This document shows, in pieces, positions 1-64,000 of a DNA stretch of 64,000 bases. Source of the DNA: a virus; IMG/VR virus record IMGVR_UViG_3300036790_000468, positions 1-64,000 of that record, one strand, 5' to 3'. The position numbers and the translations under genes were made by a program. The first letter of the stretch is position 1. Every line of letters begins with the position of its first letter. The notes beneath the pieces were generated by a model. That model searched no databases. It had not been told where the DNA came from and worked only from the letters and a program-made list of their open reading frames with translations.

Positions 1-400
1 GGCGGTACACCTGGCCGTCCACCTGGCCGTGCACCTGGCCTTGCACCTGGCCTTGCACCTGGCCTTGCACCTGGCCGTGCACCTGGCCGTCCACCTGGCC
101 TTGCACCTGGCCGTACACCTGGCCGTGCACCTGGCCTTGCACCTGGCCGTACACCTGGCCGTACACCTGGTCGCCCACCTGGCCGTACACCTGGTCGCCC
201 ACCTGGCCGTACACCTGGCGGTACACCTGGCCTTGCACCTGGCCGTGCACCTGGCCGTGCACCTGGCCTTGCACCTGGCCGTGCACCTGGCCGTGCACCT
301 GGCGGTACACCTGGCGGTACACCTGGCCGTCCACCTGGTCGCCCACCTGGTCGCCCACCTGGCCGTACACCTGGCCGTACACCTGGCCGTCCACCTGGCC
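1..400. repeat. 12-bp tandem repeat array (about 33 copies)
   Basis: The plus strand repeats a degenerate 12-mer, CACCTGGCCGTN or CACCTGGCCTTG, with variants CACCTGGTCGCC and CACCTGGCGGTA, without interruption from the window edge to about position 400. The period is a whole number of codons, so the array is translatable in every frame. The minus strand reads it as a GQVx repeat inside a gene. The array continues off the left edge. Confidence 0.95.
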
Positions 401-649
401 GCGATGCCGCAGCCCATCAGCCACGATCTCCGGGGCGACCGCCTGCCCGACCACCCCGGCCCACGGCGAGCCGAGCCAGATCATGAACCGGGGCGGCTCC
501 AGACCCGCAGCACGGTACGCGGCACGCACGCCTCCCTCGGCCGCCGACCGGTCGGCGCGCTCGGTGGACAGGCCGTGCGCAATCCACTCGTCGCGCACGA
601 CGGAAAGGAGGGTTTCCTGCTCGGGCGTCAGTGTGGTGAGCTTCGTCAT
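1..649 (-). CDS. GQVx-repeat protein, 3' end outside window
   Basis: An ATG at 649 has a GAGGAAC ribosome-binding site six bases upstream, and the frame stays open to the window edge. The first 80 or so residues form a unique N-terminal domain (start MTKLTTLTPEQE, then motifs DEWIAHGLSTERAD and PPRFMIWLGSPWAG). After that the chain is a tetrapeptide repeat of the type GQVx/DQVx, where x is D, Y, H, Q or G. Proteins with such a head followed by long QV-rich repeats are common in actinomycete genomes and phages and are often given DUF numbers (DUF6745-like; family assignment from memory). The role is unknown. It is the last visible gene of the leftward early operon of prophage A. Confidence 0.8.
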   Translation of the reverse strand, partial: MTKLTTLTPEQETLLSVVRDEWIAHGLSTERADRSAAEGGVRAAYRAAGLEPPRFMIWLGSPWAGVVGQAVAPEIVADGLRHRGQVDGQVYGQVYGQVGDQVGDQVDGQVYRQVYRQVHGQVHGQVQGQVHGQVHGQVQGQVYRQVYGQVGDQVYGQVGDQVYGQVYGQVQGQVHGQVYGQVQGQVDGQVHGQVQGQVQGQVQGQVHGQVDGQVYR

Positions 650-679
650 GATGTTCCTCGGGTGGTATGTGGTTGGTGT

Positions 680-714
680 CCCCTCCCGCCGCGATAGGCC
701 AGCGGCGGGAGGGG
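680..714 (-). terminator. 12-bp-stem hairpin between two leftward genes
   Basis: The arms CCCCTCCCGCCG (680-691) and CGGCGGGAGGGG (703-714) are perfectly complementary, with an 11-base loop. The hairpin lies between the stop of the small membrane protein (739) and the start of the repeat protein (649). No U-tract follows on the minus strand, so it may be an attenuator or RNA-stability element rather than a strict terminator. Confidence 0.5.
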
Positions 715-738
715 CGATTCAGTGGGCCGCAGCCCGGG

Positions 739-1083
739 TCACTCGGCGACGAACCCGCGACGCTCGCCACCCGAACCGGGCGGCCGCTGGTCATCGAGCT
801 CGAGAGCGAGCTCGAGCAGATGCGTCACCTCCGGTTCGTGCGCGGCGAGCATCGCGGCCACGTACGGGCCGGAGTCGCGGCACTGCGCCCAGACGGCATC
901 GACGTGCGCGTGCCGGGCTTCGGCCGCGTCGAGCGCGCCTTTCGCGGCACCGGGGTCACGCCGCGGCAACAGCGCGGGCGCGGCCTGATCGGCGCGGGCC
1001 GACGCACGCCCCAGACCCAGGCCGAGCAGGACGATGAAGGTCACGACGACGGCGACAGCCAGCCAGAACCAGGCGACGATCAC
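739..1083 (-). CDS. small single-pass membrane protein
   Basis: This is a 114-residue protein with one N-terminal hydrophobic helix (residues about 2-24) and a polar, alanine- and glutamate-rich cytoplasmic tail. The GTG start at 1083 overlaps the stop of the Rad52-like gene as GTGA, so translation is probably coupled. No recognisable domain is present. It belongs to the prophage A early operon. Confidence 0.6.
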   Translation of the reverse strand: MIVAWFWLAVAVVVTFIVLLGLGLGRASARADQAAPALLPRRDPGAAKGALDAAEARHAHVDAVWAQCRDSGPYVAAMLAAHEPEVTHLLELALELDDQRPPGSGGERRGFVAE

Positions 1084-2240
1084 GACGCAGCCCCCTGACG
1101 CACCAGACCCAGCGCCCGCGCCCGCAGATCAGCAGCAGCCAACAGGGCATCCGTGACCTGCTGCGAAAGCCACCCCGACTGCGCCAGCACCGCGGCGATC
1201 ACCCCGTCGAGCTCCTCACCGGACTCCGCGGCCTCGATCCGGTCCCGCAGATCCGACTCCGCACGCTCCACCTGCGAGGGCTCGCCGGGCGCGAGACGCT
1301 GAGCCTCGGCCTGGGCCGCAGACGCCTGCTCCGCCTCGGACGGTGCGCCGGCGAACGGCGCCAGCCCGGACAGGATCTCGATCAGCTTCACGGCCTGCGC
1401 GTGCGAGAGCTTCGTGGTCGACGGGACGTCCACGCCGAGGAAGTAGCGCACCCCGGCCAGCTTGCGGTCGCGCTGCGCCGAGGTGACACCGCACTTCTCC
1501 AGGAACAGCTTCGAGATCGCGATGTGCTGGCCCTTGGTCGAGTCCGGCCCTGGTGCGGGCTGCTCCCACTCCGTGTTGTCCTGCGGGCCGCGCTGGGCAC
1601 GCGACTGCGCCGGCTTCGGCTCCCGAACCGTGGGCGCGGGTGCGGCCTCCTGCTGCTCGTCGAGCTCCCCGGACGTCACCGGCGCATCCGCCGGAATCTC
1701 GCCCAACTCCGCCACGCTCACCGCGAGCGGGTGGCCCGCCGTCGCAGCCACGACCGGCAGCGCGTCCTGGCGCCGCGTCTTGCTGTAGAGCGACAGGCCG
1801 AATTGATCGCCGAGGTCGATCGCGCAGCGCTTCAACGCCTGCGAGTACGCCGTCTTCAGCGCGTTGTCGTGCGCGTCGCCGATCGAGGGCTGATTGACCG
1901 ACTCACCCACGGCCGCGCCGTCGAAGTACCCGAGCTCGTTGCCCCAGACGTCACGCAGGTGCAGCCGCAGGCCCACCCGGTAGACGGCGGTGGTGCGGAA
2001 CTTGCCCTCCTCCTTCTGCGGCACGATCCGCTCGTGCACCAGCGTCTCGCTGCGGCACTCCTCGGACCATCCGGCGAACCCGAAGATGCGCGTCAGCCAC
2101 CGGCGCACGTCCCAGGCCTCGAGGTGGTCGTTGCCCTTCTGCTGGCGTACGCGCGCCTCGGAGATCATTCGGAGCAGCAGTTCCACCTGCTCGACGGTCA
2201 GGCCGCGCCGAGGCGTGGCCGCGAGGGTCTCAGTGCTCAC
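1080..2240 (-). CDS. Rad52-like single-strand annealing protein
   Basis: A protein of 386 residues. Residues 1-180 resemble the Rad52/Rad22 annealing fold used by many actinophages: an N-terminal helix with TVEQVELLLRMISEARV, then strands around FAGWSEECRSETLV and FRTTAVYRVGLRLHL, then the hallmark segment DAHDNALKTAYSQALKRC followed by LGDQFGLSLY. The second half is low-complexity Pro/Ala/Glu and a helical C-terminus. Such proteins anneal complementary single strands during phage recombination and usually work with an exonuclease and SSB, neither of which is in this part of the window. The start overlaps the upstream gene's stop. Confidence 0.75.
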   Translation of the reverse strand: MSTETLAATPRRGLTVEQVELLLRMISEARVRQQKGNDHLEAWDVRRWLTRIFGFAGWSEECRSETLVHERIVPQKEEGKFRTTAVYRVGLRLHLRDVWGNELGYFDGAAVGESVNQPSIGDAHDNALKTAYSQALKRCAIDLGDQFGLSLYSKTRRQDALPVVAATAGHPLAVSVAELGEIPADAPVTSGELDEQQEAAPAPTVREPKPAQSRAQRGPQDNTEWEQPAPGPDSTKGQHIAISKLFLEKCGVTSAQRDRKLAGVRYFLGVDVPSTTKLSHAQAVKLIEILSGLAPFAGAPSEAEQASAAQAEAQRLAPGEPSQVERAESDLRDRIEAAESGEELDGVIAAVLAQSGWLSQQVTDALLAAADLRARALGLVRQGAAS

Positions 2241-2740
2241 CGCTGCTCACCGCCGATCAGGCCGTCAGCGCGGTCCATGTCCCGGGCCGCGTCCGCCTGC
2301 TCGTCGCACTCGCCGCAGTCCGCCGAGTCGTGCACGCCCGCGTCGGCCGCCACCTGCTCGAGCGCGTCCCGGGAGACCACGAGTGCCTGGTAGTCCTCGG
2401 TCACGATCGAGCCGTCGGCCATCGCGAACTGCATCCACCGCCGCCCGCGACCAGTGGCCGGATGCCACTCGGCGTGCGGCACCGCCTCGTCGATCAGCAC
2501 CCACCGGTCGGCGAGCAGCAGCTCGTCGCCAGCGGTCAGCTCGCGCGCCGGGCGCGTACTCCCGTCCCCGGACGGCACGGCCAGCTCGGGCTCGAGCTCC
2601 ACCGCGGCCTCCATCGGCGGCTCGGCCACCGGCGTCGGCTCCACCTTCACCGCGGCCGGTGCCGGGGTCCGCATCCACGGCAGGTACCGGCCCGCGGCCT
2701 CGCGGGTGGCCTGCGACAGGCGCCTACGCGTAGGTCCCAT
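2237..2740 (-). CDS. hypothetical protein with C-terminal beta-rich domain
   Basis: The chosen ATG at 2740 (MGPTRRRLSQ) overlaps the end of the upstream gene by 17 bases; a longer frame to 2926 is a shadow of that gene. The product has 167 residues, with an acidic Pro-rich linker and then a domain of about 90 residues containing ELLLADRWVLIDEAVPHAEW and RRWMQFAMADGSIVTEDYQA. This beta-rich module occurs in small actinomycete and phage proteins; its function is unknown. It ends in an acidic, Cys-containing tail. Confidence 0.6.
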   Translation of the reverse strand: MGPTRRRLSQATREAAGRYLPWMRTPAPAAVKVEPTPVAEPPMEAAVELEPELAVPSGDGSTRPARELTAGDELLLADRWVLIDEAVPHAEWHPATGRGRRWMQFAMADGSIVTEDYQALVVSRDALEQVAADAGVHDSADCGECDEQADAARDMDRADGLIGGEQR

Positions 2741-3398
2741 TGCGGAGCACCTCCCCCGCGGTGATCGAGGCGTGCACAGCGGTCCGGACCGCGGGGTCCG
2801 AGTACGTCGAGTCGACCGGCGTGACGACCTGGCGGGCATCGTCGTACTGCTCGTCAGCGCCTTCGAGGCAGTCGGGGCACGACACCTCGTTGTCGTCGTG
2901 GGTGATCCGGCCGTCCGCAGCGCCACAGACCGCGTGTCCGGTGTCGCGGCCCGACTGCGTGAACTGCATCATGTGCGAGATCCGGAGAGCGCCGTTCAGG
3001 ATGTGCACCGACTCGCCGACGACACGGACTTCCTGCCGGTCGGCCGCCATCGCCTCGGCGTACGCGTCCGCGTCGATGATCGCCAGCACCTTGATCGGCA
3101 CCTCGGCGACCTTGATGCGCGTCCACAGGGACATCTGCCAACCCGACGGCTGGCTCCCCTGGGCGTACGGCGTGTGCATCTCGACCGTGCCGCCCGCGTA
3201 CGCGTGGACGGCCTCGATCGCGGCGCCCGCGTCCTTGTGCTGCGTGTAGGCCGTGCACTCCCAGCCCGCATCATGCACCGACCGGCGCAGTTCCACCCGG
3301 TCGAGCTGCGGCAGGTCCAGGTCCGCGCCCACGCCCAGGAAGTCCCACAGCTCGGCCGTCAGCGTGTCCAGCGTCTTCGTGCTCGTCGTCGCGGTCAC
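2724..3398 (-). CDS. hypothetical early phage protein
   Basis: Translation probably begins at the GTG at 3398, which overlaps the previous stop as GTGA, giving 224 residues (VTATTSTKTLDTLTAELWDF). Features include a W-rich stretch (PSGWQMSLWTRIKV) and a possible zinc site made by CGAADG and CPDC about 20 residues apart. No family recognised. It lies within the tightly overlapped leftward operon of prophage A. Confidence 0.6.
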   Translation of the reverse strand: MTATTSTKTLDTLTAELWDFLGVGADLDLPQLDRVELRRSVHDAGWECTAYTQHKDAGAAIEAVHAYAGGTVEMHTPYAQGSQPSGWQMSLWTRIKVAEVPIKVLAIIDADAYAEAMAADRQEVRVVGESVHILNGALRISHMMQFTQSGRDTGHAVCGAADGRITHDDNEVSCPDCLEGADEQYDDARQVVTPVDSTYSDPAVRTAVHASITAGEVLRNGTYA

Positions 3399-3844
3399 AG
3401 TGCCGCCCCCTCGGTCTCCTCGGCGCTCCAGGCCTCCACGGCCGCGCACGGATGGTCGGTGCACAGGTAGATCGAGCCCGCGGGCAGCGGCGCAGTCTCC
3501 GTGCACCCGGTAGCGCAGCAGCGGATCATCACGAACCCGGCCGCGGACAGGTACTGGGCCTGTGCGGCCCGCTCGATCCAGCCGACGATCACCGCCACGT
3601 ACTCCGGCTGGATCTCGGCCAGGACCCCCGCGACCGAGCGCTCACGGGGCCCGAGCACCACCCGGGCCCCGTGCAGCGCGCCCAAGATCATGCCCTCGTT
3701 GATGTGCTCGAGGGCGCGCATGGAGTCGTCCGGGCGGGTCAGGCGCGCGGCCTTGTAGACGGGTTCCGCGTCCATGGCGAGCGCGACGGAGTCGGGGTAG
3801 GGGCCGTGGACGGGCGCGGGGTGGTGCTCGACGACCGCGGTCAC
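3395..3844 (-). CDS. hypothetical protein with Cys-rich C-terminus
   Basis: A 149-residue product. The GTG at 3844 overlaps the upstream stop (GTGA). The N-terminal two thirds look helical. The C-terminus carries CCATGCTETAPL and LCTDHPC, a pattern that could bind one metal ion. No family recognised. Confidence 0.6.
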   Translation of the reverse strand: MTAVVEHHPAPVHGPYPDSVALAMDAEPVYKAARLTRPDDSMRALEHINEGMILGALHGARVVLGPRERSVAGVLAEIQPEYVAVIVGWIERAAQAQYLSAAGFVMIRCCATGCTETAPLPAGSIYLCTDHPCAAVEAWSAEETEGAAL

Positions 3845-4416
3845 GAGGCCACCTCGGCATCCTGCTGCGACGCGTTCGGGTCCAGGTCCGCCAACAGCGG
3901 GTCGAACGCCGGTGCGGCCGCGTGCGCACGCCGCCGGATCTCCTCCCGCACCTGCGCGGCCAGACCCACCAGCTCGGCGGTCCCGTTCTGGACGTGCGCC
4001 GTCACCATCCGCGCCTCATCCCCGCGCGCCGAAGTGAACCGGCGGGCCGGCCCGATCAGCTGGTGCAGGCGCTGCGAGTCGCGCTCGAGCATCTTCCGGG
4101 AGACCCCGAACAGGCCGCGCACCCGCGCCTGCGCCTCGTCGAACGCCGCGTCGACCTCGAGGAACGCGTCCGCCAACTGCTGCTGCGGCACATACGCCAC
4201 GGTCGTCCGGACCGCGCGCTTCGGGGCCTGCGGGACGCGCAGACCCAGCGTCCGCGACCCGCGCGCCGACTGCACCGCCAACACCGGCAACGGCACCGAC
4301 GGGCCCGGCTGCGGCTCGCGCAACACGGCCAGCCACTGCGGCGCGCCCTCGAGGCGGTTGCCCTCCTCGTCGATCACCCGGCGGTGTCGCCGGACACTGC
4401 TAGTACGATGGAACAT
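3841..4416 (-). CDS. hypothetical coiled-coil early protein
   Basis: The ATG at 4416 (MFHRTSSVRRHRR) is preceded by AAGGAG eight bases upstream, so it is preferred over an upstream in-frame ATG. The 191-residue product has a basic N-terminus, a middle segment with QQQLADAFLEVDAAF, and a long helical C-terminal half (about residues 95-170) rich in Glu, Arg and Gln. No catalytic motif is seen. It is co-directional and overlapped with its downstream neighbour. Confidence 0.6.
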   Translation of the reverse strand: MFHRTSSVRRHRRVIDEEGNRLEGAPQWLAVLREPQPGPSVPLPVLAVQSARGSRTLGLRVPQAPKRAVRTTVAYVPQQQLADAFLEVDAAFDEAQARVRGLFGVSRKMLERDSQRLHQLIGPARRFTSARGDEARMVTAHVQNGTAELVGLAAQVREEIRRRAHAAAPAFDPLLADLDPNASQQDAEVAS

Positions 4417-4480
4417 GGACTTCTCCTTCAGGTAGTGGTCCATCCGCGCTCCCTGACTCCAGATCAGGGGGCGCGCTTCG

Positions 4481-4678
4481 CTACTGGGACTTCGAGGGCT
4501 GCGGCGCAGCGGCGAACAGGCGGCGTACCAGCGCGATCGCCTCCGGCGACGGCGGCGGCGCTGCCGCGACCCTCGCTTTGATATCGGCCACGACCTCGGG
4601 CCCGAGACGCGCAAGGAAGTACTCGTCCGAGTACGGCTCGACGTCGGCCCGCACCTCGGCGCTCACCTCGGCGCTCAC
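4481..4678 (-). CDS. small conserved-looking acidic protein
   Basis: This 65-residue gene starts at the GTG at 4678, overlapping the antirepressor stop (GTGA). It contains FLARLGPEVVADIKARV and PPPSPEAIALVRRLF, a motif pair that recurs in small proteins of actinomycete phages, where it follows regulatory genes. Function unknown. A longer frame to 4885 on this strand is out of frame with the antirepressor and is rejected. Confidence 0.6.
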   Translation of the reverse strand: MSAEVSAEVRADVEPYSDEYFLARLGPEVVADIKARVAAAPPPSPEAIALVRRLFAAAPQPSKSQ

Positions 4679-5469
4679 GCCGCGACTCCCTCGGACATCA
4701 GCGCCGGCAGGCTCGCCGTGCCGCCGAGCAGCGCGTGCAGCTCGCCGAGGCCCTTGACCGTGATGCGCACCTGCTGCGTGGCGATGTCCTCGTCGCGCTT
4801 GGGGTGCTCGTAGGTGCTGGCCCGGATGGCGACGCGGCCGCACTGGATGTGGTGCTGGTAGGGGACGTTGTGCCGGTCGATCCACCCGATGTGCCGCAGG
4901 TAGGCGAACAGGCGCTTCTGGCCGCTCGAGATGCGCGGGTCGCGGCAGAGGATCTGAGCGGCCTCGCGGACGGCGTAGTCGCCAGACGCGTCGGCCATCT
5001 CGTCCCAGGCGCGGGCCGCGGGGGCGAGCTCGATCACCTGGAACTCGGCGCGGTGCGCCCGCTCCTCGGCGGCGCGCTTCTCGAGGATGAGGCGGACGTT
5101 GTGCTGCGCCAGCTCGAGCTCGTCAGGCGCCTGCGCCGGCAGTGAATACGAGCCGGTCCTGCGAATCGCCGGGAGCACATCGTGCGTGACCCAGCGCTGG
5201 AACTCGCGGGCGCCGATCGCGTTGCTGCGCATGATCAGCGCGTAGAGGCCCGGCTCGCTGACGACGCTCGCGAGCTGCTCGCCGCCAGGGGTACTCACCA
5301 GATGAGTACCCTTCTCGTCCTCGTCGAGGATGCGCACGGCGTTGAAGGCGTCGCGGTAGCCGAGGATCACGGCGACGTCGGAGCCGACGAACCAGGGCTC
5401 GCCATCGATGACGACCGTCCGGACCGTCTGGCCGGTCGTCGGGAAGGTGAAGGGGATGATCTCGGTCAC
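4675..5469 (-). CDS. phage antirepressor (BRO-N plus ANT domains)
   Basis: A protein of 264 residues from the GTG at 5469. Residues 1-105 are a BRO-N domain: PWFVGSDVAVILGYRD, EDEKGTHLVSTPGG, EPGLYALIMRS, and REFQRWVTHDVLPAIRRTG. Residues about 145-255 match an ANT/KilA-C-type DNA-binding domain (AAQILCRDPRISSGQKRLF, RHIGWIDRHNVPYQ, and VKGLGELHALLGG near the end). Antirepressors of this class relieve repression or alter early transcription. It follows an XRE regulator by a GTGA overlap and opens the leftward early operon opposite the divergent repressor. Confidence 0.85.
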   Translation of the reverse strand: MTEIIPFTFPTTGQTVRTVVIDGEPWFVGSDVAVILGYRDAFNAVRILDEDEKGTHLVSTPGGEQLASVVSEPGLYALIMRSNAIGAREFQRWVTHDVLPAIRRTGSYSLPAQAPDELELAQHNVRLILEKRAAEERAHRAEFQVIELAPAARAWDEMADASGDYAVREAAQILCRDPRISSGQKRLFAYLRHIGWIDRHNVPYQHHIQCGRVAIRASTYEHPKRDEDIATQQVRITVKGLGELHALLGGTASLPALMSEGVAA

Positions 5470-5693
5470 GCGTCCCCCTTGATTGTGATTGCTTCGACGG
5501 GGACCTCGAGGGCTTCGGCGATGCGGGAGAGCGTGCGTGCGCTCGCACCACGGCGACCGAGTTCGATCTGCGAGAGGAACCCGCGGTTGAGGCCCGTTTG
5601 CCGTGAGAGGCCGCGCAGGCCTATCCGTTTGCCCTGTCGGATCGCCCGGATGGCGCTGCGGTTTGCCCTGGCGACATCCCGGTTTGCTGTCAT
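5466..5693 (-). CDS. Cro-like XRE regulator
   Basis: From the ATG at 5693 (MTANRDVARAN) the product is 75 residues and is essentially one XRE helix-turn-helix: LRGLSRQTGLNRGFLSQIE with LSRIAEALEVPVEAI downstream. A longer start at 5744 would run across the operator repeats and is less likely. It is divergent from the repressor gene at 5865, the classic cro/cI arrangement, and is first in the prophage A early operon. Confidence 0.7.
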   Translation of the reverse strand: MTANRDVARANRSAIRAIRQGKRIGLRGLSRQTGLNRGFLSQIELGRRGASARTLSRIAEALEVPVEAITIKGDA

Positions 5694-5705
5694 AGCCCCA
5701 CCGTA

Positions 5706-5849
5706 GAGCAAACCATTTGCCCTCGCAACCCCCCACGTGAGCAAACCGGGGCGTGCGCGGGGGTGCGAAGTGAAAACCGCGCGCTGACTAAAAAGGGCGG
5801 TGTGCTCCCGAACGCTCCTGGCGTTTACTTCTAGGGCGTGCGGTTTGCT
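5706..5849. promoter_or_regulatory. candidate operators in the prophage A immunity region
   Basis: The motif GAGCAAACC occurs at 5706-5714 and 5739-5747. Its inverted partner GGTTTGCT occurs at 5842-5849 and again at 5681-5688 inside the start of the Cro-like gene. The copies sit between two divergent HTH genes, as expected for repressor/Cro half-sites controlling both promoters. That they are operators is inference from position and repetition. Confidence 0.5.
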
Positions 5850-5864
5850 ACCCGATGCGGCACG

Positions 5865-6416
5865 ATGGGCCCCGTGACGTACAACTGGAGCCGCTTAGCC
5901 CACCGGATCCGGAAACGCCGCACAGAACTCGGCCTCACCCAGGCCGACGTGGCCGACCAGGCCGACGTGACGGTGATGACGGTGCGGAACCTGGAGACAG
6001 GAAGAGAGTTCAAACGACTGCCCCACGCGCTGCCGGCTGTCGAGCGCGCCCTTGGGTGGGAGCCTGGCAGCGCCCAGGCCGTCCTCGACGACGGTGAACC
6101 GACGCCGCGTCGCCAAACCGGCCAAGTGGATGTCCAGGATGTGGACAATGCGCCAGCGGATCCACGCTCCGCGTCCTCGAACGGGTTAAACCTCCGCGTG
6201 CAGACCACCCTTGAGCGCGGTGAAACGGTCGATCAGCAGATTCTGGAATGGCCCGTGGGTGGCGAGTCGTTCTCCGTCGTCCTGGTGGCCAAGGTGGGTG
6301 AATACGTATCCGAAGAAGAACGGGCCGCGATGGGCGACAAGATGATCCAATGGGCCAAGGCGGTCAAGAGAATCGAACGCGCGCTCGATACCCCTGATGG
6401 TGAAGGCGGCGACTGA
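5865..6416 (+). CDS. XRE-family phage repressor
   Basis: An N-terminal HTH (LAHRIRKRRTELGLTQADVA, then VTVMTVRNLETG) is followed by a linker and a domain of about 90 residues beginning near QTTLERGETVDQQILEW. The ATG at 5865 or the GTG at 5874 are the likely starts. Neither has a clear ribosome-binding site, so the transcript may be leaderless, as is common for actinophage repressors. The gene is divergent from the Cro-like and antirepressor genes, which makes it the probable lysogeny repressor of prophage A. Confidence 0.75.
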   Translation: MGPVTYNWSRLAHRIRKRRTELGLTQADVADQADVTVMTVRNLETGREFKRLPHALPAVERALGWEPGSAQAVLDDGEPTPRRQTGQVDVQDVDNAPADPRSASSNGLNLRVQTTLERGETVDQQILEWPVGGESFSVVLVAKVGEYVSEEERAAMGDKMIQWAKAVKRIERALDTPDGEGGD

Positions 6417-6537
6417 CCACTCCGCATACCTCACCGAATGTATCCCGCACCCTTGACCGGCACCCCGTACCGGGCCACCCTGAGCAATCCGCCCCGTTCG
6501 GGGGCCCACCGGGGCGAATACAGCAGGGGAGAACCAT

Positions 6538-6750
6538 ATGCACCAACCCGAGGAACATCACTGCGTCCAAATCCACCTCGTTGACGTCGCCGACCCCGAA
6601 GCACCCCCGTGCTGGCCCGGCATCGCCGCCGTCTCGGACGCCGATCACCTCGACATCTACTGCCCCGCCCAGATCGGCCGCGACGCGCGCCAGGTCTGCG
6701 TAGACCTGATCGTCGCCTACTGCCTCGGTCCCCTCGCGCGCACCGCGTAG
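6538..6750 (+). CDS. small hypothetical protein
   Basis: A 70-residue ORF with a good ribosome-binding site (AGGGGAG) six bases before its ATG. It is rich in His, Asp and Cys (EEHHCVQIHLVDVADPEAPP, CWPG, IYCPAQIG, VCVDLIVAYC) and acidic overall. It lies downstream of the repressor on the same strand and converges on the integrase. No family recognised; metal binding is possible. Confidence 0.55.
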   Translation: MHQPEEHHCVQIHLVDVADPEAPPCWPGIAAVSDADHLDIYCPAQIGRDARQVCVDLIVAYCLGPLARTA

Positions 6751-6825
6751 CAGCCTGCTGGCCGCGCCCAGACCCCGCCCGGCCAGAAGCTGCCCGAACC
6801 GCCGCCCCCTTCCCCGGCGCGGGAT

Positions 6826-8253
6826 CTAGTACTTCCACTCCAGGTCATACCGCCCCGGCCGAATCCCCCGGACGCCCTTCCCAGCCGGGTTCATCCACGG
6901 CACCACCAGCGGCCTGATAACCGAACGCTGCCACGTCAGATCCTCCCCGCCCCCAATCCACTTCCCCCGCGCGCCCGGACCCGCGAGCTGTCGCAGCACC
7001 AGCGGCACCGACGCCGACTGCGCCCGCGACCGCGCATCCTCGATCAACGGAAGCAGCTGCTGCTCGAGCGAAGCCAGCGAAGCCGCCGACAGCACGACAC
7101 GCCCGTTCTCCCACCGGCCGGCCAGCGCACGCGCCTCCGCCAACTGCGCCTCGAGGGCCTGCGCCTGCGCCAGGGCCGCGGCCGTCCCGTCATCCGCGTG
7201 CGCGTTCGCGAGAGCCGCCGCGAACTCCGGGCGTTCCACATACTCGAGGAGAGCCAACGTGACGATCTCGTCGAGCACGGGCACCTGAATCGACGTCTTG
7301 AAGCACGCCACACAGATATACGCCCACTTGTCCGGCGCATACGAGCGGCGCGGCCTCGCGATCCCCCTGCACACCGAGCACCGGGCGATCCCCGAGAGCA
7401 GGAACTTCACCGCGTTCCCCTTCGCAGACAGACGCCCCGGATCCGAGAACAGCCGCACACACGCGTAGTACGTCTCCTCATCCAGGATCGGCTCCCACAC
7501 CGCATCCCCAATCACCGTTCCCTGATACTGCCGCTTCCCGATATACGTGGGCTTGCGCAGCAGATCCGGCAGGATCTCCGGCGACCACGGGCGCCCGGTC
7601 GGCCCCGGGATCCCCCGGTCGTTCAGATCCTTCGCGATCCGGTACAGCGACTGGCCGCCCGCCGCACGCCGCGCGATCTCGCGCACCACGGGCGCCTGAG
7701 CGTCGTCCGGGATCTGCTCGAGCAGCGCGCCCGTCCGCTCGTCGTACACGCGCCGGTACCCGTACGGGATGCGCCCGTGCGGCCGCCCACGCTCCGCATT
7801 CAGCCGCACGGTGCGCATGACCCGGTCCCGGATCGCGTCCGCCTCGTCCTCGGCCTGGAGCGCGTTCAGCCCCGTGATGAACCGGTCGGTGCGCCGGGTC
7901 ATGTCGTAGACGGTGCCGTTGTAGCACAGCACCACCCTGTGCTTGACGCACAGGTCCCGCAGCGTCACATACACCTTCAGGTCCCGGTACGCACGGGAGG
8001 CCTCCCACACCACCAGGACGTCGCACCGGCCGAGCCCGATCTCCTCGAGCATCCGCTCGTAGTCGGTGCGCCTGGACTTGCTATGCCTCGAGGCGCCCTT
8101 GCCCGGGTCGGTGAACCGCTCCACGATCGTCCAGCCCTGGCGTTCGCAGAACCGGGCGTTCTCCAGGTTCTGATCCGCGTTGGCCCGTTCGCTGGCGAGT
8201 CCCTTGACGTCGCGTGAGGTGCGGTCGTACACGAAGGCGCGTAGCTGCTCCAT
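6826..8253 (-). CDS. large serine recombinase (integrase)
   Basis: A protein of about 475 residues. The N-terminal resolvase domain has the nucleophile serine at about residue 13 (FVYDRTSRD) and catalytic arginines in RRTDYERML and WEASRAYRDL. A recombinase domain follows (GRIPYGYRRVYDE, IARRAAGGQSLYRIAKDLND, LLRKPTYIGKRQYQG), then a zinc ribbon (CSVC and CVAC) and a coiled-coil region. The set matches phiC31/TG1-type integrases that join attP and attB without host factors. The ATG at 8253 has no clear ribosome-binding site; an in-frame GTG at 8271 is an alternative. It lies beside a large inverted repeat and the immunity region of prophage A. Confidence 0.9.
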   Translation of the reverse strand: MEQLRAFVYDRTSRDVKGLASERANADQNLENARFCERQGWTIVERFTDPGKGASRHSKSRRTDYERMLEEIGLGRCDVLVVWEASRAYRDLKVYVTLRDLCVKHRVVLCYNGTVYDMTRRTDRFITGLNALQAEDEADAIRDRVMRTVRLNAERGRPHGRIPYGYRRVYDERTGALLEQIPDDAQAPVVREIARRAAGGQSLYRIAKDLNDRGIPGPTGRPWSPEILPDLLRKPTYIGKRQYQGTVIGDAVWEPILDEETYYACVRLFSDPGRLSAKGNAVKFLLSGIARCSVCRGIARPRRSYAPDKWAYICVACFKTSIQVPVLDEIVTLALLEYVERPEFAAALANAHADDGTAAALAQAQALEAQLAEARALAGRWENGRVVLSAASLASLEQQLLPLIEDARSRAQSASVPLVLRQLAGPGARGKWIGGGEDLTWQRSVIRPLVVPWMNPAGKGVRGIRPGRYDLEWKY

Positions 8254-8270
8254 GCCGTGAGGGTAGCGCA

Positions 8271-8326
8271 CACCTTTGCCCCTGTCCCAGGTTCTCGCCA
8301 GAAAAACCCGAGTCAGGGCAAAGGTG
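8271..8326. repeat. inverted repeat upstream of the serine integrase
   Basis: CACCTTTGCCCCTG at 8271-8284 and CAGGGCAAAGGTG at 8314-8326 form near-perfect inverted arms (one extra C in the left arm) around a 29-base centre. The element spans about 56 bp and touches the 5' end of the integrase gene. Its size and imperfect dyad suit a serine integrase attachment site; an operator for the integrase promoter is the main alternative. Confidence 0.5.
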
Positions 8327-8351
8327 CGCCCAGCCAGTCGACCGGCTCTGA

Positions 8352-9101
8352 TCAGCCCAGCGGGATCTCGTACACCGCGCGATAGTGCGGGGGCAGCACA
8401 ACGTCCGCGGTCTCCAACGGGAGGTCGTCCTGCCAGTAGGTGCGCTGCACCTCGAGGATCGCAATCCCCGCGTGCAGCACGAGCTCCGCCGCCTCAGCCT
8501 CGGTCAACGTCCGCGGCGCAACCTCTTCGGTCACCCGCGTCGGCACATGCCCGATCAGCGCCATCCGGTCCCACACGCCCTTCCCCGCATGCGGACCGGA
8601 CTCCGGCAGCATCACCTCGGTCCCACCAGTGATCGCGAGCGGCTCCCAGGAGACGGACAGGTAGGTCGGCTCCCCGTCGAGCAGGAAAGTGTAGGCGGTG
8701 CGCATGACCCGCGCGCCGGCCTCGATCCTCAGCCGCTCGGCGACGGCCGGCGGGGCCGCGGTGGGCGAGCTGCTCGAGCGCCAACTGCCATCGCGCCTCA
8801 CCGCGGCCATCTCCGCACGCCACGGCGAGCCCGTCCCGGGCTGCTGGTACCAGGAGCGCACCATCCGGGTGACAGCGGGGCGCTCACGCACCCAGGAGCC
8901 CGCGCCGGGTTTCGACACAGTGAGCCCCTCGCGCAGCAGCTGCTCGTGCGCCTTGGCCGCAGTGGCGTTGGCTACCCCGTACTGCTCGCGGAGTGTGGCG
9001 AGGGTAGGCACCTGCTGGCCGGGCGCGAGCACGCCGGAGTAGATCGCCTGACGCAGGTCGTCGACGATCCGCTGATACTGCGGGGTGGCGATGGCTCTCA
9101 C
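8352..9101 (-). CDS. GntR-family regulator with UTRA domain
   Basis: A protein of 249 residues. The N-terminal winged helix is typical GntR/HutC (YQRIVDDLRQAIYSGVLAPG, PTLATLREQYGVANATAAKA, LLREGLTVSKPGAGSWV). The C-terminal part is a UTRA ligand-binding domain ending in LPPHYRAVYEIPLG. Such proteins repress neighbouring or their own genes until a small ligand binds. It is divergent from the cargo genes starting at 9227, with a perfect palindrome between them that is its likely operator. Confidence 0.85.
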   Translation of the reverse strand: MRAIATPQYQRIVDDLRQAIYSGVLAPGQQVPTLATLREQYGVANATAAKAHEQLLREGLTVSKPGAGSWVRERPAVTRMVRSWYQQPGTGSPWRAEMAAVRRDGSWRSSSSPTAAPPAVAERLRIEAGARVMRTAYTFLLDGEPTYLSVSWEPLAITGGTEVMLPESGPHAGKGVWDRMALIGHVPTRVTEEVAPRTLTEAEAAELVLHAGIAILEVQRTYWQDDLPLETADVVLPPHYRAVYEIPLG

Positions 9102-9138
9102 CTCGTGTCGCGGATTACTCCTGAGGAGAGCTTGACGC

Positions 9139-9172
9139 AGCTATCTAGAGAGCGCAAGCTCTCTAGATAGCT
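9139..9172. promoter_or_regulatory. perfect 15-bp inverted repeat, probable GntR operator
   Basis: The arms AGCTATCTAGAGAGC (9139-9153) and GCTCTCTAGATAGCT (9158-9172) are exactly complementary around the 4-base centre GCAA. The site lies 37 bases upstream of the GntR start and 55 bases before the divergent gene. The inner CTATCTAGA/TCTAGATAG half-sites look like a dimeric GntR operator. An RNA copy would fold into a stable GCAA-tetraloop hairpin. Confidence 0.65.
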
Positions 9173-9226
9173 GGACTCTACGAATCCGGCCGACTACCAG
9201 CCGCCCGGCACGAGGGCAGGGACCCT

Positions 9227-9595
9227 ATGACCGTCTCCATCACGCTCCCATGCGTGCCCGAATACGTGGCCGTCCTCCGCGCGATCGCAGACCGGCTCTT
9301 CGCCCCCATAGACCGCGGCTACGACGCTGCGCTCGTCACATCCGAACTCGCGGGCAACTCCACCCGCCACTCCCGCTCGCGGCACGGCGGCTCCCTCCAG
9401 GTCTCATTCGAGGTCGGTGAGCACTCGGGACGGATCGAGGTGGTCGATGCGGGCCCCGATGCCGAGCCCGTCCCGTCCTACGAAGCCGACGAGCACGGCC
9501 GTGGCTTGATCCAGATCGTGGACCACGTCGCCGAGAAGTGGGGCCACGACGTGGATGCGGGGCGGCACGTCTGGTGGGCGGAGCTGTCCTGGTGA
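9227..9595 (+). CDS. HATPase-fold anti-sigma-like regulator
   Basis: This 122-residue protein resembles the short GHKL ATPase domain of actinomycete RsbW/SpoIIAB-like proteins. The N-box is ALVTSELAGNSTRHS (E40, N44) and the G-box region includes DEHGRGLIQIVDHVAEKWG, ending in VWWAEL. Such proteins typically bind sigma factors or anti-sigma antagonists. It is the first gene rightward of the GntR operator and overlaps the next gene as GTGA. Confidence 0.8.
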   Translation: MTVSITLPCVPEYVAVLRAIADRLFAPIDRGYDAALVTSELAGNSTRHSRSRHGGSLQVSFEVGEHSGRIEVVDAGPDAEPVPSYEADEHGRGLIQIVDHVAEKWGHDVDAGRHVWWAELSW

Positions 9596-9810
9596 CCTAC
9601 CGCAGGATCCGTGGCGCCGAGCACACCGAGGTCACCGACACCGAGGCCACCACCGCATGGTGCTCGACGCCGCACGACTGCCGCATGGGACAGGACGGCG
9701 GCAGCTTCATCATCTTCCAGCGCGACGCCCGCGGCTACCTGACCAGCCCGACGATCTACAAGCCCGTCAACCAGGGGGACCCCGAATGCGCATCCGACCC
9801 AGACACCTGA
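9592..9810 (+). CDS. small hypothetical protein
   Basis: A 72-residue product from the GTG at 9592, which overlaps the HATPase stop. It contains TTAWCSTPHDCRMGQDGG and IIFQRDARGYLTSPTIYK. It overlaps the start of the lipoprotein gene by 25 bases. No family recognised. The operon arrangement suggests co-expression with the regulator. Confidence 0.55.
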   Translation: MTYRRIRGAEHTEVTDTEATTAWCSTPHDCRMGQDGGSFIIFQRDARGYLTSPTIYKPVNQGDPECASDPDT

Positions 9811-10274
9811 CACCGCTACTCGCCACCACCGCCGTGCTCGCCACCACCGCGGCGGCCTGCGGATCGAGCGGACCCACACCGGCCGAGCACGTCACCACGA
9901 ACATCAGCATCCAGAACCCCGGCTCGGCCAAGAAGTGCACGATGACGCTGCGGATGCTTTCCCCCCAGGACAAGCAGCTGACCGCGAGCTTGACCGTGAC
10001 CTGCGACTTCCCCGTCGCCTCCATGTACACCACCCTCGTCATCCAGGGACGCCCGACCGGCTCCGGCGACACGGCGTGGCAGAACGTGGACGAGCCGGCG
10101 ACCACCGCCGACACCCCGCCGGCGGTCCTCACCTTCACCTACAACTGCGTCACCGGCTACGACTTCCAGGCCTCGGCCTCGATCGACGGCTCCGGCGCGG
10201 ACGGCAGCCCGTTCACCGCGACCCAGACCACTACCCCCCGCTCCTACGGCGCGTCAGAATGTAGCGGGAAGTAG
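9786..10274 (+). CDS. putative secreted lipoprotein
   Basis: The ATG at 9786 has AGGGGGAC just upstream. The product is 162 residues with a basic N-terminus, a hydrophobic core (LLATTAVLATTAAAC) and a cysteine at residue 25 followed by GSSGPTPAE, which resembles a lipobox lacking the usual Leu/Val at -3. The mature part is Thr/Ser-rich with beta-like segments, and three further cysteines could form disulfides (KKCTMTL, VTCDFPV, YNCVTG, with a fourth in SECSGK). Surface anchoring is predicted; function unknown. Confidence 0.65.
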   Translation: MRIRPRHLTPLLATTAVLATTAAACGSSGPTPAEHVTTNISIQNPGSAKKCTMTLRMLSPQDKQLTASLTVTCDFPVASMYTTLVIQGRPTGSGDTAWQNVDEPATTADTPPAVLTFTYNCVTGYDFQASASIDGSGADGSPFTATQTTTPRSYGASECSGK

Positions 10275-10296
10275 CCGCGAGAACGGAGCAGCAGAC

Positions 10297-10629
10297 ATGG
10301 CCCGGTACCGCATCGAAGCCACCTGGGACGACGACGGCGTGCGCCTCCAATACGGCCGGGCCACCCGGATCCCGCCCGAGCACGAGGCCCGCATGCGCGA
10401 ACGCGGGATGCTCGGGCCCGACGACGAGCCCGTCAGCATCCAGCAGCTCGGACAGTCGCACATCACCGACAAGGCGCAGATGACCAACAAACACGTCCGG
10501 CGCACCGCGCTCGCGTGGCTGGCCGAGCACGCCGGCATGACCGACGCCGACTCGTACGAGATGCAGCTCGCCGTCCGCTCACACCTCGAGGCCCTCGGCC
10601 GGCTCGAAGCATCCACCGCAGGACACTGA
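10297..10629 (+). CDS. hypothetical cytoplasmic protein
   Basis: A 110-residue soluble protein with GGAG twelve bases before its ATG. It starts MARYRIEATWDDDGVRL and contains a helical middle (MTNKHVRRTALAWLAEHAG). No domain recognised. It lies immediately upstream of the FxSxx-like peptide gene and is probably co-transcribed with it. Confidence 0.6.
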   Translation: MARYRIEATWDDDGVRLQYGRATRIPPEHEARMRERGMLGPDDEPVSIQQLGQSHITDKAQMTNKHVRRTALAWLAEHAGMTDADSYEMQLAVRSHLEALGRLEASTAGH

Positions 10630-10643
10630 CCCAGGAAGGCACC

Positions 10644-10844
10644 ATGACGACGCACACCGGCAGCCCCGAGCCGTCCAGCACGACCGGCGATGCCGTCTCC
10701 TCCGCGGTCGGCGACCTGCGCGACGCGCCGATGAGCACGCTGATCGAGGGCCGATCGACCGAGGCTGAAGCCGTGATCGGGCGGGTCCTGGACCTCGAGG
10801 GCTCGGGGTTGTTGACGGTGGCCTCGTTCAACGCGTCGATCTAG
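10644..10844 (+). CDS. FxSxx-COOH-like RiPP precursor peptide
   Basis: The ATG at 10644 follows AGGAAGGC. The peptide has 66 residues: a Ser/Thr-rich start, then GDLRDAPMSTLIEG, VIGRVLDLEGSG and the C-terminus VASFNASI. Actinomycete FxSxx-COOH peptides share the DLxDxPLxxL-type leader and end in F-x-S-x-x. Here the end is F-N-A-S-I, so the serine is shifted by one place. In known systems these peptides are paired with a radical-SAM/SPASM maturase, and none is present nearby. The call rests on pattern similarity only. Confidence 0.5.
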   Translation: MTTHTGSPEPSSTTGDAVSSAVGDLRDAPMSTLIEGRSTEAEAVIGRVLDLEGSGLLTVASFNASI

Positions 10845-10959
10845 TCGCCAGCAACGCCCGTCCCATCGCGCGGGAGGGGGGTTCGCGTCCCGGCAGTACC
10901 GATCACGGGGCACCAGGTGTACCGTGACTCTCCGTCAGCCGAGCTGAGCAGGGGGATCC

Positions 10960-11292
10960 GTGGCCATCTTGAGAGACCGCTTCCCAGAGTCACCCGGCGC
11001 CGCGTTACGCCGCGCCGAGAGCCTCCGCTTTGACGAGGTCAACCGGCAGATCACGCGCATGCGCACACGACTGAACCTCGGCCTCATCACCGAGGCCCAC
11101 TTCCAGGGCGAGGCCAAGGCGCTCATAGAGTCGCTTGAGGGCTGGGCGCCCCCCGAGCCGCAGGACGCCAGGCCACCCGGCTTCCGGTACCGCTCCTTCA
11201 TCGGCCAGCGCCGTACCCCTGCCGACCCCAGGCCCCCCGCAGACGCCACGGCCCCACGCGTCAATGATGAGCCGTCAGCGCCCACACGATGA
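10960..11292 (+). CDS. hypothetical protein with Pro-rich tail
   Basis: This 110-residue ORF from the GTG at 10960 has AGGGGG upstream. The first 65 residues are helical and charged (RRAESLRFDEVNRQITRM, EAHFQGEAKALIESLEGW); the tail is Pro/Arg-rich. It converges on the last gene of prophage B and overlaps it by 32 bases, so it marks the junction of the island with prophage B. Function unknown. Confidence 0.5.
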   Translation: MAILRDRFPESPGAALRRAESLRFDEVNRQITRMRTRLNLGLITEAHFQGEAKALIESLEGWAPPEPQDARPPGFRYRSFIGQRRTPADPRPPADATAPRVNDEPSAPTR

Positions 11293-11542
11293 AACCCTCG
11301 GCCGCCGAGAGCACCCCGGACACCCCGATCGCGACCCCGACGGCCTTCGCCACCTTCCGATCCAGGCCGTCGACGCGGCCGGTTAGGCGCGACATGGCGT
11401 CACGCTGATCCCGCTCGGCCTGCGCTGACGTACGGTCCCTCTCGGAGAAAACCATCATCTCCCCCTTCACCGTCGCGAAACCGACCTCCACCGTACGCTG
11501 GAGATCGGCGAGGCGGGCCTCGAGCGGCGATTCCGCACTCAC
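11261..11542 (-). CDS. coiled-coil protein with C-terminal TM, holin candidate
   Basis: A protein of 93 residues with a coiled-coil N-terminal two thirds (EARLADLQRTVEVGF, RLTGRVDGLDRKVAK) and one hydrophobic helix near the C-terminus (AVGVAIGVSGVLSAAEGFIV). Small proteins of this layout sit next to the endolysin in many actinophages and may act as holins or spanin-like factors. It is the last gene of the prophage B late operon. The analogous gene of unit C is at 61646-62092. Confidence 0.6.
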   Translation of the reverse strand: MSAESPLEARLADLQRTVEVGFATVKGEMMVFSERDRTSAQAERDQRDAMSRLTGRVDGLDRKVAKAVGVAIGVSGVLSAAEGFIVWALTAHH

Positions 11543-11543
11543 G

Positions 11544-12233
11544 TCACACCGCGCTCTTTCCGGTCGCTGCCGCCTGAATCGAGGCGAGCTCGGCCGACGT
11601 GATGTGCGCCTGCTTCACGCCGGCCGCCTGGTACGCCGCGAGCGAAGTCGGGTCGGCGATGTGCCAGAGCAGGCCGCCGGACAGGCCGTAGACGGGGCTC
11701 TCGCCGTTCACGTACAGGATCAGCATCTCTATCTCCTCAGTCGGTGCAGGTGCGGGGACTGGCGCGGGGTCGAGTCCCGGCCAGTAGTCGGCCACCGACG
11801 AGACGTCGTAGCCGGGGTGGTTCGCGTACTGCTTCGCCATCGCGCCGGCCGGGATCGCCGGGTTCCCGTCATACTGCGCGATCCAGTAGTGCGGCGGGCG
11901 CACGTCGTGCGTGGCGAACGCGGAGCGCACCGCCGCCCAGCTCGAGGAGTTGCAGTACACCGACGGGTCCGCGCCGGCCGCGCGGCGCATCAGCACCCAG
12001 TTCACGGCCTCCTCCGGCGTGGCGTCCCCGGTCTCGACATCCAGCACGGACCCGGAGTCCGTCGAGGCGTGCACGGCGATGTGCACGTGGACCGAGTTCG
12101 GGAACAGCGCCCAGTCCGCGGCGGACCAGGCGTAGTCGCCGTCGTCGTAGCCTGCGACGAGCCTGATCGCCGTGGGGATCCGGGCGATACCGGGCGCGTC
12201 CTGGGCGATGCCGTCGAACATGATGCGCGTCAT
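11544..12233 (-). CDS. endolysin, GH25/DUF1906-like TIM-barrel hydrolase
   Basis: The ATG at 12233 has AAGGAG five bases upstream. Residues 1-165 form the catalytic domain seen in many actinophage lysins: MFDGIAQDAPGI, IRLVAGYDDGDYAW, HIAVHAS, VLDVETGDATPEEAVNWVL, ADPSVYCNSSSW, PHYWIAQYDG and AMAKQYANHPGYDVSSVADY. Asp and Glu in the DVETGD segment are the likely active residues. A PAPVPAPAP linker leads to a C-terminal domain of about 60 residues, probably for wall binding. It should cleave host peptidoglycan at the end of infection. Confidence 0.8.
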   Translation of the reverse strand: MTRIMFDGIAQDAPGIARIPTAIRLVAGYDDGDYAWSAADWALFPNSVHVHIAVHASTDSGSVLDVETGDATPEEAVNWVLMRRAAGADPSVYCNSSSWAAVRSAFATHDVRPPHYWIAQYDGNPAIPAGAMAKQYANHPGYDVSSVADYWPGLDPAPVPAPAPTEEIEMLILYVNGESPVYGLSGGLLWHIADPTSLAAYQAAGVKQAHITSAELASIQAAATGKSAV

Positions 12234-12270
12234 CGGCACTCCTTCATCGAACATCTGTTCGAATTGTAGG

Positions 12271-13341
12271 TCACCAGCGGCGCTCGGAGACGAACCCGTT
12301 GCACGTGATAGACACGGCGTTCGCCGAAGGTGTGGCGCCGAGGACGAACTGCTCGCTCGCCGCGCTCGACACGGACACCGAGGCGGCCTGCGCCAGCGAG
12401 AAGGAGAGGAACGACATATGGTCGTAGAGCATCACGCTCACGGTCCCGCTGGTCTCGCACATGATCTCCGCCTCGACCCACCACGCCTGGTTCGTCACCG
12501 CCCCGCTGCTGTTGGGGTTCTGCGCGCCGGAGGCGACCAGCAGCGTCCCTGAGACGCCGCCCCAGTACAGCCCCAGGTTGACCGTCTGCGTGTTCGCGGT
12601 CGTCGTCAGCACGCCCCATGCGCGGAACCGGAACACCTGTCCCACCGCGAGCCCGGACGCCGGCACCGTCAGCCCCGCCGCGAGCAGGGTTGCCACCGTC
12701 ACGCCGGTGACGGTGGTCGAGCTCGTCGGGGTCACCGGCGCCCACGTGAACCCCAGGCCGCCCTGGGAGACCGGCAGCGCCGCAGTCAGGTGGGTGGCAA
12801 CGACGTGAGGGGCAGCCGCGGTGCCGCCGAGGTCGGTGCCCAGCTGCAGCGCGCCCTGGGCGCCGGCGGTGGCGGCCGGCAGCTGCCCGGCCGAGGCCGT
12901 GCCGGAGATCTGGGAGAAGGAGTAGTCGTTCGGCGCCGCGACCACCGCGCCGGTGCGCCCGAACACAGAGGAGACCGCCCCGGAGCCGGACGCGGGGTTC
13001 GCGTTCGCCGTCTCGTACCAGGTGCCCTGCGACAGGCAGTACTGCAGCAGTACCCCCTGCATCAGGGCCGTGAGCTGGATGCTCGTCGTCCCTGGCACGT
13101 TGATGACGTCGCTGCCGCCCGCGGCAATCGTTACCGCGTTGCTGCCGGTCTGGGCGATGAGCAGGACGTCCACGAGGGTCTGGTCCGGCGGAGCGGTCGG
13201 CAGCGTCGCCGTGAGCGCGCCCGAGGCGGTGGAGACGGGGTAGAACGCGGAGGTGGCACCGGCGGTGAACGACGTGGTCTGCGCCGACGCCGCCGGGACC
13301 GCGTACATGCGGTCGCTCGCCCCGTACACGGTGGCCGTCAT
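12271..13341 (-). CDS. tail fibre / minor tail protein
   Basis: A protein of 356 residues, rich in Gly, Ala, Ser and Thr with beta-type periodicity. Around residues 122-150 is SVFGRTGAVVAAPNDYSFSQ, a module widespread in phage tail fibres. The C-terminal region (WWVEAEIMCETSGTVSV and onwards) looks like a beta-sandwich knob. Its position between the minor tail genes and the endolysin fits a receptor-binding or appendage protein. Confidence 0.7.
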   Translation of the reverse strand: MTATVYGASDRMYAVPAASAQTTSFTAGATSAFYPVSTASGALTATLPTAPPDQTLVDVLLIAQTGSNAVTIAAGGSDVINVPGTTSIQLTALMQGVLLQYCLSQGTWYETANANPASGSGAVSSVFGRTGAVVAAPNDYSFSQISGTASAGQLPAATAGAQGALQLGTDLGGTAAAPHVVATHLTAALPVSQGGLGFTWAPVTPTSSTTVTGVTVATLLAAGLTVPASGLAVGQVFRFRAWGVLTTTANTQTVNLGLYWGGVSGTLLVASGAQNPNSSGAVTNQAWWVEAEIMCETSGTVSVMLYDHMSFLSFSLAQAASVSVSSAASEQFVLGATPSANAVSITCNGFVSERRW

Positions 13342-13348
13342 GATCCTC

Positions 13349-13642
13349 CTAGACCGGGGTTCCGGCGACGATGTAGGTCTGGCCCACCGGGATCAGCAGC
13401 ACGGTGGCCCCCGCGGTCGGGGTGTAGCTCGAAAGGTGCTGGAGCGGGCCGATGCTCTGGCCGTTGAGTACGACGGTCGGGTCGCCGCTGACGTAGCCGG
13501 AGCTGATCGTGGCCAGGTAGGGGACCACAAAGTTGCCGGTATCCAGGACCTGGCAGCGCTGCTCGAGACGGCGCACACGCGCCACGAGGGTGCTGATGAG
13601 CTTGCCGAAGCGGTCGGCAACCGGCACCGGGAACTGGGGCAT
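13349..13642 (-). CDS. small tail-associated protein
   Basis: A 97-residue protein. An N-terminal coiled-coil segment (FGKLISTLVARVRRLEQR) is followed by a small beta-rich domain (SIGPLQHLSSYTPTAGATVL). The layout suggests a trimerising attachment or fibre-tip piece. It lies between two tail genes on the same strand. Confidence 0.55.
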   Translation of the reverse strand: MPQFPVPVADRFGKLISTLVARVRRLEQRCQVLDTGNFVVPYLATISSGYVSGDPTVVLNGQSIGPLQHLSSYTPTAGATVLLIPVGQTYIVAGTPV

Positions 13643-13643
13643 C

Positions 13644-14861
13644 TCACATCACCTGCCCGATCGCGCCCTGGGAACTGGAGCCGAGCAGCGCGCCGAGAGT
13701 GACCGTGACCTTCTCGGTCTGGTTCTCCGCGGGCGGCACCAGCTCCCAGCCGGTAACGCGCCCGGTGATCTGTAGTCCCGGGGCGCCGGTCACGGGGTCC
13801 GCGGGGTCGAGCGAGGATGATGCGGCGAACGCCGCGGAGTCCCCGAGCCCGATGGTGCGCAGCAGCGGCGCGGTGCCCCCGCCGAGCACCACGCTCGGGA
13901 GCATCGTCCCGGCCGTGTACTGTCCGAGGAGGGCCTGGACGTACTGGTTGATCTGCGCCTGGGAGGTGACTCCGACCCCTGGCCAGGTCACGGCGACCTG
14001 CTGGAGCGGCAGGCCGTTGTCCAGGTCGATGTTGTCCACCCCGTAGGGCGCCCCCGAGTTGTAGGTCGCCCCGGAGCCGTTCGCGGCAGAGGTGCCCACG
14101 AGCCAGTTCGCCCCGTTCGAGCCCATCGTCGGGCGCGCGTAGTTGATCACGTTCCCGGGGAAGTTGAACGCCTGTACCGGCGGGCTCGCGTTGTACTGAC
14201 CCAGCGCCGGATAGCCCAGGCGCAGCAGCCACCCGAACGCCCCCATGGGCAGCGGCTGCGGCTCGAACGTGAACTCGAACCCGTCGGCGGTCGCCGTCCC
14301 CGTCAGGGCGTCGAGCACCTGCTGCTCGTCGGAGAACGTCCCGTAGTACGAATCACCCCCGGCCTGCAGAGTGTTACTCACGCCGAAGGTGAGAGTGTCG
14401 GTTGTCCCAGACTCGCCGCTCATGTACGACAGCCCCGCGATCTGCGCGTTGGGGCCGATCGAGGGGGAGGTGGCGTACTGGACGAGGCTGCGCGCGATGT
14501 CGAAGACGTCCGTGTTGGTGAAGCTCAGGCCACCGGTGATCAGCCGGTACTGCAGCAGCCCCTCGATCGTGACCGCGCTGAACGGCAGCTGGTTGTCCAG
14601 GATGCTCTCGTGCGGGGTGTCCAGGAGCCAGCCGCCCCACACCGGATAGCCGTCCTGCAGGATCCACAGCACCGCCTTGCGCGGAGTGAGCGCCTGGATG
14701 CTGCCCAGATCCAACGCCCGCACCCCCTGCAGCGGCAGGTGGCCCGAGGCGCGCCCGACACCGGAGAGGAGCCTGCTTGCGGAATTCACCACCAGCGGCA
14801 GCGAGTCGCCCATCACCTGCCCGGTGAGGATGTTCGTCGTGATGTATCGGTAGGTGCTCAC
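13644..14861 (-). CDS. minor tail protein (Gp37-like)
   Basis: The GTG at 14861 overlaps the upstream stop (GTGA) and gives 405 residues starting VSTYRYITTNILTGQV. The product resembles tail/baseplate hub-type proteins of actinobacterial siphoviruses, with a beta-rich N-terminal domain (SGVGRASGHLPLQGV, WGGWLLDT) and a C-terminal LTLGALLG-like end preceded by GRVTGWELVPPAENQTEKV. The same strand is open far upstream in this frame, but that part is out of frame with well-supported genes. Confidence 0.7.
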   Translation of the reverse strand: MSTYRYITTNILTGQVMGDSLPLVVNSASRLLSGVGRASGHLPLQGVRALDLGSIQALTPRKAVLWILQDGYPVWGGWLLDTPHESILDNQLPFSAVTIEGLLQYRLITGGLSFTNTDVFDIARSLVQYATSPSIGPNAQIAGLSYMSGESGTTDTLTFGVSNTLQAGGDSYYGTFSDEQQVLDALTGTATADGFEFTFEPQPLPMGAFGWLLRLGYPALGQYNASPPVQAFNFPGNVINYARPTMGSNGANWLVGTSAANGSGATYNSGAPYGVDNIDLDNGLPLQQVAVTWPGVGVTSQAQINQYVQALLGQYTAGTMLPSVVLGGGTAPLLRTIGLGDSAAFAASSSLDPADPVTGAPGLQITGRVTGWELVPPAENQTEKVTVTLGALLGSSSQGAIGQVM

Positions 14862-15898
14862 GATGCCGCCGCTTTCACGATGATCCGGCCTTGGTCGAGT
14901 GCGAAGTTTCCGGCGCCCTGGTTCTGGATCTGCAGGCTGTAGGTGTAGGTGCCCGCGGCGGGGGTGGGGTCGAACGTGCTGAAACCACCGCCGTTCAACG
15001 TGCTGTTGGTGCCCGAGCAGACCGCCACAATGTCGTTGATCAGGGAGGATCCCCGGAAGATGCCTATGGTGCAGCCGGTTCCGTTCCCGGTGGATGAGGT
15101 CGAGATGTACTTGAACGAGGCCGTGATCTCCACGTTCGTGTTGCCGTCGACGGTCACGCTGGCGGAGGTGGCGGTGACCCACGTCGCGGAGGTTGCGGTC
15201 GCGTTTCCCGGTGTGCTGGCGATGGTGGCGAACGCGGCGACGGACGGCGCGACCATGGCAGTGCCGTTGAAATATTTCAGACGGTTGAGTGATACGTCCA
15301 GGACGAAGCCCTTCGGCCCGACCGAGGGGTAGAAGCCGCTGTTGAGCACCGAGACGATGCCCCCGGCCCCGGCGAGGAACGGGCGCTGGTCCGTCAGGCT
15401 TCCTGACGTCAGCGTGGTCTGGTTCGCGTTCACGAGGACGTAGCAGAGGGTGAGGCTGTTCGCCGGCAGCGTCGCGGGCGCGGGACTGGCGGCGGCCGTC
15501 CCGGTGACGATCTGCACCACCGCAGTGCTCGAGGAACTGCCGAGGTCGGTGATCGTGACCGCCACGGTGTCGATGCGCGGGTTGACCGTGTCCGCAGTGG
15601 TGCACGTCAGGGTCGCGGTGCCGTCCAGGGTCGCGCCATATGCCCCGCTGTCCGCCGCGGCACTCCCCTGGATGGCCACGCAGCCGCTCTGGACGGAGAC
15701 TGACAGGCCCGAGGTGACCGCAGCCTGCAGGGGACTGCCGGCGCCGTCGCGCACGCCGGAGCGCACGGCCAACTGGCTGCTGGAGGAGGCGCCCACGGCC
15801 GAGAGCAGCATCGAGTGCTGGGACAGGCGCATGTCCTGGGCTGCGACGGTCAGCCCGTCGCCCCAGACGAACGCGCGCATCGGTGCGCTGGTAGCCAT
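14858..15898 (-). CDS. tail/baseplate beta-rich protein
   Basis: A protein of 346 residues starting MATSAPMRAFVWGDG. The N-terminal half resembles the baseplate wedge-like proteins common next to the tail hub in actinophages (LAVRSGVRDGAG, VSVQSGCVAIQG, NPRIDTVAVTITDLG, LCYVLVNA). The C-terminal half is a beta-sandwich reminiscent of carbohydrate-binding modules. It is coupled to its downstream neighbour by GTGA. Confidence 0.65.
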   Translation of the reverse strand: MATSAPMRAFVWGDGLTVAAQDMRLSQHSMLLSAVGASSSSQLAVRSGVRDGAGSPLQAAVTSGLSVSVQSGCVAIQGSAAADSGAYGATLDGTATLTCTTADTVNPRIDTVAVTITDLGSSSSTAVVQIVTGTAAASPAPATLPANSLTLCYVLVNANQTTLTSGSLTDQRPFLAGAGGIVSVLNSGFYPSVGPKGFVLDVSLNRLKYFNGTAMVAPSVAAFATIASTPGNATATSATWVTATSASVTVDGNTNVEITASFKYISTSSTGNGTGCTIGIFRGSSLINDIVAVCSGTNSTLNGGGFSTFDPTPAAGTYTYSLQIQNQGAGNFALDQGRIIVKAAAS

Positions 15899-15901
15899 AG
15901 G

Positions 15902-17098
15902 TCACATCCATGCGTCGGAGTAGGTGATGGTCATGGAGCTGCCGGCATAGTCGGCGCCTGCCAGGACGATGGAGCTGGCCCCGGGTGCCAGGCGCCACCA
16001 GGCGGAAGAGACGTCCGCAGCGATGGGCTGGCCATTGATGGTGGCGACGCGGTTGAGCAGATCGACGACGAGTTGCTCGGTGGCGCTCAGGGTGAGCCCC
16101 GAGAAAGAGATGATCATTCCGCTGGTCTGGTTGTAGAGCGCCGGGCCCGTGATCGGCCCGGTGATCGTCACCAGGGGCCCGGTGCCGAAATTGCCGTTGT
16201 TCGTAGCCATGATCGACGCGGATGCGGCCTGCGCGGGCGGCGTGAGGGGCGGCGTGAGGGGCGGTGTGATCCCGAGCATCTGCCCCGCCGCCGTAGCACT
16301 CTGCGTGTACACGCTCGTGCCGTACTTGCGCGGGTCCGGCGCGATCAGACCGATCGTGAAGATGACGTCGAGCAGCGTTGGATACGACTCGTGCAGCACC
16401 CCAGAACGGCGCACCTGCATCGTCTTGGGTACCGGCTCGTTGTAGACGAACGTCGCCAGCTGGTTCGGCGGCACGCTCGCCTGCAGCAGCGCCCGGGCCG
16501 TGTCGCGCAGCGCCTGCGAAGCGGCTGCCGCGTGCACTGTCACCGTGAGCGGGCGCGGCCCGTAGTATTGCGGGGTCGCATACCCGCCGTGGTCCCCGGC
16601 GCGCTGCACCACGCCGCCCGAGGTAGGCACCCCGTCCAGACCGGTGACGGACTGCACCATCCACGCAGTGCCGTTCGCATCCACCGAACCCAGCGGCACG
16701 CGGTGCGGCCCGTAGGAGAGCGAACCGGTCCAGTACCCGACGTCGGAGGAGCCGGTGGCCGGCCCCACCCCGATGATGATGTTCTCGGTGCCGTACACCG
16801 GCGCCGAACCGGCCGTCACGGCAATCGTCCAGGTGGCCACGTACGTGCCCGGCGCGGCGCCGGACGGGATCTGCCACGCATACGCGTAGAGCCCCACCCC
16901 GCTGCGGTAGACCTGGCCGCCAGTGGGCACCGACGCCCCGACGTAGAGGAACGGGCCTGCGACATCGCTGGACCCGGTGCCGTAGGTGATGTCCAGCTGG
17001 ACGCTGGCCGGGTCGATCAGGACGCCGGAGGGCCCATCCTCGTTGTAGACCGCACACGGCAGCGTGACCGGCTGCCCCGGCAGTGCATAGATCGTCAC
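15902..17098 (-). CDS. distal tail (Dit-like) protein
   Basis: A protein of 398 residues from a GTG overlapping the tape-measure stop. An immunoglobulin-like N-terminal domain (VYNEDGPSGVLIDPASVQLD) precedes a Dit-like region: YTQSATAAGQ, VTITGPITGPALYNQ, STWW-like SSAWWRLAPG and a final GSSMTITYSD. Dit proteins form the hexameric ring linking tail tube and baseplate. Gene order immediately after the tape measure supports the call. A short proline repeat, TPPLTPPLTPP, joins the two parts and is encoded by a 15-bp DNA repeat near 16240. Confidence 0.7.
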   Translation of the reverse strand: MTIYALPGQPVTLPCAVYNEDGPSGVLIDPASVQLDITYGTGSSDVAGPFLYVGASVPTGGQVYRSGVGLYAYAWQIPSGAAPGTYVATWTIAVTAGSAPVYGTENIIIGVGPATGSSDVGYWTGSLSYGPHRVPLGSVDANGTAWMVQSVTGLDGVPTSGGVVQRAGDHGGYATPQYYGPRPLTVTVHAAAASQALRDTARALLQASVPPNQLATFVYNEPVPKTMQVRRSGVLHESYPTLLDVIFTIGLIAPDPRKYGTSVYTQSATAAGQMLGITPPLTPPLTPPAQAASASIMATNNGNFGTGPLVTITGPITGPALYNQTSGMIISFSGLTLSATEQLVVDLLNRVATINGQPIAADVSSAWWRLAPGASSIVLAGADYAGSSMTITYSDAWM

Positions 17099-20000
17099 GG
17101 GGCGACCCCCACCGCGATGGCGAGCTCGCGGCGCAGCGATGCCGCCTGCTCGGCGTTCGGCAAGCTGCCGTAAAAGTTCTGCGTCACATTCCCCCGAGCG
17201 CCGACGCCGGCAAGGATGTCCCGCGTCTGACCGGCGGTGAAGATCTGCATGTCCTGCTTCGGCACGCCGAGTTCCGGGCCTTCCTCGCCGAACATGGCCA
17301 GCTGGCCAGCCTGCGCGATGCCGCCGCCAGCGTGCGCCTGCACGCGGCTGCCGCCCGGGGTGAGCACCGCGCCCACGGAGTTCTCGAGCACGTTGACCGT
17401 CCCGGTCGAGGAGTCGATGAACTCGAGCAACCCCTTGATCCCCTTGACGGCCTTGGTCGTATCCACGTCGATCGTGATGTCCGCGGGAAGCTTGAAGAGC
17501 TCGGCGGCGAGCTGCTGCACCGCGGTCTTGTTGAACCCGGCCTTCTGCGCCGCGGCCTCGAACGCGCGCTCCTCCTGCGCCAGCTTCGCGTTCGCGTCGT
17601 CGTACGCCTGGGACGCGCCCTTGGTGTTGATCTCGTTCTGGTAGACCGCCGCAGCCGCCTTGTCCGCGGCCGTCGCGATCCCCGTGAGCACCGTGATGTT
17701 CGCGGCGCCCTGGGTGCTGGTGACATCCAGGGACTTCCCGTTCGTCGATACCGCCGTAGTCAGCGACCCGAGCGATGTCGTGAAGGCCGCCTCCGAGCTC
17801 AGCAGGTTGTTCGTCGTCCCGGACAGGGCCGTCAGGGCGGTCGAATAGGCGCTCGCCTCACTGCTGGCCTGCGTGTACTGCTCCTCCGCGCCGATCAGCT
17901 GGTAGTTGACCTGCTGCTGCGCGGTGCTGAACCCCAGGAGCGCGACGGAGCCCTGCGCGCTGGCCTGGGCCTGGCTCACCATCGACATGTATCCGGCCTG
18001 CAGCGTGTGGGTCATCGCGTCCACCTGCGCACGCGCGTCCACCACGGCCATCGTGTAGTAGCTCGTCGCCTGGTTGGTCACGTCGGTGGCCTGCGCTTGG
18101 AGCTGCATGTTGACCCCGGCTGCACCGACCGCCGCGCTTACGTACTGCGCGGTGGCCGCCGCCGCCAGCAGCCGGTCGCCGTATTCGACGGTCGCTTGGT
18201 TGCTCATCTGCGTCTGCTCGGTCTGGAGCAGCATCTGCGAGCCGAGGGCGGCGACGGACGCGTCATAGATCTGCGTGGACTGCTCCGCGGCCAGCAGGGC
18301 GTCTGACTGCGCCTGGTCCTGCCCGATCGCCTGTGCTACGGAGGAGGCGATCGCGTCGAGAGCGGCTTTCTGCTGCTCGAGCTGGTTGACCTGGATGTCT
18401 GTGCCGCGCCCGGCTTCGGGCCCCGACTTCGCCGCGCTCTGCATCGCCGCAAGCTTCGCGGTGTATGCGGCCGTGACCTGCTGCTGTACCTGCGCTTCAC
18501 CCGAGGCGTACTCGATCAGCTGTGCCTGGGAGAGCCCGAGCGTCTTGGAGATGTCAGCGAGGTTCGTCTTGGCGAGCGTCGACTGGATCGTGGCCGCCGT
18601 GTTGTCGCCGACCGAGTTCGAGTCCTGCGAGACGGCGGAGGTGAAATCAGCGGCCGAGACGGCGCTGCTGGAGAACATGCCCCCCAGCATCGGCAGGACA
18701 CTCATTAAGCCGAACGCGGCCATCCCCAACGGCCCGTACATGACCTCCGCAAGGCCACCCATCGAGCCACCCATCGACTCCGCCCCCTTCGCCGCGACGC
18801 CCTCAGCCTCGGACACGCCGTTCACCGCAGCACGCGCGGCATTCGCGTTGGCCAGCAGGGAGGTGAACTCCTCCTCGGAGTAGCCGCCCATCGGCGCCGG
18901 CGTCATGGTCTGCGGGACGAAGTCGAGATACCGGATGGAGGTGTTGAACGCGATCGCCTCGGCCTGCAGCGAGTCCATCTCGGTGCGGGCCCGGAAGTAC
19001 ATCAGGTCCAGCGCGGCCTGCTGCTCGTCGGTGAGGGCCGTGGTCGCCTCGAGCTGTGCCTGGATCGCGGAGTAGACGGAGATGAACGCCGCGGTCCCCG
19101 ATTCGGAGGCGAGCTGCACCTGCTCGAGCCACTCGCTCAGGGCGACGCCCGACATGGACGTGAACTCGTCGATGCCGCGCTGCAGGAACGCCTCGTCCGC
19201 GTCGAACGCCGCGGCGATCTCCTCGGCCTCCTGCGCGGCGATCGCGTCCACCGCAGCCTTCGCGCGGGCCGCGGGGTCCATGATGACCCCGGCCGTAGAC
19301 AGTCCCGCCTCGAGCAGGTCCACCCCGGCCAGGGCCGCATTCCCGAACCCGCGGCCCCACGCGGCACCGGCCTCGGTCCCGGCCTCCTGCGCAGGACCCT
19401 GCGTCGCCGCAGCGAGGTCCGCACCCACCGCTGCCGCACCCTCGGTGGCCGTCGCCGCCATGCCGGCGTTCAGCGCGTCCCCCGCGGCCATCCCCGCCTG
19501 GGTCATCGTCGTCTCGAGAGACGCCTGAACCGCGTCGCCGACCTTCTGCGCGAGGCCGTCCGCGCCCGTCGCGGCCGACTCCCCGATACCCATCGTCAGC
19601 GCGTCCCCCGCGGCCGCGCCGGCTTGTACGAGCGCATCCCCGAGAGAGGCCTCGATCCCCGCGGCCACCTTCACCGCAGTGCGTGCCCCGGCTCCGGCGG
19701 CACTGCTCGCGATCCCCGCGGCGAGAGCGTCCCCGGCCTCGACTCCGGCCTCCAGCGCCGCGTCCCCGACCTTGGCGCCCAGGGCGCGCCCGAGGAGGGA
19801 GCCGAGCAGGCCGGTGGCGCCCGCGGCGTACGCCCCGGCCGCCGCGATCCCACCACGCTCGGCGCTGGCGAACGCGCTGGCGAACGAGTCGCCCGCCTCG
19901 TGGCCCATCTGCCCGGCGAGCGCGTCAATCTGCCCGGCGCCCGAGGCGAGCGCCGACTGCAGCTGCCCGAGGAGCTGCTCGCCCGCGCCCGCGTCGCCTT

Positions 20001-20334
20001 CCCCGAGGCCCTCGCCGAAGGCGCCGGCCAGCTCGGAGCCGGTGGCCGCGATCCGTCCGGCGCTCTCATCGAGAGAGGTGAGCAGGCCGTCCGCGAGCTC
20101 GGCCCCCGCGGCGTCGCCCGCGCCGGAGACAGCCTCGATCAGGCCCGCGCCGATGTCGTCGCCGCCGCGCGATGCCGCGGAGGCGAGCTGCTGCACAAGG
20201 ACGTCGCCCCCCGCGGCGCCGGCCGCGGAGCACGCGGACTGGAGGATCTCGACCAGCTGATCCTCGATACCTGCCTCGTCGACACCGAGGGCGACGTACG
20301 CTGTCGCCACGCGGAACCCGGATTCACCCGGCAT
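17095..20334 (-). CDS. tail tape measure protein
   Basis: This is the longest gene of the late operon, 1079 residues, almost entirely Ala-rich helical sequence. A hydrophobic stretch lies near the middle (EVMYGPLGMAAFGLMSVLPM), and the C-terminus reads SRVQAHAGGGIAQAGQLAMF followed by GEEGPELGVPKQ, the usual tape-measure ending. The first 350 residues contain repeats of the form GDALxxGxxxSA about 35-40 residues apart. The protein sets tail length and crosses the membrane during DNA entry. It follows the frameshifted chaperone pair. Confidence 0.9.
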   Translation of the reverse strand: MPGESGFRVATAYVALGVDEAGIEDQLVEILQSACSAAGAAGGDVLVQQLASAASRGGDDIGAGLIEAVSGAGDAAGAELADGLLTSLDESAGRIAATGSELAGAFGEGLGEGDAGAGEQLLGQLQSALASGAGQIDALAGQMGHEAGDSFASAFASAERGGIAAAGAYAAGATGLLGSLLGRALGAKVGDAALEAGVEAGDALAAGIASSAAGAGARTAVKVAAGIEASLGDALVQAGAAAGDALTMGIGESAATGADGLAQKVGDAVQASLETTMTQAGMAAGDALNAGMAATATEGAAAVGADLAAATQGPAQEAGTEAGAAWGRGFGNAALAGVDLLEAGLSTAGVIMDPAARAKAAVDAIAAQEAEEIAAAFDADEAFLQRGIDEFTSMSGVALSEWLEQVQLASESGTAAFISVYSAIQAQLEATTALTDEQQAALDLMYFRARTEMDSLQAEAIAFNTSIRYLDFVPQTMTPAPMGGYSEEEFTSLLANANAARAAVNGVSEAEGVAAKGAESMGGSMGGLAEVMYGPLGMAAFGLMSVLPMLGGMFSSSAVSAADFTSAVSQDSNSVGDNTAATIQSTLAKTNLADISKTLGLSQAQLIEYASGEAQVQQQVTAAYTAKLAAMQSAAKSGPEAGRGTDIQVNQLEQQKAALDAIASSVAQAIGQDQAQSDALLAAEQSTQIYDASVAALGSQMLLQTEQTQMSNQATVEYGDRLLAAAATAQYVSAAVGAAGVNMQLQAQATDVTNQATSYYTMAVVDARAQVDAMTHTLQAGYMSMVSQAQASAQGSVALLGFSTAQQQVNYQLIGAEEQYTQASSEASAYSTALTALSGTTNNLLSSEAAFTTSLGSLTTAVSTNGKSLDVTSTQGAANITVLTGIATAADKAAAAVYQNEINTKGASQAYDDANAKLAQEERAFEAAAQKAGFNKTAVQQLAAELFKLPADITIDVDTTKAVKGIKGLLEFIDSSTGTVNVLENSVGAVLTPGGSRVQAHAGGGIAQAGQLAMFGEEGPELGVPKQDMQIFTAGQTRDILAGVGARGNVTQNFYGSLPNAEQAASLRRELAIAVGVAP

Positions 20335-20346
20335 GCTCTCCTCCTC

Positions 20347-20969
20347 TCAGCAGGACAGGACGTCGTTCAGGGCGCTGCCCCGGACCGCGTCGCGCGTGGC
20401 GGGGATCCAGTCGATGCCGTCGCCCGCGCGCCCTGGGGCCCCGCGGTGCCGCGCTTCCCGGGCGATCGCGCTCTGGACGCAGCCTGGGTAGTGCGAGAGG
20501 CGCCGGGCGAGACGGAAGATCCGGTCCGCGGGCTCGGTGTGCATGTCGTCGATGCGGTGGATGGCGGACAGATCGGACTCAATGTCTGCTTCGTGGGCGG
20601 CCACCCACAGGATCTGGGCGAGCCGCCGCGTCAGTTTCCCTCCGGCTCCGGGGCGCCGAGCGCGTGGTTGACGGCGTTGCCGACGGCTTCGCGCCACTCC
20701 TCGCGCGTCTTCACGGCGGCGAGAAGGGTGTCGAGTCCGTCGGCGCCGAGGAGGCGCTCGAGCAGCTCGAACTCGGCCTCAACGATCTTCTTGCCGGCCT
20801 TGACGATGCGCAGGTAGGCGAGGGCGGCGCCGAAGTCGGAGCCGGCAGTCGTCGTCCAGGCGCGGCCCTCCTTCTCGAACAGGACGTGCGCGGCCGGGAC
20901 GGCGTCCTGCGGCTCCGGTGCCGGCTTCGGCTTCGCCGAGTTGCTCTTGCGGGCGGTGACTGTGGCCAT
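20347..20969 (-). CDS. tail assembly chaperone GT fusion (-1 frameshift)
   Basis: The shorter chaperone frame (20631-20969) ends EPEGN-stop at a GGGAAAC heptamer. Slipping back one base continues as KLTRRLAQILWVAAHEADIE into an overlapping frame that ends at 20347. The fusion is about 206 residues. This is the lambda G/GT arrangement conserved in siphoviruses, where the two forms are made at a fixed ratio and guide tape-measure folding and tail-tube assembly. The free frame 20347-20697 has no good start of its own. Confidence 0.8.
20631..20969 (-). CDS. tail assembly chaperone (G-like)
   Basis: The 112-residue product has a Lys/Pro-rich N-terminus, then a helical domain (DFGAALAYLRIVKAGKKIVE, FELLERLLGADGLDTLLAAV). 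Placement between the major tail protein and the tape measure is diagnostic. The last codons form the slippery heptamer that yields the longer GT product. Confidence 0.85.
   Translation of the reverse strand: MATVTARKSNSAKPKPAPEPQDAVPAAHVLFEKEGRAWTTTAGSDFGAALAYLRIVKAGKKIVEAEFELLERLLGADGLDTLLAAVKTREEWREAVGNAVNHALGAPEPEGN
20634..20640 (-). other. programmed -1 ribosomal frameshift site GGGAAAC
   Basis: On the minus strand the codons read GAG GGA AAC TGA. The heptamer G-GGA-AAC matches the X-XXY-YYZ slippery rule and sits directly before the stop of the zero frame. Shifting to GGG AAA CTG opens a long, conserved-looking extension. Confidence 0.8.
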
Positions 20970-20987
20970 GGCTGGCTGGCCCCTTCC

Positions 20988-21569
20988 TTACGCGGTCTGG
21001 TCGACCCAGTGCACCGGGGACTGGGTCGGGGAGACCCAGTAGGCGGTGAACGTGGTCGAGTAGGTCTTCTGGTTCTTGTTGTCGAACTTGACCTGCGCCT
21101 TGGCGGTGGACAGGGCCTTGAACACGTTGATGCGCTCCCGGGCCGGCGCGCCGGTGGCGAGGGTCGGCGCCCAACCGTCGAAAACCAACGACACGTAGGT
21201 CGGCTGGAAGGAGGAGACCGTGGTGACGAGGTCGCCGGTGGTGTAGCTGGCGTTCGTGCCGATCGTGAGCAGCCCGTTGAGGACCACGCCGAGGTTGGCG
21301 AGGGTGGTCTCGGCCAGCTCCGTCTGGATCTGGACTTTCCGGGCGGTCATCCGGCCGCCGATGGGGTCGGGGATCTGGTCGACGGTGATGTCCTGGATGG
21401 TCTGGTCGACCATCAGGGTCACGCCGCCCTTGGTACCCCCGACGTCGGTGAAGCCGGAGGGGGCGCCCGCGGCGACGGTGGCCGCGGAGTCCGCCGGGTA
21501 GGTGGTGCCGTACGGGGCGTAGTACAGCGACCCGGGGCCCATCAGGACATTGACTGCGGTGACGGTCAC
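20988..21569 (-). CDS. major tail (tube) protein
   Basis: A protein of 193 residues: LMGPGSLYYAPYGTTYPADS at the start, GTKGGVTLMVDQTIQDITVD, and SLVFDGWAPTLATGAP near the middle. These match the beta-barrel tail tube subunits of actinobacterial siphoviruses. Position just before the chaperones and tape measure fits. It should polymerise into hexameric rings of the non-contractile tail. Confidence 0.8.
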   Translation of the reverse strand: MTVTAVNVLMGPGSLYYAPYGTTYPADSAATVAAGAPSGFTDVGGTKGGVTLMVDQTIQDITVDQIPDPIGGRMTARKVQIQTELAETTLANLGVVLNGLLTIGTNASYTTGDLVTTVSSFQPTYVSLVFDGWAPTLATGAPARERINVFKALSTAKAQVKFDNKNQKTYSTTFTAYWVSPTQSPVHWVDQTA

Positions 21570-21570
21570 G

Positions 21571-21930
21571 TCAGCTCACCCCGGGGATCTGCAGCAGTGC
21601 GACCTGCGCCGTGGTCACGACGGAGAAGTCGACCCATACGGCGTTGATGCCGGTGGAGGGCTCGTCGTAGGGGGATGGGAACGGGCCGATGCAGTAGATC
21701 GTCGATGCGGAGAGCGACACGGTGGGCGCCGTGACGGCCTGGCCGAGCACGAGCGACCCGATGTTCAGGGTGAGCACCGTCGCGGACGCGCCGACCGAGA
21801 CGTAGAGGATTTCCCGGCCGGTGTTCGACCACGACACCCCCGTGAAGCCGGTCATGGCCTGCAGCGCCGGGGTGACGCCCGCGACCGAAAGCGGCTGGAT
21901 CGACGGCTGGAGGTTGAGGCGGTTGGTCAT
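21571..21930 (-). CDS. small beta-rich structural protein
   Basis: A 119-residue protein: FTGVSWSNTGREILYVSVGA, then a hydrophobic beta-rich core and SPYDEPSTGINAVWVDFS. It resembles decoration or tail-accessory subunits in size and composition, but no family is recognised. It lies one base downstream of the 74-residue basic protein and directly upstream of the tail tube gene. Confidence 0.55.
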   Translation of the reverse strand: MTNRLNLQPSIQPLSVAGVTPALQAMTGFTGVSWSNTGREILYVSVGASATVLTLNIGSLVLGQAVTAPTVSLSASTIYCIGPFPSPYDEPSTGINAVWVDFSVVTTAQVALLQIPGVS

Positions 21931-22155
21931 CTACTTGCCCTTCTTCTTCGATCCGGTGTGGTGGAAGCCCTTCGCGTTGATCGCGAACTGGGCTTTCTTG
22001 CGCAGCCCGGGATCCTTGGACTTGGCCGCGGCGGCGAGCTTCGCGGCCGGGATGGGCTCGCCCTGCGGCACGCCGAGCGCGGTGTGCAGGGACCCCTCCT
22101 TCAACTTCGCGATCTTGATCGGCTTCTGGGCGGCCGACTTCTTACTTGCCGCCAT
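21931..22155 (-). CDS. small basic Lys-rich protein
   Basis: A 74-residue, strongly basic protein. Two Lys/Ala-rich segments flank GSLHTALGVPQGEPIPAAKL, and the tail ends GSKKKGK. It overlaps the preceding gene by 14 bases. Small Lys-rich ORFs with an LGVPxGxPIP motif sit before the tail tube gene in several actinophages; the role is unknown, perhaps nucleic-acid or tail assembly related. Confidence 0.6.
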   Translation of the reverse strand: MAASKKSAAQKPIKIAKLKEGSLHTALGVPQGEPIPAAKLAAAAKSKDPGLRKKAQFAINAKGFHHTGSKKKGK

Positions 22156-22339
22156 CGGGAACCGCCTCCTTCGACCCCGGCGCGACCACCACCGCGGGAG
22201 CCGGGGCCGGCGCGGTGGGCGCCGGGCCGTCCCACGCCTTCGGGTCGAGGAGGAGCCCTTCGCGCTCGAGCTGCGCGGCCTCCTGCTCGCCGACGTCCTG
22301 AAGCGTGTCGGGCTGGAAAACGGTGCGAACTTGGGGCAT
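22142..22339 (-). CDS. small structural-region protein
   Basis: A 65-residue product from the ATG at 22339 (MPQVRTVFQPDTLQDVGEQE), which overlaps the preceding TGA by one base. An acidic helix with QLEREGLLLD is followed by an Ala/Pro-rich tail. The larger open frame reaching 23011 is out of register with the genes it crosses. Function unknown. Confidence 0.55.
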   Translation of the reverse strand: MPQVRTVFQPDTLQDVGEQEAAQLEREGLLLDPKAWDGPAPTAPAPAPAVVVAPGSKEAVPDGGK

Positions 22340-22839
22340 CAGGAGGCCTCCGGGATCCACGAGAACTGCATGTCGAAGGAGAAGTGCGCGTAGCTGGCGA
22401 TGTCGCCGAGGATCTCCCGGGGCTCTGTGAGCAGCACCGCGGCCTGCACCGAGGCGTGCGCGTAGCCCGCGGTCGGCATCGCCACCTGCCGCGCGGCCCC
22501 CGTGTACTGGACGGTGCGCGCCGCGGCCTTGATCTGCTCGGCAAGCTGCGCGGTGCGCGCCCACGGCGGCTTGTTCGAGACGTTCGGCGCGCCCCCCGCC
22601 ACCGGCAGCGTCAGGTTCACGCCCCAGCAGTGGATCGAGAGGACCGGATTGTTCAGCGGCACATACGAGTCGGGCGTCCCACCGACCACGGGACCGACCT
22701 CGACGAACCCGGTCTGGTACCACTTCGTCGGGTCCTGCGGCAGCGCCGTGCCGACCATCGCCGCGGTGAAGCCCGGGACGGCCGCGGACAGCCAGCCGCA
22801 GGCAACCAGGCGCGCGGTGGGCAGCAGGAGCGTCGTCAC
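22339..22839 (-). CDS. tail terminator-like protein
   Basis: A 166-residue product from the GTG at 22839 (GTGA overlap). Segments include LPTARLVACGWLSAAVPGF, VVGGTPDSYVPLNNPVLSIH, and HFSFDMQFSWIP at the end. Length, predicted alpha/beta character and its place shortly before the tail tube gene fit a tail-terminator or neck protein. The assignment is from synteny. Confidence 0.5.
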   Translation of the reverse strand: MTTLLLPTARLVACGWLSAAVPGFTAAMVGTALPQDPTKWYQTGFVEVGPVVGGTPDSYVPLNNPVLSIHCWGVNLTLPVAGGAPNVSNKPPWARTAQLAEQIKAAARTVQYTGAARQVAMPTAGYAHASVQAAVLLTEPREILGDIASYAHFSFDMQFSWIPEAS

Positions 22840-23087
22840 TTCGCCCCCGCCTGGATGTCGTCGGCGCTCGGGTGCTCGTCCGGGTGATGCTTGCGGCATA
22901 CGGTGAACGCCGTGCCCTGCACCGGGTGGCGCCCCAGGCGCGGGCAGCGGCGCACGTGGCAGTTGTGGCGGCGCAACACCACCAGCGGCACAGCGAGGAT
23001 CGAGGCGTCACCGCCGATGCCGGACCAGAAGCCGTATACGGGCCCGGACAGGTTGTCGAGGCCGAGGAGGTGCGCGAGGGCGTTCAT
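22836..23087 (-). CDS. small hydrophobic protein with His/Cys motif
   Basis: An 83-residue product from the ATG at 23087 (MNALAHLLGLDNLSG). It has a hydrophobic middle (YGFWSGIGGDASILAVPLV) then HNCHVRRCPRLGRHPV and VCRKHHPDE, a Cys/His pattern that could hold a metal. Proteins of this kind occur between the gp10-like and tail genes in many Streptomyces phages. Membrane association is possible. Confidence 0.6.
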   Translation of the reverse strand: MNALAHLLGLDNLSGPVYGFWSGIGGDASILAVPLVVLRRHNCHVRRCPRLGRHPVQGTAFTVCRKHHPDEHPSADDIQAGAK

Positions 23088-23467
23088 CAGCGCTCCCGGT
23101 AGAGCGCGGGGCGCATGTACGACTGCTCCGGCGTGTTGCCGTGGCGAGCGTGGGCGTCTACGACGCGCCCGGTGTGCGTCTCGTACTCCCGGACCCACTC
23201 TTCGCCGTGGAACCCGAGCTCGGTCGCGGCGGCGTAGGGGACGGGGCCGTCGTCGTCGGGGAAGGAGCCGATCTGCAGCTCCGGGCCGTCGCCGGTCTCG
23301 AGGACCTGGTAGGCCTCGGAGTCGCGCAGGCGACCGGTCTGGACGGGGGTGGCGGCTTGCATGTCGGCGAGGATCGCGGGGCCGAACTGCTCCTCGAGCA
23401 TGACGGCCTCGGCAGCGCGCAGCTGCTCGAGCCAGTCGGGCTCCATGACGACGGATACGCCGGCCAT
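23087..23467 (-). CDS. HK97 gp10-like head-tail joining protein
   Basis: A 126-residue product. The pattern ADMQAATPVQTGRLRDSE, then VPYAAATELGFHGEEWV and SYMRPALYRER, matches gp10-family proteins (TPVxTGxLxxS near the N-terminus, YAxxxExG in the middle and a PxxRPA ending). These join the connector to the tail. It lies between connector and tail tube genes. Confidence 0.75.
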   Translation of the reverse strand: MAGVSVVMEPDWLEQLRAAEAVMLEEQFGPAILADMQAATPVQTGRLRDSEAYQVLETGDGPELQIGSFPDDDGPVPYAAATELGFHGEEWVREYETHTGRVVDAHARHGNTPEQSYMRPALYRER

Positions 23468-23596
23468 TGCCTCGCCGCCCCTCTCCGGGCACGGTCACGG
23501 GGGTCGGCTTTCCGCCCGTTTCCGGGGCGGTGGCTGGCGCCGATTGGTACGGGATCAGTGTAGGGGTGGATCGAACGTTTGTGCGAGTGTGCGAGC

Positions 23597-24013
23597 CTAG
23601 GCGATCGGGACGCCGACTCCCGGGCCCGCGACGGAGTTCTGCGGCGCGGAGAGCACGACCGGCCCGGTACCGCCCGGGGCGACGAACGTGATCGAGTACG
23701 GGGCGATCTGGTGCCCCGTCGAGTCGTACAGCAGCACCGCGGCCACGTACTGGAGGCCCGCGATCCCCGCGAGCGCCGGGCAGTCCGTCGCGATCACGCT
23801 GGTGCTGATCGAGCCCGTGTCGTCGAGCGGCACGACCTGGCGCTGCGGCATCACCGCGGTGTTGGTCGCGAAGTCGCTGTAGCGCAGCGGGATCAGCGGC
23901 GTGATGACCACGCGGGAGACGAGCCCGGAGTTGACCGGCGGGTAGGCCGCCTGCAGGGTGGCGTCGAGCCACGTGCCGATGACGGCGACAGAGGTCAGAT
24001 CGGTGACGGCCAT
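23597..24013 (-). CDS. phage structural protein of unknown role
   Basis: A 138-residue product from the ATG at 24013 (TGATG overlap). Beta-rich, with VSRVVITPLIPLRYSDFATN and PQRQVVPLDDTGSIS. A 129-base untranslated gap separates it from the gp10-like gene. No family recognised; the genomic place suggests a neck or decoration component. Confidence 0.5.
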   Translation of the reverse strand: MAVTDLTSVAVIGTWLDATLQAAYPPVNSGLVSRVVITPLIPLRYSDFATNTAVMPQRQVVPLDDTGSISTSVIATDCPALAGIAGLQYVAAVLLYDSTGHQIAPYSITFVAPGGTGPVVLSAPQNSVAGPGVGVPIA

Positions 24014-24789
24014 CAGTCCAGAACCCAACTGTTCGTGGTGGGGGCGACGGTACAGTCGACCTCGATCCAACCGCCCGGGGGCACGCGCCAGGAGGAGAGC
24101 GGCAGCGCACCGGCAGACTGGGTGTAGACGCTGGTCATCGCCGGTGCGCTCGAGCCGCCCATGTAGGCGCCCTGCTTCACCGCGGTGACGGTGCCCCCGG
24201 CGAGCGTGACCGTGGCCCATCTCCAGTGCGGGTTCTGCACCGGTGTCGTCCCCGTGGGCAACGCGGCAGCGGTGACGGGCCCCGGCTTCTGCTGGCCGTC
24301 GATGACCTCGAGTCCCGTCGTCGGGATCGAGATGCTCGCCGCCGTGTACAGGCCGGTGAACTTGATGCGGCCCAGCAGGCACTGCATGCCGCCGTTGCCG
24401 TCGTCGCGCGCCGTGGGCGCCGCGCTCTCCGTGTCCATCTGGGGGATGTCGACCATGGGGCCGATTCCGGCCGCGGCGGGGGTGGGCGGGGTGACGAGCA
24501 GCTCGATCAGCGAGTAGGGGCCGCCGCTCGCCGGGACGACGATGTTGCTGACCGCGTTGCCCTCGAGGACCTGGTAGTACGTGTTCGCCGGGGTGATCTC
24601 GCTGTTGCCGGTGAGGGTCGCGGACCAGGCGCCGTCCTGGGCGGTGGTCACGGAGGTGGCGGAGATGATGTCCGCGTCGGCGAGGTATCCGGGCACGCCC
24701 GGGGTGCCGGTCATGAGGGTGATGCGGACGGCGATGTTCGCCAGGGCGTTGCTGCCCGCGTCGGTCGCCGCGCTCTGGACGATCGGCAC
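24013..24789 (-). CDS. phage structural protein, beta-rich
   Basis: A 258-residue product starting MPIVQSAATDAGSNALANIA. The first 110 residues look like a prealbumin/carboxypeptidase-like beta sandwich (SATSVTTAQDGAWSATLTGN), often found in phage appendages. The rest is Thr/Pro-rich with WRWATVTLAGGTVTAVKQGA. Function unknown; perhaps a head fibre or neck appendage. Confidence 0.5.
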   Translation of the reverse strand: MPIVQSAATDAGSNALANIAVRITLMTGTPGVPGYLADADIISATSVTTAQDGAWSATLTGNSEITPANTYYQVLEGNAVSNIVVPASGGPYSLIELLVTPPTPAAAGIGPMVDIPQMDTESAAPTARDDGNGGMQCLLGRIKFTGLYTAASISIPTTGLEVIDGQQKPGPVTAAALPTGTTPVQNPHWRWATVTLAGGTVTAVKQGAYMGGSSAPAMTSVYTQSAGALPLSSWRVPPGGWIEVDCTVAPTTNSWVLD

Positions 24790-24811
24790 CGCTCACCTCC
24801 GGTCGAAGGGT

Positions 24812-24845
24812 GGCCGCCCCCACCGAGGGGGTTACGGAGGCGGCC
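24812..24845 (-). terminator. nested hairpin between late genes
   Basis: GGCCGCC (24812-24818) pairs with GGCGGCC (24839-24845), and inside it CCCCC pairs with GGGGG around ACCGA. The element fills the short gap between the genes ending at 24855 and starting at 24789. It may act as a partial terminator or RNA-processing hairpin in the late transcript. Confidence 0.4.
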
Positions 24846-24854
24846 GGTCTCGGG

Positions 24855-25247
24855 TCAGGCGCTGGCGGGGGTCTCAGACGCCGTGGTGGTGGAAGAGGTG
24901 TCGGAGCTCGGCGCCGAGCCCTGAGTGGTGCTCGGCGCCACCGTGGGGTCCGGCGTCGGCACCGCGGCCGGGTCGGCCGGCGCGGCCGGGGACACGACCG
25001 GCGTCGGCTGGCCGGTCGCCGGGTCCGGCAGGCCGAACGCGGCCCGCAGCTTCGCCAGGTGCGACTCGCCCCACGAGATCATCGCCGTGGCGACCTCGTC
25101 GATGTGCTGGTGCGCGGCCGCGGTGATGCCGGGCAGCGCGGTGCGGAACGCGTCGAGGTCCGCCGAGGCCTCGTCGTGGACCTCCTGCGCCGCAGCGGCC
25201 AGGTCCTTGGTCACGGTGCCCGCCAGGGCGCCGAAGTCGATCGACAT
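24855..25247 (-). CDS. hypothetical late protein
   Basis: The ATG at 25247 is preceded by GGAGGA. The product has 130 residues. Residues 1-75 are helical with LAAAAQEVHDEASADLDAFR and AMISWGESHLAKLRAAFG, and residues 76-130 are a Pro/Thr/Ser-rich disordered tail. It resembles small accessory structural proteins; no family recognised. Confidence 0.55.
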   Translation of the reverse strand: MSIDFGALAGTVTKDLAAAAQEVHDEASADLDAFRTALPGITAAAHQHIDEVATAMISWGESHLAKLRAAFGLPDPATGQPTPVVSPAAPADPAAVPTPDPTVAPSTTQGSAPSSDTSSTTTASETPASA

Positions 25248-25276
25248 GTGTCCTCCAGGGACGTCGTGGATTCGTT

Positions 25277-26293
25277 TCATCGTACGCGTGTTCGAACGGT
25301 GTGCGAGGGAACGGTGCGGGTCTCGAACTTCCTTCGGCCGACGGCACGCTCGGCGTACGCCTGCACCGATTTCGGCAGCTGCCCGGCGCGCCCGTCGCGC
25401 AGGATCCGCTCCGCCGCGCGCAGCCGTGCAGCCTGCGACTCGGAGGGCAGCGAGAATCCTCGGGCGATCGAGCGCAGCGCCTCGTGCTTGAGCCGCTCGG
25501 GCCACGACATCCCCCCGACTGCGGAGCCGTTCCACACCTGCGCGATGCACCGGCAGTGCGGGTGGCGCGGCGGCCCGATCAGCGGCATCCCCGGCGGCCA
25601 CACGCTGGGGGGCGTCGTGGCGCCGAACGTCGCGAACTCGTCGAACGACTCACCCTTCATCGGGTCGACCACATCGCCCGAGAGCGCGAGGCACACCACG
25701 CATGCGTCGCGCTCGGGGACCCACACGAGCTTCTGGCCGGTGGCCTGCGCGATACGGGCCGCGGCCCGGTTGCCGGCGTCGTTGACGGCCCACTCGGCGC
25801 CGGTGGCGACGGAGCCGATCGCCTGCTGCGCGACGTTCAACGCGGTCGCGGCCGCCGTGAGGTCGCTGGAGCGCTGAAGCATCTTCGCCGACCGGTCGAC
25901 CTTCACGCGCGCGGACGCCGTCGCCGAACGCACCGCCTGCGTAACCTCGCGCGGCGCGGCGGCGACCGGGACGAACGGGTTGCCGGGCCCGAGGGTGAAG
26001 ACGGCGGTGGCGTCCATCGCGGCCCGCGCCTGGGCGAGGATCGGGGGCAGCAGCTCCCGCTCGGAGAGCAGCGGCAGCATCTCGGCCTCGAGCTGTATGG
26101 CGAGCTGCTTGGCGGCCGCGGCCTTCGCCTGGTCGCTGCGGGCCATCAGGAGCCGGCCGGTGACCTCCCGCTGGAGCTGCGCGAGGGCGATGACGAGGCG
26201 GAGGGTCGCGGCGCGCACCGCGGCCTGCTCGATCGCGAGCAGGACCTGCGCGTGCCGGTCGGTCGCGTCCCGCTGGTCCTGCGCGGTGGCCAT
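25277..26293 (-). CDS. minor head protein (Mu F / SPP1 gp7-like)
   Basis: A 338-residue product from the ATG at 26293. A long helical N-terminal part is followed by the head-morphogenesis signature: WAVNDAGNRAAARIAQATGQ, ERDACVVCLALSGDVVDP and PPRHPHCRCIAQVW. Such proteins bind the portal vertex and some travel with the DNA. In many phages the gene follows the portal directly; here it lies after the head-closure genes, which is unusual. Confidence 0.75.
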   Translation of the reverse strand: MATAQDQRDATDRHAQVLLAIEQAAVRAATLRLVIALAQLQREVTGRLLMARSDQAKAAAAKQLAIQLEAEMLPLLSERELLPPILAQARAAMDATAVFTLGPGNPFVPVAAAPREVTQAVRSATASARVKVDRSAKMLQRSSDLTAAATALNVAQQAIGSVATGAEWAVNDAGNRAAARIAQATGQKLVWVPERDACVVCLALSGDVVDPMKGESFDEFATFGATTPPSVWPPGMPLIGPPRHPHCRCIAQVWNGSAVGGMSWPERLKHEALRSIARGFSLPSESQAARLRAAERILRDGRAGQLPKSVQAYAERAVGRRKFETRTVPSHTVRTRVR

Positions 26294-26628
26294 CAGGTGC
26301 CGTCGGTGCGGAACATCGCGACCTGCACGTCCGCCGGCAGCCCGTAGGACGGCAGTGTCCGCACGGAGGTGACGGTGTAGGACTCGAGGGTCTGCTGGTC
26401 GGTGATGACGTCCTGGTTCTGGACGTCCGTGCCGAACGGCAGGATGCACTCGTAGTTCGAGGCCTGGACGGGCCGGCCGCTGGAGGGGTCGAGGGACACG
26501 CCGGTGCTGTAGACGATGATCGCGGGGACGTCGGTGTAGAGCGGCGTCGGGGTGTCGATCGGGTCGCCGTACTCGTCGGCGCTGGTGCCGCGGCTGATGG
26601 TGACCGCCGTCGTCGGGGGCATCAGCAT
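26293..26628 (-). CDS. head closure protein
   Basis: A 111-residue beta-rich product: VTISRGTSADEYGDPIDTPT, PAIIVYSTGVSL and VTSVRTLPSYGLPADVQVAM. Size, fold type and position between the adaptor-like gene and the minor head gene suit an SPP1 gp16-like stopper. The TGATG overlap with the next gene implies coupled translation. Confidence 0.6.
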   Translation of the reverse strand: MLMPPTTAVTISRGTSADEYGDPIDTPTPLYTDVPAIIVYSTGVSLDPSSGRPVQASNYECILPFGTDVQNQDVITDQQTLESYTVTSVRTLPSYGLPADVQVAMFRTDGT

Positions 26629-26632
26629 CCGC

Positions 26633-27037
26633 TCACCACCCGCTGTACGGCGCCGTCGGGACGACTCCGGCCAGCTGCAGGATCTCCAGCGCGCCCGGGC
26701 CCAGGGGCGCCAGCGCGAGGCCTGCGGTGCCCTTCGCCCGGTTGAACGAGAGGCTGCCGACCTTCACCACGTCCATCCGCGCCTTCGCCCCCGAGTCATC
26801 GTCGAGGTCCCGCATGAACATCGCCTGCTCGCAGGTGGCCTGCATGAACGTGTCGATCAGCGCGGCGTCCGCCGGGTAGCCCTGCGGGTCCGTCGGGTAG
26901 GTCGCGGCGATCGCGCCGCGGTCGATGCACCTCGAGGCGCGGCGCAGCAAGATGGTGACGCGCGCGGGCAGCGTGTAGGTGTCGCCGGTCGCGGCCTGGT
27001 AGTCCGCGACCGTCGCGTACACGCGCACCACGCTCAT
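26633..27037 (-). CDS. head-tail connector (adaptor) protein
   Basis: A 134-residue product: VVRVYATVADYQAATGDTYT, LRRASRCIDRGAI, ADAALIDTFMQATCEQAMFM and a C-terminal LALAPLGPGALEILQLAGV. Helical adaptor proteins of the gp6/gp15 class show this layout, with the final segment inserting into the connector ring. Supported by order: capsid, adaptor, closure, gp10. Confidence 0.7.
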   Translation of the reverse strand: MSVVRVYATVADYQAATGDTYTLPARVTILLRRASRCIDRGAIAATYPTDPQGYPADAALIDTFMQATCEQAMFMRDLDDDSGAKARMDVVKVGSLSFNRAKGTAGLALAPLGPGALEILQLAGVVPTAPYSGW

Positions 27038-27040
27038 CGG

Positions 27041-27415
27041 CTACCGCTTCCGGTTGGCACGGGGGACCTGGGGGGTGGCGTCGTCGGGTGCGTCGCCAGC
27101 CACGGCTACACCCGGCGACGCCACGACCGTGGTCGGCTCGCTCTCGTCGTCGTCCTCATCGTCGTCGCCGAGCTCGGCCAACTGCGCGAGCAGCCGCTCG
27201 CGCTTCGCCTTCTTCGACTCCTTCAGGTCCGCGCCCGCCAGCGCCTCCTCCTGCTCCGGGGAGAGGATCAGGGAGCGCACCGACTCCGGCGCGGGGGGCG
27301 GGCACGGCTGGAGCATCCCCTTCTTGACCTGGTTCGCCAGGTCCTCGTGCAGCGGGAGCGTGAAGCCGTGGACGCCGCCGGTGTCGCGGTGCCGGTACCA
27401 GGTGAGCTCGGCCAT
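27041..27415 (-). CDS. hypothetical capsid-region protein
   Basis: A 124-residue product starting MAELTWYRHRDTGGVHGFTL. A short N-terminal domain is followed by a helix (SKKAKRERLLAQLAELG), a long acidic run (DDDEDDDESE) and a disordered tail. Proteins with a WYRHRxTGGxH start occur just downstream of actinophage capsid genes. Function unknown. Confidence 0.6.
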   Translation of the reverse strand: MAELTWYRHRDTGGVHGFTLPLHEDLANQVKKGMLQPCPPPAPESVRSLILSPEQEEALAGADLKESKKAKRERLLAQLAELGDDDEDDDESEPTTVVASPGVAVAGDAPDDATPQVPRANRKR

Positions 27416-27439
27416 GAAGGGGGTCCTCTCGGAAGGGGG

Positions 27440-27904
27440 TCAGCCGCGCGGGCCGGCCGGGTAGTAGGAGCCGACGTACCCGTACACCGTGGTGGTGCCG
27501 AGGGTGCCGGTGAAGTTGAGCAGGACCGAGCCGTCGGGCTGCAGGAATCGGCCCGAGGTGAGCGGGCCGACGAAGTAGGTTGCGGCCGTGTTGATGTTCA
27601 GCGGGAAGTCGCCGGAGTTCGCGGCCGGGGTGAACGGGGCCTCGTTCGGGACGTCCGTGGTCGGCTGGGACGCCTTGACCACGACCGTGAAGTTGGTGCC
27701 CGCGGCGGAGGTGACGAAGAAGAGGCGCAGCTTCTCCGGCAGGAACCCGGGCTGCCCGTAAGGGGCGGCGACGGTGCCGGTGAAGAACGACGCGGGGATG
27801 CGGATGCCCCCGGAGACGTCCCCGGACAGGATCGTGTACGGGGTGGGCGGGGTGGTGTTGCCGTTGTTGTTCTCGACGGCGAACGCGGCAGCGGAGATGG
27901 CCAT
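27440..27904 (-). CDS. capsid decoration/accessory protein
   Basis: A 154-residue beta-rich product starting MAISAAAFAVENNNGNTTPP, with GGIRIPASFF and a C-terminal LNFTGTLGTTTVYGYVG. It starts two bases after the capsid gene stop. A head-decoration or minor capsid role is inferred from position and composition. Confidence 0.55.
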   Translation of the reverse strand: MAISAAAFAVENNNGNTTPPTPYTILSGDVSGGIRIPASFFTGTVAAPYGQPGFLPEKLRLFFVTSAAGTNFTVVVKASQPTTDVPNEAPFTPAANSGDFPLNINTAATYFVGPLTSGRFLQPDGSVLLNFTGTLGTTTVYGYVGSYYPAGPRG

Positions 27905-27906
27905 GG

Positions 27907-28806
27907 TCAGATTCCCGTCGGACGCTCGACGTAGGCCACAGCAAGGGCCTCGGGCCTGGTGAGTTTGGCGCCGTAGACGTGCAGGCCTCGGACGAGGTCG
28001 CCGAAGTCGGTCTGCGCGCGCAGGGCCTCGTTCTCGGCGACCTGGTCGCCGAAGGTGATCGCGGAGTTGTGGCCGGCCTGGATGGCCCACACCCCGGTTC
28101 CGGGGCCGCCGGCGACGGTCTGCACCGTGTTGTTGGACTCGAGGATGACGAAGCCCGCCGCGCGGCCGACCGCGCCGTTCTCGAAGACGACGCCTTCCGC
28201 GCCGTTGGTGCCGGGGAAGGCGATGAACGCCTGTGTCTGGGCGAGCAGGCCCGTCGCCCATGGCGGCAACACCACGTAGCGTCCCTGCTTCGGGACGTTG
28301 TTCTGCGAGAGCAGCACGCCGAGGGGGATGAGGACCTTCAGGTACAGGTCGGCGACGGCGCTCGAGGAGTAGACGCCCGGGGTGAGCGGGGCGCCGGAGG
28401 AGCCGAGCACGTTCGCCGGGGCCACGCCGGTGTACATGGCGGCGATGAACTGGTCCATCTGGTCGGCGAGCTTGTAGTTCGCGCGGTCCTCGAAGAACCC
28501 CTGGAAGTCGCCCATCTGCTGGCGCCGGTCGACGTCGTTGATGATCGTCGCCCAGTACTTGGCCTGGTCGATCTGGAGGGACTGGCCGGCGTCGAGGATC
28601 TGCTGGTAGTTGAGGCCAGCATTGATCACGTAGTTGGAGATGACGGGGTCGCCCATGGACGTGATGTGCAGGACGTCGCCGAGCCGGGCGATCTCGCCCT
28701 CGTAGTCCCGGTTGATCACGTACTGGGAGCCGAAGACGAGGGTCTTCTCCAGGGCCGCGAGCAGGACCTTCGACCATACTTGCGGCTTGTAGTGCAGAAC
28801 AGTCAT
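27907..28806 (-). CDS. major capsid protein (P22 coat-like)
   Basis: The ATG at 28806 (MTVLHYKPQVWSKVLLAALE) follows an AAGGCGA ribosome-binding site. The product has 299 residues with INRDYEGEIARLGDVLHITS, INAGLNYQQILDAGQSLQID, and near the end FGDLVRGLHVYGAKLTRPEA. These match the HK97-fold coat proteins of actinophages with P22 coat-like N-terminal arms. It follows the scaffold gene and assembles the icosahedral shell. Confidence 0.85.
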   Translation of the reverse strand: MTVLHYKPQVWSKVLLAALEKTLVFGSQYVINRDYEGEIARLGDVLHITSMGDPVISNYVINAGLNYQQILDAGQSLQIDQAKYWATIINDVDRRQQMGDFQGFFEDRANYKLADQMDQFIAAMYTGVAPANVLGSSGAPLTPGVYSSSAVADLYLKVLIPLGVLLSQNNVPKQGRYVVLPPWATGLLAQTQAFIAFPGTNGAEGVVFENGAVGRAAGFVILESNNTVQTVAGGPGTGVWAIQAGHNSAITFGDQVAENEALRAQTDFGDLVRGLHVYGAKLTRPEALAVAYVERPTGI

Positions 28807-28904
28807 CTGCTCGCCTTCACGGACGGGGGGTGACAAGGGATGCCGTTTCGGCGATCCCGCGTCGTCCCGTTCCGGGGCGGCAGGCGGGTCCTACGGTGGT
28901 GCGG

Positions 28905-29552
28905 TCAGCTACCGAGGTAGCTCTTGAGCAGGCCGTCCCTGTGCGCCTTGGCGACCTGCGCCGGCGTCATCCGGTCGACGTCCGCGGCGGTGAGCTGGCG
29001 TGCGGTGCCCGGTGCGGCGTCGAATCCGCCGGCTGTCGAGGCCTGCGGGGGTGCCGGTGCGGCCGGTGCGGGGGCTGCGGTGGCGTAGCGCGGGTTGGCG
29101 GCGACCGCGGCCTTCACGGCCTCGGCCAGCGCGCCCGTGTCTGACGGGTCGATCTTCTCCAGCGCGGCCAGGAACGCCCGGGAGTCGAGCAGCGCGGCCG
29201 GGTCGGCTCCCGCGGCGTGCGCGGCGAGGAGTACCGCGCGCTCACGGGCGAGCATCGCCTTCTCGACCTTCGCCGCGGCCAGTTCGCGGGCGATGGCCTC
29301 AGGGTCGGCTTTGGTGTCGACGGGCAGTCCGAGCTCGGCCGCGATCTTCCTGATCGCGGCGTCGCGCTTGGCCCCGTCCTCGGCGGACTGGGCGTTGGCC
29401 TTCGCCTTGCCTTCCCAGTCGCGGGCGTGGCCCTTCCACTTGTCGCGGTCGGTCTGGAGCGCGGCGAGCTGTGCGGCGAGGTCCGTTTCGGGCGTCGCCG
29501 TGGGCACCGGCGCTGGCGGAGCGCCCGGGTCGGTGGTGGCTGGGTCGGTCAC
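28905..29552 (-). CDS. capsid scaffolding protein
   Basis: A 215-residue, highly charged protein. Pro/Thr-rich start, then a coiled coil (LAAQLAALQTDRDKWKGHAR through about residue 130), an Ala/Pro linker and a short C-terminal helix-loop-helix (AADVDRMTPAQVAKAHRDG) likely to contact coat protein. A GGGAGAAG ribosome-binding site precedes the start. Placement directly before the capsid gene is typical. Confidence 0.75.
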   Translation of the reverse strand: MTDPATTDPGAPPAPVPTATPETDLAAQLAALQTDRDKWKGHARDWEGKAKANAQSAEDGAKRDAAIRKIAAELGLPVDTKADPEAIARELAAAKVEKAMLARERAVLLAAHAAGADPAALLDSRAFLAALEKIDPSDTGALAEAVKAAVAANPRYATAAPAPAAPAPPQASTAGGFDAAPGTARQLTAADVDRMTPAQVAKAHRDGLLKSYLGS

Positions 29553-29648
29553 GTTCTTCTCCCGTTGCGGGGGTAGGCGCCAGGTCGCCGTTGCGGCGGC
29601 CGGCTGCCGTGATTATCGCACACACGTTCGATTCGAGGCAGTCGCCGG

Positions 29649-29957
29649 TCAGTAGCCGGGTGCGGCGTCCATCTGCGCGTCCGGATACGTCGAGTAGCCC
29701 GGGGACGCGTCGAGCACCTCCGGCGACGCGGCCGTCTTGCCGCCGGCCATGGGTGAGATGTTCGACCCGATGCCCTGCGAGCAGTCGTACGGCCCGGCGT
29801 GCCCGGGGACGTTGGAGGGGACGTGCTTGCCTGCGGCCGGCTGGCCGCCGTGGCGCATCGGCGTCGGCTGCTGGCGTACCTGAGACTTGCCCGGCACGGT
29901 GACAGGCTGCTTCGGAGCCGCGGCCGCCTTCGGGGCGCCCTTCTTGGGTGCGGTCAT
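29649..29957 (-). CDS. small Lys/Pro-rich protein after portal
   Basis: A 102-residue, low-complexity protein: MTAPKKGAPKAAAAPKQPVT at the start, PMRHGGQPAAGKHVPSNVPG and PSPGYSTYPDAQ-like Tyr/Pro segments at the end. The start overlaps the portal stop (ATGA). It may bind DNA or bridge portal and scaffold; no family recognised. Confidence 0.55.
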   Translation of the reverse strand: MTAPKKGAPKAAAAPKQPVTVPGKSQVRQQPTPMRHGGQPAAGKHVPSNVPGHAGPYDCSQGIGSNISPMAGGKTAASPEVLDASPGYSTYPDAQMDAAPGY

Positions 29958-31654
29958 ATCGAGAGCTCCCTACTCGGGTCGGACGCGACGGACGTGTCCG
30001 AGGTGATCTGGACGTCTCCTGCGATCTCGTCGATCTCCTGGCCGATCGTGGCCTCGGAGTCCTGCGGGCCCTGGAGCATGACGCGGGCGCGCCCGAGGAT
30101 GTCGAACGCGGCCTCGTCGCGGATCCGGTCGAGCTCCTCGGTGACCTGGTCGTCCGTCCAGTCCGGGTGCAGCAGCTGGATCATGGTCTGCTTGGACGCG
30201 GCCTGCGCGGTGTTCATCGCGACGATGGTGGTCGAGGTCTCGGAGAGGGACGGCAGGATCATCTCCGGCCACATGATCAGCGGCCGGGCCGGGGTGATCG
30301 GCCGCTTGAACACGGACTTCTCGATCCACTGCAGCGAGTAGAGGGCGTCGCGCAGGCCGGGGCGCCAGTACTGCTGCTTGCGCTTCCCGGTCATCAGGGT
30401 GCGCCGGTCGCGGTCCTCGACCTCGGTCGCGGTCATCGCCACGTTCGTCGACTCCCCGAAGATCTGCCCGGAGTACCCGGCGGAGCGCAGGGTGTCGCCG
30501 AGGATCTGCTTCATCGTGCTCTGATGGTCTTCCCAGCGGATCGCGAACTGGTTCGCGGTGATCGCACTGTCCGCGGTGCCCGACAGCATCTTGAGCGGCA
30601 CGAACACCTCCTTCTCGATGTCCGCGAGCGCGCCCTTCCCGGGCCCGAGGTCGTTGAGGTAGTCCGGGGGTACCATCAGGCGCATCTTGCCGAGCCGGAT
30701 ATCGCGCATCCAGCTCGAGAAAGTTTCGTCGAGGGAGTCCATCAGCCCCTCGATCCCGGCGAAATCGGACCGGCCGAGAGCGGCGGCGTGCCCGAGGTGG
30801 CGCCAGTACCGGTTCGGGCGCATGTTCGGGATGTAGGTGACCGTGGATGCGTCCGGGGCGATGTCCGGGAAGCGGATCGCGTTGTCCGAGTCGAGCGTCG
30901 CGAACAGCGGCTGCAGGTCCGGGTAGTCGCGCAGTCCGACGACGGACCCGAGGGTCTGCTGGTCGCCGACGTACACGGAGTGGTAGACGCTGTTGGTGCG
31001 GATGTCGTGGTGCTCGAGGTGGCGGTGGACCTCGTCGCCGTCGTCGACCAGGACGCGCCAGAACGTCACCTCGGTCAGTTTCCCGGCGCGGAACACCGGG
31101 ACGGCGGCGTCGGCGTGCACGAGCTCGATCCACGGCCGGTCCGACAGGGCCTGGTCGTAGACGGTGCGCAGGTACAGGCCGCCGAGGCCGGCGCACAGGT
31201 CCGCTCCCTCGTGGAGGGTCGAGTGCAGGTCGTCGTCGAACCGCTCCTCACACCAGTCCGCGACCGCGGTGTCGCCGTCTTCGGCCTCGAACTTCGGGCG
31301 TTTGGCGAACAGCAGGTCGGCGGACATGGTGGTGATGTCGGTGGCGAGCGGTATGTGGACCTTGGTGCGCTTCTCGCCAGCCGAGGGTGTGGTGCCCCAG
31401 AACGTGCGGTCGACGGAGCCGAGGAGGCCGCCGCGGTAGGAGCCGGGGCGCGGTTGGCGGATGGACTGTTCGCCGGTGGTGCGGAAGAAGTTCCTGCCGA
31501 CCTGGCTGTTGGCACCGAGGTTCTGGTAGGCCCAGGCGAGTTGGTCGGGTTTGCCGGAGTACCAGGCGGACCATAGGCGCTGGTCGTGGGCGACGGGGTC
31601 CCAGTGCCAGGGTGGCCATGGCTGGTCTGCTGCGTCTGGTCCGGGGAGTGCCAC
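29954..31654 (-). CDS. portal protein
   Basis: A 566-residue product. Features shared with SPP1 gp6-type portals of actinophages: a W-rich N-terminus (LWSAWYSGKPDQLAWAYQNL), PLATDITTMSADLLFAKRPK, a clip-region beta strand set, LGRSDFAGIEGLMDSLDETF, and a C-terminal barrel-like segment around MIQLLHPDWTDDQVTEELDR. Twelve copies form the DNA entry ring and motor dock. It lies downstream of the terminase and five small genes. Confidence 0.85.
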   Translation of the reverse strand: MALPGPDAADQPWPPWHWDPVAHDQRLWSAWYSGKPDQLAWAYQNLGANSQVGRNFFRTTGEQSIRQPRPGSYRGGLLGSVDRTFWGTTPSAGEKRTKVHIPLATDITTMSADLLFAKRPKFEAEDGDTAVADWCEERFDDDLHSTLHEGADLCAGLGGLYLRTVYDQALSDRPWIELVHADAAVPVFRAGKLTEVTFWRVLVDDGDEVHRHLEHHDIRTNSVYHSVYVGDQQTLGSVVGLRDYPDLQPLFATLDSDNAIRFPDIAPDASTVTYIPNMRPNRYWRHLGHAAALGRSDFAGIEGLMDSLDETFSSWMRDIRLGKMRLMVPPDYLNDLGPGKGALADIEKEVFVPLKMLSGTADSAITANQFAIRWEDHQSTMKQILGDTLRSAGYSGQIFGESTNVAMTATEVEDRDRRTLMTGKRKQQYWRPGLRDALYSLQWIEKSVFKRPITPARPLIMWPEMILPSLSETSTTIVAMNTAQAASKQTMIQLLHPDWTDDQVTEELDRIRDEAAFDILGRARVMLQGPQDSEATIGQEIDEIAGDVQITSDTSVASDPSRELSI

Positions 31655-31750
31655 GGGGTGCCCTTTCGGCGGGGAAGCGGCGGTGTGGTTGCCGTTTCGG
31701 CGCCGTGCGGGCCCTTTGCGGGTGGTCGCAGGGTGGTGCTGGTCAGCAGG

Positions 31751-32176
31751 TTACTGCTTGGTGGGTCCGTTGACGCCCTGGAACTGCAGGCGCGTGTCGG
31801 TGAGGTACTTAGGCTCGTCGAGGAACCGCGTCTTCGTGGCCGGCCGCCCTGAGTCGTCGAGCGCGGTCGCGAGCTCGGCTTCGGTGACGGTGACCTCGAA
31901 GGCAGCGCTGTCGCGCAGGGCTCCGGTCACGATGGGCGCTGCCTCCACCATCCGAGCGACGAGCGCCTGCTCCAGCGCCTTCCCCCATATCTCGGGCTTG
32001 TAGAACAACCCATGCCGAGGTTCCGCGTCCGGGTCGCGCGGGGGCGGTGGCACGTACTGCGGCCACGTGACGACCGCGTGATGGTCGCCGTCGTGGCCCT
32101 TCGGCAGGTCGCATTCGACGGTGAGCCCTTCGTAGGGGTCGCCTTCGAGGTCGCCGCAGAGCTCGGGCTCAGCCAC
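31751..32176 (-). CDS. hypothetical phage protein
   Basis: A 141-residue product from the GTG at 32176, overlapping the stop of the 53-residue gene by 8 bases. It has a CGDLEGDP...CDLPKGHDGDHH motif (two Cys and three His, possible metal site) and then FYKPEIWGKALEQALVARMV. The last 60 residues contain a TGALRDSAAFEV segment similar to gp10-family TGxLxxS motifs. Function uncertain. Confidence 0.55.
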   Translation of the reverse strand: MAEPELCGDLEGDPYEGLTVECDLPKGHDGDHHAVVTWPQYVPPPPRDPDAEPRHGLFYKPEIWGKALEQALVARMVEAAPIVTGALRDSAAFEVTVTEAELATALDDSGRPATKTRFLDEPKYLTDTRLQFQGVNGPTKQ

Positions 32177-32330
32177 GACGCGGCCTCTTCCCACGGTGGA
32201 TGAGCACCACGAGCATCCCCGTCCACCAGCACAGCGTGAAGCCGCACAAGCCGTGTCCGGGATTCCAGGCGCGGCCGATCGGCAGCCAGCGGCGTTGCGT
32301 CGGCTTGACGCGGATCACCTCGAGGTACAT
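32169..32330 (-). CDS. 53-residue basic protein with short hydrophobic core
   Basis: The ATG at 32330 begins one base after the upstream stop and the ORF ends at 32169, overlapping the next gene. The product starts MYLEVIRVKPTQRRWLPIG and has LCGFTLCWWTGMLVVLIH as a possible membrane or buried helix, ending in a basic tail. It fills an otherwise empty stretch exactly and shares the operon's overlap style. Confidence 0.5.
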   Translation of the reverse strand: MYLEVIRVKPTQRRWLPIGRAWNPGHGLCGFTLCWWTGMLVVLIHRGKRPRRG

Positions 32331-32331
32331 G

Positions 32332-32691
32332 TTAGGCCGCTGCTGTGATGGCGCGCTGCCCGGTGGTCAGTTCCGCGTCCTCGACGATCTCAGCGTCCAC
32401 CACGTCATCGGTGGGGTGTGCCGCGTCCCATGCCGCCAGGTCGTCCCCGAAGCGCTTGATCTCCTCGACGACGCTCATGGGCACGTCGGTACAAACGATG
32501 TGGGTGAACGCGAGCGGTGAGCGCCACGTCGTGAGCGTCATATGGGTGGGGATGGCCGCGAGCTCTACCTCGCCGATCTCGATCTGCTGCTCGCCTGTGC
32601 GTGCGATCAGGATGCCGATGATCTGCTGGAGCGCTTGGATGCGCTCGTAGGGATCGGGTGCGTTGAGGAGGCTGGCCACGTCACCCGCCAC
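32332..32691 (-). CDS. hypothetical phage protein
   Basis: A 119-residue product. A helical N-terminus (PYERIQALQQIIGILIARTG) is followed by a beta-rich middle (THMTLTTWRSPLAFTHIVC) and an acidic tail (DDVVDAEIVEDAELT). The GTG start lies 11 bases inside the upstream gene. No family recognised. Confidence 0.55.
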   Translation of the reverse strand: MAGDVASLLNAPDPYERIQALQQIIGILIARTGEQQIEIGEVELAAIPTHMTLTTWRSPLAFTHIVCTDVPMSVVEEIKRFGDDLAAWDAAHPTDDVVDAEIVEDAELTTGQRAITAAA

Positions 32692-33085
32692 CCATCTGTG
32701 GGGGTGTGTTGCCGTTGCCGAGGATGATGCCGCTCGCCGTGCGCCCCGGGATCACCGGCCCGTTCTGCAGCTGCAGATGGCAGCGTGCGAGGGAGCGGCC
32801 TTCGACCACGAACTCGGCCGGAGTGATGGCCGGAAGCAGCTCGCCGGGGATGCCCTGCTGCTCGGCCTGGATCCGCTGGAGCACGCAGCCGAAGCAGGAG
32901 AGGCCCGCGACACCCGGTTCGGCGGTGACGGCCGCGCCCATGGAGTCGACGAACGCGCGGATCTGGTCGAGCGACGCGGCGAGCGTGACGTAGGGGCGTT
33001 CGCTGGTGGAGGCGGCGGTGACGGCGTTGCGCAGCGCGGTGGAGATCTCGGCGAGCGCGCCGGTGAACTCGGCCGGGGTCGTCAC
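32681..33085 (-). CDS. hypothetical phage protein
   Basis: A 134-residue product from the GTG at 33085 (GTGA overlap). N-terminal helices (EISTALRNAVTAASTSERPY) precede CFGCVLQRIQAEQQG and RSLARCHLQLQNGPVI with a Gly/Pro-rich end. Longer in-frame starts would cross the upstream gene. Function unknown. Confidence 0.55.
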   Translation of the reverse strand: MTTPAEFTGALAEISTALRNAVTAASTSERPYVTLAASLDQIRAFVDSMGAAVTAEPGVAGLSCFGCVLQRIQAEQQGIPGELLPAITPAEFVVEGRSLARCHLQLQNGPVIPGRTASGIILGNGNTPPQMGGG

Positions 33086-33345
33086 GAGCGCTCCACCTCC
33101 CGCGCACTGACCTGGCCGCCCCGTTCGATCGCTTCCACCAGATGGGAGCGGATCATCAGGACGGTGCCCTCGACGTCGTCGAAGATGTAGCAGCCTTCTG
33201 ACTCGCGGAAGGCCGCCGCCTCGACGGTGCGGCACTCGCGACCGAGGGTCTGCGGCTCGGAGAGGGTGCCGTCAGGCATCAGCCACGGCTTCGGGGGCGC
33301 GAGGTCGATGCGGTACCGGTAGACCGGGATGCGCGCAGTGGACAT
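33082..33345 (-). CDS. small hypothetical protein downstream of terminase
   Basis: An 87-residue product from the ATG at 33345: MSTARIPVYRYRIDLAPPKP, then TLGRECRTVEAAAFRESEGC and HLVEAIERGGQVSAREVE. It lies 32 bases after the large terminase stop. No family recognised. Confidence 0.55.
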   Translation of the reverse strand: MSTARIPVYRYRIDLAPPKPWLMPDGTLSEPQTLGRECRTVEAAAFRESEGCYIFDDVEGTVLMIRSHLVEAIERGGQVSAREVERS

Positions 33346-33377
33346 GATTCGAACCTTTGTTCGGGTGGCTGGTGGAT

Positions 33378-34640
33378 TCACGATACCGCCGCGAGCGGAC
33401 GGCGCAGAGTGCCTTCCCACGCGTTCCTGGTCGTGTACAGGCCGTACCTGAGGGCGTCCGCGCCGTGGTCGTTGACCTTCAGCGGCTTGTCCTCGCCGAG
33501 CTTCTGCGCGGCCGCGTCCCACGAGTAGCCGGCCAGCTCCCCGATCAGGTGCGGGCACGCGCGGGAGATCCGCAGCTGGTCGTTGGACAGCAGCGTCGCC
33601 ACCGTGCGGATCCCGTCGAGCACGTCGTTGAGCGCGGCCCACGACGCCATCCCGTCGCGCTGCAGCTGCGCCCGGAACGAGGCCGCGGAGGGGTCGACGA
33701 CGATGTACTCGACTTCTGGGCCCGTGTACTCGGTGCCGGGGATGGGGATCGTCGGCAGCCATGCGCGCAGGGCGGCGGAGTACTCGGCGTCGGTCATCTG
33801 CCGGTGCGCGGTCCTCGAGTCGTGCCGGTACTCGGCGAGGACGTACAGGCGCTTGTCGACGCCGACGCCGAGCAGGACGGCGTGGCAGGGGTTGCTGGTG
33901 CCGTAGTCGACGCCGACGCACAGCCAGCGTTCGATGAACGGCAGATCCTGCGGCTCGAGGGTGTGGACGTCGAGGTCGAACATGTCGTAGATCGCGCCCT
34001 CCGCCAGGACCCACAGGCCGTCTACGAACCGTTTGCGCCACAGGCCCGTGTATTGGCGGCGCAGGTAGGCGACGTAGGAGGGGTCGAGGAAGGGGTTGTC
34101 GTCGAGGGTGAAATGCCAGGATCGGATGTCGGGGTCTGGGCGGTCGAGCCAGTCGCGTTTGAGCCAGTGGTTCGGGCCGTCCGGATTCGTGGTCGCGTAC
34201 AACTTCGCGCCGCGCACGGACATGCGGGCCACGAGCTGCTGGAACGTGCTCTCGGGCAAGATCGTCGCTTCGTCGACGAGCGCGCCGGCCACCGTCATGC
34301 CACGGACTTTCGCCTCGGACTGGATGTCGTTGGCACCGAGGACGTGGACCTGGCGCCCGAGGATGGTGGCGGAGTTGGCGCCGTCGGTGTAGGCGACGGT
34401 CTTGGCCAGCGCCCCGTAGAGCAGAGGGTCTTTCAGGACGTTGATGACGTTGCGGGCGATGGTTTCTTTGGTGCGGCCCATCATGACGAGTTCGCCGGAG
34501 GGCGGGGCGTGGCGGATGTGGTTGAACCAGGAGAAGTTCGCGCCCACGGATTTGCCGGAGCGGACGGCGCCTTCCCAGATGTTGATCCGCGCGCTGGCCT
34601 CGTCGATCGAGAGGGTCTGCTTGTCGGACAGGCCGCTCAC
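33378..34640 (-). CDS. terminase large subunit
   Basis: A 420-residue product. The ATPase domain has Walker A GAVRSGKS (residues 24-31), a Walker B-type GALVDEAT and coupling motif LYATTNPDGP. The nuclease domain has VGVDYGTSNP, an acidic VDPSAASF segment and the closing NDHGADALRYGLY. This is a PBSX/pac-type terminase that cuts concatemers and pumps DNA into the prohead. GTGA overlap with the small subunit. Confidence 0.9.
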   Translation of the reverse strand: MSGLSDKQTLSIDEASARINIWEGAVRSGKSVGANFSWFNHIRHAPPSGELVMMGRTKETIARNVINVLKDPLLYGALAKTVAYTDGANSATILGRQVHVLGANDIQSEAKVRGMTVAGALVDEATILPESTFQQLVARMSVRGAKLYATTNPDGPNHWLKRDWLDRPDPDIRSWHFTLDDNPFLDPSYVAYLRRQYTGLWRKRFVDGLWVLAEGAIYDMFDLDVHTLEPQDLPFIERWLCVGVDYGTSNPCHAVLLGVGVDKRLYVLAEYRHDSRTAHRQMTDAEYSAALRAWLPTIPIPGTEYTGPEVEYIVVDPSAASFRAQLQRDGMASWAALNDVLDGIRTVATLLSNDQLRISRACPHLIGELAGYSWDAAAQKLGEDKPLKVNDHGADALRYGLYTTRNAWEGTLRRPLAAVS

Positions 34641-35131
34641 GTAGTGTCGCGGATCTCGGCCGCGCGTTCGGCGACGGCGTCCATGAACCCGTCGAGGACC
34701 GAGACGGCGTCGGACAGGCCGCCGTCGGAGTCCTGCGCGACCAGGCGCAGGTGCGTCGCCATGAGGGACGAGAGGGCGCCGGAGAACTGGCGCATCTCCC
34801 CGGCCGGCGGGAGGGGGTGGGTGCGATGCCGGTATTCGCCGTCCTTGCCGAACCAGCCGAAGCTCAAGTATTCGCTGCCCATCCGGTCGGCTAGTTGGTC
34901 GACGATGGTCAGGAGGCGCTCGCTGATCGCGGCCCGGCGTGCCGCGGCGTCCAGCTGGTGGGCTTGGACGGCCGCGGCCGTCTGTGTGCGCTCGAACGAG
35001 CCGGGGCGCGCGTATTTGTGCACAGTGGAGGGGGAAACGTGCAGTTCGCGGGCGATCGAGGAGAGGGATCGGCCGTCAGCGGCGAGGTGCCGGATGGTCT
35101 CGATCTTCTTCGCGCTGAGCGCGCTGGGCAT
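34637..35131 (-). CDS. terminase small subunit
   Basis: The ATG at 35131 follows GGGAGGCC. The product has 164 residues: an N-terminal HTH (RHLAADGRSLSSIARELHVS, STVHKYARPG), then a helical oligomerisation core. Small terminases recognise the packaging site, which is often in or near this gene. The direct overlap with the large subunit secures the call. Confidence 0.8.
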   Translation of the reverse strand: MPSALSAKKIETIRHLAADGRSLSSIARELHVSPSTVHKYARPGSFERTQTAAAVQAHQLDAAARRAAISERLLTIVDQLADRMGSEYLSFGWFGKDGEYRHRTHPLPPAGEMRQFSGALSSLMATHLRLVAQDSDGGLSDAVSVLDGFMDAVAERAAEIRDTT

Positions 35132-35181
35132 CCGGCCTCCCGTGCGTCCAGGCTGGCGAAGGTTCGAACATTTGATCGATT

Positions 35182-35634
35182 CTACGTCGTGGCGGTTGTC
35201 GGTGGCTGCCGTTGTCGGGGGCTTTCTGGCGTCTGACTGGCTGCGGTGGACGCTGGCGGTGTGTGCGCGCCGTGGCGGCCTGTCTCCGGGCCGTCCTGGG
35301 GGTGTGGTGGCGGATCGGCGGTGAGCGTGTCGCCGTCGAGCGCATGGAGGACTTGCGCGATGGTCCAGTTGGTGTTGTCGAGCTGGTTGATCGCGGCCTG
35401 GTGCCAGTCCTCGGCGACAGCGCGGACGGCCGTCAGCGTGCTGCGTGCCTCGTCGAGTTCGTGGAGCACCTCGCGCAGGTCGGCGTGCGTGAGTTCGAGC
35501 CACGACGGCCCTTCGAGCCCGAGCCGGGGTTGGGTGACGATGGGGATGGCGAGCAGTTCCGGCTTGTCCCAGCGCTCTGCCCACTGTTCGCGGATGTCGA
35601 GGTATGCGGTGATGCGGTCTGCGGCGGTGGTCAC
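35182..35634 (-). CDS. hypothetical phage protein
   Basis: A 150-residue product from the GTG at 35634 (GTGA). The front part is helical: RITAYLDIREQWAERWDKPE, LTHADLREVLHELDEARSTL and NWTIAQVLHALDGD. The tail is Pro/Thr-rich and disordered. It precedes the terminase genes and probably ends the early region. No family recognised. Confidence 0.55.
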   Translation of the reverse strand: MTTAADRITAYLDIREQWAERWDKPELLAIPIVTQPRLGLEGPSWLELTHADLREVLHELDEARSTLTAVRAVAEDWHQAAINQLDNTNWTIAQVLHALDGDTLTADPPPHPQDGPETGRHGAHTPPASTAASQTPESPRQRQPPTTATT

Positions 35635-36002
35635 CGGCCACCGGCCCGGGTGAGGTTGCCGATGTGCTCGACGGCGAGGCCGAGTTTCGCCTTCAGGTCG
35701 TCGATCTCCTTGAGGGCGCTGTTGAGCCGCAGTTTCGTGTGGCTGAGTTCTCCGAGCTGGCGCCCGACGATGCGTGTCGCGTCGGCGAGTTCGCGGTTGA
35801 GCCGCTCGACTTCGGCGACGTTGGCGCGATACCGCTCGGAGACGATCGCGAGGGCTTCGGTGTCGTCTTGGATCCGCTTGTTGAGCCGGCCGATCTCGTC
35901 GAGCAGCTCGGCGCGCTGGACGAGCAGTTCGACGCGGGTAACGGTCCAGGGGTCTGTCGCGTGAATCTCGGCGATCCGCTGCCCGCTGATCGGCGCGGTC
36001 AC
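35631..36002 (-). CDS. coiled-coil protein
   Basis: A 123-residue product from the GTG at 36002 (VTAPISGQRIAEIHATDPWT). Nearly all of it is a continuous heptad-rich coiled coil (LVQRAELLDEIGRLNKRIQD to about residue 105). GTGA overlaps at both ends. Function unknown; likely oligomeric. Confidence 0.6.
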   Translation of the reverse strand: MTAPISGQRIAEIHATDPWTVTRVELLVQRAELLDEIGRLNKRIQDDTEALAIVSERYRANVAEVERLNRELADATRIVGRQLGELSHTKLRLNSALKEIDDLKAKLGLAVEHIGNLTRAGGR

Positions 36003-36397
36003 GACGCACCACCAGCGGCGGCAAGGCGCGCGATCCGCTGGTACTTCTCGGGAGTGGTGTGGCCATCCCAGATGGTGGAGTCGTCGCGTTCGACGTGCTC
36101 GAACAGGCTCAGGTCGTTCTCGCCGACGTGCCACGAGCACTGGCCGGTGGGGAGCTCGACGTAGACGACGACCCAGCCGGGCTCGCTGGCGTCGCCGTAG
36201 TTCCAGGTCGACGGGTAGAGCGCGGCGAGCAGCGCGACGAGGTGGGCGCGCTCGCGGTAGGCGCCGTTCGTGGCGTTGATCTGCTGGCCGAGCTCGTCAT
36301 AGGCGGTCTCCCACTCCCCGTACCAGTATTCGATCTGCTGGTCGGGGGTCTTGATGTCGTGGGGTTCGAGGGCGAGTCGGTCGGCGTGGTCGGTCAC
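35999..36397 (-). CDS. WDGHTT-motif phage protein
   Basis: A 132-residue product: YWYGEWETAYDELGQQINA, YRERAHLVALLAALYPSTWN, VVYVELPTGQCSWHVGENDL and DSTIWDGHTTPEKYQRI. This arrangement, ending in WDGHTTxEKY, is shared by many small actinophage and actinomycete proteins from early regions. Function unknown. Confidence 0.7.
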   Translation of the reverse strand: MTDHADRLALEPHDIKTPDQQIEYWYGEWETAYDELGQQINATNGAYRERAHLVALLAALYPSTWNYGDASEPGWVVVYVELPTGQCSWHVGENDLSLFEHVERDDSTIWDGHTTPEKYQRIARLAAAGGAS

Positions 36398-36648
36398 GGC
36401 TGATTCCTGTCGGTGTCGGGGGTGGTTCGCGGGTCGCTGACGAGCCAGTATCCGCGCAGCCCTCGGTGGTTGTTGTGGCTGATCTTCAGGCCGAAGACGA
36501 CCTCGGTGGCGGGATCGTCGGCGCAGGTGACGACGGTGCAGTAGGCGTGCCGGGTGTCCGTGCGCTCGATGCGGATGGTGCGGCCCTTGTTGCCGGTGTG
36601 GGTGTCGGCCCAGATCTGGCCGCGGCGGACGCCGTCGGGGGCGTTCAT
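36394..36648 (-). CDS. small DNA-binding-like protein
   Basis: An 84-residue product from the ATG at 36648 (ATGA overlap): VRRGQIWADTHTGNKGRTIR and SHNNHRGLRGYWLVSD. The VRxGQxWxD and final YWLVSD pattern resembles small beta-barrel (SH3-like) phage proteins. Function unknown. Confidence 0.6.
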   Translation of the reverse strand: MNAPDGVRRGQIWADTHTGNKGRTIRIERTDTRHAYCTVVTCADDPATEVVFGLKISHNNHRGLRGYWLVSDPRTTPDTDRNQP

Positions 36649-37070
36649 GCCCGGTTCCCGCCGTTGGTGTCGTGCTCGGCCAGCCATGCGCGCGCTTCGG
36701 CGGTGCCGCACTTGCCGGGCTCGCTGCCAGCGGTGAAGTGCGCCTGGCAGTCGCCGCGGTAGAACACGCAGTCGTCGTCCTGGTGGTCGACGAGGCGGCG
36801 CAGGTGCGTGAACGCCTCGACGAGGTCGCCCGGCCGCACCCGGAAGGTGCCGTCTTCGGCGCGCTCGATCCAGTCGCCCGGGTTGGCGGTAGCGGTGCCC
36901 ATGGGGGTCTTGATGAGCATGATGGGGGTCGCGTACATGAGCATGACGGGGGTCGTGTACATCACCTCGTTGGCGAGGGCGTAGGTGTCGCCGCAGGCCT
37001 TCATCCACGCGAGGATCTCGAAATAGTCCTCGACGGTGCTGAACTGCATGGCGCCGGTCTGGCCGGTCAT
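36645..37070 (-). CDS. hypothetical protein with triplicated octapeptide
   Basis: A 141-residue product starting MTGQTGAMQFSTVEDYFEIL. Residues about 38-58 read YTTPVMLM, YATPIMLI, KTPMGTA, made by a roughly 24-bp direct DNA repeat at 36899-36962. The second half has DWIERAEDGTFRVRPGDLVE and DDDCVFYRGDCQAHFT. No family recognised. Confidence 0.6.
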   Translation of the reverse strand: MTGQTGAMQFSTVEDYFEILAWMKACGDTYALANEVMYTTPVMLMYATPIMLIKTPMGTATANPGDWIERAEDGTFRVRPGDLVEAFTHLRRLVDHQDDDCVFYRGDCQAHFTAGSEPGKCGTAEARAWLAEHDTNGGNRA

Positions 37071-37083
37071 GCGCTGCTCCTGT

Positions 37084-37111
37084 CGGTGGTCGGTGGTCGG
37101 TGGTCGGTGGT
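37084..37111. repeat. 7-bp tandem repeat CGGTGGT x4
   Basis: Four exact copies of CGGTGGT followed by a partial copy fill the 57-base gap between the genes starting at 37070 and ending at 37128. The repeat is upstream of the 141-residue gene on its coding strand. It could be replication slippage or a regulatory element. Confidence 0.7.
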
Positions 37112-37127
37112 GTCGGTGCGGCCGGGG

Positions 37128-37601
37128 TCAGCCGGCGGCGCGGGCGTTGTCGCGTTCGATGAACGCGGGGTCGTCGAGCCGCCTGAGCCACGCGGCTTTC
37201 GTGCGGACGGCGGTGACAGAGCGGCCGAACTCTGCCGCGGCCCGCTCCCACCGCTCCCGGGTCAGCGGGCCGGCCGTCGCCTCCTTGAGCCGCGCAATCT
37301 CCTCGGGCGTCCAGACGCGGCCCTGCTGCGGGTGGTGCGCGCGCCGCTGCCTCAGCCACTCCGCGAACGTCGGGCGGTCCACGAACCAGGCGTGAGTGCG
37401 GTAGTAGCAGCGCTCGAGCCGGAACACCTCCTCGTCGCCGACGAGGAACACGACCGCGTCCGGCAACTGCGCGACCGTGTCGGCGCGCAGGATCAGCTCG
37501 CCCTCGGTCAGCGCTGGCTGGCTGGTCTGGGCCGTGTCGGTCAGGCGCACGCGCACCCAACTGCGGGTGCCGGCCTCGGCGGCCCGGGGCTTAGGAGCCA
37601 T
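37128..37601 (-). CDS. SANT/Myb-like DNA-binding protein
   Basis: A 157-residue product. The first half has a beta-rich region (AVVFLVGDEEVFRLERCYYR). The C-terminal half contains a Myb-like domain: WTPEEIARLKEATAGPLTRE, WERAAAEFGRSVTAVRTKAA, WLRRLDDPAF. Such domains in phages are usually DNA-binding regulators. Early-region operon member. Confidence 0.6.
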   Translation of the reverse strand: MAPKPRAAEAGTRSWVRVRLTDTAQTSQPALTEGELILRADTVAQLPDAVVFLVGDEEVFRLERCYYRTHAWFVDRPTFAEWLRQRRAHHPQQGRVWTPEEIARLKEATAGPLTRERWERAAAEFGRSVTAVRTKAAWLRRLDDPAFIERDNARAAG

Positions 37602-38112
37602 CGGTCTCTCCCTCGGGGGTCGGGACCTGCGGGGCGACCCAGGGGCGCCCGGCTGCGGCGAGGCGCACCAGGAGAGCGATGGCGTCGTTCAGCTCGTGCT
37701 GGGTCTCCGCCTCGGGTCGGGTCTCGTCGATGATGCGGGTGACGAACGCCTGCCAGATGCTGAAACGCAGCTCCTCGTCGTCGTTGAGAGTGGCGGTCAG
37801 AAATCGGCTGACGAACGCGGCCGCGGGGTCGGTGTCGATCGGCACCGGCCGGGGCGGCTCCCCGGCGGTGATGATCGGGGTCCAGGTCGCGCCAGGCTTC
37901 GCCTCGTACTGCACGGCGGCGAGCGCGAGGTGCGCGAACACTGCGGTGGCGGCGTAGACCTCCGGTTCGCTCAGCTCGCCCAGGCCGCGGATCGCTGCTG
38001 TGGCGCGGTCCTGATCGCCTTCGGCGGTGGCGTCGACGGCGTCGAGTGCGAGGTCCGCGCCCTTGAACATCTCGGTGATGCGCTCGGGACCTGTTGGGGG
38101 GTCGATATCCAT
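37591..38112 (-). CDS. hypothetical early protein
   Basis: A 173-residue, acidic protein: ITEMFKGADLALDAVDATAE, AATAVFAHLALAAVQYEA and ELRFSIWQAFVTRIIDETRP. Mostly helical with no catalytic signature. Overlaps the start of the Myb-like gene by 11 bases. Confidence 0.55.
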   Translation of the reverse strand: MDIDPPTGPERITEMFKGADLALDAVDATAEGDQDRATAAIRGLGELSEPEVYAATAVFAHLALAAVQYEAKPGATWTPIITAGEPPRPVPIDTDPAAAFVSRFLTATLNDDEELRFSIWQAFVTRIIDETRPEAETQHELNDAIALLVRLAAAGRPWVAPQVPTPEGETDGS

Positions 38113-38128
38113 AGAAGGATCCTTGTAA

Positions 38129-38377
38129 CTAGAAAAGGGGTATCGGGGTGAACCAGGCGCAGGCGGGGGTGGCCGGCGGGAGGTTCGGGCCGCCGCGGGG
38201 TGGCTTTGCCGCGGCGCACTTCGTGCGCATGGTGCCGTCCGCGCGGGTGCGGGTCTGCAGGAGGGCGCACTGGCCGCAGTGCGCGTCGGGCAGTATCGGC
38301 GCGAGGGTGGAGGGGTGGGCGCCGGTGGCCAGGACGCGGGTGAGGCGGTGGCCCAGGGGTATCGGGGAGGGGATCAT
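38129..38377 (-). CDS. small Cys-rich protein
   Basis: An 82-residue product from the ATG at 38377, overlapping the double-LuxR gene stop. The motif CGQCALLQ, followed by CAAAKPPRGGPNLPPATPAC with about 20 residues between, gives four cysteines in two pairs, a likely zinc or Fe-S site; the end is AWFTPIPLF. Similar small CGxC proteins occur near WhiB-like genes in actinophages. Confidence 0.6.
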   Translation of the reverse strand: MIPSPIPLGHRLTRVLATGAHPSTLAPILPDAHCGQCALLQTRTRADGTMRTKCAAAKPPRGGPNLPPATPACAWFTPIPLF

Positions 38378-38841
38378 CGGGCAGCCGCCGTTCGCGGGAC
38401 CTGGCGGCGCCGAAGAGTGATCAGGCCGACGTTGAAGCCGATGCGTACCGCGTGGGCCCGCGAGCGCGCGCCGAGTGTTTCGCAGGCCAGGCGCAGGTGT
38501 GTCTTGACCGTCCAGGTGCTCAGGCATAGCCGCTCAGCGACCTGCGCGTTCGTCAGGCCGAGGGGGAGCAGTACCACGACCTGGCGCTGCCGGGGCGGCA
38601 GAGGCGTGCCGAGATCCTGGTGCTCGGCGACGAGCTGGCCGGTCTTGTACGCGTAGCCGACCAGTCCCGCGCGCGTGGCGACGCCGGCCTCGGCGAAGAG
38701 GGTCTTGAGCCGGGCCTTGACGCAGTACTCGGTCATGCCCAGGCGCACCCCGATCTGGTGGCTCGTGAGGCCGTCAGCGATCAAGTCGGTGATCTCAAGG
38801 TCAATGGCTGCGAGGCGCGGACCCGCACTGGTCTGGATCAT
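38374..38841 (-). CDS. tandem LuxR-type HTH regulator
   Basis: A 155-residue product made of two GerE/LuxR-like helix-turn-helix units. Unit 1 (about 15-66): ITDLIADGLTSHQIGVRLG, CVKARLKTLFAEAGVATRAG. Unit 2 (about 81-142): LPPRQRQVVVLLPLGLTNAQ, LSTWTVKTHLRLACETLGAR. No receiver or ligand domain is present. Unit 2 is closer to consensus. It overlaps the WhiB gene by ATGA, so the two regulators are made together. Confidence 0.75.
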   Translation of the reverse strand: MIQTSAGPRLAAIDLEITDLIADGLTSHQIGVRLGMTEYCVKARLKTLFAEAGVATRAGLVGYAYKTGQLVAEHQDLGTPLPPRQRQVVVLLPLGLTNAQVAERLCLSTWTVKTHLRLACETLGARSRAHAVRIGFNVGLITLRRRQVPRTAAAR

Positions 38842-39194
38842 CTGGTCGCGTCCTTCGCGGCAGCACTGTCCTTGATCAGCCTTCTGCGCTGGCGCCAGGT
38901 CAAGCCGCCGAAGATCCCCCACGGGAGCTGCGCGGCCACGGCCTCGCGCAGGCACTCCAGACGTACCGGGCAGCTCTCGCAGATCGCCTTCGCCAGTTCG
39001 GCGTCCGGGTTGAACCTCCGGCGCTGGCTCTTCGCCGGCAGGCTCGCCGCGCGCCGGCCGTCGAACCACATCTCCGGGTCGCGGCCGCGGCAGGCGGCGC
39101 GGGTGACCCAGTGCGCGCTCTCGGAGGGGCGCCGCTCGTTGTCGGCTCGCAGCGCGTTCTTGCCGGGCCGCGCGGGCATGACCGCGGCGGTCAC
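38838..39194 (-). CDS. WhiB-family Fe-S transcription factor
   Basis: A 118-residue product from the GTG at 39194 (GTGA overlap). The four cluster cysteines are at about residues 35 (RAACRGRDP), 72, 75 (ICESC) and 81 (LEC). The turn PWGIFGGLTWRQRR follows, close to the family's GVWGG motif. WhiB proteins bind sigma-A and reprogram transcription; phage copies can shut down host division genes (as WhmA-type proteins of mycobacteriophages do). Confidence 0.85.
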   Translation of the reverse strand: MTAAVMPARPGKNALRADNERRPSESAHWVTRAACRGRDPEMWFDGRRAASLPAKSQRRRFNPDAELAKAICESCPVRLECLREAVAAQLPWGIFGGLTWRQRRRLIKDSAAAKDATR

Positions 39195-39604
39195 TGTTCG
39201 GCTCCAATCCGCTCGCCGCGCATGATCCGGGTGATGCGAGGGATATCCGCGGGGCGCCAGAGCGCGGCCTCGGCGCCGCAGGCCGCGAGGGCGGTGAGCC
39301 ATTCGACCTGGGCGGGCGAGACGGCGCCGGTCTCGGTCTTGAGCTCGGCGTAGATGATGCGGCGCTGGAGCGGGTTGACCAGGACAAGGTCGGGGAATCC
39401 GCGCTCGGAGTTGCGCGAGTCGTGGGTGTGGTAGGTGAACCAGCCAGTGAGCTGGGCGATCTGGCGGACCTGCTCGAGGAACTGGGCCTCGGTCAGGTGC
39501 CCGGCCAGGCGCGCGCGGACCGTGGCCGGGCTGCGTCGGCCGCGCGGCGCCGGCTCCTGCGGGGGCGCCGGCGCCTCGGCGGCCGGCGGGGTGTCTGCCT
39601 GCAT
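39191..39604 (-). CDS. VRR-NUC domain nuclease
   Basis: A 137-residue product. After a Pro-rich start comes the PD-(D/E)XK fold: FLEQVRQIAQLTGWFTYHTH, ERGFPDLVLVNP, IIYAELKTETG and SPAQVEWLTALAACGAEA, ending LWRPADIPRI. Asp in GFPDLV, and Glu and Lys in AELK, form the catalytic set. Likely a Holliday-junction or structure-specific nuclease in replication/packaging. Confidence 0.85.
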   Translation of the reverse strand: MQADTPPAAEAPAPPQEPAPRGRRSPATVRARLAGHLTEAQFLEQVRQIAQLTGWFTYHTHDSRNSERGFPDLVLVNPLQRRIIYAELKTETGAVSPAQVEWLTALAACGAEAALWRPADIPRITRIMRGERIGAEQ

Positions 39605-39605
39605 G

Positions 39606-39884
39606 TCAATGTCCTTCCTGGGTGTGGCGGATGTTCGCCCGGGCGAGCACGGCCCAGTCGGTGGTCTCCGTGGTCGGTGCCGGTCGCTGCTCGGGCGGCA
39701 GCTGCCACTCGTTGGCGACCGGCTCGTCGGTGAAGGTGGGCCGGGTCAGGCTCACCCCGTGGGTCTTGGTGACCGCGGCGAGTTCGAGGGCGACGGCGTG
39801 GCACTTGGAGCGTGGGACGCCGTTGAGCTCGAGCACGCGCTCCCACGCGGCGATGACCTCGGTGCGTATGTCGCGGGTGCTCAC
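39606..39884 (-). CDS. hypothetical early protein
   Basis: A 92-residue product from the GTG at 39884 (VSTRDIRTEVIAAWERVLEL). Helical front with CHAVALELAAVTKTHGV; acidic Pro-rich back. It ends just before the nuclease start. No family recognised. Confidence 0.55.
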   Translation of the reverse strand: MSTRDIRTEVIAAWERVLELNGVPRSKCHAVALELAAVTKTHGVSLTRPTFTDEPVANEWQLPPEQRPAPTTETTDWAVLARANIRHTQEGH

Positions 39885-40513
39885 GGGCCGTCCTCGGGTA
39901 TCGGGCGCCAGGCCTCGACGCCGTCGCAGATCACGAGGCTGTCCAGGGCGTCCTCCCAGCCGGGCCCGAACAGCCCGATGCCGGGGGTGCCGCGGTAGGA
40001 CTCGGCGAGCATGCAGTGGCGCTCCTCGGCCCAGCGCATCGGCGTCGGGTTGTCGTAGACGAGTCCGAGGATCTCGGTGCCGTCCTCGGGCGCGGTGCAC
40101 ATCTGGCGCCACGGCCCGGGCTGCAGGGAGTTCCACGCCTTGTGCAGCTGCTGGCGGCACGCGGCGCAGTTGCCCTCGTGCCGGGTGGCCGCGTTGCAGC
40201 ACGGGCACGGGTGGGGTTTGCCGGTCGGGTCGAGCGGGGTGTCCAGGGCGAAGGACTGGCGGCAGCCTTCGCACACGCCCTCGGGCAGCGTGGGGCCGCG
40301 CACCTCGATCGGCGCGTCGGGTACGACCGCGAGCCGGCCACAGCCGGTGCCCGCGAGGGTGCCGGGCCGCGGCGGCTGGCCGCCGAGCAGCAGCAGCACC
40401 GGGAACAGGTGGCGGGTCTCGGGGTCGGCGTCGGCGAAGGGGCTGTAGGGGTTCGGGTCCGCCGGCTCGTCGGCGGCCGGCGCGCCCGGGGCGGTGTCGG
40501 GCTGGGTCTGCAT
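39881..40513 (-). CDS. zinc-ribbon-containing hypothetical protein
   Basis: The ATG at 40513 has GGAG upstream. The product has 210 residues. The centre holds CEGCRQSF, CPCCNAATRHEGNCAACR, i.e. several closely spaced cysteines able to bind two zinc ions. The C-terminal part (RHCMLAESYRGTPGIGLFGP) is alpha/beta. Function unknown; nucleic-acid binding is plausible. Confidence 0.6.
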   Translation of the reverse strand: MQTQPDTAPGAPAADEPADPNPYSPFADADPETRHLFPVLLLLGGQPPRPGTLAGTGCGRLAVVPDAPIEVRGPTLPEGVCEGCRQSFALDTPLDPTGKPHPCPCCNAATRHEGNCAACRQQLHKAWNSLQPGPWRQMCTAPEDGTEILGLVYDNPTPMRWAEERHCMLAESYRGTPGIGLFGPGWEDALDSLVICDGVEAWRPIPEDGP

Positions 40514-40552
40514 GGGTGTGCTCCAGATGGCCAGGGTTCGGGGGTGGGGCGG

Positions 40553-41095
40553 CTATGCCGCGGCGGCGGCCGCGACCGGTGCGGCCTCTGGGTCCTGCGG
40601 TGCCGGCAGTAGGCGCAGGCCCTCGGCGAGCGGGAACGAGGGGTAGACCGTGCCGTCGGGCATCGTGATCCGCCACGGCGCCGGGATCGGCTCGTAGGCG
40701 GTCCACTCGCAGCCGCGCACGGCGGGAGCCGGGGCCGGGCCGGTCGCGTCGTCGTTCTGCTCGGTGCCGGTCTCGGGCGTCTCGTCGGGCGCCCCCGGCT
40801 CGTCGTTGGGCTTGACCGCGGCGAGGTACCGGCCGAGGCACTCCTGGCCGACCCGGGAGCGCTTGTCGCGGGGGAACTCGGCCGCGGTGGCCACGTCGCC
40901 GCAGTTCGGGCAGGCGAACGCCCACTGCATCGGGTCGTCGCCGAACCTGCACCAAGCCTCGACGGCGAGCTCGGCCTGGGTCATCTCCCGGACCGCGACC
41001 GGCCGGCGGCGCGTGCCGGATCCCGTGGCCGGGACGGCGGCCGCGGTTTTGGCCGGCTGCTGGCTGCGTTGGCGGATCCTTGCCTTCGAGCTCAT
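40553..41095 (-). CDS. hypothetical protein with CxxC motif
   Basis: A 180-residue product. A basic N-terminus, then EAWCRFGDDPMQWAFACPNC with GDVATAAEF, a Pro/Glu-rich linker and a C-terminal segment PWRITMPDGTVYPSFPLAEG. The FACPxCGDVATxxEF pattern occurs in several actinophage early proteins. Function unknown. Confidence 0.6.
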   Translation of the reverse strand: MSSKARIRQRSQQPAKTAAAVPATGSGTRRRPVAVREMTQAELAVEAWCRFGDDPMQWAFACPNCGDVATAAEFPRDKRSRVGQECLGRYLAAVKPNDEPGAPDETPETGTEQNDDATGPAPAPAVRGCEWTAYEPIPAPWRITMPDGTVYPSFPLAEGLRLLPAPQDPEAAPVAAAAAA

Positions 41096-41096
41096 G

Positions 41097-42155
41097 TCAA
41101 ACCTCGGATTCGGTCGGGGAGGGGTGGTGCTCGTTGTCGGCGTCGAAGAGCTCGGCGGCGAGGATGTACTGGGCGGTGACGGTCGCGTGGTAGCCCTGGT
41201 CGACCAGGCGCTGGCAGGCGTCGGCGAGCAGGGCGCGGGCGCGTTCGGGGTCGATGGCGGCGAGGTGTTTGAGGGCGCGGCGGTAGGCGCCCTTGTCGTC
41301 GTAGCCGGCAGGAACCGGGTTCCGCGGGGCGTCGCCCTCGGCCCCGGCGCGCACCTCGGCGAACGGGGCGTGGGGGGAGGGGGCCGGGCGCGCAGCGCGC
41401 CAGGCGTCGGCGAGGGCGGGCAGGTCGCCTCGCTCGGCGACGGTGCGCCACCACTGGCCGCTGCCGGGCCGGCGCGTCTTCATGATCCATTCGACGAGGT
41501 CTCTCTCCTCGTCGGGGGCGACCACGCGCGCACTACGGATGAGCTGGATAGGAAGAGAGAGATTTTGAGATTGAGGGGATTGAGGAGAGGGGGTCCCGTA
41601 AACCGGGACCCTGAAACCGGTAAACCGGGACCCTGAAACCGGTAAACCGGGACCCTGAACCTCGGGTCCGGATCGTTCAGGGTCCTGTAAACCGGGACCC
41701 TGAATCCCGTTCAGGGTCCTAGCTTCCGGGACCCTGAACGCGTGTTCAGGGTCCTTGCTTTCGGGACCCTGAACCTCGGGTCCGGACCCTTCAGGGTCCT
41801 GTAAACCGGGACCCTGAGGAGCCGGGTTCAGGGTCCCGGTTTCCGGGACCCTGAGGGCCACGGGCGCCATCGGCATGATCACGTAGTGCGCCTGCTGGCC
41901 CTTCTGCCCGCGCACCGTCACCTTGATCGCGCCCTTGGCGACGAGCGACTTGATCGTCTCGTAGAACTGCGAGCGCGAGCAGCGCACCCGCGCGCGAAAG
42001 CGCACCGAGCGCTCGGAATCGCCCTCGTACCCGTGCCAGCCCTCGCGCGTGCCGTCGTTGGCGTTCTCCGCCAGCAGCGCCAGCACGTACCGCTCACGCC
42101 ACGTCAGCGACGCCGGGGCGTAGTCCGCCACCTCGTTGAAGAGCTTGATGCCCAC
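41097..42155 (-). CDS. replication initiator with winged helix
   Basis: From the GTG at 42155 the product is 352 residues, starting VGIKLFNEVADYAPASLTWR, the usual start of actinophage initiators; a GTG at 42239 overlapping the upstream stop would add 28 residues. The N-terminal winged helix includes ERYVLALLAENAND and RCSRSQFYETIKSLVAKGAI. The middle (about 105-205) is a Pro/Gly/Gln repeat encoded by the iteron array. The C-terminal helical domain includes EWIMKTRRPGSGQWWRTVAE. The lambda O-like layout suggests it binds the origin inside its own gene and loads host replication proteins. Confidence 0.75.
   Translation of the reverse strand: MGIKLFNEVADYAPASLTWRERYVLALLAENANDGTREGWHGYEGDSERSVRFRARVRCSRSQFYETIKSLVAKGAIKVTVRGQKGQQAHYVIMPMAPVALRVPETGTLNPAPQGPGLQDPEGSGPEVQGPESKDPEHAFRVPEARTLNGIQGPGLQDPERSGPEVQGPGLPVSGSRFTGFRVPVYGTPSPQSPQSQNLSLPIQLIRSARVVAPDEERDLVEWIMKTRRPGSGQWWRTVAERGDLPALADAWRAARPAPSPHAPFAEVRAGAEGDAPRNPVPAGYDDKGAYRRALKHLAAIDPERARALLADACQRLVDQGYHATVTAQYILAAELFDADNEHHPSPTESEV
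41541..41855. other. candidate replication origin: iterons plus A/T-richer tract
   Basis: GGGACCCTGA occurs eight times in direct orientation, at 41605, 41627, 41649, 41694, 41728, 41763, 41808 and 41845. TCAGGGTCC occurs five times inverted, at 41677, 41711, 41746, 41791 and 41828. Spacings cluster near multiples of 11 bp. Directly beside the array, 41541-41590 is unusually A/G/T-rich for this region (GAGAGATTTTGAGATTGAGG). This is the arrangement of a lambda-type origin inside its initiator gene. Confidence 0.7.
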
Positions 42156-42235
42156 AGCGCTACCGCTTCCCAGGCCGCCAGCGGCGCGCATCGCGCACGT
42201 GCAGCTCCTCATGGCTCGAGTCATCGGAAACCCCC

Positions 42236-42496
42236 TCACTCACGCCGCGACGGGCCCGGGCGGCCCACGGCGGCCCCGACCGCCGCTCGCGAGCGGCGTG
42301 CAGGAAGAGCGGGCCGGGCGGCCAGAGCCGCGCGCAGGCGGTCGTTCTCGGCCACCAGCGCCTCCCACCGCTCGCGCAGCTCGTCCGCCACGGGGGTGGG
42401 CAGTTCCGGGTCCAGGCCGGGATGTCGGGCCGGGGCCTGCGCGGGCGCGACCACGCCCGGTTCGCTGCGCCGGCCGCGGAACGTCAACCACCTCAT
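42236..42496 (-). CDS. small coiled-coil protein
   Basis: An 86-residue product starting MRWLTFRGRRSEPG, with a helical core LPTPVADELRERWEALVAEN then DRLRAALAARPALPA and a basic tail. Its stop overlaps a possible GTG start of the initiator. A slightly shorter ORF in another frame over the same bases is Gly/Arg/Ala-rich and unlikely. Function unknown. Confidence 0.5.
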   Translation of the reverse strand: MRWLTFRGRRSEPGVVAPAQAPARHPGLDPELPTPVADELRERWEALVAENDRLRAALAARPALPARRSRAAVGAAVGRPGPSRRE

Positions 42497-42500
42497 TCAG

Positions 42501-42992
42501 TCAGTCCTTTCCGTCCTCGTCGGTGAACTCGCCGTCGCGGGGGTCGAGCCCCAGCGCGTCGAGCAGGTCCCACAGGTCCTGCGCGTCGCGGGCGACCTGC
42601 CGGTTCAACTTGCGGATCAGCTTCTGGCGCGTGACAAGCTCCGTGCGCGGGAGGTGGAACCGGGCGCAGTTCACGCCCTCGACCGGCGGATCGCGCTCTT
42701 CCTTCGGCGCCGGCTTCGGCTTGGCCTTCCGCTTCGGCTTCGCAGTGCTCTTCTTCGCCGCCTTGCGCGGCTTGGCGGTGCGCGCTTCCATCACCGCCCG
42801 CGCCTCGGCCGGATCGCCCAGTTCGAGCAGCAGCTCCCGGTAGCGCCGGTCGCGGCCGCGTTCGGAGTGGTAGGCGTTGTTCGCCTTGTTGCACGCCTCG
42901 CACGGGTCCTCGCCGTCGTCCAGGTGCCGCTGGTAGCGCGAGCGTGTGCCGTGGCGGGCCTGGGAAGGGCGCGCGGTCCTGCTGGCGGGCAT
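42501..42992 (-). CDS. hypothetical protein with HGTRSRYxRH zinc-like motif
   Basis: The ATG at 42992 follows AAGGGAG. The product has 163 residues. The N-terminus HGTRSRYQRHLDDGEDPCEA with CNKANNAYHSERGRDRRYRE is a motif widespread in small actinomycete phage proteins (GxxxRYxxH...GExPCxxC). A Lys/Pro-rich linker and an acidic C-terminal helix with RQVARDAQDLWDLLDALGLD follow. Nucleic-acid binding likely; function unknown. Confidence 0.65.
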   Translation of the reverse strand: MPASRTARPSQARHGTRSRYQRHLDDGEDPCEACNKANNAYHSERGRDRRYRELLLELGDPAEARAVMEARTAKPRKAAKKSTAKPKRKAKPKPAPKEERDPPVEGVNCARFHLPRTELVTRQKLIRKLNRQVARDAQDLWDLLDALGLDPRDGEFTDEDGKD

Positions 42993-43005
42993 CTCGCCGC
43001 TCCCT

Positions 43006-43122
43006 TCAGGTCAACTCGGTGGAACGGCCGTCGCGCCGGTGTGCGGTCCCGGCGCGACGACCGGCCTGGCACCCCCCGTGCGTGTCGCCGGAGGGCAGTT
43101 CGTGTGTGTCAGGACCCGTCAT
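43006..43122 (-). CDS. possible 38-residue ORF
   Basis: An ATG at 43122 opens a 38-residue frame (MTGPDTHELPSGDTHGGCQA and onward, ending RSTELT) that fills the gap between two genes and overlaps the upstream one by 14 bases. The downstream ribosome-binding site overlaps its end. No homology is recognised and the ribosome-binding site is weak, so this is tentative. Confidence 0.3.
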   Translation of the reverse strand: MTGPDTHELPSGDTHGGCQAGRRAGTAHRRDGRSTELT

Positions 43123-43231
43123 CCCGGGCTCGCCGACGGACCGGGCGGATCCAGCACCACCCGAGCAGGGCGCCAGCCCCGGCCAGCAGGCACAGCGGGC
43201 CCCAGGCCGAGCCCCAGTCCGCGCGGATCAC
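43109..43231 (-). CDS. 40-residue single-TM peptide
   Basis: A GTG at 43231 overlaps the stop of the 268-residue gene (GTGA). The peptide reads VIRADWGSAWGPLCLLAGAG followed by ALLGWCWIRPVRRRARDDGS: one hydrophobic helix (about residues 10-29) and a basic C-terminus, with a positive-inside arrangement. Likely a tiny phage membrane protein. Confidence 0.5.
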   Translation of the reverse strand: MIRADWGSAWGPLCLLAGAGALLGWCWIRPVRRRARDDGS

Positions 43232-44034
43232 CGGGTGCCGCCCCGCTCGTGGGCGCCGACGGCGCGCACGGTGAACGGCGCGGCGGTCTCGGCGAGGCCG
43301 AGCACGTCGTTGGAGCCTGCTGAGATCTCGAAGGGGGCCGCGCCGAGCACCCACAACAGCGTGGGGAACTGGCGGTCCGGCTGCCCCGGCCGCTGCTGGA
43401 TCCTGGCGCCCACCTGGTAGGCGTCGCCCTCGTCGCCGCTCAGAATGGTGCCGATGGGAAGCCGACGCAGCCACACTCCGAGCGCGGCAGCGTCGACCGG
43501 CGAGCACTCGCCGATCCACGGCGCGGGTCTGCGCGCGGGCCGGGCATCGAGGGGCAGCTCGTCCCAGTCCAGCAACGCGGCGAACCTTGCGGCGTCCACC
43601 TCCTGGACGACCAAGGTGGCGCACCACTCCTCGTACCAGTCCTCGTCACCTGCGGCGCGCAGCACGGCCTCGGCCGGGGTGGTCAGGTCGGGGCCGGAGA
43701 CCTGCGCGCGCAGGTCGTGTTCCGCGGTCCAGATCGCCCAAAAGCGGCGCGGCGCCCCCAACTCCTCGTCCTCGTCCTCGGTCTCGGGCGGGATGGGCGC
43801 GGTGACGGAGACAGCCTCTTCCCACACGGCGAAGTCCTCCTCGGACATGTGCTCGGCGTTGAGCGCGGTGGCGCCAGCGAGCGCGAGCACGGCATGGGTC
43901 AGGCCCGCGAGCAGGTCGGGCATCGCGTAGCCATTGCGTTCCTGCAGGCTGTAGTGCCCGTCGCGGTCCATCCAGTACTGGCCGCGCTCGACCAGGCGCG
44001 CGGCCTCGTGGTAGTGGTCGATCGATGTATCCAT
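43228..44034 (-). CDS. hypothetical early protein
   Basis: A 268-residue, acidic product: IDHYHEAARLVERGQYWMDR at the start, an alanine-rich helix LAGLTHAVLALAGATALNA near residue 50, an acidic linker and a C-terminal alpha/beta part with PIGTILSGDEGDAYQVGARI. The YHEAARLxERG start recurs in small actinophage early proteins (their function is unknown). It is downstream of two hairpins. Confidence 0.55.
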   Translation of the reverse strand: MDTSIDHYHEAARLVERGQYWMDRDGHYSLQERNGYAMPDLLAGLTHAVLALAGATALNAEHMSEEDFAVWEEAVSVTAPIPPETEDEDEELGAPRRFWAIWTAEHDLRAQVSGPDLTTPAEAVLRAAGDEDWYEEWCATLVVQEVDAARFAALLDWDELPLDARPARRPAPWIGECSPVDAAALGVWLRRLPIGTILSGDEGDAYQVGARIQQRPGQPDRQFPTLLWVLGAAPFEISAGSNDVLGLAETAAPFTVRAVGAHERGGTR

Positions 44035-44058
44035 GGGAGACTCCAGCTGTTGTTTAGC

Positions 44059-44123
44059 GCCGACCGGCCCGGATCAACCGCGAGCCGGTCGGCAGTCCTG
44101 AGAGGCAGCCCTAGTCGGCTGCC
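44059..44123 (-). terminator. two tandem hairpins
   Basis: GCCGACCGGC (44059-44068) pairs with GCCGGTCGGC (44084-44093), and GGCAGCC (44104-44110) pairs with GGCTGCC (44117-44123). Both stems are perfect. They lie in the 100-base gap between genes ending at 44136 and starting at 44034. No U-tract is evident; attenuation or processing of the early transcript is possible. Confidence 0.5.
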
Positions 44124-44135
44124 AGGTCACGCTGT

Positions 44136-44336
44136 TCAGGCCGGAACGCGCCACGGGTCGAGGACTCTCGGCGCGGCGCCGAGCGCCGACATCGGCGTCC
44201 GCGGCAGCCACGCGGGGTCACACGGCGCCGGAGGCGGCTCGTCCTGGGCAAATCGGCGCAGCAGTGCGTTCGCCGCGAGCGCCGCGGCTATGCCGGCCGC
44301 GAAGCACGGCCCGAGCCACACGCTCAACCCGCTCAC
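44136..44336 (-). CDS. small membrane protein
   Basis: A 66-residue product from a GTG overlapping the exonuclease stop. One hydrophobic helix (VWLGPCFAAGIAAALAANAL) near the N-terminus and a Pro-rich tail. No family recognised. Confidence 0.55.
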   Translation of the reverse strand: MSGLSVWLGPCFAAGIAAALAANALLRRFAQDEPPPAPCDPAWLPRTPMSALGAAPRVLDPWRVPA

Positions 44337-45415
44337 GTGACGCCCTCCGGACCCTCAGCAGCACTGAGCCGCTTCGCCTTCCAGCTCTGGCGGAAGGCGT
44401 GGCCGATCTCGAGCCGGCGCGGGGAACTCGGAGCCGCGCAGTCGTCGTAGGCTTCGGGCCAGCGCTCGGCCAGCCGGTCCGGGTCGATATAGACGCGCTC
44501 CACCGGGCGGTAGGTGTAGGCGGCGTGCTCGCCCACCACCGCGGTGTCCGCGTCGCCCAGGGCGCCGATCATCGTGGCCCGGGCGCGCTTTTTGCGCTCC
44601 TCGGCAGCGCTCTCCTCGAGTCCCGCCTCCATGTACTCCTGGAGCGCTGCGCGGACCGCGGCATGGGCGCCGAGGACGGCGACGCCGTGGCGCACGGGGT
44701 GCAAGGCGTCGTAGAGCCCGGCGAGAGCGGCGGGGTTGCCGGCCGGGTCGGGGGGTCGGCGAGCGACGACGTTCTCGTGCCAGAACCGGTCGGCCTCCGC
44801 GGTGATCTCCCCGATCAGCTGCTGGTGTTCGCGGGTGAACACGGTGAACTGCCGGTAGTCGCTGCCGCCGATCAGCACCGCGCCGTGGATGTGGTCGTAG
44901 CCGGTGACCAAGGCCTGCCAGAGCATCTGGATCAGGACGTCATCAGGGATGCGGCGCTGCCAGCGCTCGCTGGTGTACGCCGAGCGCACCTTGACCTTCA
45001 AGGCGCAGGCGGTATGCTGCTCGCCGCCCAGCGGGCACTGGCCCACCCGGCGATCGAGCGTGCACATCCGCCACGGGGCCTCTCCCTGGGAGATCAGGCC
45101 GACCCGGCGGATCGTTGTTCCGTTGCGCTGCGCCCAGACCCGGGCGACGCTCGCCGCGTGGGTGCGGCTCCAGAAGGCGTCCTGGTCCGCAGTGGGATCA
45201 GGGGGAAGCTCGCCGATCTTCTCGTGGTAGACGTGGGAGGAGGTGCCACCGCGCTCGTAGTCGTAGATGCCGAACAGCGCCGGCAGATCCGAGGAGCAGG
45301 TCCCGAGTCGGCGCGCGGCGAGCCACGCCGGCTTCGGCGCCGTGGCCGGCAGTACCAAGCGCCCGGCCGGGGTGACCCGGCGCCCGGCCACGGGGCGGGA
45401 ATCGAGGGCCGTCAT
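44333..45415 (-). CDS. YqaJ-family viral exonuclease
   Basis: A 360-residue product from the ATG at 45415 (ATGA overlap). The YqaJ/lambda-exo-like core shows ARRLGTCSSDLPALFGIYDY, SSHVYHEKIGELPPDP, ACALKVKVRSAYTSERWQRR and PDDVLIQMLWQALVTGYDHI followed by a beta strand (AVLIGGSDYRQFTV), the usual order of nuclease motifs. It should degrade one strand of duplex ends for recombination or replication. No annealing-protein partner is evident in prophage B. Confidence 0.75.
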   Translation of the reverse strand: MTALDSRPVAGRRVTPAGRLVLPATAPKPAWLAARRLGTCSSDLPALFGIYDYERGGTSSHVYHEKIGELPPDPTADQDAFWSRTHAASVARVWAQRNGTTIRRVGLISQGEAPWRMCTLDRRVGQCPLGGEQHTACALKVKVRSAYTSERWQRRIPDDVLIQMLWQALVTGYDHIHGAVLIGGSDYRQFTVFTREHQQLIGEITAEADRFWHENVVARRPPDPAGNPAALAGLYDALHPVRHGVAVLGAHAAVRAALQEYMEAGLEESAAEERKKRARATMIGALGDADTAVVGEHAAYTYRPVERVYIDPDRLAERWPEAYDDCAAPSSPRRLEIGHAFRQSWKAKRLSAAEGPEGVT

Positions 45416-45693
45416 CGCGCGGCCCCCTCGGCGTGGGCGCGCTCGACCCAGCCGACCACGGCCTGGACTGCCTCGGGCGCCCAGTCGGCCAGGCGCGCGA
45501 GGATGTCGTGGTCGAACGCCGCGAGCTCCACCCCGGCCGCGCTGAGCGCGCTGCCGAGGACTGCGTGGTTGACCTGCTCGGCGACGCCGGCGCGGCGCTC
45601 GGCCTGGCTGGCGCGGTAGACGCCGATCGCGTCGTGGACCGCGGCGGTCTGGGTCGCGTACGGCCCGTGCACGCTGGTTGTCAGGGTGCTCAT
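45412..45693 (-). CDS. small helical protein
   Basis: A 93-residue product from the ATG at 45693: MSTLTTSVHGPYATQTAAVH, LGSALSAAGVELAAFDHDIL and LADWAPEAVQAVVGWVERAH. The last segment resembles one in the 149-residue early protein of prophage A (EYVAVIVGWIERAAQAQ), which suggests a shared small family. Function unknown. Confidence 0.55.
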   Translation of the reverse strand: MSTLTTSVHGPYATQTAAVHDAIGVYRASQAERRAGVAEQVNHAVLGSALSAAGVELAAFDHDILARLADWAPEAVQAVVGWVERAHAEGAAR

Positions 45694-46382
45694 GCGGCGA
45701 TGCCTCCCGCGTGCGGCCAGCCCCGGCGCACGACCTCGCAGTCCTCGGTCTGCCAGGGCGACGGCGTCGCCCGGGCCGCGGCGAGCGCGGACGGGGTCGC
45801 CCGCACCTGCGCGTGCCCGCAGCTCTCGCACGACGCGGAGTCGGGCGCGTCCGGGTAGAGCACATCGAGCCGGGCCGGCGCGAGCTGGCCGCGGCGCCCG
45901 GCCCAGTGCACGGTCCAGCCCTCGGACCCGGGCTCGACCCACTGGTCCAAGGTGCCCTCCGCCTGCGCCAGGGCCCGGGCGAACGGCGCGACCTCGGTCG
46001 AGGGGACGTCCTCGAACACGACGGTGACCGCCGCGCCCGCGCCCTCGGGCAGCTCCATCTCCGCGAGCGCCTCGGCCAGCTGGCGCAGCCGCTCGACCAG
46101 CGGGTTGCTGGTGACCTTCCGGGCGAGCTCCGGGCCGAGCAGCAGGTCGCGCTCGCCCCGTCCGAAGGTCGTCGCCGGGCGGTTGCGCACGTGTACGACG
46201 TCGGCGTCATCGAGGTGGAGCACGAACCAGACGAGCTGGCCCCCGCTGTACGCGGTGGCGGCGTGGCTGCTCGCCGCGGCGATCTCGGCGTCGGTGTCGC
46301 TGAGCTCGAGCTGCGCGACGTCCGTGCGCGGCCCGTCGAGCCCGCTGCGCGTGAACCGCGTCCAGGTGTGTGTGTTCTTCAC
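45690..46382 (-). CDS. HTWxRFTR-family early protein, copy 1
   Basis: A 230-residue product from the GTG at 46382 (GTGA). It begins VKNTHTWTRFTRSGLDG; the middle includes YSGGQLVWFVLHLDDADVVH, an acidic helical part and a late Cys pair SASCESCGHAQV. The start is clearly related to the next gene (MTTHTWIRFTRTPAGE), so the pair arose by duplication. Function unknown. Confidence 0.6.
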   Translation of the reverse strand: MKNTHTWTRFTRSGLDGPRTDVAQLELSDTDAEIAAASSHAATAYSGGQLVWFVLHLDDADVVHVRNRPATTFGRGERDLLLGPELARKVTSNPLVERLRQLAEALAEMELPEGAGAAVTVVFEDVPSTEVAPFARALAQAEGTLDQWVEPGSEGWTVHWAGRRGQLAPARLDVLYPDAPDSASCESCGHAQVRATPSALAAARATPSPWQTEDCEVVRRGWPHAGGIAA

Positions 46383-47278
46383 GGCTTGAGCCCCTCCCGG
46401 GCGATGCGGAACGCGTCGAGCAGTGCGGCGAAGTTGTCCTCGTCCAGCCTGACGGCCAGGTCGGTCAGATCCAGCTCGGTGGCGCGGCCGAACGCACACG
46501 CGGCGAGCGCCCGGATGCGCGCGCTCTGGCTGGCGCCGACCGCGAAGGCCTCCAGGGCGCCCCAATCGATGCGCACCGGGTGGATTGCGGCGCGCCACCC
46601 CGGGTCCTTGACCGTCGCGAGGATCCGCAGCGCGGCCGCGCACCAGGGATCGCGCAACATCACCGGCTCGATGCGGGCGGCGACCTCGGACGGCAGGAGG
46701 GCGAGCAGGTCGCGGTCCGAGCCGATGTCCGAGTCCAGGACGAGTGCGGGCCGTGCGGGCGCGCTGGCCTCGGCTGCACGCTGTTCGAGGACAGCGAGGC
46801 AGCCGGAGCACGTCACCTCCCCGGGCGTCGTGGTCGCGTGGGTACCCACGGCCCAGCCGGCCGGGCACACCACAGCGCACGTCTCGTTGCGTGCGTTCCA
46901 CGCTGCGGCCGTTTGCGTCGCCTTGACCAGGGGGTCCCACAGCACCACGCCGGGGGCAGCGAGGTGCACCGGAATGTGCGGCATGAGCCCGAAGCGGCGG
47001 ATCAGCGCGGCGCCGAGCAGGCCATCGCGCTCCTGGCGCCCGGCGTCGCTCACCGGCTGCGCCCGGACGTACTCGACCGTGTTCGGGGAGGCCCCGGGGC
47101 GGCTGGTGATGACGACGAGCTGCGACTGGCCAGCATCGCGGACTGAGAGCCGGTAGCCCTGGATCGGGAGCCGCTCGGCGAGCGTGTCTGCGGCCGCGTC
47201 GGTCAACTGCAGGGTCTTGGCGTCGATCCGCTCGCCCGCCGGTGTCCGGGTGAACCGGATCCAGGTGTGCGTCGTCAT
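46379..47278 (-). CDS. HTWxRFTR-family early protein, copy 2
   Basis: A 299-residue product starting MTTHTWIRFTRTPAGE. The N-terminal third parallels copy 1 (LTDAAADTLAERLPIQGYRL; SQLVVITSRPGASPNTVEYV). It then carries NETCAVVCPAGWAVG and GEVTCSGCLAVLEQRAAEAS, giving four cysteines in two pairs, and a helical C-terminus. Possible zinc protein of the early region; function unknown. Confidence 0.6.
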   Translation of the reverse strand: MTTHTWIRFTRTPAGERIDAKTLQLTDAAADTLAERLPIQGYRLSVRDAGQSQLVVITSRPGASPNTVEYVRAQPVSDAGRQERDGLLGAALIRRFGLMPHIPVHLAAPGVVLWDPLVKATQTAAAWNARNETCAVVCPAGWAVGTHATTTPGEVTCSGCLAVLEQRAAEASAPARPALVLDSDIGSDRDLLALLPSEVAARIEPVMLRDPWCAAALRILATVKDPGWRAAIHPVRIDWGALEAFAVGASQSARIRALAACAFGRATELDLTDLAVRLDEDNFAALLDAFRIAREGLKP

Positions 47279-47619
47279 CGGGTCTCACCCGCCGTCACGA
47301 GCTCTGGGGTGGCGCGGCGCGCGGCGCCGCAGCGGCACTCCAGGCAGCCGAGCCGTGAGAGGTGGTCGGCGAAGCGGTGCCCGCAGTCGCACACGCAGGC
47401 CTCCAGCCGCTGGTGTGCGATCGCGGAGGAGTGCGCGACGAGCTCGGCCAGCTGCTCCTTCGACGGGGTCGGGGCGCCGGGGGCTATGGCGCTGGCGAGC
47501 TGCGCGAGCAGGGTCTCCTCGAACACCTCGGCCAGCGTGTTCGCCTCCCGCCCGCGCTCGGCACGCAGGTGGAAGCGGGTGTCGGCGACGCGCAGGGCCG
47601 GGAACTCGTGGACGCTCAT
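47275..47619 (-). CDS. hypothetical early protein with zinc-like motif
   Basis: A 114-residue product from the ATG at 47619 (MSVHEFPALRVADTRFHLRA). Helical middle (LAEVFEETLLAQLASAIAPG), then CVCDCGHRFADHLSRLGCLE with CRCG, a cysteine-rich finger. Similar CxCGHxFxDH motifs occur in small actinomycete proteins. ATGA overlap with the upstream gene. Confidence 0.6.
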   Translation of the reverse strand: MSVHEFPALRVADTRFHLRAERGREANTLAEVFEETLLAQLASAIAPGAPTPSKEQLAELVAHSSAIAHQRLEACVCDCGHRFADHLSRLGCLECRCGAARRATPELVTAGETR

Positions 47620-47852
47620 CGCGCACCGCCGTCCCGCGCCTCGGCGCCCTCGTACACGGGCGAGCCGGCAAGCTCGTGCGTCGGAGCCTGGGGGCGCCAC
47701 AGGTCGGACTCGCGCGCCTCCGCGGCTTCGGCGATGCTCCAGGCCCGGGCCTGGAAGAGCGGGCGCACGGCCTGACCGGCGCGCTCGACGGCGCGCATCA
47801 GGGTTCGTGCGCGGGGCGCCGCGTGACGCCCCCTGGTAACCTGACTGAACAC
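47616..47852 (-). CDS. small hypothetical early protein
   Basis: A 78-residue product if the GTG at 47852 is used; an ATG at 47798 would shorten it to 60. It contains RAVERAGQAVRPLFQARAWS and an acidic end. The start has only a weak ribosome-binding site. Overlap with the next gene supports coding. Confidence 0.45.
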   Translation of the reverse strand: MFSQVTRGRHAAPRARTLMRAVERAGQAVRPLFQARAWSIAEAAEARESDLWRPQAPTHELAGSPVYEGAEARDGGAR

Positions 47853-47926
47853 TCAAACCTCACATTCGTGAGTCGGCGGCCTCCTGGTGGCTCAGGGGGC
47901 CGCAACCTTTTTCTCCTGGTGGCGGC

Positions 47927-48223
47927 CTATTTCCTACGGCCGTGAGTGCGCGGATGCTTGGGCCGTCCGTAGAGGCCGAGCGCGTGCTGCTTGATCAGGC
48001 TTCGGATGTCCTCGGCGGAGAACCAGAGGGTCCGCGCGATCGGAGTGCGGTCGATGTTGCCGAGGGCGGCCTGGCGCTTGAGCCAGTACACGGTCGGACG
48101 CACATCGTCCGCGATGTCCGGGCCGAACATGATCTGCCGCACTTCCTGCGGGGAGTACAGGCGCATCGGCTGCTCGGCGAGCAGTTCCTCAACGGCATCG
48201 ACGACGGCCGGGCCGGTGCTCAT
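47927..48223 (-). CDS. excisionase/MerR-like HTH protein
   Basis: A 98-residue product from the ATG at 48223 (ATGA overlap with the upstream HTH gene). It contains RLYSPQEVRQIMFGPDIADD and WLKRQAALGNIDRTPIARTL followed by WFSAEDIRSLIKQH, a pattern like excisionase or AlpA-type helix-turn-helix proteins that recognise a target and carry a wing-like RxLWFS. It may be the recombination directionality factor for the tyrosine integrase. Confidence 0.6.
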   Translation of the reverse strand: MSTGPAVVDAVEELLAEQPMRLYSPQEVRQIMFGPDIADDVRPTVYWLKRQAALGNIDRTPIARTLWFSAEDIRSLIKQHALGLYGRPKHPRTHGRRK

Positions 48224-48555
48224 GCGGGGACCAGCGCCGTGTCGGCGGCGCAGTTGCAGTCGGCGATCTCGATGCGCTCGCCGTTCTCGTCGAATACGTC
48301 GAGGATCTCCGCGGCCGCGTTCCACGAGCCCTGCGAGGCGACGAGGGCGGTGATCACCTGGAGGTTCACCGGGAGGCGGCCGTTGACCATCTTGTTGAGC
48401 GTCCCGGGGGTCGTGTGCAGGTACCGGGCGATCGCGGAGATGTTGGGACGCCCGTTTGCGCGCTTGCGCAGCAGCCGGGGGTTGCGGGAGGCGACGATCA
48501 CCATGGCGTCGGGCTTGAAACAGGCGCGCGGTCCCGGGAGGTGCTCGTTCGGCAT
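48220..48555 (-). CDS. XRE/Cro-like first early gene
   Basis: The ATG at 48555 has AGGAGCC upstream. The product has 111 residues with an HTH around RPNISAIARYLHTTPGTLNK, MVNGRLPVNLQVI. The C-terminus has DENGERIEIADCNC. It is the first gene of the leftward transcript and faces the repressor across a control region, so it is a probable Cro-like or early regulator. Confidence 0.7.
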   Translation of the reverse strand: MPNEHLPGPRACFKPDAMVIVASRNPRLLRKRANGRPNISAIARYLHTTPGTLNKMVNGRLPVNLQVITALVASQGSWNAAAEILDVFDENGERIEIADCNCAADTALVPA

Positions 48556-48600
48556 GGAGGCTCCTGGATTCAGCGACAGAAAGAATTGCCGTCGCGAACG

Positions 48601-48630
48601 ACAGTAGTCCTGTCCTTCAGGAAAGTGCAA
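48601..48630 (-). promoter_or_regulatory. early leftward promoter with internal operator
   Basis: On the minus strand TTGCAC (48630-48625) and TACTGT (48606-48601) are separated by 18 bases and resemble -35 and -10 boxes. Between them lies TCCTG-TCCTT-CAGGA (48608-48622), a dyad that a repressor could occupy. The start codon of the first early gene is 45 bases downstream. Confidence 0.6.
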
Positions 48631-48796
48631 GACCTCAGTGTCGCGAGCGTGTCACGGCGCGCGAAGTGAGAGAGGGGAGTGTGCATCGTTGCACGCCACC
48701 AGCGGCGATGCCGTTCGGACATGCTCGAGGCCTGAGGCCGTTTGCCGACAGGACGTCCGGGGAGGCAACCAGTGCCAGTCATGGTGCGGATAGGAT

Positions 48797-48814
48797 TTGT
48801 TCCTGACAGAACAA
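48797..48814. promoter_or_regulatory. operator dyad TTGTTC-N6-GAACAA
   Basis: A perfect dyad with 6-bp arms lies 24 bases before the repressor start codon, immediately after a TAGGAT sequence (48791-48796) that could be the repressor's -10 box. A repressor bound here would cover the start of transcription, fitting autoregulation. Confidence 0.6.
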
Positions 48815-48837
48815 CCCTCGGCGCTGGAAGGCGACCC

Positions 48838-49332
48838 GTGGCAAGTGACGCACAACCGCAGGAACCGGTGGACTGGGCCACGTGGCTACGCACCGCCCTG
48901 AACACCGCCGGCATGACCGCCGCCGACCTCTCGCGCACCGGCGTCGTCAAGTCCGAGTCGACCATCTCGAAGTGGCTGCGCGGCCCAGGCACCCCCGATG
49001 ACGCCGACACCGTGATCGCGGTCGCGCACGCGGTCGGCCAGCCCAACGCCATTGCCGCCTTGGAGGCCTCCGGGCGGCTCGCCCTGGCCGATGCGATCCG
49101 CAGCCAGATCCGCCAGGCGTACGAGGACGAGGCGCTGGTGAAGATCCGCACAAGCCCCGGCCTCGGAGAGCGTGAGCGCAAGTCGATCGCCGAGAACTAC
49201 CAGCGCCGGCGCGCGGACGCGGTGCGCATGATGGAGTACGAGATCGCCGAGGCGATGGCCAAAACGCGCCGCGGCCAGGACGGGCGCATCTCCCTAGCGA
49301 CCGACGACCTCGAGGACGCTGCCGAGGCGTAG
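48838..49332 (+). CDS. XRE-like repressor of prophage B
   Basis: The GTG at 48838 follows GGAAGG by six bases and is preferred over earlier in-frame starts. The product has 164 residues: WLRTALNTAGMTAADLSRTG and KSESTISKWLRGPGTPDDAD form the HTH; then a long helical tail including RSQIRQAYEDEALVKIRTSP and RERKSIAENYQRRRADAVRM. The only repressor-like gene facing the early operon, it probably maintains lysogeny. Confidence 0.75.
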   Translation: MASDAQPQEPVDWATWLRTALNTAGMTAADLSRTGVVKSESTISKWLRGPGTPDDADTVIAVAHAVGQPNAIAALEASGRLALADAIRSQIRQAYEDEALVKIRTSPGLGERERKSIAENYQRRRADAVRMMEYEIAEAMAKTRRGQDGRISLATDDLEDAAEA

Positions 49333-49496
49333 CGGCACTGATGTGCGGAATCATCACTCTTTCCAGTGAAAACGCCACCGTCCGGCACAGGGTCGTCCTA
49401 ATGTAAATAGCCTCAGAGGCCCGGGGCTCGGGCGGCGCAAGCCGCACGCCCGCGAGGCCGAGCGGTACGGAGGATACGGCGGTCAGGAGTCGCGAC

Positions 49497-50180
49497 ATGA
49501 TGTCAGCGGGAGAGTGTTCACCTAAGGTGAAAGCGACCAGCATCCTGGTGCGTGCAAGCCTCACGGTAGCCGTGCTCTCCTGGAGCGCGGCAACGGCACT
49601 GATCTGCCTGGATGCGGTGGGCAACGGGTATCTCGGCGTTTCGGTCGGGATTGTGACCACATGGCTGATGGGCGTCGGCGCCCTGTTCCTGATCCTGCCG
49701 ATGGCCTCTGGCGGCGACCAAAGGATCAATACGCTGATCTCCGAGGGGCTTCCCCTCGGCGACCCCGCACTCGACACCCTCCTCGTCGGAGGCACCCCGC
49801 GCCGTTGGCGCGCGATCCCCTGGGTGGGGACCGCCCTGACCGCCCTCGCCACCACAGCATGGACAGTAAGCCTGATCTACTCGATCCAGCTCGGCCTCGG
49901 CGTCTACCACCTTCCCCCCGACATCAGCCTCGGAGTACTGCGTCTGCTGATGGCCACCGCCGTCTGGCCCACCGTCGGACGCGTCGCCGGCACCGCCGAC
50001 GCCCGCCAGCGCGCCGTCTACGAGGTCGCCTGCGACGCCCACCACGCACTGCGCGGAAACCTCGCAGCCTGCGAACGCGACGTGGCCGCCTCCCTGCGCG
50101 TCCTTGAAGGCGGGGGCGCGCGCAGCCCGTGGCGCTCCCCCCGAAACGGTGGAAACGGTCGCGTGGCTCCCGGAGCATAA
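49497..50180 (+). CDS. four-TM membrane protein next to integrase
   Basis: A 227-residue product with hydrophobic segments at about residues 18-40, 46-69, 108-130 and 145-160, and a polar C-terminal helix (RQRAVYEVACDAHHALRGNL) followed by a basic tail. Its TAA stop overlaps the integrase ribosome-binding site, so the two are co-transcribed. Position near the lysogeny genes suggests a superinfection-exclusion or prophage-maintenance role, but there is no direct evidence. Confidence 0.6.
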   Translation: MMSAGECSPKVKATSILVRASLTVAVLSWSAATALICLDAVGNGYLGVSVGIVTTWLMGVGALFLILPMASGGDQRINTLISEGLPLGDPALDTLLVGGTPRRWRAIPWVGTALTALATTAWTVSLIYSIQLGLGVYHLPPDISLGVLRLLMATAVWPTVGRVAGTADARQRAVYEVACDAHHALRGNLAACERDVAASLRVLEGGGARSPWRSPRNGGNGRVAPGA

Positions 50181-50185
50181 GGAGC

Positions 50186-51562
50186 ATGGGATACGCAGAG
50201 CGCTCCGGGAAGTTCGAGAACGGCAAGCCGAAGTACCGCGCGCGCTGGCAGTTGCCCGAGCGCACCGAGAAGGGGCGCCGCAAGGAGGGGCACGAGGACG
50301 GCTTCACCGACCCGGACTCCGCCCGGCAGTACGCGAACGACCAGGAAGCGCTGATCCGCGCAGGGCTGTACTTCGACCCGAGCGCCGGGAAGATAAGCCT
50401 CGCCGAGTACTTCGACCTGTGGCTCCCGATCCAAAAGGTCAAGCCAGGAACGAAACTCACCTACCGGCAGTACTTCAACCGGGAGATCAAACCCGCGTGG
50501 GGCGGCACACCCCTGGTGGAGATCAAGACCATGCGCCTCATGCAGTGGCTCGGCGCACTCAACGACCCGCAATCCCCGCGCAGACTGTCCAAATCGGCGA
50601 TCAACCTCGTCGAAACCATCCTCAACGGCATGTTCGCGCTCGCCGTCTACGAGGACCGCATCCGCAAGTCCCCGATCCCGCCTCCCTCGGCCGGCGGCCG
50701 AGGGGGCGACGGCTACAAGCCGGTGCGTGAGGGGCAGATCTTCACCCGCGACGAGTTCGCAGCCCTCCTGGCGAACCTCGCCACCTGGCACGACGTCGTG
50801 TTCTGCATCACCATGCTCTTCCTCGGCACCCGCGTCTCGGAGACCGCGGCTGTGTGCCGCAGCAAACTGAAACTGCAGGTGCCCAGGTTCCCCGGCGAAC
50901 TGTTCGAAGGCACGTATCTGCTAGATCCACTGACCGGCCAGCTCGCCAAGGACGAGTACTACGTCCTCGACTTCGCCTCACCGAAGTCAGGCCCCGGGCG
51001 CCTGCTGGACCTGCCACCCTTCCACGTCGCCCTGCTCGCCGACTGGATCGGGCGCATTCCGAAAGATCGCGACCGGCTCTTCGCCGCGCCGATGGGCGGC
51101 ATGCTGCGCGTGAACGAATGGAACGCCCACGTCTTCCGCCCGGCCTGCGACGGACGTGAGGCGTACGCCAGTCCGCACGGGCGCAACTTCCACCCGGCCA
51201 TCGCGCCTGCCTGCCCGGGTAGAGTCACCCACGACTTCAAGCACACCGCAAAATCGATCATGGCCGACGCTCGCGTGAACGAGATCATGCAGAACTACTC
51301 GCTCGGGCACCGCGAGCAGGGATCCTCGGCCCCCTACAAGCACCCCACGCCCAAGATGCGCCAGGAGCGGCTCGACGCCCTCCAGGGGATCTGGGAGGAG
51401 TGGGCCATCGAGCTCACGGAGCTCCCCGCGTGGCACGCCAAGGACGGCCCCGGCACGCGCCGCTCGGAGCTCCCGGCGCCCCGGTTCGCGGACCCCGCCA
51501 CCGTGCTTCAGTCCGTGTCGACTCCGGTTCTACTCCAAGTCGATCAGCCGACGCTTTTCTAG
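50186..51562 (+). CDS. int: tyrosine integrase
   Basis: The ATG at 50186 follows AAGGAG. The product has 458 residues. An N-terminal arm-binding region (GYAERSGKFENGKPKYRARW) and SAM-like core-binding domain (GTKLTYRQYFNREIKPAWGG) precede the catalytic domain: Arg I in LFLGTRVSETA (about 216), His in THDFKHTAKS (349), His in SLGHRE (375) and Tyr in APYKHP (384). The second catalytic Arg of HxxR is Lys (HDFK, 352). An insertion of about 60 residues (near 250-310) lengthens the catalytic domain. It integrates prophage B. Confidence 0.9.
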   Translation: MGYAERSGKFENGKPKYRARWQLPERTEKGRRKEGHEDGFTDPDSARQYANDQEALIRAGLYFDPSAGKISLAEYFDLWLPIQKVKPGTKLTYRQYFNREIKPAWGGTPLVEIKTMRLMQWLGALNDPQSPRRLSKSAINLVETILNGMFALAVYEDRIRKSPIPPPSAGGRGGDGYKPVREGQIFTRDEFAALLANLATWHDVVFCITMLFLGTRVSETAAVCRSKLKLQVPRFPGELFEGTYLLDPLTGQLAKDEYYVLDFASPKSGPGRLLDLPPFHVALLADWIGRIPKDRDRLFAAPMGGMLRVNEWNAHVFRPACDGREAYASPHGRNFHPAIAPACPGRVTHDFKHTAKSIMADARVNEIMQNYSLGHREQGSSAPYKHPTPKMRQERLDALQGIWEEWAIELTELPAWHAKDGPGTRRSELPAPRFADPATVLQSVSTPVLLQVDQPTLF

Positions 51563-52049
51563 CGTCCGGACGATGGCAAAGTGGCACGTTGTACCTATCA
51601 ATGCCATACCGTGGTGTCTCGCTCAAAGTGGAACGACTACTTCACGAGGGCGGCGATGCCCGCGCTGCGGGTGGCCGACTTCAACATGTCCTCGGTGTCT
51701 CAGGCGAGCTGACCCGGTCTCGGCCTGCGGGGGAGGCTGTGCCGCTTCCTGTTCGATCGGTGCGCTCCGGTTCGTTAGCGTGCGTTCGCGTGCGTCCCGG
51801 GGCGTCCGCGCGCCATGATCCACTCCAAAATCACTCCAGATCTTGGCCGAATCACGGGGCTGCGACCTGCGGGAAATCGCGACGCGGACGGACGCCCGCT
51901 CCGGCGCATCCGAGGTCGGTGATCTTCGACGAGGGGGCGGCGAGCGCCGTGCCTCCACCCCTGCTGCGCCCGTTGCCCGATGCGCCACCGATCTCGACCA
52001 CGGCGGCGTATCCTCCCCGTGTACCGGCCGTCACAGGTAGGAGGGGACG
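51563..52049. other. 487-bp region at the prophage B right junction
   Basis: No convincing complete gene or tRNA is visible. CAAAGTGGCACG (51577) and CAAAGTGGAACG (51624) are a near-exact direct repeat 47 bp apart, suitable as integrase arm sites. A frame on the plus strand ending at 51711 has high third-position GC and reads WNDYFTRAAMPALRVADFNM followed by SSVSQAS-stop, possibly the displaced 3' end of a host gene. The rest holds nothing recognised. Confidence 0.4.
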
Positions 52050-52505
52050 ATGACCGGAGGGGACGGCATAGTCATCGGCGCCGTGGCCACGTTCGTGGCG
52101 ATGCGCTACGTGATGGGGGTCAGGGCTCATCGCCGCCGCCAAGAGCGTCTGCGCCGGGCCCGAGCCGAAGGGCGCGGGCTCCTCGCGGCCCAGGCCTCCG
52201 CGGCGGCGAGCCGGTCGCCAGCGCTCGCCGTGGACCTGCAGCGCCCGCAGCCTCATCCACCGACCGACGCGGTGCCCCCCGAGTATCTGTTGGCCCAGGC
52301 AGCGAAGCTCGTGGTCCAGACGCAGTACGGGTCGGTGAGGCTGCTCGAGCGCAGGCTGCGCCTGGACCGGTCCGAGGCCGAGTCCTTGATGGGCAAGCTC
52401 GAGTCGCGCGGGATCGTCGGGCCCGGCGAGGGGCGTGCGGCGCGCGACGTGCTGGTGCCGCCGGACGGATGGGAGGAGCTGTGCGGTGCCTTGGAGCAGT
52501 CCTAG
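52050..52505 (+). CDS. membrane-anchored stand-alone FtsK-gamma domain protein
   Basis: The ATG at 52050 follows AGGAGGGG. The product has 151 residues: an N-terminal hydrophobic helix (IVIGAVATFVAMRYVMGV), a basic linker (RRRQERLRRARAEGRG), then a C-terminal winged helix: LLAQAAKLVVQTQYGSVRLL, ERRLRLDRSEAESLMGKLES, RGIVGPGEGRAARDVLV. That pattern is close to the FtsK gamma domain, which in full-length FtsK reads KOPS sites and contacts XerD. Here it is separate from any motor. Confidence 0.7.
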   Translation: MTGGDGIVIGAVATFVAMRYVMGVRAHRRRQERLRRARAEGRGLLAAQASAAASRSPALAVDLQRPQPHPPTDAVPPEYLLAQAAKLVVQTQYGSVRLLERRLRLDRSEAESLMGKLESRGIVGPGEGRAARDVLVPPDGWEELCGALEQS

Positions 52506-53065
52506 ACCGCGCCGCACTCCGCAGCCATGCGTGAAATCGCGGCCTCGACCTCGTCCCACGGGTAGATCGGGACCCCCGTGCGCCCGTCCGGGCCCGGGAT
52601 CCGCGTCGAGGGGTGGCCGAAGCCGCCCGTGAACCTCACACCGGCGCCGCGCAGGGTAGCGATGCTCGCTGCGGCGGCCGGGTGCTGGGCGAGGGGGGCG
52701 TTGACCCAGGGCACCGCCGTGATCGGCACGCCGGAGCCGAGCCCTTCGTTGATCAAGCCCATGGCGAGGGTGTCGGAGATCCCGGCCGACCACTTGTTCA
52801 AACTATTGAACGTCAGCGGGCTGACAAGGAATGCGTCGGCGGCTGGAAGCGCCTCGGTCTCCTCCGGGCGCCGGTAGTCCGATCTGACCGGGAATCCCGT
52901 GGCTGCCTCGACCTGCGCCACCTCGCCGATGAACCGCACCGCCATCGGGGTCGGCACGACGCACACCGCGCTGAAGCCGGCCGCCGTGGCCATCGAGACG
53001 GCGCGCGGCGCCTCTCCCGCGGCGCGCGCTCCGCATACCACGACGTACAAGCACCGCTCCGCCAC
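52502..53065 (-). CDS. flavoprotein (HFCD/Dfp family)
   Basis: A 187-residue product. The fold of flavin-containing Cys decarboxylases is indicated by LYVVVCGARAAGEAPRAVS, VCVVPTPMAVRFI, LVSPLTFNSLNKWSAGISDT-like (NSLNKWSAGISDTLA), PITAVPWVNAPLAQHPA and a substrate-clamp region with GFGHPS. The family includes PPC decarboxylases and peptide/lantibiotic decarboxylases. Its substrate here is unknown. It is divergent from the XRE/TPR regulator, and such pairs are common in actinomycete conjugative islands. Confidence 0.75.
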   Translation of the reverse strand: MAERCLYVVVCGARAAGEAPRAVSMATAAGFSAVCVVPTPMAVRFIGEVAQVEAATGFPVRSDYRRPEETEALPAADAFLVSPLTFNSLNKWSAGISDTLAMGLINEGLGSGVPITAVPWVNAPLAQHPAAAASIATLRGAGVRFTGGFGHPSTRIPGPDGRTGVPIYPWDEVEAAISRMAAECGAV

Positions 53066-53141
53066 AATTCCTCCGAGAGCCGGGTCCGTTTGGACGCTCG
53101 GCGTGACACTATCCCGGTAGAGACCTCGAGTGCGAAAGCTG

Positions 53142-54350
53142 ATGTCGATGCCTGAGATCCTGTTTCAGGAGACGCCCGGCGACCGGGTCAAGATGCTGCG
53201 CAAACGCGCCGGGCTGACGCAGCAGGAGCTCGCGCTGCAGGTGGACCGCACCCAGGGGTGGGTATCCCAGGTCGAGCGCAGCAAATTCGATCTCGATCAG
53301 GTCTCCATCGTCAACTCGCTCGCGCGCGCGCTTCACGCCCACCCCCGCGAGATCCTCGGCGAGCCCGGCGTCGAGGACGGCGGGCACCGCGGACTCGAAT
53401 CGGCCAACGAGCTCCTGCGCCGATTGCGCCGGTTGGATCTGCCCCCGAACACCGACCTGCATCGGCCGCTCCCCGAGGTGGAGAAGGACTCGCACAAGGT
53501 CGCTGCTCTGCGCGGGGCCGCGGAATACACCGCGATGGGGTCACCGACCGTGGCCCTCTTCGAGGACCTGCACGCCGCGTGCGCCGATCCGTCGCCGAAA
53601 ACGCGCGAGCAGGCGTTCAGGCTTCTGACCTTCGCCTGCAAGGAGGCGCACTCCTTCGGGTACGGGCTGAACCATCCGCACCTGGTCGAGGTGGCAACGC
53701 TGCGGGCACGCTGGTGCGCGCAGCAGTCGGACGACCCGCTGCTCTCGGCGCTCGCCGACTACATGGCAGCGCGCGACGCGTGGACGACAGCGGACTGGGA
53801 GGATGCGAACCTGCTCGTCGACCGGGCCTTGTACACGGTGGAGTCATCGGACGCGGGGCGCGCCGCACGCGCGTCGATGGCCGGCGCGCTGCACCTACGC
53901 GCCGCGATCACCGCTGCGCGCACCGGTAACGGCGACGAGGCCTACGCCCGGCTCGACGCCGCGGCCGACGCCGCGCACGAACTCGACAACCAGGCCGACC
54001 CGTACCTCAACTGCTTCTCGACAGGCAACGTGCAGATCCACCGAGTCGCGGTCGCCGTCGAGCTCGGCGACGGCGCCGAGGCGGTGCGCGCATCGAGAGG
54101 CCTGGTCATCCCGAAGGATCTGCCGCGTTCGCGCGCCGCGCACCACTTCCTCGACACCGCGCGCGGCTGGGTGTGGGTAGGGGAGACGGAGCGCGGCCTG
54201 GCAGCGCTCGAGCGCGCGGACCGTCTCGCACCTCAGTTCGTGCGCAATCACCCGATGGCCAGGGCCACCGTGCGTTCGCTGCTGCGGGCAGAGAAGCGCT
54301 CCACTCGTGAGCGGCTGCGGAGCATGGCGACGCGCGTGGGTGTCGCCTGA
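53142..54350 (+). CDS. XRE regulator with TPR-like C-terminal domain
   Basis: About 402 residues. The HTH is near the N-terminus (DRVKMLRKRAGLTQQELALQ, TQGWVSQVERSKFDL, LARALHAHPREIL). From about residue 130 the protein is a helical, TPR-like array (LADYMAARDAWTTADWEDAN, AYARLDAAADAAHELDNQAD, YLNCFSTGNVQIHRVAVAVE). A GTG at 53130 and ATGs at 53142 and 53148 are candidate starts; none has a clear ribosome-binding site. These actinomycete regulators usually control the adjacent divergent or downstream genes, sometimes through a peptide ligand. Confidence 0.75.
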   Translation: MSMPEILFQETPGDRVKMLRKRAGLTQQELALQVDRTQGWVSQVERSKFDLDQVSIVNSLARALHAHPREILGEPGVEDGGHRGLESANELLRRLRRLDLPPNTDLHRPLPEVEKDSHKVAALRGAAEYTAMGSPTVALFEDLHAACADPSPKTREQAFRLLTFACKEAHSFGYGLNHPHLVEVATLRARWCAQQSDDPLLSALADYMAARDAWTTADWEDANLLVDRALYTVESSDAGRAARASMAGALHLRAAITAARTGNGDEAYARLDAAADAAHELDNQADPYLNCFSTGNVQIHRVAVAVELGDGAEAVRASRGLVIPKDLPRSRAAHHFLDTARGWVWVGETERGLAALERADRLAPQFVRNHPMARATVRSLLRAEKRSTRERLRSMATRVGVA

Positions 54351-54369
54351 TCAGAGGAATCTGACTCCG

Positions 54370-54386
54370 TATTAGCCCGGCTAATA
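54370..54386. promoter_or_regulatory. 17-bp perfect palindrome TATTAGCC-C-GGCTAATA
   Basis: A perfect dyad around a single C lies between the XRE/TPR gene (stop 54350) and the HATPase gene (start 54445, with GGAGG upstream). Its A/T-rich arms stand out in this GC-rich DNA. It is the probable operator for the XRE/TPR protein at the promoter of the HATPase-STAS operon. Confidence 0.6.
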
Positions 54387-54444
54387 TTTCGCGCCTCCTG
54401 CGGTTCTACGGTGCCAACAGCACCTGCCGAAGGAGGCGCGCTCC

Positions 54445-54861
54445 ATGGCACTACCCGCCGAACGCCGCACACTGAAGTCGAGCGACGACGCCGCCGCGCT
54501 TGCGCAGTGGGCCGTCCACGCCGCTCAATCCCTCGACCCCGCGCTGCCGGCCCAGGCCGTGCGCGATGTCGGAGCCGTGGTGCACGCCCTGGTCGAGAAC
54601 GCGCAGCGCCACGGCACGCCGCCGATCACTGTCGAGGTGGCGGTCGCCAGCGTTCTCGTCGTCGAGGTGAGCGACCACGGCCCGGGGGCCCCGGTGATGC
54701 GCCCAGACCGAACCGGGGCCCTCGCCACCGTCGTCGATGTCCTCGCCATCCAGTGGGATGTGCTCGAGTTCGAGGGCGGCAAGACCGTATTCGCCGCCGT
54801 CGCGATCCCGGAACTCTCCTCAGCCCTTCCTGCCGCACGCACACCGCGGAGCCACCCGTGA
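54445..54861 (+). CDS. HATPase-fold anti-sigma-like protein
   Basis: A 138-residue product. N-box in VGAVVHALVENAQRHGTPP (E51, N52), then a D-box/G1 motif VEVSDHGPGAP, and a C-terminal EFEGGKTVFAAVAIP. It fits the SpoIIAB/RsbW-like kinases that bind sigma factors and phosphorylate a STAS partner. The downstream STAS gene overlaps it (GTG start inside the stop region), forming a partner-switch pair. Confidence 0.75.
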   Translation: MALPAERRTLKSSDDAAALAQWAVHAAQSLDPALPAQAVRDVGAVVHALVENAQRHGTPPITVEVAVASVLVVEVSDHGPGAPVMRPDRTGALATVVDVLAIQWDVLEFEGGKTVFAAVAIPELSSALPAARTPRSHP

Positions 54862-55235
54862 GCGAATACACCAACCTGAACAACCGATACCTCGAGCCCG
54901 TCTGGATCGAAGGGGAGTGGGCCTGCGTCCACGCCCCCGGCGCCCTCGACTACCTGACCCAGGAGCGCGCCCGTTCCTACCTGATCGCCGCGGCGGCCAC
55001 GTCGCCGACGGGCAACCTCGCCGTCTACCTCGGCAACACCGCCTTCTGCGACTCGGCGGGCCTCGGGCTCCTTATCGGCGCGCGCAAACGCGCAGCAGCG
55101 CGCGGCGCCCGGGTCGCTCTCGTCGCGACGCCGCCCCTCCTGCTGGAGCGGCTGGCGCTCACGGGACTCAAGGATTGCTTCGAGCTGGTGCAGAGCATCG
55201 CCGAACTCACCGACGCGTCATCGAGGAGCTCCTGA
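54858..55235 (+). CDS. STAS-domain anti-sigma antagonist
   Basis: A 125-residue product from the GTG at 54858. The STAS fold shows WACVHAPGALDYLTQERARS, LAVYLGNTAFCDSAGLGLLI with the phospho-acceptor serine at about 66 in FCDSAGL, and ARVALVATPPLLLERLALTG. In partner-switch systems unphosphorylated STAS protein releases a sigma factor. Coupled to the HATPase gene. Confidence 0.85.
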   Translation: MSEYTNLNNRYLEPVWIEGEWACVHAPGALDYLTQERARSYLIAAAATSPTGNLAVYLGNTAFCDSAGLGLLIGARKRAAARGARVALVATPPLLLERLALTGLKDCFELVQSIAELTDASSRSS

Positions 55236-55624
55236 TGGCGTTCGACGTTACCGGCGCCTCTCGCGGCGCCGCATCCGAGGGCCGAGGCCGGCCCGATGTC
55301 GCTGCGCCGTTGACGGCCCCCGAGCTCGCCCAGGCGCTGCGCGAGGCCGCTATGGTGGCGCACGGCGACCGGCGCCACGATCTCCTCACCGTGCTGAACG
55401 TCTTGGCAAGCGACCATCGCCCCGACCTGCGCGAACTACCCACGCTCTGGCAGATCACGGACGCCGTCCGAGCCGTCTCGCTCTCGCCTGGCGCCCCGTA
55501 TGCAGGGTCTGCGAACGCCGCGCAGCGCTGGTGCTGGCAGCACGGGAAGAGTCTCGCTGACCTTCTCCTGGAGGCAGCGGTGCGGATCGAAGGCGGCGCA
55601 ACTGGCCGTGAGGGCGCCGGATGA
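55235..55624 (+). CDS. hypothetical protein after the STAS gene
   Basis: A 129-residue product whose ATG overlaps the STAS stop (TGATG). It is helical: LTAPELAQALREAAMVAHGD, RRHDLLTVLNVLASDHRPDL and RWCWQHGKSLADLLLEAAVR. No family recognised. It is probably the third gene of the partner-switch operon. Confidence 0.55.
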   Translation: MAFDVTGASRGAASEGRGRPDVAAPLTAPELAQALREAAMVAHGDRRHDLLTVLNVLASDHRPDLRELPTLWQITDAVRAVSLSPGAPYAGSANAAQRWCWQHGKSLADLLLEAAVRIEGGATGREGAG

Positions 55625-55639
55625 ACGGGCGCCTCGCGG

Positions 55640-55894
55640 TCAGTCCCGTTGTCGCCGGCGCGCGAGGCGGTTGGCGGTCATCACGTTCATCGGCACCTGC
55701 TTGGCGACCGCCCGCTCGGATTCCCCCGTCTGCTCACGCTGCGCTCGGATGGCTGCGCCGATCGAGTCCCTGACTTTCGGGAGCGCGTCGAGCAATTCGC
55801 GCTCCAGTGCGAGCCCCGCGCGCGCTCTCTGCAGGGGATCGGGAATCGCCGCGACCTGCTCGATCCACGACGCGAGTTCAGATTCCCGGGACAC
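55640..55894 (-). CDS. small HTH-like DNA-binding protein
   Basis: From the GTG at 55894 the product has 84 residues: SELASWIEQVAAIPDPLQRA, ELLDALPKVRDSIGAAIRAQ and a C-terminal HTH-like AVAKQVPMNVMTANRLARRR. The WIEQVAAIPDPxxRA start is typical of small actinomycete sigma-like or HTH proteins. It is divergent from the transfer operon and may regulate it. Confidence 0.55.
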   Translation of the reverse strand: MSRESELASWIEQVAAIPDPLQRARAGLALERELLDALPKVRDSIGAAIRAQREQTGESERAVAKQVPMNVMTANRLARRRQRD

Positions 55895-55973
55895 AAGAAA
55901 AGAGATTAGCGCCGCAGAGCGCCGATCCGTGCATAACACCCCTGTTACACTGCGCCGCTCGAAGGAGGACACC

Positions 55974-56867
55974 ATGGCCACACCATCCAGCACCACCCCG
56001 CAGCGCGTCCTCGCCGTGGCGCGCATCGGCGGCGGCCTGTCCCTGGTCGCCGCCGCCATGATCAGCTTCGAGGGCCTCAACGGCCTCGGCGCCCTGATCG
56101 GCATCCACCCCTCGTGGCTGCTCCCGCTCGCGATCGACATCTACGCCGTCACCTGCGCCGTGGTCGCGCTGAACCTCCCCGCGGGGCACGCCGTGCGCGG
56201 GAGCGCCGTGGGCAACGCGGCACTCGGCCTGCTGATGTCGATGGGCGGCAACTCCACCTACCGCGGCATGACCCACGGCTGGTCCGGTCACAACATCATC
56301 CTGATGGTCGCGGACGCGTGCCCCAGCCTGATCGTCGAGAGACTGATCCACCTCGTCGGCGTCCTCGCGCGCGGCGCCGCGACCACCGAGACACGCGACG
56401 AGGCCGAGGCAGCCGCGCCCGCGCCAGTCCAGGCGCGCCGCGCCCAGCACACGCCTGTCGCTACCGCGCCGCGCCACGCCGCCAACGCCCAGCCGCTACC
56501 GGGCCCGGCGCCGCAACCGACCGCTACCGCTACCACCGCGCCCCCGACTGCTACCGAGCCCGCGCCCACCGCGCCGCCGCCCACCCCCACTACCGCGCCC
56601 GCGACCACCACCGCGCCCACCGCGCCCGGCCGAACGACCTTGAGCACCCCGACCGCGCGCCAGCAGAAGATCCGCAACCTGATCCTCGAGCGCGGCCGCG
56701 AGAACGTCGACGGCGCCATGGTCGGCGAAGCCCTCGGCGTGCACCGCTCCAACGGCCGCCTCGCCCTCAAGAAGTTCCTCGAAGACCTCGACGCGGGCCT
56801 CGTCTCGCTCAACGCGTCGTCGTCGTTGTCGTCGTCACCCGCAGTCGTCCCCGCGGCAACGCCGTGA
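55974..56867 (+). CDS. Spd-like DUF2637 membrane protein with C-terminal HTH
   Basis: The ATG at 55974 follows AAGGAGGA. The product has 297 residues. Four membrane segments lie at about 16-34, 46-68, 76-93 and 107-131, matching the DUF2637 layout of Streptomyces plasmid-spread (SpdB-like) proteins. A long Pro/Thr/Ala linker (about 140-225) leads to a small DNA-binding-like domain (RQQKIRNLILERGRENVDGA, LGVHRSNGRLALKKFLEDL). In conjugative elements Spd proteins help plasmids move along the mycelium. First gene of the transfer module. Confidence 0.7.
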   Translation: MATPSSTTPQRVLAVARIGGGLSLVAAAMISFEGLNGLGALIGIHPSWLLPLAIDIYAVTCAVVALNLPAGHAVRGSAVGNAALGLLMSMGGNSTYRGMTHGWSGHNIILMVADACPSLIVERLIHLVGVLARGAATTETRDEAEAAAPAPVQARRAQHTPVATAPRHAANAQPLPGPAPQPTATATTAPPTATEPAPTAPPPTPTTAPATTTAPTAPGRTTLSTPTARQQKIRNLILERGRENVDGAMVGEALGVHRSNGRLALKKFLEDLDAGLVSLNASSSLSSSPAVVPAATP

Positions 56868-56937
56868 CCGGCCAGAACCCAGGCGACGACACCCGGCGAC
56901 GACAACGACGACGCACGACGACAAGGACGACGACGAC

Positions 56938-58365
56938 ATGAGCAGCGACACCACCGGAGCCGCGGCCCCCGAACCGAAACCGGGCCGGGGCCCCCGGCAC
57001 CGCACCACCCGGCACGTTCTGGTGCACGGCACCGGAGCCACCGGGGTCTCTGCGCTGGCCGCCGCCGGCCACGCCTTCGGCCCGGCCGGGATAGCCGCAG
57101 CCGCCGGAGGCGGCGTGCTCATAGCCTGCGGCGGATACGCGCTGCGCCGGACCTCGAAGTCCCGCGGCCGCAGCCAGCGTCCGGCCCCGCGCCACCGCGT
57201 GCGCCGCCCGCAGACCGCGACCGGCGCACGCACCTCGGCGGGACTGCGTCGCGACCCGGGCGCGACCCCGCGACGCCCCGGCACCTCCGCGACCGGGGCG
57301 TCGCGGGGTCGCGCCGTACCGGCCGCGACCGGGTCACGTCGCGTCGCGGGACTGCGTCGCGCACAAGCCCCGTCGCGCACCGACGCGACGAAGGGCGGCC
57401 GGCGGGTTGCGACCACCGTTCGGCGACCGCGACCGATCTCGACCGCGCCCCGCGCCGCCGGTTCCTCGCGACGCGGCAAGAGCGCGACCGCCACGCGACC
57501 CGGTCGCGCCGGCGGAACCGGGCCCGTCTCGACGCGCCGGGCCCGGGAGGCCGCGACGCGCACCCGCGTCCGCCGCGTCGCAAAGCGCCCCGCGCCGCGC
57601 ATTCCCGCGCCTCCAACCGGAGCGCCGCGCGCTACCGCGGGCCGCCGCCCGACGCGACCCCTGGCCAGCACGCCACGCGGGCGCCGCGCTGCCCGGCGGC
57701 TGCGCCGGCGCGCCGCCCGCGCCTGGCGCTTCACCTCGGCTGGCGCCAAGGCCTCGCGCCCATACCTGCGACTTCGCCCGCCCGCCCAACACGGCAAGCC
57801 GCGGCTGAAAGCGGCCGCACGCCGCCAGCCGGCGCCGGGCGCCAAGAAGCCCCCGGCGAACAAAGATACGAACACCCCGCGCGCGAACAAGGCCCCGGCC
57901 AGCGCCACCGGCAGCCAGAAGGCAGCCAGAGTCCCTGCGCCGCGCCGCCCTGCAGCCAAGCCCGGGCGCCCCATCACACCCCCCGGCCGAGAGAAGGCAA
58001 CCGTGTCCGAAGCTGATATTTCGCCCGGCGGCATCACCGCCATCATCGACTCGATCCACCAGCACCTCGACGGCTTCGAACCCGACTCCGCGCTGGCGAT
58101 CCTCGGATTCCTCTCCGGGTTCGAGTCGCTCTACACCGAGCTCGGCGGCGCGCTGCTGCGCCTCGGCGACCGCCTGGGCAGCGACTACCCGATCGACCGC
58201 TCCGTCGTCGAGCACCTCCACGACATGGGCGCACACACCCTCACCCTCGGCGCGTGGGGCGCCCAGACACACCACCTGGCCCGCGCTGCCCACGAGACCG
58301 AAATCCAGCGCATCGAGCAGCCCCGCCCGCGCGAAGGCATGTGGGACGTGGACCGCTACAACTAG
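56938..58365 (+). CDS. Arg-rich single-pass membrane protein of transfer module
   Basis: A 475-residue product. One or two hydrophobic helices lie at about residues 30-65 (VLVHGTGATGVSALAAAGHA; GIAAAAGGGVLIACGGYAL). Residues about 68-350 are a low-complexity, strongly basic Arg/Ala/Pro linker that should bind DNA or RNA. The C-terminal 120 residues form a compact acidic helical domain (IIDSIHQHLDGFEPDSALAI, IDRSVVEHLHDMGAHTLTLG). Placement between the Spd-like and TraB-like genes suggests a DNA-transfer accessory. The linker DNA contains clustered GCGACC motifs. Confidence 0.6.
   Translation: MSSDTTGAAAPEPKPGRGPRHRTTRHVLVHGTGATGVSALAAAGHAFGPAGIAAAAGGGVLIACGGYALRRTSKSRGRSQRPAPRHRVRRPQTATGARTSAGLRRDPGATPRRPGTSATGASRGRAVPAATGSRRVAGLRRAQAPSRTDATKGGRRVATTVRRPRPISTAPRAAGSSRRGKSATATRPGRAGGTGPVSTRRAREAATRTRVRRVAKRPAPRIPAPPTGAPRATAGRRPTRPLASTPRGRRAARRLRRRAARAWRFTSAGAKASRPYLRLRPPAQHGKPRLKAAARRQPAPGAKKPPANKDTNTPRANKAPASATGSQKAARVPAPRRPAAKPGRPITPPGREKATVSEADISPGGITAIIDSIHQHLDGFEPDSALAILGFLSGFESLYTELGGALLRLGDRLGSDYPIDRSVVEHLHDMGAHTLTLGAWGAQTHHLARAAHETEIQRIEQPRPREGMWDVDRYN
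57240..57530. repeat. cluster of CGCGACC/GGTCGCG motifs
   Basis: Within about 290 bases CGCGACC occurs repeatedly (for example near 57247, 57259, 57290, 57332 and 57480) with inverted copies GGTCGCG near 57310 and 57507. The density is well above the surrounding coding DNA. TraB-type translocases recognise 8-bp repeats called clt/TRS, so this is a candidate transfer locus. It also encodes an Arg-rich linker, and codon bias alone could produce it. Confidence 0.4.
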
Positions 58366-58427
58366 CCACCCGAGCCGGCCGGGCGCGTCAGAGTGCGCGC
58401 GGCCCCAATCTTCGAAGGGATGGGCGG

Positions 58428-60422
58428 ATGACCCAGAAGGAAAGCTGGCTCGAGGTCGAGTGGCGCCACCACGACCTCTCGACCCCGGCCCTGACCGCAG
58501 TGAGCCTCTACGCGCTCGAGGCCGCCGCGAGCCTCGTGCTCCACGATGGCCAGGTCGACGGCATCGCGGCGATCGGGGCGCTGGCTACCGCGAGCGTGGT
58601 CTGGACGCGCTCGTGCGCCTTCTGGATGGCGGTCTACCTCACCGCCGCCACGCTCGTGACCCTTGCCTGGATCCTCTACGCGGAGCACGCCAGCCCGTTC
58701 ACCGCCCGCGCCCTGACGTTCGCGGCCGGCGCGGCCGTCGGGCTCGGCGTGCTCTACCAGGGTGCCGTGCGCGCCGAACGCGCGGAGAGGCAGGAGACGG
58801 ACCGGCGCCTGGCTGCGCGTGCTGAGGCCGGGGAGTGGCCCAGCGTCTTCGCCGCCCTCGGCATCCCCGGCGTGGAACTCGTCGAGGAGAGCGAGTTCCG
58901 TGCCGGGCGCACCGCGACGCTGCGCCTGCCCGCCCACGGCCGCGCCACCTTCACCAGGGTCGCAGCCCTGGCCGAGCGGCTCGAGACGGTCCTGGACCTG
59001 CCCGGCGGGTCGGTGAAGTTCCGGCAGGGGGAGACGGCACGCGGGTTCCATGTGGACATCCACACCCGCGATGTCCTGGCCGAGGACCTCCCCTTCGAGT
59101 TCGAGACCAGCCCAACGAGCATCAGCGAGCCCTTCGACATCGGCCGCGACGTGTTCGGCGAAGACATCATGGTCCTGATTCGCGAGATCCGCGCCGCGAT
59201 CTTCGCGCCGCCCGGATCCGGCAAATCCAACCTGCTCAACGTCCTGATCGCCCGGCTGCTGCGGTGTGTCGACGTCGTGATCTGGGCCATCGACTTCAAG
59301 GGCGGCCGCATGATCAAACCCTGGCTGCAGCCCTGGTTCGAGGGCGTCACCGACCGGCCAGTGATCGACTGGGTCGCCACCACCCCCCGCGAAGCCCAGC
59401 TGCTGCTCCAGGGGCTCAAGGACGTGATCGAGCATCGATCCGGCCGCGGCGTCGGCGAGAAGATCACCCCCAGCGCGCGACAGCCCGCGATCATCCTGAT
59501 CTCGGACGAAGGGTCCTCTGTCGTCGGGCTGGACGCCGTTGCCGGGCGCGCCCTGGCAACCCTCGTGAAGGACATCATCGCCCTGGGCCGATCCGAAGCC
59601 GTCGACGCGATCCTCTGCTTCCTTCGCGCGAGCGTACCCATGACCGGCACCAGCGACCTCAAGGCGCTCTCCAAGCTGCGCATCACCCTCGGCGCCACCA
59701 GCGCGGCCGACGCGACCGCCGCCACCGACAACCCCGGCATGGGCGGCGAGGTCACAGCGTTCGAACACCCGGGCACGATGCTGGTGCAGAAAGGGCGCAA
59801 GAACGTGCGGATCGGCAAGTCCCTGCGCATGGAGGATCCCGACGTGCCCTACGTCGCAAGGATTTACTCCGACCGGCGCCCGGCCCTCGAACCCGACGCC
59901 GAGCAGGCTCTGGGAGCGGTCTACGCCGAACGCTGGAGCCTGGCGCGCTGCGGGCACCTCCTGCCGTTCGAGCGGCAGCAGGAGCTCGGATTCGATCCGA
60001 AGACGGCCGCGGCCGCCGTCGCGCAGGAGGCCGCCGCGCACCCCGCAGCGCCGGCCGCCCCGCTGACGCTGCCAACGATCCCGCCGCCGCCGGCGAACGC
60101 ACGCCCCGCCTACAAGACCGTGCAGGGCGAGCCGATACCGCGCGCGCTCGACGACCAAGCGGTCGAGGACCTTTTCGCCGGCCTGCGCGGCCAGGTCGAC
60201 GAGGCTCTGAGTTCCGTGCGCATCGGGCCAGAGCGGATGCTCGCGCTCGTGCGTGCGGCCGGCCGAGAGGGGATCTCCCCGAAGTCCTTGACCGAGCAGC
60301 TCAACGCGGAGGACATCGGCGTCGGGCGCCAAGCCGTGCACGACTGGCTCACCGAGGCAATCAAAGACGGACTGATCATCCGGCGACTGCGCGGCGAGTA
60401 CGTGGCGGCCGAGTATGCCTGA
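58428..60422 (+). CDS. traB: TraB/FtsK-like DNA translocase
   Basis: A 664-residue product from the ATG at 58428. Membrane segments lie at about 45-65 and 66-112. The RecA-like motor has Walker A APPGSGKS (260-267) and Walker B IILISDEGS (355-363). After a Pro/Ala linker the C-terminus is a winged helix (MLALVRAAGREGISPKSLTE, QAVHDWLTEAIKDGLIIRRL). Length, membrane anchor and C-terminal DNA reader match Streptomyces TraB, which pumps double-stranded DNA between hyphae. The symbol marks family likeness only. Confidence 0.8.
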   Translation: MTQKESWLEVEWRHHDLSTPALTAVSLYALEAAASLVLHDGQVDGIAAIGALATASVVWTRSCAFWMAVYLTAATLVTLAWILYAEHASPFTARALTFAAGAAVGLGVLYQGAVRAERAERQETDRRLAARAEAGEWPSVFAALGIPGVELVEESEFRAGRTATLRLPAHGRATFTRVAALAERLETVLDLPGGSVKFRQGETARGFHVDIHTRDVLAEDLPFEFETSPTSISEPFDIGRDVFGEDIMVLIREIRAAIFAPPGSGKSNLLNVLIARLLRCVDVVIWAIDFKGGRMIKPWLQPWFEGVTDRPVIDWVATTPREAQLLLQGLKDVIEHRSGRGVGEKITPSARQPAIILISDEGSSVVGLDAVAGRALATLVKDIIALGRSEAVDAILCFLRASVPMTGTSDLKALSKLRITLGATSAADATAATDNPGMGGEVTAFEHPGTMLVQKGRKNVRIGKSLRMEDPDVPYVARIYSDRRPALEPDAEQALGAVYAERWSLARCGHLLPFERQQELGFDPKTAAAAVAQEAAAHPAAPAAPLTLPTIPPPPANARPAYKTVQGEPIPRALDDQAVEDLFAGLRGQVDEALSSVRIGPERMLALVRAAGREGISPKSLTEQLNAEDIGVGRQAVHDWLTEAIKDGLIIRRLRGEYVAAEYA

Positions 60423-60600
60423 GATCTCCTACGCCGCGGCCGCGCGTGTTGGGCTGCTGCTGCGGGCCGTCCAGGCCGGCGACAGGGCATTGGTGGCTGA
60501 GATGCTGCTCTCCATCCCCGAGGCCGAGGTCGGGGCGGTCGAGGCCCGGCTGCGCAGATTCGGCGCCGACCCCGCGATACTGCTCGCTCCCACTACGTAG
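60415..60600 (+). CDS. small protein after TraB
   Basis: A 61-residue product overlapping the TraB stop by eight bases. It is helical: AAAARVGLLLRAVQAGDRAL, VAEMLLSIPEAEVGAVEARL. No family recognised. It closes the transfer operon. Confidence 0.6.
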   Translation: MPEISYAAAARVGLLLRAVQAGDRALVAEMLLSIPEAEVGAVEARLRRFGADPAILLAPTT

Positions 60601-60629
60601 TGTCCGCGCGAGAGTGCTACCGTAGAGCC

Positions 60630-60659
60630 TTGCTCCCCGGCTTGCCGGGGATGAACCCG
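60630..60659 (+). other. solitary hairpin matching type I-E CRISPR repeat pattern
   Basis: The element has the layout xxGxT-CCCCG-N6-CGGGG-ATxAACC-(C)G. CCCCG (60635-60639) pairs with CGGGG (60646-60650), extended by G60640/C60645. Spacing and flanks match the Escherichia coli-type I-E repeat position by position apart from the loop and one extra C. A weaker copy follows 50 bases later (CCCCG 60685-60689, CGGGG 60697-60701, ATGG). No array, spacers of normal length or cas genes are present. Confidence 0.45.
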
Positions 60660-60718
60660 GAGCGGTTGTTGCTTCCCGCTCTCTCCCCGCCTCGCGCGGG
60701 GATGGCATACGACTTCGA

Positions 60719-60747
60719 GCCCCTGCCGAGGACCATCCGGCAGGGGC
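60719..60747 (+). terminator. strong hairpin terminator
   Basis: GCCCCTGCCG (60719-60728) pairs with CGGCAGGGGC (60738-60747) around a 9-base loop and is followed by TTCGTCGT. It lies downstream of the transfer operon and the CRISPR-repeat-like hairpin, on the side of convergent transcription. Confidence 0.7.
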
Positions 60748-60793
60748 TTCGTCGTGAGCGGTGACGAAGGCGTAGCCCAGGCACGACGAAAGC

Positions 60794-60817
60794 GGCCCCA
60801 CCCCGAAGGGTGGGGCC
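60794..60817. terminator. bidirectional terminator GGCCCCACCC-CGAA-GGGTGGGGCC
   Basis: A perfect 10-bp stem with a CGAA tetraloop lies 17 bases past the stop (60834) of the leftward unit C operon. On the minus strand it is followed by GCTTTCGTCG. With the hairpin at 60719 it separates two convergent transcripts. Confidence 0.75.
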
Positions 60818-60833
60818 ATCGCTCTGCCGGGGC

Positions 60834-61643
60834 TCAGTGCCGACGACGTCGCCCTCCGCGCCGCGACCGCCCGGGGCGCCGCCACCGCCGGCCACCAGTC
60901 GGCAGCGCCCGATGATCGCGTGCGGGCACGAGCGTCGCCAGCGCCACGGAGACCAGTGGCAACGACGGCGCCGGGTGCAGCGGCGCGTCCGCTCCGCTCG
61001 CTCCCCCCGTCGGCGTGCCGCTCGCACCCGAGGGCGACGCGCTCGCCACCGGGGTGCACGCGTAGTTCGGCGCCGGCTGCTGGGTGTCGAGCGGGCACGT
61101 GTAGACGTTGCCCTGCGGATCGGTCAGCGAGAACCCGGCCGGCGGTGAACCCGGCGCGCCGCTCGGGCCGGGCGCTCCCTGCTGGCCCGCCGGTCCCTGC
61201 GCGCCTTCGGCCCCGGCCGCGCCGGGTTCGCCGGGGGATCCCGGTGCGCCCGGTGATCCTGCGGCGCCCGGGCTCCCCGGCGGTCCCGCCGGGCCGCTCG
61301 GCCCGCTCACGCCGGGGCCGCCGATGGCGCCGGGCGAACCGGCCACGCCGCTCGCGCCCACCGCACCCGGAGCGCCAGCGGCTCCGGCCGGCCCGGCCGG
61401 TCCGGCCGCGCCCTGGATGATCTGCGCCGGCGCCGGGGGAACCGGGGTCACCCCGTGCGCGCGCAGCTGCGCCTCAGCCGTCGTCAGATTCTCGGCCAGC
61501 GCATCGATCGCCCTGCCCTGCGTGTCGATCGCGGCGTGCTGGGAGGCGAGCGTCGAGATCACCCAGACTCCGAGGGCGGCCGCGAGCACCGCTGCGAGCG
61601 CCACCCACCACTTGCGCAGCACCACGCCGGCATGTCGCATCAC
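60834..61643 (-). CDS. collagen-like membrane protein
   Basis: A 269-residue product. One N-terminal membrane helix ([20 protein letters not shown], about 12-32) and a short coiled coil lead to about 30 Gly-X-Y triplets (residues about 80-165). A cysteine-bearing domain follows ([27 protein letters not shown]) and then a basic tail. Collagen-like stalks with an adhesive tip are known from phage fibres and the surfaces of phages and bacteria. Last gene of unit C; it may be a surface or lysis accessory protein. Confidence 0.7.
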
Positions 61644-61645
61644 GA

Positions 61646-62092
61646 TCAGTGGCCTCCCTGGCCGAGCAGCGCGATGAGCACCGCGGCGATGGTGCCGATC
61701 GCGATCACGGCCGCGATGATGTTCGCGGTGCGGCTGCTGCCGTTGCTCTCCTCGGACCGCGAGCGCTCGCGCTCAGCGGCGAGCTTCCCGTCGAACTCCG
61801 CGACGATGGCGTCCAGGCGCCGCAGGAACTCCTGGCGCATGCTCGCGAGCGCAGCCTCGAGCTCCGCGTTCTTCGCGATCAGCGCGCTCTTGCGCTCCAG
61901 GCTCGTGGACTCGACCTGCGCGAAACGCGCGAGCATATCGGCTTTGAGATCGGCCACGACCGCGGCCAGGGCGCGGTGCTGGGCGTCCCACAGCTCGCTC
62001 GGCACCATCGAGCGGGCCAGCTCCATCAGGCGCATCTCGTGCCGGTCGAGCGTCCTGCGGATCTCTCCGGCGCCCATCTCCTCCTCAGCCAC
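61646..62092 (-). CDS. coiled-coil protein with C-terminal TM (holin-like)
   Basis: A 148-residue product with long helical coiled coils ([60 protein letters not shown]) and one C-terminal membrane helix ([20 protein letters not shown]). The HELMRLMELA-like N-terminus is typical of actinophage minor proteins placed by the lysin. It is a longer analogue of the gene at 11261-11542, so the two prophage lysis ends are related. Confidence 0.65.
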
Positions 62093-62140
62093 GTGCGATC
62101 TCCGGTCTCTCGGCCGAGGGCGACGGCAGACGATCTCAGG

Positions 62141-63133
62141 TCAGGGGTGGATCTTGAGCTTCGCGCTCGTGCGCGGCCCGACGATCCCGTCGACCAGCAG
62201 CCGCGACTCGCGCTGGAACGCTGAGACCTCCTGCGCGGTGAGCGGACCGGCCACCGAGTCGGTGCCCCCGGCACCGAGGTGCTCGGCCGCGAGGGCCCGC
62301 TGGACCACCAGGGTCCGGGCGACCAGCGCGCCCCACGTGTGCTCGCCGACGATCCCGTCGACCAGGAGCGCCGCCGCCTTCTGATACGCCTTGACGGCAG
62401 CGAGGGTGTCGGGCCCGAACCGGGCGTCGACGCCCTTCGGATCCTGCCCGCCGAGCATCAGCGAGCGCTGCAGCACCTCCACCCAGTACCCGGACTCCCC
62501 GAAGGACACCGTCGGCCGGCCCGCCGCGGCCGCCGACGGCGCGGGGGCCGGGGGCGACGGCATCCACAGCCCCGCGGTGGAGGCGGCCTCGTCCAGGTCG
62601 ACGTCGACCCCGCCGAGAGTCGTGCCGTTGAGCACCTGCCGGATGGTGTACGCCGGCGCCCACTGACCCGAGGACCAGGCGTAGGTCTGCCACAGGTAGT
62701 CGTAGCCCGCGGCGTGCGCCGCCTCGATCACCTCGTAGTCGCCGTACACCCCGACCAGAGCCTTGGAGCCCTCGGCGTCCGAGGCTCCGTGCAGGTAGTC
62801 GAGCACCGACCCGATCTGGCCCGTCGTCGCATCCAGGTCGACCGCGAAGTAGATCGGCAGGCCGGCCGGGAACCCGAGGGCGCTGGCCTGGGCGCGCGCG
62901 GTCCCCGCCTCCGCCAGGCCCTGGGCGTACCCGGCGAGCGGGGAGACACCGGTGGTCTCCCACACCAGCCCGATCCCGATCCCGACGGCGTGCAGGCCGT
63001 CGCGCTCCGAAGTGGTCAGGTTCTTGCTCGGGTCGGCGCTCACGTAGCGCATCGCGTAGGCGATTCCCGCGGCCTTGAGAGCGGCGGTGGACGGAAGGTC
63101 GAAGGCGTAGTCGACGCCGCGAACAGTGGTCAT
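62141..63133 (-). CDS. DUF1906 lysin with two peptidoglycan-binding domains
   Basis: A 330-residue product. Residues 1-185 form a DUF1906/GH25-like barrel: VRGVDYAFDLPSTAALKAAG, YAMRYVS, GIGLVWETTG, LPIYFAVDLDATTGQIGS, ALVGVYGDYEVIEAAHAAGY and YLWQTYAWSSG. Two PG_binding_1 repeats follow (WVEVLQRSLMLGGQDPKGVD, FGPDTLAAVKAYQKA with GEHTWGALV; then a second with AVSAFQ-like EVSAFQRESRLLVDGIVGP). It should degrade actinomycete peptidoglycan at lysis. Confidence 0.85.
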   Translation of the reverse strand: MTTVRGVDYAFDLPSTAALKAAGIAYAMRYVSADPSKNLTTSERDGLHAVGIGIGLVWETTGVSPLAGYAQGLAEAGTARAQASALGFPAGLPIYFAVDLDATTGQIGSVLDYLHGASDAEGSKALVGVYGDYEVIEAAHAAGYDYLWQTYAWSSGQWAPAYTIRQVLNGTTLGGVDVDLDEAASTAGLWMPSPPAPAPSAAAAGRPTVSFGESGYWVEVLQRSLMLGGQDPKGVDARFGPDTLAAVKAYQKAAALLVDGIVGEHTWGALVARTLVVQRALAAEHLGAGGTDSVAGPLTAQEVSAFQRESRLLVDGIVGPRTSAKLKIHP

Positions 63134-63622
63134 CTAGCTCTCCGGGGGATTGGTGGTGTCAGCGGACTGTGCCTTTGCGATCTCGGCGCGGGCCTTCGCA
63201 GCGACCTGGTCTACGTCCACGGCGAGCCGTTCGGCGACCGCCGCGATCACGGCGTCCTGGACGGCGAGGTGGATGGCAGCTTCGTGCTGGCCGTGCAGGA
63301 TCGCCTCGGTGTCGGCGAAGGCCTGGATGTTGCGCCGCTCGGCCGCCCGGCCGAGGACCACGGCGCCGACCATCAAGAGCGGAAGACTCCACAGCTGGAT
63401 CCAGTTGGACCAGTACAGGAGCGTGGCCTGCTCCGTCGTGAACACGGCGCCCAGCGCACCGTAGATCACGAATACGTAGGTGCACCACATCGTGCCGAAC
63501 ACGATCGTCGCCCGCGCCGCTACCCGGTCGTTGACCGAGACGCGCGTCTGCGCGAGGGTGACAGGGCCCTGAGCCGTGCGCCTCTCGACGTGCGGGTGCG
63601 GCGCGTGCTTGTAGAGGGTCAC
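63134..63622 (-). CDS. two-TM phage membrane protein
   Basis: A 162-residue product with membrane segments at about 39-61 ([20 protein letters not shown]) and 72-91 ([12 protein letters not shown]-like region), then a helical cytosolic tail ([20 protein letters not shown]). The FGTMWCxYxF and [19 protein letters not shown] segments are recurrent in membrane proteins beside actinophage lysins. A holin role is plausible. ATGA-type overlap with the PLD gene. Confidence 0.7.
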
Positions 63623-64000
63623 TTCGCCGCCGCCCTCAGCATATGCGTGTGGATCACATCGACGCGGGCGCGCGCCTCGGCGGCGACGTGCGCGTCGCGG
63701 ATGACGGTGAGCTGGTTGTCCTGCAGCGACTCGCCGCTCCGCGACCAGTTCGTCGACCCGGTCACCACGTCCAGGCCGTCGACGATCACCAGTTTCATGT
63801 GCATGATCGCGCCGCGCTCGCTACGGCCGGTGGCGATCGAGTTGCCCGGGAAGGAGGACTTCGCCAGGAGCGCGCGCTCGTGAACGCCCCCGGCCTGCGA
63901 GGAGTCGAGGGTGAGCTGCACGAAGCAGTTCTCCGCGTCGAGCTGCTCGTGCAGCGCGGCCGCGAGCTCCTCGTCGTCGAACCCGTACATCGCGACCACC
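63619..64000 (-). CDS. phospholipase D-family protein, N-terminal part outside window
   Basis: The visible 126 residues contain the PLD active-site motif [20 protein letters not shown] (HxKxxxxD followed by GSxN) and then [10 protein letters not shown]. The frame is open to the right edge, so the upstream half, including any first HxK motif, is not visible. Such PLD-like proteins act as phosphodiesterases or nucleases and occur in lysis regions of actinophages. Confidence 0.75.

Follow-up and report, generated by a model that had tools for sequence, protein, structure and literature searches.

The window, by which we mean the whole 64,000-nucleotide stretch analysed here (bases 1-64000 of the 127,504-base IMG/VR record IMGVR_UViG_3300036790_000468), carries within a phage initiator gene a dense array of repeats that, taken together with its surroundings, is best explained as a theta-type phage replication origin embedded in the initiator gene, a reading to which we give a probability of roughly 0.87. 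In the model we propose, winged-helix dimers would bind five to six 27-bp palindromes as well as direct half-sites, wrapping the DNA; melting would follow in an AT-richer, purine-biased tract that borders the array on its 3' side; and the replicative helicase or primase of the host would be brought in by a helical C-terminal domain, with the iteron DNA itself translated as a disordered linker between the two domains. It is origin activity, together with binding, melting and helicase recruitment, that we infer for the array, which by analogy would work like lambda O/ori and the rep gene of Staphylococcus pSK41. Coordinates of the features are collected in Table 1.

Table 1. Features of the putative embedded origin, in window positions.
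Feature	Positions	Strand	Remarks
Replication initiator gene	41097-42155	-	Start GTG 42155 by alignment with relatives; phrog_270 match
Codons of N-terminal winged-helix DNA-binding domain, aa 1-95	41871-42155	-	AlphaFold H-H-H-H-E-E
Iteron array	41588-41854	.	Half-sites GGACCCTGA, 13 of them exact; a degenerate palindromic partner at 41588
Palindromic iteron TCAGGGTCC-N9-GGACCCTGA	41677-41703	.	Exact
Palindromic iteron	41711-41737	.	Exact
Palindromic iteron	41746-41772	.	Exact
Palindromic iteron	41791-41817	.	Exact
Palindromic iteron	41828-41854	.	Exact
Three direct half-sites, 22-bp period, nearest the AT-richer tract	41598-41659	+	Tandem repeat match
Purine-biased, AT-richer tract, candidate DNA-unwinding element	41545-41593	+	GC 0.49; 3' of array in gene sense
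Codons of helical C-terminal domain, about aa 194-352	41100-41576	-	AlphaFold helices; candidate helicase/primase recruiter

When both strands were counted, 13 copies of GGACCCTGA were found in positions 41606-41854, against 0.60 expected from dinucleotide shuffles (shuffle maximum 4), and there was no copy elsewhere in the record outside the array. Eight of these read GGACCCTGA and five TCAGGGTCC, so that the counts and places given in a preliminary description of this DNA, eight direct and five inverted copies within the initiator, were correct; the string GGGACCCTGA occurs eight times (41605-41845), and TCAGGGTCC starts at 41677, 41711, 41746, 41791, and 41828. Ten of the 13 half-sites pair up at an offset of exactly 18 to form five perfect 27-bp palindromes, and a sixth, degenerate palindrome (3 mismatches) starts at 41588, for a total of 6 against 0.04 expected. 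The degenerate palindrome provides a partner for the half-site at 41606, the outermost of three direct copies, and only the half-sites at 41628 and 41650 are without one. The spacing near multiples of 11 bp that had been claimed for the array holds for these three direct copies (41606, 41628, and 41650; tandem period 22, 2.8 copies, 100% match), giving steps of 22 and 22, but not for the palindromes, which follow each other at start-to-start steps of 34, 35, 45, and 37. Two 56-nt stretches of the array share 96% identity, and the array therefore grew partly by duplication.

Duplicated segments of this sort, along with the predicted disorder of the linker, would also suit an explanation at the level of the peptide, namely that the repeats are a low-complexity Pro/Gly/Gln linker under selection and spread by slippage. 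However, the half-sites are translated in all three phases and in both orientations, giving differing peptides (e.g., RVPE, QGPG, SGSR, and QDPE); the repeats do shape the linker, as had been proposed, but they do not dictate one peptide. Furthermore, when synonymous codons were shuffled with the protein kept, no 9-mer exceeded 8 copies in 1000 trials, compared with the 13 observed. Since three phases are used with different peptides and the shuffle maximum is 8, the conserved entity in the array is the DNA and not the peptide. A peptide-level origin of the repeats is also at odds with the retention of the DNA core AGGGTCC in relatives whose proteins are only 44-56% identical (see below), and we regard it as very unlikely.

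The purine- and A/T-richer tract that had been noted beside the repeats is real: its GC content of 0.49 compares with ~0.71 for the window, and 80% of its + strand is purine. The purine bias is the strongest in the record at lengths of 45-60, but not at 40 or less, and the lowest-GC 40-mer of the initiator gene begins 15 bp past the array.

The open frame of the initiator extends upstream to GTG 42239; we set the start at GTG 42155 because the alignment with relatives begins there. AlphaFold placed a winged helix at residues 3-95 (10-residue mean pLDDT 60-94), a disordered linker at 100-197, coinciding with the residues that the repeats encode, and at 194-341 a C-terminal domain made up of helices. 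Foldseek searches with the full-length model were non-specific, and the winged helix alone was more informative; its nearest PDB chains (4pql, 4pt7, and 5kbj; E 0.007-0.02, TM 0.52-0.56) are titled as initiator or Rep-DNA structures, a modelled likeness to plasmid RepA initiator domains that is suggestive only. In a fold search of viral models the replication protein O of Escherichia phage Min27 ranked fifth (E 2.8e-5). At the sequence level the protein gave a weak match to phrog_270, 'replication initiation protein' (E 2e-7, residues 43-153), an unspecific profile that also finds generic HTH proteins and, at E<=1e-5, has hits in E. coli and in 107 of the 396 actinobacterial genomes searched. 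Neither Pfam Phage_rep_O (lambda O homology) nor RepA_N matched up to E=1, and sequence queries with the C-terminal domain yielded no relative. Judged from its sequence, the protein belongs to the phrog_270-like phage initiators and not to the lambda O or RepA_N families.

Whole-protein queries against phages, plasmids, viral contigs, genome contigs, and 396 actinobacterial genomes returned no relative, and the exact palindrome was absent from the viral contigs scanned for it; relatives emerged only from a query restricted to the winged helix. The neighbouring gene (40553-41095), tried as another route to relatives, was set aside, as its match in L011 had no initiator at that place. The winged-helix query identified eight close viral relatives with 44-56% identity (L081, L082, L083, L084, L086, L087, L088, and L090), which with the window's gene we call the first type, and a remoter one (L091) with a different linker repeat, GATGTGACA. 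The linkers of the eight close relatives contain 3-8 exact AGGGTCC sites each, with more at one mismatch, in arrays that include inverted partners and 22-bp steps, and in several of them a gene-strand pyrimidine tract CCCCTCAGACCCCTCAG directly follows the array, as it does in the window. Relatives whose linkers lack repeats, which by the preliminary description would speak against an origin here, were looked for and did not turn up. One of the relatives, L084, matched phrog_270 over most of its length (E 8e-26), much more firmly than the window protein itself, and it also matched a primosomal protein family.

A second initiator is encoded in the same record (at about 123917-124891, comprising L008 and the end of L007), with linker repeats GACCGGACA/GACCGGTC. 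Together with 26 other sequences it makes up a second type (n=27), in which the linker repeats have other sequences (ACGGGGTGCA, CGGGGTGTCA, ACGGGGTGAA, CGGGGGGACA, and GACCGGACA) and of which the annotated members adjoin either RecE/RecT and RusA genes or a helicase loader and helicase. The winged helices of the two types had no relation by BLAST, while a profile comparison gave E 2e-5 with a probability of 77%. Some second-type members individually fail the synonymous-shuffle null, the case for them being a shared position and a 22-bp step, which is the commonest repeat step in both types. Over both types, in 37 initiators that are mutually related and do not amount to 37 independent tests, the 80 bp past the array had a GC content below that of the remaining gene in every case (37/37), and the lowest-GC 40-mer of the gene started between -20 and +60 of the array end in 28/37, as against 3.7 expected at random placement. 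The gene right after the L081 initiator (6870-7052) is 41% homologous to the gene after the record's second initiator (123450-123920), a homology suggesting that initiators of both types take the same position in the genome. Other HTH proteins with repeated linkers past the HTH occur in L060, L064, L066, and L072, which are genomes of Actinomycetota (e.g., the linker repeat SPCTNFWYTG in L060), a hint that still other families of initiators have embedded arrays.

A dimeric regulator would suit palindromes as well, and winged helices of the MarR/CRP type are near to this one in fold and in sequence profile, which raises the alternative that the palindromes are operators at which the winged-helix protein, as a repressor, regulates its own gene from inside, the origin lying elsewhere. 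We consider this improbable, as some 300-550 bp separate the array from the start of the gene, a scan covering certain promoter types gave no promoter-like match in 41000-42700, the relatives fall in replication-initiator families, and thirteen sites together with an adjoining AT-richer tract of the kind present in 37/37 initiators would be unusual for operators.

Returning to the embedded origin, natural domain exchanges bear on how the array relates to the protein. The C-terminal domains of L084 and of Arthrobacter phage Chickaboom are 43% identical (E 3e-17) and their winged helices unrelated; conversely, L083 and L086 have winged helices that are 87% identical, and their C-terminal domains had no relation in direct comparison. 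The AGGGTCC core was present in 9/9 close first-type genes (the window's included) and 0/27 second-type genes, and GGGGTG was present in most second-type linkers and absent from those of the first type, a link between core and winged helix to which physical linkage contributes and which is essentially one contrast between two clades, although the core persists at a protein identity of 44-56%. In these comparisons C-terminal domains cross between types, while the linker repeats, which could have moved with the domain on either side, stay with their winged helix. The lambda O/ori logic that had been suggested for this gene gains support both from the AT-richer 3' DNA of all 37 initiators and from the way the AGGGTCC core follows the winged helix.

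Repeat arrays are typical of partition sites, and the window has an FtsK/SpoIIIE-like gene at 58254, so we also weighed whether the array could be a centromere-like or packaging site (parS/pac) that lies in the gene by chance. The record, however, encodes integrases, the proteins scanned, which were not an exhaustive set, included no ParA/ParB, the terminase gene is ~7 kb off, and the core segregates together with the winged helix that the initiator gene itself encodes. We see very little likelihood in such a site, and rejected a centromere, an operator array, and a peptide-level repeat each as the main explanation.

As for the wider context of the putative origin, the record carries at least two phage-like elements, one with portal and terminase genes at 29954-34640 and another with a terminase at 85437. 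The two terminases differ (phrog_2 and phrog_38; 29954-34640 of the window and 85437-86981 of the record) and there are two integrases (6826 and 50129), a combination suggesting that the record spans two adjacent prophages or elements. The phage host was probably a high-GC bacterium. WhiB-type regulator genes flank the initiator (38838-39302 and 42501-42992), and in L084 such genes (191-1450) lie upstream of its initiator; a scan of genes neighbouring the window's initiator turned up neither a helicase nor a loader. The + strand GC skew falls steeply at 42 kb, at the initiator gene, from about +0.12 to -0.05, even though the predicted genes on both sides of the drop at 42000 are on the - strand. 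This change does not have the sign expected for leading strands leaving the array, a point that tells, if anything, against the embedded origin. Two other repetitive regions were observed: a 12-bp tandem repeat CACCTGGCCGTG at 8-401 (~33 copies, 89% match), within an open frame at the record's very end, and a region at 56000-58250 with GC 0.77, strong AT skew, and CGACG-like repeats, preceded by a Pro/Thr/Ala-rich frame.

Among known systems, lambdoid phages have their origin in the middle of O; it comprises an AT-rich tract and iterons that are imperfect 19-bp inverted repeats, four of them in lambda and six in Stx phages, where the two additional ones lengthen O by 13 residues (PMC7466680). 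The window has the same arrangement of a putative mid-gene origin, inverted-repeat iterons, and an adjoining AT-rich tract: the 13 half-sites lie in linker codons within the coding sequence of the initiator itself, the palindromes (five exact, one degenerate) correspond to iterons, with two half-sites standing alone, and GC drops to 0.49 at the 3' edge. The earlier statement that the window has far more iterons of mixed orientation than lambda is not supported, as the iterons of lambda are inverted repeats too, and the 5-6 palindromes and two lone half-sites here come close in number to the six iterons of Stx phages (PMC7466680). Unlike those of lambda and Stx phages, the window iteron is 27 bp long, GC-rich, and of another sequence, and there are direct half-sites at 22 bp as well; the Phage_rep_O match is lacking, a P-like loader was not found among the scanned neighbours, and the modelled winged helix appears to resemble a phage O protein at the level of fold only.

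In pSK41 the N-terminal domain of Rep binds four Rep boxes in the central part of its own gene, the linker that this ori region encodes is deletable, and the C-terminal domain interacts with DnaG; the hybrid Rep of pPR9 has a phage-like pfam13730 N-terminal domain and a different origin region, which differ as a unit (PMC5703833). The window protein shares with pSK41 Rep (RepA_N) a layout with a predicted N-terminal winged helix, repeats central in the gene, and a linker between domains, but it has no RepA_N sequence match, its fold match reaches E 0.007-0.02 only, and it is from a phage, probably of a high-GC host, with GC-rich iterons. Similar in anatomy are the phrog_270 phages we compared (Arthrobacter phages Galaxy, Andrew, and Kepler, Pseudomonas phage U2, and Gordonia phage DatBoi), which have a winged helix, a linker array with 22-bp steps, and an AT-richer 3' edge, array and edge here being a rule derived in this analysis and not a published definition. 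Their C-terminal domains are shared with relatives of the window protein, but their cores are GGGGTG or others and not AGGGTCC, they have fewer inverted partners, and their winged helices are unrelated to the window's by BLAST. For Pseudomonas phage MD8, repeats have already been described inside a gene that encodes an O-like protein (PMC8508860), and in this respect it resembles the window. Mycobacteriophage RepA origins have been suspected in or near repA, where no repeats were seen (PMC7157519).

These results predict exactly where the origin and the binding site lie in a phage lineage of which we found no studied member, and they offer a sequence rule (linker repeats after a winged helix, 22-bp steps, and an AT-richer 3' edge) for locating origins in many actinophages and Pseudomonas-type phages whose initiators are annotated merely as 'HTH protein'. 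More tentatively, and at somewhat less than even odds in our estimate, the placement of the origin in the linker may be what lets phages exchange initiator halves safely: winged helix and iterons would form one cassette, and the C-terminal domain, which would face the host replisome, would be swapped just 3' of the AT-richer tract. Such an arrangement may be general for phage initiators of the HTH_36/phrog_270 kind, the window being one case with a C-terminal domain of its own. Through the natural domain swaps, each iteron core is linked to one winged helix in advance of any experiment, which makes recognition directly testable and could yield new replicons for high-GC bacteria.
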